From assembly GCA_012519315.1 (NCBI GenBank), contig JAAYQM010000048.1, positions 1 through 42,367 on the forward strand: DNA of 42,367 bases. Reading direction: 5' to 3'. Below the pieces are notes generated by a model. It saw nothing but the letters and a program-made list of their open reading frames with translations. It was not told the DNA's origin and did not search any database. This DNA comes from Clostridiales bacterium. Its GTDB lineage: Bacteria > Bacillota > Clostridia > Oscillospirales > CAG-272. Position numbers and translations under genes: made by a program. Below are positions 1-42,367 of this stretch, one piece after another (position 1 is the first letter of the stretch; every line of letters starts with the position of its first letter).

Positions 1-174
1 GGGAGTGTCGCCGACATCACCATCACCGATCTGACAAAATCCTACCGTCTCAATGTCTCCTCCTTTCTTTCAAAAGGGAAGAATTCCCCCTTCGACGGCT
101 TTGAGCTTCGAGGAGCGATACGCTATACCATCGTTGACGGAAGGCTTGTCTATTCAGCCGACAAAATTCATTGA
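1..174 (+). CDS. pyrC: Dihydroorotase, C-terminal fragment (5' end outside window)
   Basis: Frame 1 reads GSVADITITDLTKSYRLNVSSFLSKGKNSPFDGFELRGAIRYTIVDGRLVYSADKIH*, which resembles a dihydroorotase C-terminus (NSPFDGxxLxGxxxxTIVxGxxVY). It sits immediately upstream of pyrF. Confidence 0.8.
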   Translation, partial: GSVADITITDLTKSYRLNVSSFLSKGKNSPFDGFELRGAIRYTIVDGRLVYSADKIH

Positions 175-188
175 AGAAGGATTATTAT

Positions 189-1130
189 ATGATAAACAAT
201 TTTGCCGACCGCCTGATCGAACAGATAAGAAAAAAGGAAAGTGCCGTTGTTGCCGGTCTTGACCCCACATGGGAGGGCATTCCCGAAAAGATCCGACACA
301 GCGCCTCCTCGGTTTCGGATGCGGTCTTTGAATACAACCGCCGACTGATTGATGCTCTTTATGATATTGTTCCGGCAGTTAAACCGCAGCTTGCCTATTA
401 CGAATTGCTCGGTCTTGAGGGGCTTTCTGCCTATCACCAAACGGTCAGATATGCCAAAAGCAAGGGGCTTCTTGTCATTGCCGACGGAAAACGCAATGAT
501 ATAGGCTCCACCTCTGAGGCATATGCAAAAGCCTTTCTTGATATCAACAACTGCGTTGATAACTTCTCGGTTACCCGCTCCGCAGCCGATGCCCTGACGG
601 TCAACCCGTATCTCGGCATTGACGGAATTGCCCCCTTTTGTGACGAGTGCAACAAAAACGGCGCCGGAATCTTTGTTCTTGTAAAGACCTCCAACCCATC
701 GTCAGGACAGCTTCAGGATATCAAAACCGAGGATGGCACTATTCTTTATGAAAGAGTTGCCTCCCTTGTTGCAGAATGGGGAGAGGATCTTATCGGCAAG
801 TCGGGGTACAGCTTTGTCGGCGCTGTGGTCGGCGCCACCTATCCCGATCAGGCAAAAGCGCTGCGCCGACTGATGCCCCGCACCATTATCCTTGTTCCCG
901 GCTACGGGGCACAGGGAGGAAGCGCAGATACCGCCGCCGTAAACTTTAATGATGACGGACTCGGCGCTATTGTCAATGCCTCCCGCAGCGTTATGCATGC
1001 CTATAAATCACCTAAATGGGCAGAAAAATATACCGCGGACACCTTCGACCTTGCAGCCAGATCGGAGGCGATAGCAATGACCAATGCCATAAACGAAGCT
1101 GTCGCCCGTAAATTGGAGGCGAAGAAATGA
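189..1130 (+). CDS. pyrF: Orotidine 5'-phosphate decarboxylase (ORF track opens at 171; ATG at 189 follows an AAGAAGG Shine-Dalgarno)
   Basis: VVAGLDPTWEGIP, VKPQLAYYE, VIADGKRNDIGSTSEAYAKAF, PGYGAQGG and VNASRSV motifs of the long OMP decarboxylase type. Confidence 0.93.
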   Translation: MINNFADRLIEQIRKKESAVVAGLDPTWEGIPEKIRHSASSVSDAVFEYNRRLIDALYDIVPAVKPQLAYYELLGLEGLSAYHQTVRYAKSKGLLVIADGKRNDIGSTSEAYAKAFLDINNCVDNFSVTRSAADALTVNPYLGIDGIAPFCDECNKNGAGIFVLVKTSNPSSGQLQDIKTEDGTILYERVASLVAEWGEDLIGKSGYSFVGAVVGATYPDQAKALRRLMPRTIILVPGYGAQGGSADTAAVNFNDDGLGAIVNASRSVMHAYKSPKWAEKYTADTFDLAARSEAIAMTNAINEAVARKLEAKK

Positions 1131-1900
1131 AACAAACATACCAATGCACCATTCTCGAGCGAGCAAAGCTTTCGGATAAAACGATCTCCCTTTTAATCGA
1201 TGCCTCGCAGATAAGGGAAGAAATCTTACCGGGACAGTTTTTTCATATCAATTGCAATACTCAGGACAGCTATTTGCGCCGACCGATCAGTGTTTGTGAT
1301 TTTGAAAAGGGCAGACTACGTCTCGTTTTTGAAATACGAGGGAAGGGAACCGCTAAACTCGCAAAACTAAATAAAGGGGATGCCATTGATCTGCTAGGTC
1401 CTCTCGGTCGCGGTTTTCACCTGCCGAAATCGGGAAAGCGCGCCGCCGTTGTCGGCGGCGGCATCGGCACCTTTCCCCTACTTTTTCTCACAAAATCTCT
1501 GTCCTTTCCCTGTGATGCTTTTTTAGGATTTCGCTGCGAGGAACAAATCATTCTTGCTGATGAATTTAAAAGTCTTCCTAATGTGAATCTTATCCTCTGC
1601 ACCGACAACGGCAGCTGTGGATACTGTGGATTTGCCCCCTCAGCCCTCACGGAGGCTCTTGATGCGGGCAAGAATTATGACATCATCTATACCTGTGGTC
1701 CTCGGATCATGATGGATTGTGTTGCAAAGACCGCGACAGAGAAAAAAATTCCCTGCCAGCTCTCCCTTGAGGAGCGAATGGGCTGTGGTATCGGCGCCTG
1801 CCTTGTCTGTGCCTGCCAAACAAAGGAGAAAAACGGACAGTCTCATATGAGCCGTGTCTGTGCTGACGGACCGGTTTTCTGGGCCGAGGAAATCCTATAA
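1127..1900 (+). CDS. pyrK: Dihydroorotate dehydrogenase B, electron transfer subunit
   Basis: GQFFHI...LRRPISVCD flavin-binding motif and C-terminal cysteine cluster CGIGACLVCAC. 4-bp overlap with pyrF, followed by pyrD. Confidence 0.93.
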   Translation: MKQTYQCTILERAKLSDKTISLLIDASQIREEILPGQFFHINCNTQDSYLRRPISVCDFEKGRLRLVFEIRGKGTAKLAKLNKGDAIDLLGPLGRGFHLPKSGKRAAVVGGGIGTFPLLFLTKSLSFPCDAFLGFRCEEQIILADEFKSLPNVNLILCTDNGSCGYCGFAPSALTEALDAGKNYDIIYTCGPRIMMDCVAKTATEKKIPCQLSLEERMGCGIGACLVCACQTKEKNGQSHMSRVCADGPVFWAEEIL

Positions 1901-1925
1901 TCCTAACAAGATAAGGAAAATAAAT

Positions 1926-2840
1926 ATGAATATAAAAACAGAAGTAAATATCGGCGGTCTGGAGCTTCAAAATCCGGTAATAGCCGCATCGGGAACCTTT
2001 GGCTTTGGACGCGAATATGGAGAATATATCGATTTAAATTCCCTCGGAGCCATATCGGTAAAGGGGCTTACCCTCCGTCCCCGTGAGGGAAATCTCCCTC
2101 CTCGCATTGCAGAGACCCCCTCCGGCATACTCAACAGCGTCGGATTGCAAAATCCGGGAGTCCATGCCTTTATTCAAGAGGAGATCCCCTTTCTCCGCCG
2201 CTACCGTTGCAAAATAATTGCCAATGTTGCGGGGAGCACCGTTGAAGAATACGAAGAAATGGCGGAAATTTTATCTTCTGCCGATATAGATGCCATTGAG
2301 CTCAATCTTTCCTGCCCGAATGTAAAAGCGGGCTGTGCCGCCTTCGGCACCTCTGCGGCAATGATAAAAGAGGTCACCCGCCGTGTGAAAAACAAATACA
2401 ACGGTCCTCTTTTTGTCAAACTCACACCCAATGTGACCAGCATATCCGAGCTTGCCCTTGCCGCCGAAGAAGGGGGAGCTGATGCTGTTTCCTTAATTAA
2501 TACCCTTCTTGGCATGGCAATCGACATTCATACCAGAAGACCGATTCTTGCCAACAACACCGGCGGCTTATCGGGCCCCGCCATAAAACCCGTTGCCCTG
2601 CGTATGGTAAACGAGGTTTACCGCACGGTAAAGATTCCGATCATCGGCATGGGGGGAATTTCAACGGGAGATGACGCCATTGAATTCCTTTTGGCAGGCG
2701 CTTCTGCAATCATGGTGGGAACGGCAAGCTTTGTCAATCCCCGTGCCTGCCTTGACGTTTTTGACGACGTTCTGGCTTATATGAAAAACTACAATATCAG
2801 AGATATTGCCTCTCTTACAGGATCCCTTCGGCTAAACTGA
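1926..2840 (+). CDS. pyrD: Dihydroorotate dehydrogenase B, catalytic subunit (start placed at ATG 1926, MNIKTEVNIGG)
   Basis: LQNPVIAASGTFGFGREY, IELNLSCPNVKAG, IPIIGMGGI and AIMVGTASF motifs. Confidence 0.95.
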   Translation: MNIKTEVNIGGLELQNPVIAASGTFGFGREYGEYIDLNSLGAISVKGLTLRPREGNLPPRIAETPSGILNSVGLQNPGVHAFIQEEIPFLRRYRCKIIANVAGSTVEEYEEMAEILSSADIDAIELNLSCPNVKAGCAAFGTSAAMIKEVTRRVKNKYNGPLFVKLTPNVTSISELALAAEEGGADAVSLINTLLGMAIDIHTRRPILANNTGGLSGPAIKPVALRMVNEVYRTVKIPIIGMGGISTGDDAIEFLLAGASAIMVGTASFVNPRACLDVFDDVLAYMKNYNIRDIASLTGSLRLN

Positions 2841-2927
2841 ATAATCCCCCAAAAGAATTCCCATTTTCAATCACAACAACACAAATTTTTACCGCAAGAC
2901 ATATCACTGGGAAGGAAACTAAGTAAA

Positions 2928-3782
2928 ATGAATCTTGAAATTGTGGAAAACCTATTTAAAACCGAGGCCTTTCGCGTTGCACCGGAGGGCAGCCTTTTCT
3001 GGTACACATCAGGAAAACTCGGTCCCTTTTACATCAACACCCACTTTCTCTACGGTAGCGAAGGGGAGGCGAACTCCCTCCTTTCAAAAATCGACGCCCT
3101 CTCCAAAGACCGCCCGGCTTTAACCGCCATGCTGGTAAAAGAGAGTGCCGCACAGTACGAAAAAAATGAGATTTTCCGCGATGTCTGCAATGCTCTTGTG
3201 AAAATAATCCGTGAGAAAACAAAAAGTAATGCTTATGACTACATCTCAGGGGGAGAAAGACGGGACTGGTTTTTCTCGGTCATGTGCTCCTCTCTTTTAA
3301 AAAAGCCTCATCTCACCCTCTATAAAAACAAGGAGGCCTCCCTGATTATCGACGGGAAATATCAAGAGATAAGTCACCTGAAAGGCGCGCGCTGTCTGCA
3401 TATTGCCGATCTTGTCACCGAGGCATCAAGCTATGAGCGGGCATGGATTCCCGCTGTTAGTACCCTTGGCGGCAAAATGCCTATGACAGTGGTTGTGGTA
3501 GACCGCAAGCAGGGCGGTGTACAACTTCTTAAAAATCTTGGAGTAGAAACCTTCTCCCTCACAGAGATTGATAAAGGAATGTTTGACCTTGCCGCAGAGA
3601 ATTCCCTTATTACAGCTAATCAATACAGAATGCTGGTCTCTTATATGAAAGACACGACCGCATCGGTCAACGACTTTTTAAAGAAAAATCCCGACTTTAT
3701 AAAAAAATCCTTAAGCAGCGATGAAAAAACCGCCATGCGCGCACGTCTCTGCATGGAAAAAGGCTTTTACAACATCAAATGA
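2928..3782 (+). CDS. pyrE: Orotate phosphoribosyltransferase-like protein (divergent, 284 aa)
   Basis: SGKLGPFYINTHFLYG, YISGGERRDWFFS and VVVVDRKQGGVQLLKNLGVETFSLTEI resemble OPRT. Last gene of the pyr operon. Confidence 0.7.
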   Translation: MNLEIVENLFKTEAFRVAPEGSLFWYTSGKLGPFYINTHFLYGSEGEANSLLSKIDALSKDRPALTAMLVKESAAQYEKNEIFRDVCNALVKIIREKTKSNAYDYISGGERRDWFFSVMCSSLLKKPHLTLYKNKEASLIIDGKYQEISHLKGARCLHIADLVTEASSYERAWIPAVSTLGGKMPMTVVVVDRKQGGVQLLKNLGVETFSLTEIDKGMFDLAAENSLITANQYRMLVSYMKDTTASVNDFLKKNPDFIKKSLSSDEKTAMRARLCMEKGFYNIK

Positions 3783-3804
3783 TGTTGTAAAAGCCTCAAT
3801 TTTT
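3763..3804 (+). terminator. Rho-independent terminator of the pyr operon
   Basis: GGCTTTTACAACATC-AAAT-GATGTTGTAAAAGCC stem followed by TCAATTTTTT; the hairpin overlaps the pyrE-like stop codon. Confidence 0.85.
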
Positions 3805-3873
3805 TATTAATCAAACGTCAGTTTGTCAGTGACCAAATCAATAGATAATAACCTGCATAACGCATTTTTTTAA

Positions 3874-4452
3874 CTATTTGTTAATATCAATATAGGACCA
3901 ATACTGCCTGAGATAGCTGTATCCCGACCAAAGAGTGACAATCGTCATAACAGCCATCGCTATATAGCTTAAAAGATAATCGGGCGTTGGCCAGGTTTTT
4001 GTAACGGCACGATCTAATAAAAGAGTTACGATACATACAATCTGAAGGACTGTTTTCAGTTTGCCTATAAATTTGGCGGCAACAACGGTACTGTCCTTGC
4101 CTGACACAATAAGTCGCAGCGAGGTCACCGCAAGCTCACGCAGAATTACTAGAATAGCTACCCAAATAAATATGTAGCTTATCTCCCGCTGCTTTACCAA
4201 AATAGCCAACAAAGCGCCGAATATCATAAATTTGTCGGCAAGCGGGTCTAGAAACTTTCCAAAATCGGTCACCGTATTGCTTCGGCGGGCAACTATACCG
4301 TCGAGGGTATCGGTTAGGGCCGTTAAAATAAAAATTGCAGCTCCGATAATATTTGACCACTCTCCCGGCAAAGGAAGCATAATGACCAACATAAAAACCG
4401 GAACAAGGAAAACTCTCAATATCGTGAGTTTGTTTGCCAGGTTGACCTTCAT
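3874..4452 (-). CDS. pgsA: CDP-diacylglycerol--glycerol-3-phosphate 3-phosphatidyltransferase
   Basis: MKVNLANKLTILRVFLVPVFM start and CDP-alcohol phosphotransferase motif (LTDTLDGIVARRSNTVTDFGKFLDPLADK). Confidence 0.93.
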   Translation of the reverse strand: MKVNLANKLTILRVFLVPVFMLVIMLPLPGEWSNIIGAAIFILTALTDTLDGIVARRSNTVTDFGKFLDPLADKFMIFGALLAILVKQREISYIFIWVAILVILRELAVTSLRLIVSGKDSTVVAAKFIGKLKTVLQIVCIVTLLLDRAVTKTWPTPDYLLSYIAMAVMTIVTLWSGYSYLRQYWSYIDINK

Positions 4453-4501
4453 AGCTTACTCCTTGATTTAGTTGTAAATTGTATTTTTCCTATAACTGCT
4501 T

Positions 4502-5833
4502 TTAAAGGGTGCGGATATAGTCACCTTTTAAATCATAGTCAATGGCCTCGGTGATTTTTACCTCAACAAAGGTGCCTTCGGAAATTTGTTTGTTTGCTGA
4601 AAAATATACTTTTCCGTCAATGTCCGGGGCATCGGCATAGCTACTGCCATAATATATCCCGCTTACCGTATCATAGCCCTCTCAAAGAACGGTAACCTTC
4701 TTGCCGACCATCTTCTGACATATAGTATCGATAACCGCCATCTGCTCCCTCATCAGTATGTCATGTCTCTTCTGCATTACCTGAGTGTCAATTTGGTCTT
4801 CAAAATCATAGGCAGGGGTATCCTCTTCCCTCGAATAGACAAATGCGCCAAAACGCTCAAACTTAACCTCTCTGATAAAATGGCAGAGAGAAATAAAGTC
4901 CTCTTCACTCTCCCCCGGAAATCCGACAATAGCTGTTGTTCTCAACACGATATCGGGTATCTCACGGCGTAGCTTTTCTATAACCGAGCGAATGAAGGTG
5001 CTGTCCCCCCGGCGATTCATCCTTTTCAATACATTGTCAGAAATATGTTGAACAGGGATGTCCATATATTTAACAATCCGATCATTGTCACGAATTTCGG
5101 CTATTAATTCATCAGTTATCTTATCGGGATAGCAATAAAGAATCCGAATCCACGGAATTGCTGTAGCATCGGTAATGGCTCGCAGCAGCTCAGGCAGCCT
5201 ATAATCTCCATAGAGATCAAGACCGTAACGTGTGGTATCCTGCGCGATTACACAGAGCTCCTTTACGCCCAGCGACTCCAGCTGCTTTGCCTCTGCAACT
5301 ATATCCTCCATCGGACGAGAACGAAATTTCCCGCGCACAAGAGGAATGGCACAATAGGTGCAGCGGTTGTCACATCCTTCAGCTATCTTAAGGTAGGCGA
5401 TATAATCCGGCGTTGTCAAAACTCTGTCACCGCCGAGGCGATGCTTTTCTTTGTCTTTGAAGGAGGAAAATTTCCTCCCCTCAGCAACCGACTTCACAGC
5501 AAGCGCAATATCATGGATACTGCCGACACCGAGAACGGCATCAACCTCCGGCATCTCTTCAAATATTTTTTCACGATATCTCTCGGCAAGACATCCCGTC
5601 ACTACAATTCCCCGCAGCTTGTGATTTTTCTTAAGCCACGCCACATCCAAAATATTGTCGATTGACTCCTGCTTTGCACTCTCAATAAAGGCGCAAGTAT
5701 TAATAATAATAATATCCGCTTCGACATCTACCGGGGTGATTTCAAACCCCTCGGTCAGAACCTCGTGCAGCATAACCTCAGTATCCACTTGATTCTTAGA
5801 ACAGCCGAGAGAAACAAATCCGATTTTTAACAT
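4502..5833 (-). CDS. rimO: Ribosomal protein S12 methylthiotransferase RimO; reading frame interrupted by an in-frame TGA at 4682-4684
   Basis: MLKIGFVSLGCSKNQVDTEVM, radical-SAM CDNRCTYCAIP and TTAIVGFPGESEEDF. After VTVL-TGA the same frame continues EGYDTVSGIYYGSSYADAPDIDGKVYFSANKQISEGTFVEVKITEAIDYDLKGDYIRTL-TAA, a RimO TRAM-like C-terminus. The ORF track stops at the TGA. Confidence 0.9.
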
Positions 5834-5858
5834 ATTACCTTCTTATATTTTTATTTTT

Positions 5859-6470
5859 TTAATATCCATAGCGATACAAAAATGCTTTTATTTTAGCATA
5901 TTCGGTATGGTTTGCCGGTTTTGGCTTTGGTGTTCCGAACTTCTTTTCAAGAAGCTTTCGCTTATTCTCTTCGAAATCGATCGCTCCCTCGCACTCGGCA
6001 TAAATTTCCTCGATCAAGGAGTAATCATAGCGCTTGTTATAAAGCTCGGAAATAATCCGACGCTTGCCTAAAAGCTTGTTATTGGCAAGGTGCATAATCT
6101 GCATCCGAAGCTGCTCTTTTTCGTCTATATATCCCTTTTCCACAAGATATTGAGCAGCAATCTCAGCATGAGCCTTTGTATGCCCTCTCTGCATAAGTTT
6201 TGAAACAAGCCTTGCGCGATTGTTATCTCCAAAGGATAGTAAATAAAGTCCTCTGTTGATAGCGGTATACAATTTTGCCGCCTCCTCCAGCTTTTCAAAA
6301 TTTTCCCGGGAAATAACCATTCCCGCAAAAAGCTTATCCAAGGAAAAATAGGCATCTGTCCCGATAACAAGCTCTCTTTTCTCTGCGTTCCCCTCATTCT
6401 CAATGAGAAAGGACAGGCAGATCGCTTCCCCCGCGTGAGTCGGGGTTATTTTTTCAAGCCGAATGATCAC
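5859..6470 (-). CDS. recX: Regulatory protein RecX
   Basis: Tandem helical motifs ([41 protein letters not shown]). ATGA overlap with the recA stop. Confidence 0.88.
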
Positions 6471-7579
6471 AGATCATCACCTAATTCAAAATCCCTAACA
6501 TCGAGATCATCTTCCTCATCGACTTCAAAATCCTGCTCCGGATCGACATTTGCAAGCTTTTCCCGTACCTTTGCCTCAATTTCGGCAAACAGCTCAGGAT
6601 TTGATTCGATATATTTGCGGGCATTGTCCTTTCCTTGAGCAAGACGCTGCTCCCCGTATGAAAACCATGATCCGCTTTTTTGGATAACGTCAAGAGTGAC
6701 GCCAATATCTATAATTTCACTCGATTTTGAAATTCCACTTCCGTAAAGAATCTCAAACTCCGCAATCTTAAAGGGAGGGGCAAGCTTGTTTTTTACAACC
6801 TTGCATCTTATCTTGTTTCCGACAATATCGTTGCCGTTCTTGATAACACTGGCCTTGCGTATATCAATACGCACCGAGGCGTAAAACTTAAGTGCGCGTC
6901 CCCCTGTTGTTGTTTCGGGGTTTCCGTACATAACATTTATCTTTTCTCTTAGCTGATTGATAAATATAACAATGGTATTGCTCTTTGCAATCGCTCCTGA
7001 AAGCTTTCTTAAAGCTTGGGACATCAGTCTTGCATGAAGACCGACATGAGAGGATCCCATTGTTCCGTCTATTTCCTGCTGGGGAACAAGGGCGGCAACC
7101 GAGTCTATAACGATTATCTCAATTGCACCTGAGCGAACCAATGCCTCCGCGATTTCAAGGGCCTGTTCTCCGCTGTCCGGCTGTGAAACAAGCAAATTAT
7201 TGATATCTACCCCGAGTTTTTTGGCATATACCGGGTCAAGAGCATGTTCGGCATCGATAAAAGCAGCCTCTCCGCCCACCTTCTGCACCTCGGCGATAAT
7301 ATGTAGAGCAAGGGTCGTTTTTCCGGAGGATTCCGGCCCGAAAATCTCTATTATGCGACCACGTGGAACCCCGCCGATGCCAAGCGCACGGTCAAGGGCA
7401 ATAGAGCCGGTAGAAACCGCACTGACATTCATATTTGCAGTATCCCCAAGCTTCATGACAGCGCCTTTCCCGTATCCCTTTTCTATTTGTGCTATAGCTG
7501 TTTCAATAGCCTTCTTTTTTTGCTCCTGCGTTGCATCTGTAAGGGATTTAACAGCAGTTTTCTTTGTAGATGGCTTCAT
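6467..7579 (-). CDS. recA: Recombinase RecA (start reassigned to [13 protein letters not shown] track opens at 7660)
   Basis: [66 protein letters not shown] Shine-Dalgarno before ATG at 7579. Confidence 0.97.
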
Positions 7580-7738
7580 AGCTTCCCCTTTCTCTGGAAA
7601 GACATTTTCTTTTGTTTTCTTTGATATCTCAAATAATAATGGCTGTGTTTGATCATGCAAGGCATATTAACTCAAGCTTAATTCTGCCTTACATGACCAA
7701 ATTTGCTGAAAAACAATCGTTTTACTTCCCCTTCACGG

Positions 7739-8305
7739 TTAATAGGTCGGTGTATCAAGAAGCCATTTTCCATTTTCATTAACCAATTTTAGTCTAACAA
7801 CAAGCTCTGTTCCGCTGTCATCCTCGGTATCAACCTCAACTATAATGCGCTTGCCGTTTTTCTTCAGTACCTTTATGGTGTCAAAATGATAGGTTCTGGT
7901 TCCGGTTAAAATTGCTTCAAATTGGGAATACATCATCAGCTCGTTATCCTTTTCAGTATAACGGGCATAGACGATACCCACACCCTGTTCATTTGTCCCG
8001 GAAAAGGCATTGCTAAAAAGCAGGTTACTGTATTCTGACGAAAACACCTCTTGTGTTGCCTTCTTTATCTGGTCAATGCTTTGATAAGGGCTTTTTTTTG
8101 AAACATATTGATAGTGACCGACGCTGGCTCGCAAGATGTCAACAGGCAGCCCATCACCAAAATAAATTTCATTGAGCTCTTGTGAAGCCTTAACCCTCTC
8201 CTCAACCAAAACGGCGATTTCTTCATCGGTAGGCGCATTTGAGCTACAACCAAAGACCGATAATAAAATGATAGCAATCATCAATAGAAAAAGATACCTT
8301 TTCAT
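7739..8305 (-). CDS. Hypothetical lipoprotein
   Basis: Signal peptide MKRYLFLLMIAIILLSVFGC with lipobox SVFGC; no family recognised. Confidence 0.65.
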   Translation of the reverse strand: MKRYLFLLMIAIILLSVFGCSSNAPTDEEIAVLVEERVKASQELNEIYFGDGLPVDILRASVGHYQYVSKKSPYQSIDQIKKATQEVFSSEYSNLLFSNAFSGTNEQGVGIVYARYTEKDNELMMYSQFEAILTGTRTYHFDTIKVLKKNGKRIIVEVDTEDDSGTELVVRLKLVNENGKWLLDTPTY

Positions 8306-8377
8306 GGGGCCGGCCTCCGTAACAAATATTTTTTTCTTGACCCGTTCACTTCTTAGTCTAGAAATGTTTTCTGAAAT

Positions 8378-10906
8378 TTATTCTTTCGAACTGTTCTGTG
8401 TTTCATTTTCAGCCGTTTCATCAGCTATTTCCTTCTGTTCTGTATCATCCTGATCGATTAAATCATCAACCTCTTCAGAGGGCACCTTTGCAAAATTAAC
8501 AATAGAAGCGCCTTCAGCCAGCCTCATGACAATAACGCCCCCGGCCGACCTTGAATAAACGGGTATTTCTGAAACAGATGTTCTTACAACTGTGCCGTCA
8601 TTAGTGATCATCATGATGTCATCATCTTCATCCACCGTTGAAATAGATGCGAGAAGTCCTGTTTTTTCACTGATTTTATGGCAGGTTACCCCACGACCGC
8701 CGCGATTTTTCATTATTCTGAAATCATTGAAGTCGGTCCGTTTTCCATATCCGTTTTCAGTGATGGTGATGAGTTTTCTTGTATCGTCGACCAATGCAAC
8801 ACCGGCCACCTCATCCCCATTTTCAAGACGGATGCCAATAACTCCTCTTGCTACCCGTCCCATGCACCGAACATTTTCCTCTGTATAGCGAACGGCAAGA
8901 CCCTGACGCGTTGCGATAATAATCTCACTGTTCCCTTTAGTATGACGAACAAAAACAAGCTCGTCGCCCTCGTCGAGAGTAAGAGCTATCTTGCCTCCTC
9001 TGCGTTTATAGGCGTATTCTGTCAAAAGGGTGCGCTTGATAATACCGCGCTTTGTAACCATAGTGAGATATTCGCCCTCTTCAAAAGAAGGGACGGAAAT
9101 TGCTGCCGTTATCTTTTCCCCTTCGGAAAGCTCAATAATATTGACAATATTAGTTCCCTTTGCTGTTCTTGATGCCTCCGGTATCTGATAAACCTTTATC
9201 ATATGAACCTTGCCGGTATTAGTAAACATCATGAAATAGGAATGGCTGTCAACAACCATCACATTTTCAATGAAATCCTCTTCCTTGGTGGACATGGCAA
9301 TAATGCCCTTGCCTCCTCGGCGTTGGGCAGAATAGGTGCTAACCGGCTGTCTCTTGATATATCCTGCGTGGGTCATGGTAAGAACGCATTTATGGCGTTC
9401 TATCAAATCCTCAAGAACGATGTCGTCCTCCGACTCAAATATCTCTGTAAGCCTTTCATCAGCAAAGCTTTTCTTTATTTCCAGCAGCTCTTCCCTAATA
9501 ATGTCTCTTGTTTTACTGTCGTCAGCTAAAATCGCCTGTAATCTTTCAACCGTCTCGGCAAGGCTTAATAAGCGATCTTCGATTTTCTTCCGTTCAAGCC
9601 CGGATAACCGACCTAAAGTCATCTCTACTATTGCCTGTGCCTGAACCTCTGTAAACTTAAACCGGGCAATCAATGCCTCCTTCGCTTCGGGAACAGAGGC
9701 GCTCTTCTTTATAAGCTCAATAACTTCGTCTATATGATCGATCGCTATCTTATATCCCTCATAAATATGCATCTCCCGCAGGGCACGGTCAAGCTCAAAC
9801 TGGGTGCGGCGAACTATTATTTCTTCCTGGAATTTAATATAATGGGTCAGTATTTCCTTAAGATTTAACACTTTCGGCTCGCCGTCTACAAGAGCCAGCA
9901 TATTAACGGCACAGGTATCCTGAATCTGGGTATATTTATAAAGCTGATTGAGGATAATCTGCCCGTTTGCATCCCGCCTATATTCAATAACTATACGCAT
10001 TCCGCGGCGGCCGGACTCATCTCTTATTTCTGTAATACCCTCTATCCGCTTATCCTTTACAAGGTTCGCCATGCTTTCCACAAGCTGGCTCTTATTGACC
10101 ATATAGGGTATTTCGGTAATAATAATTCTCCGGTGATCTTCCTCAACCTCTGCTCGTGCTCTAACCTTTATATGTCCGCGTCCGGTACTGTATGCCTCAA
10201 AAATCCCGGCGGTGCCGTATATCGTTGCTTTTGTCGGAAAGTCGGGACCCTTTATATACTGCATAAGATCAACGACAGTCGCATCGGGATTATCCATAAG
10301 ATGAATAGCTCCGTCTATTACCTCTCCAAGATTATGGGGAGGGATATTGGTAGCCATTCCAACTGCTATTCCGACAGCGCCGTTAACCAGAATATTAGGA
10401 AAACGAGAAGGCAGAACAACCGGTTCCTTTAGTTTGTAATCGAAGTTTGGCGCAAAATCAACAACATTTTTGTCGATATCCGCCATCATTACGTTGGAAA
10501 TTTTAGATAGTCTTGCCTCTGTATAACGATAAGCAGCGGCACTGTGTCCATCTATATTACCGAAGTTTCCTTTACCCTCTACAAGAGGATAACGATATGA
10601 AAAGGGCTGTGCCATACGTACCATTGTATGATAAACGGCAAGGTCGCCATGGGGATGATAGCGTCCGAGAACATTACCGACCGTTGTTGCCGATTTTCTG
10701 AAAGGGCGATCATAGGTCAGGCGATCCTCATACATCGCATAGATTATGCGGCGTTGTCCAGGCTTCATGCCGTCTCTTACATCGGGAAGAGCACGGCTTG
10801 TAATAACACTCATAGAATAGTCAATAAAAGATTTTTTTACCTCTTTTTCCATCGGAATATTGACTATTTTTTGATCGCTGAATTCTAAGTTTTCTTTATT
10901 ATCCAT
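8378..10906 (-). CDS. gyrA: DNA gyrase subunit A
   Basis: [33 protein letters not shown], ...RYHPHGD...[12 protein letters not shown] and the QRRGGKG GyrA box. Confidence 0.97.
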
Positions 10907-10999
10907 ATTTTATGACCAATATTTATTCAACAATAACTAAATTGAATAAATCTATCCTTATTCGATAAATTTTAGTGTCTTGCAGAGATTTCCACAGCG

Positions 11000-11020
11000 T
11001 TTTCCACAGCCTGTGGAAAA
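11000..11020. repeat. Perfect inverted repeat TTTTCCACAG-C-CTGTGGAAAA with DnaA-box-like half sites, just after the gyrB stop
   Basis: Read directly; a third TTTCCACAG copy lies at 10989-10997. Confidence 0.85.
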
Positions 11021-13214
<2,194 letters not shown>

Positions 13215-13243
13215 AAATCGAAATCTCCCATATTCTCTTGTTT

Positions 13244-14347
13244 TTACTGTAAAATAGTGTATTTGCCCTTTTCCACATAAATTTTTCTTATTTCCCTATC
13301 ATCACAAAAAAGATCTTTTTCGCAGCTTGTAATAATTATTTGTCTGTTCTCAAGAGCATTCAAAACATAATTTTTTCTTGAATCATCAAGCTCGCTTAAT
13401 ACATCATCAAAAAGAAAAACCGGATATTCCCCCATCAAATCCCTTGATATTTCCCCCTCCGCCAGCTTAATGGCAAGGGCAATCGAACGCTGCTGTCCCT
13501 GGGAGGTGAAATTTCTGGAATTTACTCCGTTTAATTTTATAATAATATCATCTCTGTGAATTCCATATAGAGTTGCTTTAGCATTTTTTTCTTTTTCTAT
13601 GTTATTAAGAAGAAGTGATGTGTAATCCTGTATAACCTTTTCCTTTGTTGCTTCTTTGTCATCGATATCACAACGATATCTTAGGGAAACCGATTCCGCC
13701 CCCCTTGTCATTTCGTTTATATAAAGATTTATATAATACTCCAGTCTGGAAATATAATCCTTTCTCGCCATATATATATCAGCCGCGTAATTGGCAAGTA
13801 TCAGAGACCATGCCTCAATCTGGCTTTTATTTTTAGCGGAAAAATTTTCTTCTCTCAATAATGTGTTTCGGTTGACGACAATTGCATTGTAATTACTAAG
13901 CCATTTGATATAACCGGGCATCGATTGGGAAAGTGCAATATTTAACAATGAGCGTCTCTCTCCCGCTCCTCCTTTTATAAGAGAAAGATGATCCGGACAA
14001 AAGAAAACAGCGCGAAATCGACCGATCATATCGGGCAGTCTGTCTATTTTTATTCGGTTATGATGGCGCACCTTTGCCCCTTCATAATAACGAATGCTCA
14101 GCTGCTGCTCTCTTCCTTCCGCTTCATAATTCAATGTGTTAAAATATTCGTTTTTCCCGATAGTTGCTATTTCACGGTCAGAGGCGCCCCTAAAGCTTTT
14201 TCCCCTTGCAAAGGTATAAATAGCTTCCAATACATTTGTTTTGCCCTGTGCATTGTTGCCGATCAAAACATTGACACCCGGAGAAAATTCAATGCTTGCT
14301 TTTTCTATGTTTCTGTAATTTTCAAGGACTATACTTCGGCAATACAC
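13244..14347 (-). CDS. recF: DNA replication/repair protein RecF
   Basis: YRNIEKASIEFSPGVNVLIGNNAQGKTNVLEAIY (Walker A), SQGQQRSIALAIKLAE signature and FLFDDVLSELD (Walker B). Confidence 0.95.
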   Translation of the reverse strand: MYCRSIVLENYRNIEKASIEFSPGVNVLIGNNAQGKTNVLEAIYTFARGKSFRGASDREIATIGKNEYFNTLNYEAEGREQQLSIRYYEGAKVRHHNRIKIDRLPDMIGRFRAVFFCPDHLSLIKGGAGERRSLLNIALSQSMPGYIKWLSNYNAIVVNRNTLLREENFSAKNKSQIEAWSLILANYAADIYMARKDYISRLEYYINLYINEMTRGAESVSLRYRCDIDDKEATKEKVIQDYTSLLLNNIEKEKNAKATLYGIHRDDIIIKLNGVNSRNFTSQGQQRSIALAIKLAEGEISRDLMGEYPVFLFDDVLSELDDSRKNYVLNALENRQIIITSCEKDLFCDDREIRKIYVEKGKYTILQ

Positions 14348-14402
14348 AAATACCTCTCCTATAAAGCATTGAATTCCTTTTCTCCTGCCATTTTAAAATA
14401 CA

Positions 14403-15542
14403 CTAATCTTTCATTTTTACAGGCAAAACCATATAAAGGAAATTGTCGTTTTCATCAAAATTCTCCGGCTCAATTGTCATACTCATCAAAGGAGAAATAA
14501 GCTTTATCCTTACCTTTTCTGTTGTTGCAGCCCGCAGACTTTCAAGAAGATATCTGCAATTGAACCCTATCTCAATTTTGCCGCCCGAATGCTCGCAAGA
14601 AATCTCGTCATACACATTTCCGTTTATTGAGGTCGAGGATAATTTTAAAAGATTATCTTCAAAAGAGCATTTTACATAGCTGCGAACACTTCCCGCCGAT
14701 TTATCCTCCGATACCAATGCGGCTCTCTCAAGCCCTTCGATCATTTCGTTACGGGATATAACAACATTGATAGGCTGATCCTTTGGTATAATTCTCTTAT
14801 AATCAATATAATCACTGTCAATAAGGCGGGAGAAGAAGATTATTTCCCCGATATTAAAGATAATATGCTTTCTAGCAAGGGAAATAGAAACAACATCCTC
14901 CCCGTCCGGCAAAAGCTTTTGCAGCTCGTTCAAGGATTTTCCCGGAACGATAAAGCTAAGTGAAAGATTTTCTTCAGACTGATTGATTTTGCTGATAACC
15001 TCACATTTTGCAAGGGTATAGCTGTCACAAGCGACAACGGTTATCCTATCATTATCGATTTCAAAATAACCGCCGCAGAGCATTGGGCGCATATCCTGCA
15101 CTGCTATAGAATGAGAGGTTTTATTAATAAGACCCTTCAATATTCCCGATTCAAGGCAAAAATTATTTATTCCGCTTAATTCAGGCAAGGTGGGAAAATC
15201 TCTTCCGTTAAGAGCATGAAGGGAAAATGAGCTCTTGCCGCTGGTGATGGTAGCAAGTAGTTTTTCATTTATTTCAACGGTAATGGTATCCTGTGGCATC
15301 ATGCGAACAATCTGAAAAAAGCGATGTGCGTTTATAATATTGCTGCCCGGTTCGATAACAGTTGACTCAACCGTTGCACAGACGCCCTTTTCCATATCAT
15401 AAGTAGAAAGACGACAGGCTTTGTCATCAATTGTTTCAATTAATACTCCCTCAATAGAGGTAAAAGTATTTTTAGTTGAGACTGCACACATTGCAGGGGA
15501 TAATTTTTCAATAAGAGAGTGTTTTTCAAAAATAACCTTCAT
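14403..15542 (-). CDS. dnaN: DNA polymerase III subunit beta
   Basis: MKVIFEKHSLIEKLSPAMCAVSTKNT...SIEGVLIET and C-terminal FLYMVLPVKM. Position between dnaA and recF. Confidence 0.95.
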   Translation of the reverse strand: MKVIFEKHSLIEKLSPAMCAVSTKNTFTSIEGVLIETIDDKACRLSTYDMEKGVCATVESTVIEPGSNIINAHRFFQIVRMMPQDTITVEINEKLLATITSGKSSFSLHALNGRDFPTLPELSGINNFCLESGILKGLINKTSHSIAVQDMRPMLCGGYFEIDNDRITVVACDSYTLAKCEVISKINQSEENLSLSFIVPGKSLNELQKLLPDGEDVVSISLARKHIIFNIGEIIFFSRLIDSDYIDYKRIIPKDQPINVVISRNEMIEGLERAALVSEDKSAGSVRSYVKCSFEDNLLKLSSTSINGNVYDEISCEHSGGKIEIGFNCRYLLESLRAATTEKVRIKLISPLMSMTIEPENFDENDNFLYMVLPVKMKD

Positions 15543-16036
15543 TTTTTCACCGTTTTATTTTCTTTTAGGAAGAAAATAAATTATCCTTTATTATAAAAAA
15601 ATAATAAATATATATATTTATTTTAGTAATAGCAGTAGTAGGGGAGGGGTAAACTGTTATAAAGTCGGATAGGTCTTTTATATAAAGGGAAAGAGGGAAA
15701 AGATTTACTGGAATTATACTTTAAAAGCGATAGAAATTTTGTGGAAAAATTTATATTAAAAAATGTTTTTCTTTTTTTAGAAATGCTTTTTCTGATTTTG
15801 GGGTAATTAACAAAACGAAAAATAAAAAAAATTGGGGAAAAGAAGTAAAACTTTAAATACAAAAAAGGAAACGATAACAGCATTTACCCAAATTAACAAG
15901 AAGAAACAAAGAAGAAAGGTCCTTGTTTTAAAAGGAAACCTTTTTATTCCGAACAAGCGAAGAAAAGTTTTACACAAAAATTATCAAAGTAGGATAAAGA
16001 TGAGGAAAAGGGGTGTAAAACTATATAAAAGCATAT
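15543..16036. other. oriC: Candidate oriC unwinding region (dnaA-dnaN intergenic)
   Basis: AT-rich tract 15585-15623, TAG-TAA-TAG-CAG-TAG-TAG (15624-15641), G-rich cluster GGGGAGGGG (15641-15649), then DnaA-box-like TGTGGAAAA (15740-15748) and TTTTACACA (15968-15976). Confidence 0.65.
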
Positions 16037-17452
16037 TTATCCCTTTACTTCTTTAATTAAATCGGAAATTTCCGTTTCAAAAAGAGGATTTTGCTCTATA
16101 TCCTTTTCAATTTTACGGACAGAGGACAAAATTGTGGTATGATCCCGTGAAAAAATAGACCCGATAGAGCTTAGAGAAAGCTCGGTAAGGCTTCTTAAAA
16201 GATAGATACAGATATGACGCGCATTGGCGATGTTATCCGTTCTTTTTTTACTTTTAATAACCTCGGTGGGGATATTGTATCTTTTAGAAACGGTATTGAA
16301 AATTTTATCAATGGTGACATTCACCGGCTCACTGCCTGATAAAAGATCGGAAATAGCGTTTTTTGCAAGCTCGAGAGTAACCTCGGAGCCGGTCAAAAAG
16401 CTCATAGCCGCGATTTTTTTAATAGCTCCCTCAAGCTGGCGGATATTGCTTTTCAGCCTGTCCGCCAGATATGTAACCACATCGTTGGGCAGGCGAAGAT
16501 CCATAGCAGCGGCTTTCTTTTTAATTATAGCCATACGAAGCTCAATATCCGGCGGCTGAATGTCAACAATAAGACCCCATTCAAACCGGGTTTTCAGTCT
16601 GTCCTCGAGAGTCTTAATATCACGAGGAGGTCGGTCGGAGGTTAGAATAATCTGTTTATGTTCTTCGTAAAGGGAATTAAATGTGTGGAAAAATTCCTCC
16701 TGTGTCGATTCTTTTCCCGCAATAAACTGAATATCGTCAATAAGAAGAACGTCGGCATTACGATATTTGTCCCTGAATTTAATAGTATGCTGTTTTGAGA
16801 TGCTGTCTATCAGCTGATTTGTAAATTCCTCTCCCTTGATATAAATAATATTGGAATTAGGGAAATTAATGGAAATTTGATTTGTAATCGCATACATCAG
16901 ATGAGTTTTGCCAAGACCGCTTTGTCCGTAAATAAAAAGAGGATTATATGCTGTGGAGGGATTGTTTGCCACTGCAATGCAGGCCGCATGGGCAAATTTG
17001 TTTGAGTTGCCGACGATAAAATTGTCAAATGTGTATTCTTTTGACACATATTTTACAGAATCATTGTGATAGGCAGAGCTGTCCATAGAAAGGTTGTCCT
17101 TTTCACCTGAAAAAGAGGGGGAAACAGAAGTAATGCTTTGCGGCTGTGGAACGGAGGCAGATATTTGCTCAATCCCTTCAATATCCACAAGACCTTTTTC
17201 ATTTGAAAGAATAATTATTTCGACTTCGAAGCCGAGAATGTCGGCCATATGGGTTGAAATAATGTCATGATATTTATTAATAATAATATTTCTTTTAAAA
17301 TCGCTGTTAATCATGAACACAGCGCGGCTTTCGGTGAGGGATATAAGATCAAGATTTCCAAACCAAAGATCAAGGGTGGTTTGGGAGAAATCCTCTTTCA
17401 TTTTATCCTTTACCAAAGACCAGACATTTTTAACATCATCAAGAGACTGCAT
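16037..17452 (-). CDS. dnaA: Chromosomal replication initiator protein DnaA
   Basis: YTFDNFIVGNSNKFAHAACIAVA, GQSGLGKTHLM (Walker A), LLIDDIQFIAGKESTQEEFFHTFN (Walker B) and SIGSIFSRDHTTILSSVRKIE (domain IV). Confidence 0.97.
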   Translation of the reverse strand: MQSLDDVKNVWSLVKDKMKEDFSQTTLDLWFGNLDLISLTESRAVFMINSDFKRNIIINKYHDIISTHMADILGFEVEIIILSNEKGLVDIEGIEQISASVPQPQSITSVSPSFSGEKDNLSMDSSAYHNDSVKYVSKEYTFDNFIVGNSNKFAHAACIAVANNPSTAYNPLFIYGQSGLGKTHLMYAITNQISINFPNSNIIYIKGEEFTNQLIDSISKQHTIKFRDKYRNADVLLIDDIQFIAGKESTQEEFFHTFNSLYEEHKQIILTSDRPPRDIKTLEDRLKTRFEWGLIVDIQPPDIELRMAIIKKKAAAMDLRLPNDVVTYLADRLKSNIRQLEGAIKKIAAMSFLTGSEVTLELAKNAISDLLSGSEPVNVTIDKIFNTVSKRYNIPTEVIKSKKRTDNIANARHICIYLLRSLTELSLSSIGSIFSRDHTTILSSVRKIEKDIEQNPLFETEISDLIKEVKG

Positions 17453-17667
17453 GAATCTGTCCTTTCTGAGTTTTTATATAAAATGCAGATCTTGCGGAAA
17501 CCAAAAAAACAAAGAAAAAAACGGGGAAAAATCGCCCTGAAAATTAGGAACCTCCGCAAAAATGTATCATATATATTATACCACAGAATACTTCATTTTT
17601 CAAGAACAATATATAATAGGGGAGACTTTTTTCATAGACTTTTAACAGAAGATTATATAAAAAGATA

Positions 17668-17697
17668 TTGTACAGTCAAAGTTTAATATGCTATAAT
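17668..17697 (+). promoter_or_regulatory. Putative sigma-A-type promoter upstream of the MNT/HEPN-galK genes
   Basis: TTGTAC - 18 nt - TATAAT. Confidence 0.45.
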
Positions 17698-17805
17698 GAA
17701 TAACAGAAATAGAAAACAAAGATATAAAAGCAGAAAAGTAGAAAATGCAACCTATAAATGCAGAAAGGAGATTGTTTTTGATTATCAAAAGCAGCTTGAG
17801 GTTTA

Positions 17806-18120
17806 ATGAAAAATATAGGGGTTCTTATTCCTCTTTTGAACAGTTTAAAAGAGCTTTTTTCTCCTTATCTGATAATACTGTTCGGAGCAAAATACGAAGA
17901 GGAAAATAAAATCGTTGACATAGATATATGTATTGTAACCGATATATTATCTAATAAGAAAGAGATGCTGCGTAAAGCCTATCTCAAAACTGATTGTGAC
18001 ATTCCTTATGATATATTTATCTATTCTCCGCAGGAATGGGATGAAATGAAGAAGGACAGCGGCAGCTTTGTGTCACGAATAATCAGAAAGGGATATGTCT
18101 GGTATGAGCAGGAAGCGTAA
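17806..18120 (+). CDS. MNT-like nucleotidyltransferase-domain protein (divergent)
   Basis: ILFGAKYEEENKIVDIDICIVTD resembles the LFGS...SDIDLxV MNT motif; overlaps a HEPN-type ORF. Confidence 0.65.
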   Translation: MKNIGVLIPLLNSLKELFSPYLIILFGAKYEEENKIVDIDICIVTDILSNKKEMLRKAYLKTDCDIPYDIFIYSPQEWDEMKKDSGSFVSRIIRKGYVWYEQEA

Positions 18121-18526
18121 AGGCGACAGCAAATTACATACCGATTGGTATGATTATGCAAAAAGAGATGTAGCTGCCGCGCGTATGCTTTACAACGATC
18201 CTTTTACTATCATATATGGTTTTTTTCATTGTCATCAGGCAGCTGAAAAGGCGCTGAAGGGCTATCTGCTTTATTGTAACGGATATGCACCTGACGGTCA
18301 TAATTTGATTTATCTTTGCAGAAAGGTAGGAGAAAAAATAGGTGAGGTTAACGGTTTTTTAGAGCTTTGTGTTGACCTGAATATTTATTATATTCAGGCG
18401 AGATATCCTTCAGATTTTAAAATCGAATGGTTGCCTGAGGAATTAGTCTATTATACCGGGGAAATTGTTAAGCTATTTAAAATATTAAATAAAGAAAGTA
18501 AAAATAAGAAAAGGGAGAGAAAATGA
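18095..18526 (+). CDS. HEPN domain protein (start may be 18104)
   Basis: WYDYAKRDVAAARMLYND...FHCHQAAEKALKGYLLYCNG...HNLIYLCRK...YYIQARYPSDF: HEPN (PF05168-type) pattern. Overlaps the MNT partner. Confidence 0.75.
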   Translation: MSGMSRKRKGDSKLHTDWYDYAKRDVAAARMLYNDPFTIIYGFFHCHQAAEKALKGYLLYCNGYAPDGHNLIYLCRKVGEKIGEVNGFLELCVDLNIYYIQARYPSDFKIEWLPEELVYYTGEIVKLFKILNKESKNKKRERK

Positions 18527-19803
18527 AAGCATCTGAGTTGATAACAAAAATTAAAAAAGGTGAATTTTTTAATCGCTTATATGATATTTACGGCGAGGAC
18601 GCAACACGCCAATCCTCGCGATACATAAAAACCATAGAGGAGTTTTGCAAACAATACGGAGAGGACAGACATATCACTCTTTTTTCGGTGCCCGGGAGAA
18701 GTGAAATTTGCGGAAATCATACCGACCACAACCACGGAAAGGTTATGGCGGCAGGGGTTAATTTAGATATCATTGCCGTTGCATCAAAAAACACAGAGGA
18801 TATAATCCGTATTAAAAGTGAAGGGTATGACGAGGATTGCGTTAACTTTTCCGAATATAAAAATACCGATAAAAATTATTATTATAAATCAAAAAGCTTG
18901 ATTGCCGGTATGGCGGCAGGCTTTGAGAAGGAAGGATATAGTACAGGAGGATTTGACGCTTATACAACTACCGAGGTCTATAAAGGATCAGGGCTTTCTT
19001 CCTCGGCTGCCTTTGAGGTGATGGTAGGAAATATCATTAATCATTTTTATAACGAGGGGAAAGTTACAGCTCTTGACATAGCAAAGATTGCCCAGTATTC
19101 TGAGAATGAGTTTTTCGGCAAGCCTTGCGGTCTTATGGATCAGACGGCCTGTGCCGTTGGGGGATTTGTAGAGATTGATTTTGAGACGCCCTCAAATCCT
19201 CTTTTGATAGGCCATGATTTTAATTTGGATGAAGCGGGATATAGCCTCTGTATTATTAACACAGGGGGAAATCATGCCGACCTTAATGAAGATTATGCCT
19301 CGGTTCCGGCTGAAATGAAGGCAGTTGCCGAGTATTTTGGAAAATCGGTGCTTCGGGAAATTTCTTGGGAAAGTCTTATAGAAAATATCCCCGCGCTTAG
19401 AAAAACGGTAGGTGACAGGGCTATTATGCGCGCTTATCATTACTTTGCGGAAAATAAAAGGGTGACAGAGGCTGCAAAGGCGCTTAAAACAGGGAATATT
19501 TCTCTCTTTTTGAGCAAAATTTCCGAGTCGGGAAATTCCAGCTTTAAATATCTGCAAAATGTCTATACTGTGAAAAATGTAGCAGAACAGGGTCTTTCCT
19601 TAGCCCTGTGTCTGACCGAGGACTTTCTTTCTTCAAGAGAGGGAGCGTATCGTGTGCACGGCGGCGGATTTGCCGGAACAATACAAGCCTTTATCAAAAA
19701 AGAAGATGTGGAAAGGTATAAAGAAAGAATAGATGCAGCCTTCGGCAAGGGGGCCTGTGCTGTTCTCAATGTCAGAAAATACGGAGCTATAAAAGTTATA
19801 TAG
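18523..19803 (+). CDS. galK: Galactokinase family protein
   Basis: FSVPGRSEICGNHTDHNHGKVMAAGVN, KGSGLSSSAAFEV, CGLMDQTACAVGG and VHGGGFAGTIQAF (GHMP kinase motifs). Confidence 0.88.
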   Translation: MKASELITKIKKGEFFNRLYDIYGEDATRQSSRYIKTIEEFCKQYGEDRHITLFSVPGRSEICGNHTDHNHGKVMAAGVNLDIIAVASKNTEDIIRIKSEGYDEDCVNFSEYKNTDKNYYYKSKSLIAGMAAGFEKEGYSTGGFDAYTTTEVYKGSGLSSSAAFEVMVGNIINHFYNEGKVTALDIAKIAQYSENEFFGKPCGLMDQTACAVGGFVEIDFETPSNPLLIGHDFNLDEAGYSLCIINTGGNHADLNEDYASVPAEMKAVAEYFGKSVLREISWESLIENIPALRKTVGDRAIMRAYHYFAENKRVTEAAKALKTGNISLFLSKISESGNSSFKYLQNVYTVKNVAEQGLSLALCLTEDFLSSREGAYRVHGGGFAGTIQAFIKKEDVERYKERIDAAFGKGACAVLNVRKYGAIKVI

Positions 19804-19867
19804 TGTTATAAAAGTGGAAAAATAACTGTCAAATGACCGACAATCAACGAAAAACAGGAGATAGGCA

Positions 19868-20290
19868 ATGAAAAAGAAAAAGGACAAAAACAACAACGAA
19901 AGGGAAATAATCGGCAAAAAAAAGTTTAATTATAAGCTTTTGTTGATACTCATTTTTAATACGATTATTATTTTCAGCATTTACCGACTAGGGGTAATGA
20001 TGGAGTATGAGCCTATTCTTTGGATTTACTTTGCCGCAGCTCTCCTGTTTTCTTTGGCTTATATTATTTACAATCGGGGATTGTCCAGAAGAAATATTAC
20101 ACCGGATATGTTGCCCGATACATGGAGCCCGATTCAAAAACAGAAGTTTTTTGATGAGGATAAAAAGTGGAAGGAAAAATCAAAATGGATGCTTACCATT
20201 TTATTTCCGTTGATTATTACTTTTATGTATGAATTGTTGGATCTCTTTTTCTTTGAGAATCTTAAGTTTATTTTTCCCGCTTTATTCTAG
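19868..20290 (+). CDS. Hypothetical membrane protein
   Basis: Three hydrophobic segments with a lysine-rich N-terminus. Confidence 0.55.
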   Translation: MKKKKDKNNNEREIIGKKKFNYKLLLILIFNTIIIFSIYRLGVMMEYEPILWIYFAAALLFSLAYIIYNRGLSRRNITPDMLPDTWSPIQKQKFFDEDKKWKEKSKWMLTILFPLIITFMYELLDLFFFENLKFIFPALF

Positions 20291-20324
20291 CTGACAGCCA
20301 AAAAACAGAAAGGGATCTAAATAG

Positions 20325-21140
20325 TTGCAATTAATAGAGAAAAGTCAAAATGTCAAAATTGTCACCCTTTACTCCGGTTCGGGTGGAAATGCCGTTTATC
20401 TTCGTATAAATGATTTGGAGTTGTTAATCGATGCGGGAAAGAGCACACGCGCCCTTGAAAGAGCCCTTGTTTCTGCCGGTTCTTCTCTTTCAAATATTGA
20501 TGCGATTTTTATCACACATGAGCATAGGGACCATACGGGAGCCCTTGAGGTTTTATCTAAAAAATACAGTATTCCGGTTCACATGACAGAGGGGTCGGCA
20601 CAAACCCTTTTGAACCGTTCCTGCGCACTTGAAAACAATATTTTTACGCACGAATCAAAATTTTCTGTATCCTTTGGAGAAATTTGTGTGAGGTCATTTT
20701 TGACTCCCCATGACAGTGTTATGAGCGTAGGCTATACCATTGACTTTGAAGAAAAGGGGAAGTGTCGCCGTTTTGGTATTGCCACCGACATGGGATACAT
20801 AACCGAGGAAGTAAGAGATTCTCTCCTTGGCTGTCATTATGTTATTATTGAATCAAATCATGATATCGCAATGCTGCAGAACGGAGGATATCCCTCATTT
20901 TTAAAAAGGAGAATTCTTTCCGAGCGCGGACATCTTTCAAATGTTGAATGTGCAGAGTTTCTACCCGAGCTTGTAGCCTCGGGGACGCAAAAGATTCTGC
21001 TTGCCCACCTCAGCAAAGAAAACAACCGACCGGATATTGCTTATGAATGCTGTCGCCGTTCCCTGCTTTCTCATTATTCTGAGCAGTGTTTTGATCTTCG
21101 TGTTGCGGACAGTGACAATTTGACCGTTTTATGCGGATGA
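20325..21140 (+). CDS. MBL-fold metallohydrolase, WalJ/YycJ-like (TTG start)
   Basis: LYSGSGGNAVYLRINDLELLIDAGKSTRALERAL, FITHEHRDHTGALEVLSKKYSIPVHMTEG and LAHLSKENNRP. Confidence 0.85.
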   Translation: MQLIEKSQNVKIVTLYSGSGGNAVYLRINDLELLIDAGKSTRALERALVSAGSSLSNIDAIFITHEHRDHTGALEVLSKKYSIPVHMTEGSAQTLLNRSCALENNIFTHESKFSVSFGEICVRSFLTPHDSVMSVGYTIDFEEKGKCRRFGIATDMGYITEEVRDSLLGCHYVIIESNHDIAMLQNGGYPSFLKRRILSERGHLSNVECAEFLPELVASGTQKILLAHLSKENNRPDIAYECCRRSLLSHYSEQCFDLRVADSDNLTVLCG

Positions 21141-21167
21141 GAGAGCTTTAGAAGGAAAAGGATAAAT

Positions 21168-21647
21168 ATACAAAAGATCACCTTAATATCGGTGGGAAAT
21201 CTGAAAGAAGAATATTTTCGCAATGCTGCCGCAGAATATGAAAAAAGACTATCCGGTTTTTGCACATTTCGAAATATTAACCTAAAAGAAGAAAAGATAA
21301 GAAATGAAAATAGTCAGGCAGAAATAGTGGCTGCTCTTGAAAAAGAAGGGGAAAGGATAATAGCATCCTTTCCTGCCCGCGCCTATAAAATTGCCCTCTG
21401 TATCGAGGGGGAGCAATATACATCGGAGGGACTTGCCTGTCAAATTGAAAGGATAGGCGAGATAACATCGGAAATATGCTTTGTTATCGGAAGCTCCCAT
21501 GGTTTATCGGAAAAAGTAAAAAAGAGCTGTGATAAGACCTTTTCTATGTCGAGGTTGACATTTCCGCACCAATTGGCCCGTATCATTTTACTTGAAGCAG
21601 TTTATCGTGCGCTGAGCATTTCAGCAGGCGCTAAATATCACAAATAA
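21168..21647 (+). CDS. rlmH: 23S rRNA (pseudouridine-1915-N3)-methyltransferase RlmH; start uncertain (ATA at 21168 fits homology; first canonical start is GTG at 21192)
   Basis: VGNLKEEYFRNAAAEYEKRL, FVIGSSHGLSEKVK and LTFPHQLARIILLEAVYRALSISAGAKYHK. The upstream frame reads IQKITLIS. Confidence 0.87.
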   Translation: MQKITLISVGNLKEEYFRNAAAEYEKRLSGFCTFRNINLKEEKIRNENSQAEIVAALEKEGERIIASFPARAYKIALCIEGEQYTSEGLACQIERIGEITSEICFVIGSSHGLSEKVKKSCDKTFSMSRLTFPHQLARIILLEAVYRALSISAGAKYHK

Positions 21648-21691
21648 TGCGCAAAAATTGTTTTATACCCAAAAAAGGAGAAAAAAGAAGC

Positions 21692-23806
21692 ATGTCTCTA
21701 TTTTTGAAAATAGAAAAAGGTTTTACTAAACCTAGGATTTATAAATTTTTTAGTCTTTGTTTTCTTCTTTTGTTCACCTTTATTGTCTTAGTTTATCAAA
21801 ACGGGTATTTCAGCATTTCCTTTATAAAAGATGGAAGAGATAGCGAGCAAATCACTACCGATACGCAAAGCGGGAAAACAACAGGAAAATCCACCTCCTT
21901 ACCGAATTATGAAATTGGTGATGAGGACGAAGAATACGATATAGAATATGCGAGAAAATATATTTTTGAGCTGAGGAAAGCGCAAAACATCAGTAAAATC
22001 GGATTGACCGCGGGAGAGAATAAAACCGAAGAAGAAATAGACGATGAAACCCCGATTTATAAAAGCAGCCTTGATCTTATAGAAGAAGGATATAAGCTTT
22101 CTTATGCAGACTATAAGAAGGATTCCTTTGTGATCGGACAGATCAAACTTGAGGGTATTTCAAAAGAGTATACGCAAGGAATGAAGAATCTTCTGGCTTA
22201 CCGTATTGTTCGACCTGAGCAGGACGGGATACCATATACACAGAGTTATATTAAATCTCAAGCCAGACTAACCCTGGAGCCTTATATGGGATATATTATT
22301 CATACGAGTAAGGGCAAGCAACTGATAAAAAACAGTTATGGCACGTTGCTGGGCTCTTTTGAGGGCGGCTCATTTATGCCGGCATATACGCGAGACAATG
22401 ATGATCGGCCTTTGTTTTTTATCAATAATGTTTTTAATAAATATTATTATCTTGATGAGGCAACCGGTCAATTTGTTTTAAGTGACTATAATGAAAAGAA
22501 AGATTCAAGGGGGCTCTTTTTTGATTACAATCCCGATTTTGGAAAATCGGATAATGATATTCAAAGATTATATACCATTGAAAAAAAGCTGATTCCCGAC
22601 CCTGATTATGATCCGAGCACAGAGGGGAAGAACGGGGAAAATCTTCTTTCAGCGCCGCCGGAGTATAACTTTTTATCGCTGATTACCGGAAGAAATAATG
22701 TCAATATCCGAAAATTATACACAGCTGTTGAAAATATAAATGTTTTTGATGATGAGGACACATCATCGCCGGAGACAACAACTCCTCCGGAGACAACAAC
22801 CTCTCCGGAGACAACAACCCCTCCGGACACAACAACTCCTCCGGACACAACAACCCCTCCGGACACAACAACTCCTCCGGACACAACAACCCCTCCGGAC
22901 ACAACAACTTCGCCGGAGACAACAACTCCGCCGGAGACAACAACTCCGCCGGAGACAACAGGATCGGAGGAAACCACAACTCCGCCAGACACCACCGATC
23001 CGGAGGAAACCACAACTCCGCCAGACACCACCGATCCGGAGGAAACCACAACTCCGCCTGATACGACAGATCCGGAGGAAACCACAACTCCGCCGGATAC
23101 CACCGAGCCTGTTATCGATCCTCCGATGATTGAGATAGAAATTTTTAAAGGGGCATACGGTTATCGACGTGGGAGAGAGATAACCGGCTATCAGTTTCCC
23201 ATACTTTACAATTTTTCAGGCGGCTTTGGTTGTGTTGTCTATGAAAACGGAAACCTTATGTTTGTTCGCACAAATGGTTATGTCGGGATAACAGGAACAA
23301 GATACTATTTTAATGAAAATGGCAGATATGTTTTGGCATCCTATGTTGAGCCTCTGATTCGTGGCGTCGAATCTCTCGGATATTATTATTTTGACGAGGG
23401 ACTGGTACGGGTCAGACAGCTTGATATCGATTCGGTTCATAAGAGTAAGGTAACCGGTGATTATGATTATTTAATCTACACCGATGGAAAACGATTTAAT
23501 ATTCCCTCAGGATATACCTTGGTTTCTTATTCGGACGGCATACTCCTCCTTGAGAAAAACGGTTATTACGGTTATTATCACAAAAACGGTTATTGGGTTG
23601 CCCAGCCCATTTTTACCTATGCCCGTCCTTTTGTTGAGGGACTTGGCGTTATCGGATTTAAGGGTAGCAAAAAGGGGGTTATTGACACAGCCGGTAATGT
23701 GGTTGTTCCCTTTGCCTATGAAGCCATTTCGGACATTTCCAGCGGAATTATGATCGGTTATCGAGCGGAAGACGGCTGGGCCGTTCTTGGTAAATTTACA
23801 AAGTAG
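21692..23806 (+). CDS. Membrane-anchored surface protein with Thr/Pro/Glu repeat linker and C-terminal WG-like repeats (start reassigned to 21692)
   Basis: N-terminal TM (FFSLCFLLLFTFIVLVY); (PE/DTTTP)n linker; C-terminal YGYYHKNGYWVAQPIFTYARPFVEGLGVIGFKGSKKGVIDTAGNVVVPFAYEAIS resembles WG beta repeats. AAGGAG lies upstream of ATG 21692. Confidence 0.7.
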   Translation: MSLFLKIEKGFTKPRIYKFFSLCFLLLFTFIVLVYQNGYFSISFIKDGRDSEQITTDTQSGKTTGKSTSLPNYEIGDEDEEYDIEYARKYIFELRKAQNISKIGLTAGENKTEEEIDDETPIYKSSLDLIEEGYKLSYADYKKDSFVIGQIKLEGISKEYTQGMKNLLAYRIVRPEQDGIPYTQSYIKSQARLTLEPYMGYIIHTSKGKQLIKNSYGTLLGSFEGGSFMPAYTRDNDDRPLFFINNVFNKYYYLDEATGQFVLSDYNEKKDSRGLFFDYNPDFGKSDNDIQRLYTIEKKLIPDPDYDPSTEGKNGENLLSAPPEYNFLSLITGRNNVNIRKLYTAVENINVFDDEDTSSPETTTPPETTTSPETTTPPDTTTPPDTTTPPDTTTPPDTTTPPDTTTSPETTTPPETTTPPETTGSEETTTPPDTTDPEETTTPPDTTDPEETTTPPDTTDPEETTTPPDTTEPVIDPPMIEIEIFKGAYGYRRGREITGYQFPILYNFSGGFGCVVYENGNLMFVRTNGYVGITGTRYYFNENGRYVLASYVEPLIRGVESLGYYYFDEGLVRVRQLDIDSVHKSKVTGDYDYLIYTDGKRFNIPSGYTLVSYSDGILLLEKNGYYGYYHKNGYWVAQPIFTYARPFVEGLGVIGFKGSKKGVIDTAGNVVVPFAYEAISDISSGIMIGYRAEDGWAVLGKFTK
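22775..23109 (+). repeat. Coding tandem repeat: about eleven 18-bp units (PETTTP/PDTTTP) followed by about four 36-bp units (GSEETTTPPDTT, DPEETTTPPDTT)
   Basis: Read directly: ACAACAACTCCTCCGGAG-type units, then GATCCGGAGGAAACCACAACTCCGCCAGACACCACC-type units. Confidence 0.92.
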
Positions 23807-23870
23807 AACACCCCTTTGGCTTATCTGAAAAATGATAAGGGATACAACTGTTGGGGATTTTGTTGATAAA

Positions 23871-23910
23871 ACCGACGGCCGACCCATTTTGGTCGGTCGT
23901 TGGTATCTTT
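23871..23910 (+). terminator. Strong hairpin between the WG-repeat gene and mnmG (terminator or leader element)
   Basis: ACCGACGGCCGACC-CATTTT-GGTCGGTCGTTGGT (14 bp with two G-U pairs) followed by ATCTTT. Confidence 0.55.
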
Positions 23911-23932
23911 TAACGTTAAGGACAAGAGGAAA

Positions 23933-25825
23933 ATGAAGTTTAAAGCAGATGTTGCGGTTATAGGGGCCGGTCATGCGGGGGTAGAGGCAGCTCTTGCCTG
24001 TGCAAGGCTTGGGCTTGATACCGTTATTTTTACTATCAATCTTGATTCGGTTGCCAATCTGCCCTGCAATCCGTCGATAGGGGGAGCGGGAAAGGGGCAT
24101 CTTGTCTATGAGATTGACGCTCTCGGAGGTGAGATGGGGAGAGTTGCCGATATGGCAACCCTGCAAAGCCGTACCCTTAATCTCGGCAAGGGAGCCGCCG
24201 TTCATTCAAAGCGGATACAAGCGGACCGAACCCTATATCGCATCCTTATGAAAAGTGTGCTTGAAAAACAGGAAAATCTAAGGCTGATTCAAGCGGAGAT
24301 TGTCGATATTCGCTGTGAAGAAAAAGGCGGGAAAAAGCAAATCACAAGTGTAATCACCCATCTTGGAGAGGTATGGGAGGTATGTTGCGCAATTATTTGT
24401 GCAGGAACATATTTGAATTCTACCATATTTGTCGGTCAAGTCTCTTATGACAGCGGGCCTGACGGGCTGATGCCCGCAAAAGGGCTTTCCTCCGCCCTGT
24501 TCCGGGAAGGAATTAAGCTGATGCGTTTTAAAACCGGTACACCGGCAAGACTGAAAAAATCCACTATCGATCTTTCAAGGCTTGATGTGCAGGAGGGCGA
24601 GGAGAGGATTGCTCCTTTTTCGGTTTTGACTGATCCTGTAGCGCTGAACAGTATCAGACAGATTCCATGTTATATGCTCTATACCAGTAAGGTCAGCCAT
24701 GACCTAATACGAAAAAACCTTCATCGTTCGGCTATGTATTCGGGAAAAATCCACGGAACCGGGCCGCGGTATTGCCCGTCTATTGAGGATAAAATCGTCC
24801 GCTTTGCTGATAAGGAAAGACACCAGCTTTTTCTTGAGCCGATGGGCGGCGACACTGAAGAAATGTATCTTCAGGGATTTAGCACCTCTATGCCCTCCGA
24901 GGTTCAGCATGAGATGCTTCGCTCCCTTGACGGCTTTGAAAATGTTCAGATTATGCGCTATGCCTATGCTATAGAATATGACTGCGCTGATCCGACACAG
25001 CTTTATCCCACGCTGGAATTTAAATCGATTGCAGGACTTTACGGAGCGGGGCAGTTTAACGGAAGCTCCGGTTATGAGGAGGCGGCGGCACAGGGATTGA
25101 TTGCCGGCATTAATGCGGCGATGCGTCTTCTGGGAAAGGAGAGCGTTGTTCTCGAACGAAGCAGCTCGTATATCGGAACGCTTATAGACGATTTGGTGAC
25201 AAAGGGAACAAACGAGCCATATCGCATTATGACCTCCCGTTCGGAATACCGTCTTCTTTTGCGGCAGGATAATGCCGATCTCAGGCTTACTGATATCGGA
25301 TACAGAGTTGGACTTATCAACCGGAAGCGGTATGATGACTTTTGCAGAAAGCGGGAGCAGATCGAGGAGGAGATCAGACGGATGAATAAAACGATTATCT
25401 CGCCCTCGAGCAAAACCAACTATCTTTTGCGTTCATACGGCAGCGCCGAAATAACAACAGGAGCAAGGCTTGCCGATTTATTGCGGCGACCTGAGCTTGA
25501 TTATGAAAAGCTGACCCCCCTTGATGAGGGGCGCCCCCCGATTAGTGAGGCGGCAGCAAGGACGGCGCAGATTATGATCAAATATGAGGGCTATATCAAT
25601 CGTCAGCTGGCAGAGGTCAAGCGTCAGGAAAAATATGAGAAAAGATTGATTCCCCCGGAAGTGGATTATACAAAAATCAGGGGTCTTCGACTTGAGGCGG
25701 TGCAAAAGCTGTCAAAAATACGTCCTATTAATATCGGTCAAGCATCGAGAATCAGCGGCGTTAATCCGGCGGACATTTCGGTTTTGCTTATTTGGCTGGC
25801 GCAACACGCTAAAAATAATGATTGA
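23933..25825 (+). CDS. mnmG: tRNA uridine-5-carboxymethylaminomethyl(34) synthesis enzyme MnmG (GidA)
   Basis: FKADVAVIGAGHAGVEAALACARLGLDTVIFT, CNPSIGGAGKGHLVYEIDALGGEM and MTSRSEYRLLLRQDNADLRLT. Confidence 0.96.
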   Translation: MKFKADVAVIGAGHAGVEAALACARLGLDTVIFTINLDSVANLPCNPSIGGAGKGHLVYEIDALGGEMGRVADMATLQSRTLNLGKGAAVHSKRIQADRTLYRILMKSVLEKQENLRLIQAEIVDIRCEEKGGKKQITSVITHLGEVWEVCCAIICAGTYLNSTIFVGQVSYDSGPDGLMPAKGLSSALFREGIKLMRFKTGTPARLKKSTIDLSRLDVQEGEERIAPFSVLTDPVALNSIRQIPCYMLYTSKVSHDLIRKNLHRSAMYSGKIHGTGPRYCPSIEDKIVRFADKERHQLFLEPMGGDTEEMYLQGFSTSMPSEVQHEMLRSLDGFENVQIMRYAYAIEYDCADPTQLYPTLEFKSIAGLYGAGQFNGSSGYEEAAAQGLIAGINAAMRLLGKESVVLERSSSYIGTLIDDLVTKGTNEPYRIMTSRSEYRLLLRQDNADLRLTDIGYRVGLINRKRYDDFCRKREQIEEEIRRMNKTIISPSSKTNYLLRSYGSAEITTGARLADLLRRPELDYEKLTPLDEGRPPISEAAARTAQIMIKYEGYINRQLAEVKRQEKYEKRLIPPEVDYTKIRGLRLEAVQKLSKIRPINIGQASRISGVNPADISVLLIWLAQHAKNND

Positions 25826-25868
25826 AAGCCGGAGCCCTGAAAAATGAATTAGGAAAGGAAAGCATAGG

Positions 25869-26618
25869 ATGGATATGATGTCGTCGGTCGACAAAAACGC
25901 CTTTTTTGAGGAGCTGGAAAGAATATTTGCCCTAAATAGCCTTGATAAATATTTAACCGAAGAAAGCAAGGAAAAATTTTATTTGTTTACTCGGATTTTC
26001 CTTGAGGTTAATAAAAGGATGAATCTGACATCGGTAACCGGTCTTAGCGACATTATTTTGAAGCATTATGCAGATTGTGTCACTGTGGCAAAATATATAC
26101 CGAAGGGCGCAAGGGTTATTGATGTGGGATGCGGTCCGGGATTTCCGCTTTTTCCGTTAGCTATTGTCAGGGAGGATATTCAAATAACCGCACTTGATTC
26201 AACAGCGAAAAAAATCGAGTTTGTGAAAAAGACGGCCGCCGCCATAGGGCTTGATAATATCGAGGTTTGTTGTAAAAGAGCGGAGGAGGCGGCGCACAAC
26301 CCTCTTTTGCGTGAAAAATTTGATATAGCCTGTGCAAGGGCGGTAGCCCGAATGGAAATCCTTTGCGAATATTGTATTCCCTATGTAAAGGTCACCGGAT
26401 CTTTCATTGCAATGAAGGCAAGACCGACACAGGAGGAGATTGAGGGGGCGGAACGGGCATCCCGACAGATAAATTCAAAGGTTGAAAAGATCGAAAAATT
26501 TACAATAACCGATGGAAATGAAAATTACGAGAGAATGCTTATTCTCATCAAAAAGCAATCTCCGACGCCAAAAAATTTTCCTCGAAATAATGCACAGATC
26601 TCAAAAAAGCCGCTTTAA
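25869..26618 (+). CDS. rsmG: 16S rRNA (guanine-527-N7)-methyltransferase RsmG (GidB)
   Basis: NKRMNLTSVTGLSDIILKHYADCV, VIDVGCGPGFPLFPLAIV and ARAVARMEILCEYCIPYVKVTGSFIAMKA. Confidence 0.94.
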   Translation: MDMMSSVDKNAFFEELERIFALNSLDKYLTEESKEKFYLFTRIFLEVNKRMNLTSVTGLSDIILKHYADCVTVAKYIPKGARVIDVGCGPGFPLFPLAIVREDIQITALDSTAKKIEFVKKTAAAIGLDNIEVCCKRAEEAAHNPLLREKFDIACARAVARMEILCEYCIPYVKVTGSFIAMKARPTQEEIEGAERASRQINSKVEKIEKFTITDGNENYERMLILIKKQSPTPKNFPRNNAQISKKPL

Positions 26619-26630
26619 GCGGCTTTTTTT
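26603..26630 (+). terminator. Rho-independent terminator after rsmG
   Basis: AAAAAAGCCGC-TTTAA-GCGGCTTTTTTT. Confidence 0.85.
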
Positions 26631-26777
26631 GCATGATTGATTACAAAAACAAGGAAATTTTAATAAAAACGGACAGAAAGAATTATTTTCAGCCTGAGAA
26701 AATTTGACGTAAAATATAATGGCGATGTGGTACTATTTTTGCAATAAATACCAAACGATGAAAAACGGAGGAAGAAA

Positions 26778-27713
26778 ATGAATGCCATTTCGCTGTTATC
26801 AAAAAACAAGAAAATGACAAAAAAGCCGATTCGAAATAATATGATGAATCTGAGCAAGCTGATTGCGGAACAGGCTGAGGCTACCGGAAAAATATATAAA
26901 ATCGCAGTTGAAAAAATCGTGCCGAATCCGTCACAACCAAGGAGGGCTTTCAGTGATGAGTCAATTATTCGGCTGGCTGACAGCATTCGTCAATATGGGA
27001 TTTTACAGCCATTGACTGTACGTAGGCCCGACCCCGGATATGATCCCGATCATGCAGCCGAAGAAGGACATATCGGAGAGGTGTACGAGCTGATTGCAGG
27101 GGAGAGAAGGCTTCGGGCGGCAAAGCTGATCGGACTTGCCGAGGTGCCCTGTATTATCATTGAGGTAGACAGTTGCCGATCGGCCGAGCTTGCTATTATC
27201 GAAAACATTCAGAGAGAGAATCTCAATATGTTTGAGCAGGCCGGCGCCATTGCGGCCTTAATTGATATTTATAATCTGACTCAGGAGGAAATCGCAAAGA
27301 AATTGTCGGCAAGTCAGTCCTATATTGCCAATAAGCTTCGGATTCTCAGATTTTCCGGAGAGGAACGGTATTTGATTTTGAGCAACAATCTGACCGAGCG
27401 TCATGCCCGGGCGCTTTTGCGTCTTAGGGATCCTGAACAGAGAAAGCAGGCGATTTTGGTTATTGCGCAGAAGGGGCTGAATGTGAGCGCCACCGAAGAA
27501 TATATCGAGCGGCTCCTTGAACCGAAAAGAAAAGAGGAGAGCGTAAAACGGACCATGATTATAAAGGATATTAGAATTTTCTATAATTCGATTGATCATG
27601 CGGTGGAAATTGTCCGACGGTCGGGCATTAATGTTATGACCGAGCGGAGGGAAAACGAAGAAACCCTTGAGCTTATTATCAAAATTCCGCGACGGGCGGA
27701 TAGGCTGCATTAA
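26778..27713 (+). CDS. noc: ParB/Noc-family nucleoid occlusion / partition-like protein
   Basis: VEKIVPNPSQPRRAFSDESIIRLADSIRQYGILQPLTVRR, ELIAGERRLRAAKLIGLAEVPCIII and IENIQRENLNMFEQA. Located after rsmG as Noc is. GGAGGAAG Shine-Dalgarno. Confidence 0.85.
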   Translation: MNAISLLSKNKKMTKKPIRNNMMNLSKLIAEQAEATGKIYKIAVEKIVPNPSQPRRAFSDESIIRLADSIRQYGILQPLTVRRPDPGYDPDHAAEEGHIGEVYELIAGERRLRAAKLIGLAEVPCIIIEVDSCRSAELAIIENIQRENLNMFEQAGAIAALIDIYNLTQEEIAKKLSASQSYIANKLRILRFSGEERYLILSNNLTERHARALLRLRDPEQRKQAILVIAQKGLNVSATEEYIERLLEPKRKEESVKRTMIIKDIRIFYNSIDHAVEIVRRSGINVMTERRENEETLELIIKIPRRADRLH

Positions 27714-27731
27714 TTTAATAGAAAAAACAGT

Positions 27732-27773
27732 AACAAGACTCAATACAAAAGGTATCAGAGTCTTGTTTTTTGT
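27732..27773 (+). terminator. Rho-independent terminator
   Basis: AACAAGACTC-N16-GAGTCTTGTT followed by TTTTTG. Confidence 0.8.
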
Positions 27774-27790
27774 TAAAAATAAAAAGTGTA

Positions 27791-27819
27791 TTGTATTTTT
27801 TCTTTCAATCGATTACAAT
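27791..27819 (+). promoter_or_regulatory. Putative sigma-A promoter upstream of rbfA
   Basis: TTGTAT - 17 nt - TACAAT, then GAAAGGCGG before ATG at 27852. Confidence 0.45.
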
Positions 27820-27851
27820 ATAGATAGGTTTTTTAGAAAGGCGGATTTGTT

Positions 27852-28220
27852 ATGTCAAGTTATCGCAGAGGACGCATCAATGATGCAGTTTTAAACGAGC
27901 TTGCCGAAATATTGCGCGAGGTTAAGGACCCTAGAGTTTCCGAGGCGTTTATCAGTATAACCGCCGTTGATGTCACGCCAGATTTGAAGTTTGCCAAGGT
28001 GTACTATTCCAGCCTGACAGGGGATAAAAAGGAGATACACAAGGGGCTTTCGAGCGCGCAGGGCTTCATACGCAAGAAAATAGCCGAGAGACTGAATTTA
28101 AGGCTGACGCCCGAGCTTGATTTCATTGAGGACAATTCGATTGAGCATGGCGCGCGTATCTCAAAGCTGCTTGATTCGATACTTCCCTCAAAAGAGGAAG
28201 AAGAGGATAAGAAACTTTAA
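27852..28220 (+). CDS. rbfA: 30S ribosome-binding factor RbfA
   Basis: RGRINDAVLNELAEILREVKDPRVSEAFISITAVDVTPDLKFAKVYYS, IRKKIAERLNLRLTPELDFIEDNSIEHGARISKLLD. Confidence 0.94.
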   Translation: MSSYRRGRINDAVLNELAEILREVKDPRVSEAFISITAVDVTPDLKFAKVYYSSLTGDKKEIHKGLSSAQGFIRKKIAERLNLRLTPELDFIEDNSIEHGARISKLLDSILPSKEEEEDKKL

Positions 28221-28319
28221 ATAGTGCAGGATTTTCTTTTTTTATCCGGTTTTTTGAAAAGATGGATAAAAAGGCCGCAAATAACCTTGACCGAAAGGAG
28301 ATGGGGAAATTCCCAACCG

Positions 28320-29336
28320 ATGAATAATAAATATAAAAGACTTTCATTATCTGAATTATGTGACAGACTGCTGCAATTTCAGCGCCCGGTCGTTGTAATG
28401 CACACACGACCGGACGGAGACGCTATCGGTTCCGCCTATGGATTGTGTGGAATATTTATGGCTATGGGCCGCGATGCACGCTGCTTATGCTCAGATCCTA
28501 TCCCAAAAAGACTGGCTTTTTTGAATAATGAAAAGCTGCCCTGTCTGGAGCCGGAGACACTATCGGGATATGATTATGACGGGGTCATTAGCGTGGATAT
28601 CGGCGCATGGGGACAGATCGGTTCTGTTGCTGAGGATCTCTCCAGTGGGATTGATATTATGATTGACCATCATAGCAAAGGCGAGCCCTTTGCCGATTAT
28701 TATATAAATAAGGACGCTGCCGCTGCCGGAGAAATAATTTATGATATTGCCTGCGAGTTTGTACGCCGAGGAAGAATGGAGAAGATTGACAAGCTGACGG
28801 CTGCTTGCATTTATGCGGCGATAAGCTCGGACACAGGCTGCTTTAAATATTCGAATGTAACGGCAAAAACGCATCAAATTGCCGCCGATCTTCTGGCGCT
28901 GGGTGTACCTTTTGTTGAGATTAACCGATTCCTTTTTGATTCAAAATCCAGGGAGCTGTTAAATGCCGAAAGGATCGTATACGAAAAACTGCGGTTTTAT
29001 AGTGGGGGCAGCATCTCGATATGTGCTATTGACAACAGCATAAAAAGGTCCAACAATCTGCTTGATGAGCATTTTTCAACAGCTATAGATATTGCCCGCT
29101 CTGTTGAGGGGGTCAAGATCAGTATGGTTATAAGGGAAATGGATCAAAATCCTGGCAGCTTTCGCGTGTCCATGCGTGCAAATGAGGATATAGATGTGTC
29201 TGATGTCTGTGCCCATTTCGGCGGAGGCGGTCATTTGCGTGCCGCCGGCTGCACGATAGAAAGGGATAATATTGAAGAGGTTATTCTTGCGCTGCTTGAG
29301 AGGATGGGGGTGACCTCTGTTGTTGCAGAGCAATAG
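28320..29336 (+). CDS. DHH/DHHA1 family phosphoesterase, NrnA-like (start placed at ATG 28320)
   Basis: VVMHTRPDGDAIGSAYGL, SVDIGAWGQI, IDHHSKGEPFADYY and HFGGGGHLRAAGC. Confidence 0.9.
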   Translation: MNNKYKRLSLSELCDRLLQFQRPVVVMHTRPDGDAIGSAYGLCGIFMAMGRDARCLCSDPIPKRLAFLNNEKLPCLEPETLSGYDYDGVISVDIGAWGQIGSVAEDLSSGIDIMIDHHSKGEPFADYYINKDAAAAGEIIYDIACEFVRRGRMEKIDKLTAACIYAAISSDTGCFKYSNVTAKTHQIAADLLALGVPFVEINRFLFDSKSRELLNAERIVYEKLRFYSGGSISICAIDNSIKRSNNLLDEHFSTAIDIARSVEGVKISMVIREMDQNPGSFRVSMRANEDIDVSDVCAHFGGGGHLRAAGCTIERDNIEEVILALLERMGVTSVVAEQ

Positions 29337-29340
29337 ACGG

Positions 29341-29907
29341 CTATTCCTTTTTGTTTTGCTGTTTTGAGGAGTCTGTCCGTTTTTCCGACAAATATGATAT
29401 AATGCGCTCTGCGGCAATACGGCAGGAGGTTGATTGCAGTGTCAGCAACAACGCAAGCCTTGCAAGAGCGGCGTCGGTTATCGCATCTTCGGAACAATCC
29501 TTTAATGAGGCCTCGATTTTTTCAGAGGTATCGGAGAAGGAGGATTGCTGCATAGCGACAAATTGATTGTAAACGTTGCTGTAGCTGTCCGAGGCAATCA
29601 GGGTTTCAAGTAAGATTGACGCGTCGGTGATCATAAGATTTTGCTTGATTGAGCAAATCATATATAGGGCGGCAAGCTGTTCCTTCTTATACTTCTTTTT
29701 TTCGGGTGGGGCGATGTGTCCGTTTTTTACATAATTGTTTATCATGCTCGGAGTGATAAGGACCGAGTCCTCGCTGCGAAGCAATGGCTTTAGCAGCTTG
29801 TTTAAATAAGCGATAACCTGATCCATGTATAATTCAATATCGGGCAGATTGTCCCATTCGGTTATATTAAAATTTTTAAATTGTTCATTTAAATTTTCTA
29901 AATTCAT
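29341..29907 (-). CDS. DUF1836 domain-containing protein
   Basis: LPDIELYMDQVIAYLNKLL...LITPSMINNYVKNGHIAPPEKKKYKKEQLAALYMICSIKQ pattern. Confidence 0.82.
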   Translation of the reverse strand: MNLENLNEQFKNFNITEWDNLPDIELYMDQVIAYLNKLLKPLLRSEDSVLITPSMINNYVKNGHIAPPEKKKYKKEQLAALYMICSIKQNLMITDASILLETLIASDSYSNVYNQFVAMQQSSFSDTSEKIEASLKDCSEDAITDAALARLALLLTLQSTSCRIAAERIISYLSEKRTDSSKQQNKKE

Positions 29908-30061
29908 AAAACTTTTGTGGCAAAATGCATCATATCAAATAAAAAATATTGATAAGAGCAGTTGCGACCCTTTGTTGAATATTCTTTTTAATATTTTACC
30001 ATACTATATTTACAAGGTCAACAAGCATTTATTATTACTACATACAATAGGCAAAAAACTA

Positions 30062-30090
30062 TTGACATAATATTAAAAACATGGTAACAT
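30062..30090 (+). promoter_or_regulatory. Putative sigma-A promoter upstream of the SGNH hydrolase gene
   Basis: TTGACA - 17 nt - TAACAT. Confidence 0.5.
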
Positions 30091-30125
30091 AGTTTTAAAA
30101 ACTAGATACAACCGAAAGACATAGT

Positions 30126-30866
30126 ATGGGAGAAAAAAATATGATAAAGAGTATAAAAAAGGCGATTGTATGGGGCGATTCGGTATTGCGCGGCGTAGCA
30201 TACGATGAGGAGCGCGGCCGTTATGCGGTGCTGAGAACGACCGCTGTTTCGAAGGTGTCCGAGGAATTGGGCATCGAGGTGATAAACCGGGCAAAAATGG
30301 GCATGACCATAGAGAAGGGGCTTGAGCTGATTGAAGCAGACCTTAATCGAGGGATTGTTGCGGACGCCGCATTAATCGAATTTGGGGGAAACGATTGTGA
30401 CTTTAACTGGGCGGCAATCAGTGAAAACCCAAATGCACAGCATCTTCCGAAAACACCTATCGATATTTTTGAAAAGAAGTTGAAGCATATTGTAACGAAG
30501 CTGCGTGGGAGCGGCATTTACACCGCACTTGCAACCCTGCCCCCTATTGTTGCTGATAAATATTTCGATTTTATAGCGCGGCACGGGCTTAATAAAGATA
30601 ATATTTTGCAGTGGCTTGGGGACAAACATCACATCTATCGCTTTCATGAGATGTATTCCAATGTGATTCAACGTGTAGCGAGAGAATGCGGTTGCGCGCT
30701 GCTTGATCTCCGTTCCGCTTTTTTATCCAGATGGGACAGCAATGCTCTTTTCTGTAAGGATGGCATTCATCCAAATCAAGAGGGGCAGATTGTGATGGGC
30801 GAGTTCGTCCTTCAGGAGGCTTTGCCCAAAGCCAATATACAATTAGTAACAAGCAAGCTGGCCTAG
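30126..30866 (+). CDS. SGNH/GDSL-family hydrolase
   Basis: IVWGDSVLRGVAYDE (GDS block), IEFGGNDCDFNW (GGND block) and CKDGIHPNQEGQIVMGEF (DxxH block). Confidence 0.87.
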   Translation: MGEKNMIKSIKKAIVWGDSVLRGVAYDEERGRYAVLRTTAVSKVSEELGIEVINRAKMGMTIEKGLELIEADLNRGIVADAALIEFGGNDCDFNWAAISENPNAQHLPKTPIDIFEKKLKHIVTKLRGSGIYTALATLPPIVADKYFDFIARHGLNKDNILQWLGDKHHIYRFHEMYSNVIQRVARECGCALLDLRSAFLSRWDSNALFCKDGIHPNQEGQIVMGEFVLQEALPKANIQLVTSKLA

Positions 30867-30936
30867 TGCCCTAGCCGATAAAACGTTGATTTGCTTTTAT
30901 CGATTATCGCCGCTGCTGTTTTTTAGGGAGTCTATT

Positions 30937-31515
30937 ATGATAAATGCGATTGTCAGTCTTGAGGGCGAAATTTTAACCTATATTCAAACGGTTATCAGAT
31001 CCGCGCCCCTTGACTTGTTTATGAAAATTATTACAACCCTTGGGGATGCCGGTATCCTTTGGATACTGGCCTGCCTTGTTATGTTGATATTCAAGAAAAC
31101 ACGAATTGTCGGAATTGCCGGTGCAATTTCCCTTATTGCAGAGTTTCTATGTGTGAATGTAGTATTGAAAAATATTATCCAACGGGCAAGACCATATGAG
31201 GTGATCGAGGGACTGAATATTCTTATCGCCACCCCTCATGACTATTCCTTCCCCTCAGGACATGCGGGCAGTGCCTTTGCGGTGGCGATAGTCATGCTTC
31301 TAATGCTGCCTAAAAGGTGGGGAATACCGGCGCTTATTATGGCCTCGTTGATGGCATTGTCCCGTCTTTATGTTGGAGTGCATTTCCCGACCGATGTTAT
31401 AGCAGGCGCCTTGATCGGTATGGGGACGGCGTTTTTCTCTGTTTTTTTGGTCGATAGGCTTAAGCTTGAAACGACTAATTTAAGAAAAAAGGCGGCGGAG
31501 GTTGATCATACATAA
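30937..31515 (+). CDS. PAP2-family phosphatase (start reassigned to ATG 30937)
   Basis: KNIIQRARPYE, YSFPSGHAGSAFAVA and SRLYVGVHFPTDVIAGALIG motifs. Confidence 0.92.
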   Translation: MINAIVSLEGEILTYIQTVIRSAPLDLFMKIITTLGDAGILWILACLVMLIFKKTRIVGIAGAISLIAEFLCVNVVLKNIIQRARPYEVIEGLNILIATPHDYSFPSGHAGSAFAVAIVMLLMLPKRWGIPALIMASLMALSRLYVGVHFPTDVIAGALIGMGTAFFSVFLVDRLKLETTNLRKKAAEVDHT

Positions 31516-31591
31516 TTAAGGTCTAATTTTTTATATGTTTTTAAAAAAGGATGCAGTAGTAACAAAATTAATTGAAAATGCAAGAATATAC

Positions 31592-31620
31592 TTGCAAAAA
31601 AAATATCTTTATGATACAAT
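31592..31620 (+). promoter_or_regulatory. Putative sigma-A promoter for tRNA-Trp
   Basis: TTGCAA - 17 nt - TACAAT, about 28 nt upstream of the tRNA 5' end. Confidence 0.55.
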
Positions 31621-31648
31621 GTTCTGTGTCAACAACAATACTGCAATT

Positions 31649-31724
31649 AGGGGCATAGCTCAGCAGGTAGAGCAGCGGTCTCCAAAACCGCGTGTCGTGA
31701 GTTCGATCCTTACTGCCCCTGCCA
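31649..31724 (+). tRNA. tRNA-Trp (anticodon CCA), CCA tail encoded
   Basis: AGGGGCA/TGCCCCT acceptor stem, TAGCTCAGCAGGTAGAGCA D-arm, anticodon loop CTCCAAA, GTTCGATCC T-arm, GCCA end. Confidence 0.96.
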
Positions 31725-31725
31725 A

Positions 31726-31746
31726 ATATCTTGCGTGGCAAGATAT
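31726..31746 (+). repeat. 9-bp perfect hairpin immediately 3' of tRNA-Trp
   Basis: ATATCTTGC-GTG-GCAAGATAT. Confidence 0.75.
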
Positions 31747-31752
31747 CAAAAA

Positions 31753-31786
31753 AGCCTTGAAACCACACGGTTTCAAGGCTTTTTTT
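31753..31786 (+). terminator. Rho-independent terminator after tRNA-Trp
   Basis: AGCCTTGAAACC-ACAC-GGTTTCAAGGCT followed by TTTTTT. Confidence 0.92.
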
Positions 31787-32258
31787 GATTGATTTTTATT
31801 TTTATGTGCACCAAGTTTTTGTTTTGGTCGCCTTCTCTTTATTTACTGAGGTGCAAATATTGACCGACTATAAAAATTCTGCGCATCTTTGATGTCCGTT
31901 TTTTATAGTATGGTTCTGTTATCTGTGAAGTGATGTGCCCGAGCAAGTATGCAGGGTTTCATGTTCTGCATATAAGTTCAAGGTGTTGTATGATTTCATA
32001 CGTGCATTGCATCGCCGTCGGTCAATAGCCCTCTTTGTATAATATCATACTAATTTCTTACTACACAAGATACTGAAATTAGACGGAGATATCTATTGCC
32101 AGAACCAATAGAAATCGAGAAAAAACAGTTCGTTAAATGTCTATTATCCTTTCTCTTTTAGCTAATTTTAGATTGAGAAATACAACTATAAACAATGTTG
32201 TCGATTAAGACGTCACTATAGTATCGCAATTAATAAGATTATTTTCTTAAAAATCCGG

Positions 32259-33983
32259 CTAGTCTTTGATTATTGCGGTACCAGGGGTATACGGGAGCGG
32301 AAGAATGGTTATCTTGTGTCCACTTACAAACATTTCTTTGTATGCAGGATTGCTTAATAAGGTTTTATTATAATCCTGTTTGAGATATGGTTCCAGCAAC
32401 TCTTGCGTATTAAAAAACAAAACAACCGAGGGATTCATAATCTTATTGAGAGATACTACCCCGCCGCGTCCGCCATGGTGAACAGCCTGCAGGATATCGC
32501 ACTTAAGGTAGGATCCATATGTATCTTGCAATGAGAGCAGGTTTGCGGGATCGGTATCTGCTGTTACTATTATCACCTGATTCTCTATAGTAACCTTTAA
32601 AAACAGACAGCAAGCATTGTACAGATTCGGATATGGCGGATAGTAGGAATCATGAGTGCCTAAAACCTCTACCTTCATATTGGCAAAGTTAAATTCATTA
32701 CCGGGATGCGGCTTATAATACAGTGATGATGAAAAAGAGCGCTTTGTAAGTGATCTCAGGGTGTTATCGGAATCTGCAAGTTTCTGAGTATGGGAGGAGG
32801 CTTGTTCCGCTGAAGAGAAATTATATATAATCTTTTCTATTTTTAAAGTTTTTGCATATTTAGTTCCGTAATCGTTGGCTATTTGAAGGAATGCCGCTGT
32901 GTGGTCAACGTGTGAGTGTGTTATAAACCATGCTGCAATAACAATGTTATTCGGATCCGGCGCCTGCGCTCTTAGTTCATTATATAGGCGTACACCGACG
33001 TCCGAACCGTATCCGCCATCAAATACGACAAATCGGCCGTCATTCAGTCGTATAGTGAAAATCATACCCCTACCTTGTGCCGGATTTGATGCGCTTATAA
33101 GTGTTAAAGAGGATGAGGTTATTTTTTGGGTCGGTTCTTCGGACAAGGGGATGAGATTACCTTTGGTATCTGCAACAATTCTTACCTCGTTGCTATGTGC
33201 GGTATACCATGCGTTTATTATAACAGTATCGTTATAATAAGTAGCAAACAGGTTTGACTCTATTGCATTACGGGTATGCAGTGAAAATCCTGATTCCTGT
33301 AATTGCAGTAGATATTGCTCATATTCCTGAGCCGATGTTGAGCTTACATATACCAGACTTGAATTGTCGCCCGCATCGTAAATTCCTTCGAGTGTACCGC
33401 TTTTATAGGGCGGAATTGAAGAAATAGCAAAATTACTAGTTCCCGATACTTGGGTCCCCTCTGGCATTATAAGATTTTTATTGCCATTTTCATCTGTGGT
33501 TAGTGAGGTGGTTAACCATTGGATAAAAGCGTTTGTCGCATTTAAAAGGGTTTCATATGTATGTCCGTATATAACGACTTTGTTTCCGACAAGTCTAAAC
33601 CCGTAATCGCCATATGCCAGCTCGGAGTATACTTCCTGAGACTCAGCATAATTGGTTTTCCCTACCAATATTGCAATCTTTTGTGGATCATGTGTAGCGT
33701 TTTTTGGTAAAAAGTCGGTTGTTATATCAGCCGATTGACCAAGTAGCATAAATAAAGTTTCATATATATTTACTGCTAGTGTTATTTGGTCATCAGACGC
33801 ATCATCAGGACGAATTATTTGAAATAAAGGCTCGGTATCTTTTACCAGGATAAGGCCCTCGCTTGACGCTGAATCTGTATCTGTATCGGTATCCGTTACA
33901 TTGCTTCGTGACAGGTTGCAGCCGAACAAACCGGATGGTAGCGCGAAAAGCATAATTAAAAGTGTTAATTTCAGTAGTCTCAT
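32259..33983 (-). CDS. MBL-fold hydrolase lipoprotein with a large N-terminal domain (start reassigned to MRLLKLTLL at 33983)
   Basis: Lipobox LFGC; MBL motifs VVFDGGYGSDVG, WFITHSHVDHTAAF, VTADTDP and ILQAVHHGGRGG. GGAGG lies upstream of the ATG. Confidence 0.78.
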   Translation of the reverse strand: MRLLKLTLLIMLFALPSGLFGCNLSRSNVTDTDTDTDSASSEGLILVKDTEPLFQIIRPDDASDDQITLAVNIYETLFMLLGQSADITTDFLPKNATHDPQKIAILVGKTNYAESQEVYSELAYGDYGFRLVGNKVVIYGHTYETLLNATNAFIQWLTTSLTTDENGNKNLIMPEGTQVSGTSNFAISSIPPYKSGTLEGIYDAGDNSSLVYVSSTSAQEYEQYLLQLQESGFSLHTRNAIESNLFATYYNDTVIINAWYTAHSNEVRIVADTKGNLIPLSEEPTQKITSSSLTLISASNPAQGRGMIFTIRLNDGRFVVFDGGYGSDVGVRLYNELRAQAPDPNNIVIAAWFITHSHVDHTAAFLQIANDYGTKYAKTLKIEKIIYNFSSAEQASSHTQKLADSDNTLRSLTKRSFSSSLYYKPHPGNEFNFANMKVEVLGTHDSYYPPYPNLYNACCLFLKVTIENQVIIVTADTDPANLLSLQDTYGSYLKCDILQAVHHGGRGGVVSLNKIMNPSVVLFFNTQELLEPYLKQDYNKTLLSNPAYKEMFVSGHKITILPLPYTPGTAIIKD

Positions 33984-34101
33984 TAATAGCCTCCGTGAGC
34001 TTAAAATTTGTTTTGAGTATAGCACGAAGGCGCATTATTATCTCGAATAAATTTAACATATAGGTAGACAATTGTTGTGTTGTCCATATAAACAGTGGAG
34101 C

Positions 34102-34947
34102 TCAGTCGTCTAAACTAATTAATTTATTATGTAGATTAAACTTTCTTGTGTTTAAATTAGCAATACGGTACCTTCCGGGCGGCATCCCGACAACCTCAAG
34201 AAATACGCGATTGAAATTTCGCAATGTTGAGAATCCACTTTCAAAGGCGATGTCAACAATCTTTTTTGAGGTATTAAGTAACTGATAGCACGCGTAGTTT
34301 ATCCGCAGGTTGTTTATATAGGCGCTAAAACTGATTTTAAGTCCTTTTGAAAATATATGAGAAATGTAGTACTTGCTTTTGCCTAAACTGTCGCTGACCA
34401 TTTGGAGAGTAAGATCTTCCCTGTTAAAGTTTTCAGCGCAATATTTGATTATCTGTTGCGTAATACTTAGCTTTTTGCTTTCCGCCGAAACAAACTCCAT
34501 AGAATGGGAAATACTCCAAAGTATTATATGAATCAGATTTCGCCTCAGCGTAAGAATATCCTTTGTGCTTGATCGAGTCCTTGCTAGCCAATTGAGGACA
34601 TAACAGCATTCCTCCCCAAGCTTCTGTACGGACGTTATCGGGCAAACCGGCTCACTTGTATTGACTAAATCCGAGAAGGACGGCAAAGAGTTGGGGGAGA
34701 CGAGTATAACCAATTCCCGGTTACTGCCATCGACCGAGATATATTCGTGTATATTATATGGAAATATTACGGCGACATCACCCTTTTGGATATCATACAA
34801 TATTCCATTGATTTTAATGCGATATTTTCCACTAATAAGGTAAAGGATTTCAATATACTCATGAAAATGTGCTGAATAGCCAAGGTTATGCGACACTCCC
34901 ACGTGCAGCTCTTTCTTGTTTACATGTGTTTGATAATAAAACAACAT
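34102..34947 (-). CDS. AraC-family transcriptional regulator
   Basis: N-terminal cupin-like domain (HFHEYIEILYLISGKYRIKINGI...GDVAVIFPYNIHE) and C-terminal two-HTH domain (LTLQMVSDSLGKSKYYISHIFSKGLKISFSAYINNLRINYACYQLL...IAFESGFSTLRNFNRVF). Confidence 0.92.
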   Translation of the reverse strand: MLFYYQTHVNKKELHVGVSHNLGYSAHFHEYIEILYLISGKYRIKINGILYDIQKGDVAVIFPYNIHEYISVDGSNRELVILVSPNSLPSFSDLVNTSEPVCPITSVQKLGEECCYVLNWLARTRSSTKDILTLRRNLIHIILWSISHSMEFVSAESKKLSITQQIIKYCAENFNREDLTLQMVSDSLGKSKYYISHIFSKGLKISFSAYINNLRINYACYQLLNTSKKIVDIAFESGFSTLRNFNRVFLEVVGMPPGRYRIANLNTRKFNLHNKLISLDD

Positions 34948-35418
34948 TTTTACCTCCTTATTTATTCAATACAAACGCTGTGTCGAAATCTCCCTTCATA
35001 AGTATTAGATATTAGCATATAATTGATGCTTCCTTATTGGATCGCATGATCTAGGATTAGTTATTTCTGTAAATTACCACAGTCATATCGACCGAAAGCC
35101 TTGGTGATTGAAATCAAAAGCGGCCGTGATTGGTTTCGGATAGTGGCTGAGATTCTTTTTTAATACGTGTTTATTATATCACAAATAACAATATGTTTCT
35201 ATATGTGTCAATACAAATTTCGAGACTACCTTCTAAAGTAATGGTATTATTATGTAGGAATAGGGGCTCCGAATAGGTTCGCAATTCATGGTATCTAAAA
35301 CAAGTGTTATTAACAGTCATGCAGAACTTTGGAGAGTCTAGCATTCGTAATCACATATTGGACTTGTGACAACCTATAAGAGAGACTAAAATAATTTAAG
35401 AAAAGGATGGTTTTATGT

Positions 35419-36684
35419 ATGAAAAAGAAGCTTTCTATTCTAAGTGCTGCTTTAGTTGTCTGTCTCTTTGCAGTTCAAACGATACCAATTTTTGCAACAA
35501 ATGGCTATTCTGAAGGTCATGTGTTCTACAATCAGGATTTCAAGAATACTGTCCACTCTATTGAGGATGCGGGTCTCACGCTTGACCCGAAAAATAATGC
35601 TAAGTACAGGTGTTTTATTAATAATAATGGCTATTTGGATGCAAGATCAATGGATGGCGATGCCCCTCTAGGTTACAACCGTTTTATTTTACCTGATGTT
35701 GTTCCCGCTGATATTAGTACATTCACCGTTGAGGCCACCTTTAGATTTACAAACCCAGAGTGCTATAATCATGGAGGCATGATTTTTGGATTTGGATATG
35801 GATCCGATAAACCTCAGGATTGTAATATCAGATATAATAATGACGGAAAATTTGACAAATTCGGCGATAAAGCACTTTCAAAAGTGAGCAGTCAACTTTT
35901 AGCATCCGAAAATGGTCCGAGCAAATGGATAACTGCAAAAGTTTCTATAGAAAACTATCAAATATCGCAGGCGATTGTCATAGTTGAAGGAAATGAGCCT
36001 ATTACCCTTGAGGCATTAGAACCTAAAACAACAGTTAATCCTGGAAGATTGTTTATTATGCAGGGATACACTGATGTTGAGATAAGCTCTATAAAAGTTG
36101 TCAACGGCATGAATTATAGTACTTATAGCGGCGAATATGCTATAAAGTTTTATTACAACCCGGTCATATCCAATCCGTTTGAGTATATTGGATTTTCAAT
36201 TCGCACTGTTGATCCCCAGGGTCTGCGCGTTAAGTATGAAATTTCCCAAGAAACGCTTAATGCATCAAAAGAAGTTGATGGCTATGAAGTTATTGAATAT
36301 GGTGCTATTTTGACTCAAGAAAAGTCTTTTGGAGATGAGACGCTTTTTTTAGATAGTGATTTTGGTGAACTTAACAACACTGGAAAAGTTATTATATGGC
36401 AAAATGGCAAATACCATGGAAACATATTTGCACAAACTGAAGATGGTATGGTTTATACCGCTGTATTGACAAATATCCGTGATGAAAATCTAAATGAGAG
36501 TTACCTTTTCCGTGCATATTGCATCGTTGAAACAGCACTCGGCGATAAATCAGTCATTTACAGCGATGTAAACAAAACCAGCATTTACGATATCGCTAAA
36601 CAGGTTCTTAGTGACACTGAACACGGGCTCAATGAAGAGCAGTTAGCGTATGTAGAAGGCATAATAAATAAAGTAGAAAGCTAA
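35419..36684 (+). CDS. Secreted protein of unknown function, paralog A (start reassigned to MKKKLSILSAAL)
   Basis: Signal peptide MKKKLSILSAALVVCLFAVQTIPIFA. N-terminal about 230 aa matches the ORF at 38488 (GHVFYNQDFK...GLTLDPKNNAKYRC; RLFIMQGYTDVEISSIKVVNGM). Confidence 0.75.
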   Translation: MKKKLSILSAALVVCLFAVQTIPIFATNGYSEGHVFYNQDFKNTVHSIEDAGLTLDPKNNAKYRCFINNNGYLDARSMDGDAPLGYNRFILPDVVPADISTFTVEATFRFTNPECYNHGGMIFGFGYGSDKPQDCNIRYNNDGKFDKFGDKALSKVSSQLLASENGPSKWITAKVSIENYQISQAIVIVEGNEPITLEALEPKTTVNPGRLFIMQGYTDVEISSIKVVNGMNYSTYSGEYAIKFYYNPVISNPFEYIGFSIRTVDPQGLRVKYEISQETLNASKEVDGYEVIEYGAILTQEKSFGDETLFLDSDFGELNNTGKVIIWQNGKYHGNIFAQTEDGMVYTAVLTNIRDENLNESYLFRAYCIVETALGDKSVIYSDVNKTSIYDIAKQVLSDTEHGLNEEQLAYVEGIINKVES

Positions 36685-36757
36685 CTCTGGTCTTGCTATT
36701 CATTAGTTCAACATTTCCTACAATATTTTAATAAAGACTAGAAAGGATTTGCCTGAT

Positions 36758-36883
36758 ATGAAAAAAGAATATTCGAAACCCGATGTTACTATATGTAAAT
36801 TTCCGGATAATCAGGATATAACAACCAGCAACTTTACTATTGGTATGGGTGATGACGGCGCATTCTATGATGACATATGGTAA
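36758..36883 (+). CDS. 41-aa micro-ORF (absent from the ORF track): MKKEYSKPDVTICKFPDNQDITTSNFTIGMGDDGAFYDDIW
   Basis: ATG at 36758, TAA at 36881-36883, GAAAGGA about 10 nt upstream. No signal peptide; acidic/aromatic C-terminus. Confidence 0.55.
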   Translation: MKKEYSKPDVTICKFPDNQDITTSNFTIGMGDDGAFYDDIW

Positions 36884-36979
36884 ATTACAATAGCCCCATA
36901 GCATCATTTAGTCGAAAAAGGAAATATGAAGAATACAGGATTTAGATGAAGTCTAACATTACTAAGAGGGGTGTAAATT

Positions 36980-38464
36980 TTGAAGGCAACTATTAATAAA
37001 GCCATTTTAACAAGAAGGCGAATAATCTCTAGTACGTTGATTTTGCTTGTTTTATTGTTAGTGTTCGGTTCTTGCGGTCCTACACAGACTGGTGAAGACA
37101 CAATCACCACAACCAATGATAAAACAGGTGATACGACTCAAAATGCCGAGTTTAATTATCCTGATATAGATTTTAACAAAGAAGTATTTACCATCCTGAA
37201 CTGCAGTAAAGATCAATGGAACATGATTGCGAATATAACTGCAGAACAAACTCAAGGCGACGGAGTAAATGATGCTATCCGCAAAAGACAGCTTAAGGTT
37301 GAGGATATGTTAAACTGTACGATAAAGGAAGTCAATGTTTCGGTTTACGATCTTAAAACAACCTTATTAAAAGATATTAGTTCTGGAGATTCCACTTATG
37401 CCGCAGCCTATCAGAGAGCCGACGAGTGTCTCACCGGCATTTTGGATGGGAGCTACCTTGTTCTTGACGAGTTGGACAATTTAAGTCTTGATAAGTCCTA
37501 TTGGTTTCAGGACTTTCTTAATGCCACATCGCTTGCCGGAAAGAATTATATGGCTATAAGCAATATTCAGCTCATGGCTTTTGACGGTGTTTGGGCAATA
37601 TTTTTCAACAAGGATTTGCTTGAATCAAAACATATTGAGGCGCCTTATGATTTAGTCCGTAGCGGAAAATGGACAATTGATGAATTGCATCGTTTAAGTG
37701 CGGAAATGTCTTCCTTAAACTCGGATGATAGTTGGGCATGGAATGTTAAAGGGACAAGTGTTTACGGCTATACAACATTTACTGATGGTATTGCCAAGCT
37801 TCTGTATGGTATTGAAGGGTTCTTTGGCGATAAAGACAACACGGATCTTCCTGTTTTATCTGTCAATTCCCCTGGATTTGTAGATCGCGCCTTAAGACTC
37901 TCTTCTTTTTGCGGCGATGATGGTGCTTACCTTTATTCTAAGGCAAACGGTGAGAATGGATATGAAGCTGTTTTTATGAATCAAAGAGCTGCATTTGTAG
38001 GTGCTGAGATTAAATTTGGTCGGTTGCTACGCAGTGTCAGCTTTGATTACGGCATACTTCCGTATCCTAAGTATAATGAAAATCAAGACTCCTACCGCAG
38101 CACCACCCTTCATTTATTGCCAGTTGTGACGATTCCTTCGTCTAACCCAGAACCGGAGAAAATTGCACTGGTTTTAGATGCTTTGTCATATGAATCGGAC
38201 AACTACGTTATTAGGCCGTACTATGATGAACGTGTTTCGCTAAGAAGCATCGGAGGCACACAAAATGATATTGATATGCTTAATATCATCAGAAATAACA
38301 TTGGATATGATATCTTCATTATGTTGGGACTGAGCACCGATCTGCGTCTCCAAATAACCTATAACATCGGTGACGGTGAGACAACAGTATCATCTGTTAT
38401 TGCCAAGTATCTTTCGCCCGTTTTAACAAAGTTAACTGAACTGCGCTCATCAATAAATAAATAA
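36980..38464 (+). CDS. Extracellular solute-binding-type lipoprotein (TTG start)
   Basis: Lipobox LVFGSC followed by a Thr/Asp-rich linker. Mid-section (AFDGVWAIFFNKDLLESKHIEAPYDLVRSGKWTIDELHRLSAEMSS...FGRLLRSVSFDYGILPYPKYNENQDSYRS) resembles family 1 SBPs. GAGGGGTG upstream. Confidence 0.75.
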   Translation: MKATINKAILTRRRIISSTLILLVLLLVFGSCGPTQTGEDTITTTNDKTGDTTQNAEFNYPDIDFNKEVFTILNCSKDQWNMIANITAEQTQGDGVNDAIRKRQLKVEDMLNCTIKEVNVSVYDLKTTLLKDISSGDSTYAAAYQRADECLTGILDGSYLVLDELDNLSLDKSYWFQDFLNATSLAGKNYMAISNIQLMAFDGVWAIFFNKDLLESKHIEAPYDLVRSGKWTIDELHRLSAEMSSLNSDDSWAWNVKGTSVYGYTTFTDGIAKLLYGIEGFFGDKDNTDLPVLSVNSPGFVDRALRLSSFCGDDGAYLYSKANGENGYEAVFMNQRAAFVGAEIKFGRLLRSVSFDYGILPYPKYNENQDSYRSTTLHLLPVVTIPSSNPEPEKIALVLDALSYESDNYVIRPYYDERVSLRSIGGTQNDIDMLNIIRNNIGYDIFIMLGLSTDLRLQITYNIGDGETTVSSVIAKYLSPVLTKLTELRSSINK

Positions 38465-38487
38465 AAAACATGAAAGAGGGTTTAATC

Positions 38488-39366
38488 ATGAAGAAAAATT
38501 TATTATTTGCTGTTCTGATTCTAAGCTTGCTATCATTATCTGTTCTAAATGCATCTGCAGCCGAGTATGAACCAGGATATGTTTTTTACAATCAGGAATT
38601 CAAGGATATCGTCACTTCCATTTCCGATGCTGGATTAACACTTGATCCTGCAAATAACGAAAAATATAAGTGCGAAATTAATCAAAACGGTTATATAGAA
38701 GTAAGAGCAGCTGGAATCGGTAATCCGGTTTACAACAAATTTATTCTCCCCGATATTCTCCCTACCGATATCGGTACTTACACGGTTGAAACTAAGTTTA
38801 GATTCATAGGTAATAATAATGGTGACAATGGAGGATTTATTATCGGATTCGGCTATGGAACCGATAACGTTCAGGATTGCAATCTGAGATATAATACGGG
38901 CGGAAACGGCTCAGGCAAGTTCGATAAATTTGGTAATACAGCGCTGATAGATGTGAACGATGAATGGCTGGTAGGAGAAAATGGCTACGGTAAGTGGATT
39001 ACTTTAAAAGTCTCGATTAAAGATTATGAAATAACCAAGGCTACCGTTATAGTAGAAGGAAACAATCCCATTACCGTAACAGGCGACAAGACAAAGGTCG
39101 GCGCTGGCAGACTGTTTATCATGCAGGGCTACATTGACGCCGAGATTAGCTCAATAAAGGTTGTTAACGGCATGGATTACACCTCATATAGTGGGGAGTA
39201 TGCAACAAAGTTTTATTACAACGGTGAAACCGCTAATACCACAGAGTCTACGGATACCAGCGCTCAGACGTCAGATAGCTATATCCCTATGTTGATAGTA
39301 GGATTTTTAGTTAGTTCTGTTATAGCAGTAGCACTCACTGTTAAGCGTAGGATATTCGTAAGATAG
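38488..39366 (+). CDS. Surface protein of unknown function, paralog B, with C-terminal anchor-like segment (start reassigned to MKKNLLFAVLIL)
   Basis: Signal peptide, domain homologous to paralog A, and C-terminus AQTSDSYIPMLIVGFLVSSVIAVALTVKRRIFVR (sorting-signal-like layout). Confidence 0.75.
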   Translation: MKKNLLFAVLILSLLSLSVLNASAAEYEPGYVFYNQEFKDIVTSISDAGLTLDPANNEKYKCEINQNGYIEVRAAGIGNPVYNKFILPDILPTDIGTYTVETKFRFIGNNNGDNGGFIIGFGYGTDNVQDCNLRYNTGGNGSGKFDKFGNTALIDVNDEWLVGENGYGKWITLKVSIKDYEITKATVIVEGNNPITVTGDKTKVGAGRLFIMQGYIDAEISSIKVVNGMDYTSYSGEYATKFYYNGETANTTESTDTSAQTSDSYIPMLIVGFLVSSVIAVALTVKRRIFVR

Positions 39367-39400
39367 GGTAAAAATATTATTTATTCTTATTATTAATTTA

Positions 39401-39441
39401 AAGAAGCCTATAACCATGCGGTCTATAGGCTTCTTTTTTTT
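39401..39441 (+). terminator. Rho-independent terminator after paralog B
   Basis: AAGAAGCCTATA-N10-TATAGGCTTC followed by TTTTTTTT. Confidence 0.85.
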
Positions 39442-39453
39442 GTATAAATAAAA

Positions 39454-39624
39454 GTAAAAGCCCACGAATATCGCTGTTACAACAACGCCTTCCAGTGTTT
39501 TAACGGTTATCCTGATGAAATCCTGTATGACAATATAAAAAAGGTTGTTATCAAACAACTGTTTACACAAAATTTTACGGCGTGCCAACAAAATGAATCG
39601 CCGCTTAACTGCTAGTTTGTGGTA
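39454..39624 (+). pseudogene. IS21-family IstA transposase remnant
   Basis: Plus-strand frame reads VKAHEYRCYNNAFQCFNGYPDEILYDNIKKVVIKQLFTQNFTACQQNESPLNC*, resembling the IstA core (NAFxxFxGxPxEILYDNxKxVV). Flanks do not continue the ORF. Confidence 0.6.
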
Positions 39625-39849
39625 CTCTTCTCTCAACGCTTATCGTTGTCCTCATATTCTCAAGGATGTCAAAGGTTACGTTGATTTTGATTTTACAACA
39701 GTCTTTCTCCGCTTCTTGCGCCGTTGTCTTTTTACCATCTTGATCCTAACGTTCATATTTACTTATAAAAGCAGACAAAAAACAGAGCTTTTGACCAGTG
39801 TTTACCGATCAAAACGCAAAAAACTTATAGCTGTCATGCCAAAAAGTTC

Positions 39850-40647
39850 TTATAATTTGTTTTTAAGCTCCGATGCTGTTTTTATCAGAAGCTCGGCATA
39901 TTTCTCTATAATGTCATCAGTAAAGCGCAAAGATGGTCCGGAAGCACTGATAGCACCGTTTAGGTTGCCTTTGCGATCAAGTATCGGTACCGATACGCAT
40001 TTAACGCCGTATTCGTGCTCCATGTTATCAATGGAATAACCTCGTTTTCTTGTTATTGCGATTTCCTTTTTCATTTCCTCATAGTCGGTAATTGTAGTGT
40101 CTGTAAATCTTTTTATATCGGATTCGAGCATAACGCTTTTGATAAAGCTGTCCTCACACATTGAAAGCAGAGCTTTTCCCAGCCCCGTGCAGTATAGCGG
40201 GGCGGTTATTCCATTGACAAAAGGCATAAAACGCGAAGGCGAAGGGAAGACCGCATCAAGATATATAGCGCTGTTTTGACTTAAAATGGCGTAATAAATA
40301 GTTTCGGGAATATCTCGGGAGAGGTCCAGCAGAGCTTCATGTATAATTTCGGTATCTGTTAAATGTCTTGAAACAATGTAGGATTTGTCCAGAAACTTAA
40401 AACCCAATCGGTATTTACCGTTTTGATTGTTTTTTTGAATATATCCCGATAATTCGAATGTTAATAAAATGTTGTATATATTGCTTTTATAAAGGCCTGT
40501 AACCCGGCTAAGGTCAGAGATACCCCATTCGGGATTTTCTTCGGTAAAATACTCTAAAATATCAAGCGCTTTTTTAAGAGACTTAACATACGTTGTTTTT
40601 TTATATGTATCTTGATTACCTATATTATTTATAGAATCCATATACAT
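39850..40647 (-). CDS. IclR-family transcriptional regulator
   Basis: SLKKALDILEYFTEENPEWGISDLSRVTGLYKSNIYNILLTFELSGYIQKN and ITAPLYCTGLGKALLS...KRGYSIDNMEHEYGVKCVSVPILDRKGNLNGAISASGP. Confidence 0.93.
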   Translation of the reverse strand: MYMDSINNIGNQDTYKKTTYVKSLKKALDILEYFTEENPEWGISDLSRVTGLYKSNIYNILLTFELSGYIQKNNQNGKYRLGFKFLDKSYIVSRHLTDTEIIHEALLDLSRDIPETIYYAILSQNSAIYLDAVFPSPSRFMPFVNGITAPLYCTGLGKALLSMCEDSFIKSVMLESDIKRFTDTTITDYEEMKKEIAITRKRGYSIDNMEHEYGVKCVSVPILDRKGNLNGAISASGPSLRFTDDIIEKYAELLIKTASELKNKL

Positions 40648-40782
40648 CGCTCCAGAAGGTTACTTTATCGTTATTATAACACATCAAATTTCAATGTCAA
40701 GAAAAACGCCGGAACCTTTCTATATAAAAACCATGACGATAAATATTCAGAAAAAATTGTATATATATTAATTAAAGAGATA

Positions 40783-40811
40783 TTGACATAGGATTTACAA
40801 AATGATATACT
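40783..40811 (+). promoter_or_regulatory. Near-consensus sigma-A promoter upstream of the DapA-family gene
   Basis: TTGACA - 17 nt - TATACT. Confidence 0.72.
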
Positions 40812-40864
40812 ATAAACAGCAAAACGGTGTTCTTCAATAAAGAACGATATGGAGTGTTTAAAAT

Positions 40865-41821
40865 ATGAAAAGTATTAATCAAGGAACGTATCCTACCATG
40901 ATTACGCCCTTTACTAAGGATAGAAAGGTAGACTATACAGCGGTTGAAAATCTTGTCGAATGGTATTGGGAAAAAAACTGTGACGGCATTTTTGCATCCT
41001 GCCAGTCAAGTGAGATTTGGTACCTGCCATTGGAAGACAGAGTAAAGTTGGCGAAGGTAGTTGCTGATAAAGCAAACACCCTTTCTCGTGAGTCCGGGGA
41101 GCATAAAAGAATGTCAATTGTCGCATCAGGTCATGTTTCGGAAAGTTTTGATGATCAGGTTTATGAGCTTAGAGCGGTCGCTGAAACAGGGGTAGATGCG
41201 GTTGTTTTAATATCTAATAGAATGGATATAGAAAACACATCTGACGAGCGCTGGATAGAGGATACACAAAAGCTTATAGACGCGCTTCCGGACTGGGTCA
41301 ATTTTGGAATATATGAATGTCCAAAACCTTATAAGCGCCTACTTACTCCTAAAATGATAAAATGGATTAGCGAAACGGGACGTTTTTCCTTTATAAAGGA
41401 TACCTGCTGTGATTTGAAAATTATTAAGGAGAGATTAAAGCTGCTTGAAGGGTCTGCTGTCCAACTTTTTAATGCAAATTCACAAACGCTACTCGGCTCT
41501 CTTCGTTCGGGGGCACATGGTTTTTGCGGAGTTATGTCTAACTTCCATCCACAGCTTTATGTATGGCTGTGCGAAAACTTTAAAGAGGATCCGGACACTG
41601 CCGAATACATTCAAAGTGTGTTAGGCATCTCTGCTTTTGTTGAGAATGTATTGGCGTATCCCGTAATAGCTAAATATCATTTGGATAGACACGAGGGTGT
41701 CAATATGGAAATGTTTTCTCTCTCAAGAGATTGCAACGAGCTTACCGATTATCAGAAAGGTTGTATTGACCAGTTGAACACATTGATAACCGTGGTAGTT
41801 GAGGGTCTGGATATCGCATAA
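40865..41821 (+). CDS. Dihydrodipicolinate synthase / N-acetylneuraminate lyase superfamily protein
   Basis: GTYPTMITPFTKDRKVDYTAVENLVEWYWEKNCDGIFASCQSSEIWYLPLEDRVKLAKVV, FGIYECPKPYKRLL and FIKDTCCD (Schiff-base Lys region). Confidence 0.88.
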   Translation: MKSINQGTYPTMITPFTKDRKVDYTAVENLVEWYWEKNCDGIFASCQSSEIWYLPLEDRVKLAKVVADKANTLSRESGEHKRMSIVASGHVSESFDDQVYELRAVAETGVDAVVLISNRMDIENTSDERWIEDTQKLIDALPDWVNFGIYECPKPYKRLLTPKMIKWISETGRFSFIKDTCCDLKIIKERLKLLEGSAVQLFNANSQTLLGSLRSGAHGFCGVMSNFHPQLYVWLCENFKEDPDTAEYIQSVLGISAFVENVLAYPVIAKYHLDRHEGVNMEMFSLSRDCNELTDYQKGCIDQLNTLITVVVEGLDIA

Positions 41822-42056
41822 GTATTCTACATATAAATAACATCGCTTACTGGAGATAAAATATAAAAAAGTTGCAGCTAACGCAATGACGTTCTTCTTA
41901 TCAGCATAGGAAACAGCATATAGTCCGCACTTACTACACACAGGATTTTGCAGGAGTGGGAGAGGTTGCCGCTGATTGTCCGGGTGAAAACAGTTTAACA
42001 AATGGAGAAAAAGATGTGAAAAACGTTGATATTATGACATTTTAGAGGGAATAACC

Positions 42057-42195
42057 ATGTATGCCATGGGAGACAGTTATTGGACACTCTTTTGGCTGGA
42101 TAAATGCAAGGCCTTCACTTTTAGCAGACAAATACAGCATGAATTATATAAATGACGGTGTCGACTCGATACAATTGATTTTCGGTTGTGAGTAA
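42057..42195 (+). pseudogene. Possible frameshifted SGNH-hydrolase remnant
   Basis: Frame a reads MYAMGDSYW (GDS block); frame b continues with WINARPSLLADKYSMNYINDGVDSIQLIFGCE*, resembling the next SGNH segment (W..LLAxKYxMxYxNxGxxG). Confidence 0.4.
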
Positions 42196-42240
42196 GTCAC
42201 AGAAGAGGAGGCTCACATTTGTTATACTTTTTATATAACA

Positions 42241-42367
42241 AGGCTCTGTAAAGTTAAAATGAAAGAATAGCTCTCAAAATCGTAGATTTTCAGGCTGCCA
42301 CGAGGAAATACTTCTGTTTTTGCTTTTTAGTAAGCTTTAGACCAGCAACCTGAGCTGGAGTTTGACC
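42241..42367 (-). mobile_element. End of an insertion sequence truncated by the window edge (transposase C-terminus plus terminal repeat-like sequence)
   Basis: Minus-strand frame from the window edge to the stop at 42290 reads GQTPAQVAGLKLTKKQKQKYFLVAA*, resembling the GKTPAE.AGI C-terminus of DDE transposases. GGCTCTGTAAAGTT at 42242 resembles IS6-type inverted-repeat ends. Confidence 0.5.

Follow-up and report, generated by a model that had tools for sequence, protein, structure and literature searches.

An in-frame TGA codon in rimO of a Clostridiales bacterium: very probably an isolated premature stop or consensus error, and not a selenocysteine codon

The rimO gene in the window analysed here, a stretch of 42,367 nucleotides from an uncultured Clostridiales bacterium of gut type, is interrupted by a single in-frame TGA codon. 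With a probability of about 0.93, this codon is an isolated single-base premature stop in an otherwise ordinary rimO gene, either as a recent nonsense allele or as a consensus error; a recent nonsense mutation and an error in the metagenome consensus carry about equal weight. The preliminary description of this DNA had offered selenocysteine, a nonsense mutation and an error as explanations; the first of these falls with the absence of the selenocysteine (Sec) system, while the other two remain. The genome (1.99 Mb in 128 contigs, 97.4% complete) is a draft that appears to be metagenome-assembled.

The interrupted rimO gene and its surroundings

The features of the locus are as follows.

5833 to 4502, minus strand: whole rimO frame, from its start at 5833 to the terminal TAA, with one internal TGA
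4685 to 5833, minus strand: part of rimO 5' of the premature stop (coordinates without the stop), 383 amino acids with the UPF0004 and radical SAM domains
4682 to 4684, minus strand: in-frame TGA, codon 384, aligned with Cys in 77 of 104 relatives
4505 to 4681, minus strand: continuation of the frame for 59 codons that encode the remaining TRAM domain, with neither a frameshift nor a second stop
4502 to 4504, minus strand: TAA, the ancestral rimO stop
3874 to 4452, minus strand: CDP-alcohol phosphatidyltransferase gene (pgsA-like), the next gene, presumed to form an operon with rimO

The TGA and the same-frame run to the TAA are present in the sequence as initially described, and the surrounding minus-strand codons read AAG GTT ACC GTT CTT TGA GAG GGC TAT. 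Translation of this frame yields, upon readthrough, a protein of exactly 443 amino acids (about 443 had been claimed) with the TGA as its sole interruption at residue 384. The read-through protein matches the NCBIfam model for RimO, TIGR01125, across all 432 model positions with a score of 495.9 bits; the truncated form of 383 amino acids still attains 452.1 bits, so that both exceed the cut-off of 356.95. The two cysteine triads known to bind the iron-sulfur clusters of RimO (PMC5352715, PMC3347575) are intact (residues 11/47/81 and 154/158/161). The complete set of RimO hallmarks, i.e., the UPF0004, radical SAM and TRAM domains together with both triads, is found only in the read-through translation. 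In its full-length match and its six cluster cysteines the protein is thus like a regular RimO, from which it is set apart by the TGA within the TRAM domain. An S12 protein with the D-L-P-G-V-R-Y-H loop is encoded in the same genome.

The RimO TRAM domain is thought to bind the basic substrate, protein S12. In the read-through protein, the Pfam domain TRAM_2 extends from residue 376 to 440 (E 2.9e-19), and the TGA therefore lies inside this domain and not just upstream of it. The 59-amino-acid tail alone is recognized as TRAM_2 as well (E 1.7e-16), while a Pfam search with the truncated 383-amino-acid protein returns no TRAM match. Hence, the view that TRAM sequence follows the TGA was right with respect to the downstream part, but the stop had been placed ahead of a domain that it actually cuts.

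The pgsA-like gene is found near rimO in 100 of the 110 loci of relatives. Its start is 49 nt away from the TAA and 229 nt away from the TGA; the spacing between the two genes in relatives lies mostly between -4 and about 80 nt, with some much larger values, and the distance of 49 nt is well within this range. Elsewhere in the window, dnaA-dnaN-recF-gyrB-gyrA occupy positions 8378-17452 on the minus strand, and genes that resemble mnmG, rsmG and parB (named by their translations) are located at 23900-27713 on the plus strand; a replication-origin region is probably present near 17.5-18 kb. An ORF of 719 amino acids at 21647-23806 (plus strand) contains a long TTTPPDTT/TTSPETT repeat and probably encodes a surface protein with a low-complexity linker.

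Decoding of the TGA codon

An alignment with 104 distinct RimO sequences of relatives shows, at the position of the TGA, Cys in 77, Val in 21, Thr in two, Tyr in two, and Ser and Ile in one each; the V, I or C initially named for this position was thus accurate. The Cys residues are encoded by TGC (64 relatives) or TGT (13 relatives), from either of which TGA is separated by one third-position substitution, in line with the one-step relationship to a Cys codon pointed out earlier. This mostly kept Cys (within VLCEG or VLCED; replaced by Val in about one fifth of the proteins) resides in the TRAM domain outside the Fe-S triads.

The replacement of a mostly conserved Cys by TGA ahead of an intact downstream domain is what usually first points to a selenoprotein, and in these two respects the rimO gene studied here is like those bacterial selenoproteins that possess Cys-containing homologues. 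Decoding of the TGA as selenocysteine would involve SelB, tRNA-Sec and a SECIS hairpin. However, searches of the 97.4% complete assembly for selA and for selD, the latter a general signature of selenium use (PMC9312934), gave no match, and for selB they returned only sub-cut-off matches of the translational-GTPase type. One such candidate, C8, lies beside an EF-G-like match, runs to near the contig end and is probably EF-Tu. The sole match above the cut-off of the tRNA-Sec model (47.5 bits, cut-off 47) was identified by ARAGORN as a tRNA-Ser with the anticodon TGA. Furthermore, no selB above the cut-off occurs in any of 59 genomes from this family and order, and a gap in this particular draft is therefore not a likely excuse for the missing Sec genes. 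The sequence 3' of the TGA folds no better than shuffled controls (minimum free energy -17.4 versus a shuffle mean of -19.4, z +0.65), and its centroid structure has no stable stem-loop over the region in which a SECIS element would be expected; the GGCA...TGCC hairpin, initially called weak, is indeed unremarkable.

The interruption does not recur either. No internal stop is present in the RimO of any of the 57 relatives that have a match, nor among the matches listed for a class-wide sample of 391 genomes, which are the best-scoring ones and lean towards intact genes, so that the no-stop count is a lower bound. With the degenerate pattern V-L-TGA-E-[GD]-[YF]-D, rimO was matched only in the genome under study across the 391 genomes of the class; none of the five pattern matches outside this genome is located in rimO. 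The column itself is variable and is not among the six cluster-binding positions, and a review of prokaryotic selenoproteins makes no mention of RimO in its main text (PMC9312934). The coincidence of the TGA with a Cys column is unremarkable and not a strong sign of selenocysteine, since, by the codon usage of the genome sample, 22% of the codons that a single substitution can turn into TGA are Cys codons; within rimO itself, this holds for 10 of 30. Taken together, the missing Sec genes, the lack of a SECIS-like fold and of recurrence, and the non-catalytic, variable column distinguish this gene from bacterial selenoproteins; to the extent that the present tools permit, the selenocysteine reading is refuted, and we accord it practically no residual probability.

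The TGA might alternatively be translated without any Sec machinery. Such decoding as Cys, be it by a rare tRNA with the anticodon UCA or by efficient near-cognate decoding, would give full-length RimO, and we regard it as improbable. A suppressor tRNA (e.g., a variant of tRNA-Cys) that inserts Cys or another residue at UGA has a precedent in the selC* tRNA-Cys with its opal anticodon (reviewed in PMC7609411), and Cys would restore the majority residue of column 384. Yet no UCA anticodon occurs among the tRNAs found, TGA is a common terminator in this genome, and no other gene with a TGA in its interior was detected in 694 kb. The tRNA inventory of the draft has gaps, and tRNA-Cys is missing from it altogether; in view of these gaps we rate a suppressor tRNA as very unlikely, but not as refuted. 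The assembly also yielded no tRNAs for Asp, Phe, Tyr, His, Ile and others; tRNA arrays were probably lost from the draft, and the RF00005 search missed a tRNA-Ala(TGC) that ARAGORN found. Some leakiness of UGA is general in bacteria. Together with the normal conservation of the tail, this would accord with a programmed or tolerated low level of near-cognate readthrough that yields truncated RimO alongside the full-length protein; no stimulatory structure follows the TGA, however, and the stop is conserved in no relative, which argues against a conserved programme and leaves this possibility unlikely.

Global recoding of TGA had been considered improbable on the basis of pyrC, pyrF, pyrD and pyrE, and this view holds beyond the window: in a 694-kb sample (about 35% of the genome), 126 of the 406 ORFs of at least 250 codons end in TGA, and release factor RF2 is present in the genome, so that TGA is not globally recoded. 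A census of interrupted genes in the same sample, in which in-frame stops were counted, gave five candidates under a strict codon-bias filter, and rimO was the only convincing one. In three of the others, a start codon follows 2-5 codons past the stop, and these look like adjacent ORFs of the ordinary kind; the compositionally odd translation of the candidate L133:11525 suggests an antisense artefact; a looser filter returned 234 pairs, mostly antisense or chance, and was discarded.

Origin and age of the stop

An isolated premature stop in rimO would have arisen from an ancestral Cys codon (TGC or TGT) by one base change, which would be either a nonsense mutation of recent date in the population sampled or a wrong base in the metagenome consensus. 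If the stop is real, RF2 would terminate translation at codon 384, and the protein would be missing roughly four fifths of its TRAM domain. Production of the radical SAM part might continue, but S12 would probably be methylthiolated to a lesser degree or not at all. E. coli survives without rimO and grows only a little more slowly (PMC3347575), which makes a real nonsense allele plausible.

Loss of TRAM conservation, proposed earlier as a sign of a pseudogene, is not seen. The identity of the RimO tail is what would be expected from the identity of the upstream part (residual -0.002, rank 45 of 104), there is no acceleration, and the codon bias of the tail is kept (0.42 versus 0.32 bits per codon). 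Any nonsense mutation must therefore be recent, and from the conserved tail with its coding bias we infer that the stop is recent or artefactual. The same observation argues against a selected truncation, in which a TRAM-less RimO would be the functional form in this lineage: such a form would demand the upstream domains and the six cluster cysteines, all of which are intact, but an untranslated tail would have decayed, and the stop cuts within the TRAM domain and leaves a stub. This explanation is extremely improbable.

In a nonsense allele of somewhat greater age, first traces of relaxed selection would be expected, and the tail gives no indication of them apart from one residue. At position 397 (window 4643-4645, minus strand), 13 codons past the TGA, a Ser is found where 103 of the 104 relatives have Arg (YGRS). 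This exchange may mark the onset of relaxed selection, another error in the consensus or plain divergence; exactly one nearly invariant column is likewise broken in 16 of the 104 relatives, and Arg397Ser alone is therefore no proof of decay. If the exchange from Arg to Ser went from CGY to AGY, it would be a C-to-A substitution, of the same type as the step from TGC to TGA.

In a metagenomic survey of selenoproteins, sequencing error could not be excluded for TGA-containing genes known from one sequence only (PMC2398784). The rimO gene described here resembles those cases in its single occurrence and its origin from an apparently metagenome-assembled draft; it differs from them in that the Sec machinery is absent as well, which removes the selenoprotein reading.

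An isolated premature stop of this sort is ordinary. It does call for caution, as a TGA on a Cys column ahead of an intact downstream domain mimics a selenoprotein, here in a genome from which the Sec pathway is missing and whose relatives are devoid of selB. Annotation pipelines should, in our view, not label this rimO gene as encoding a selenoprotein.
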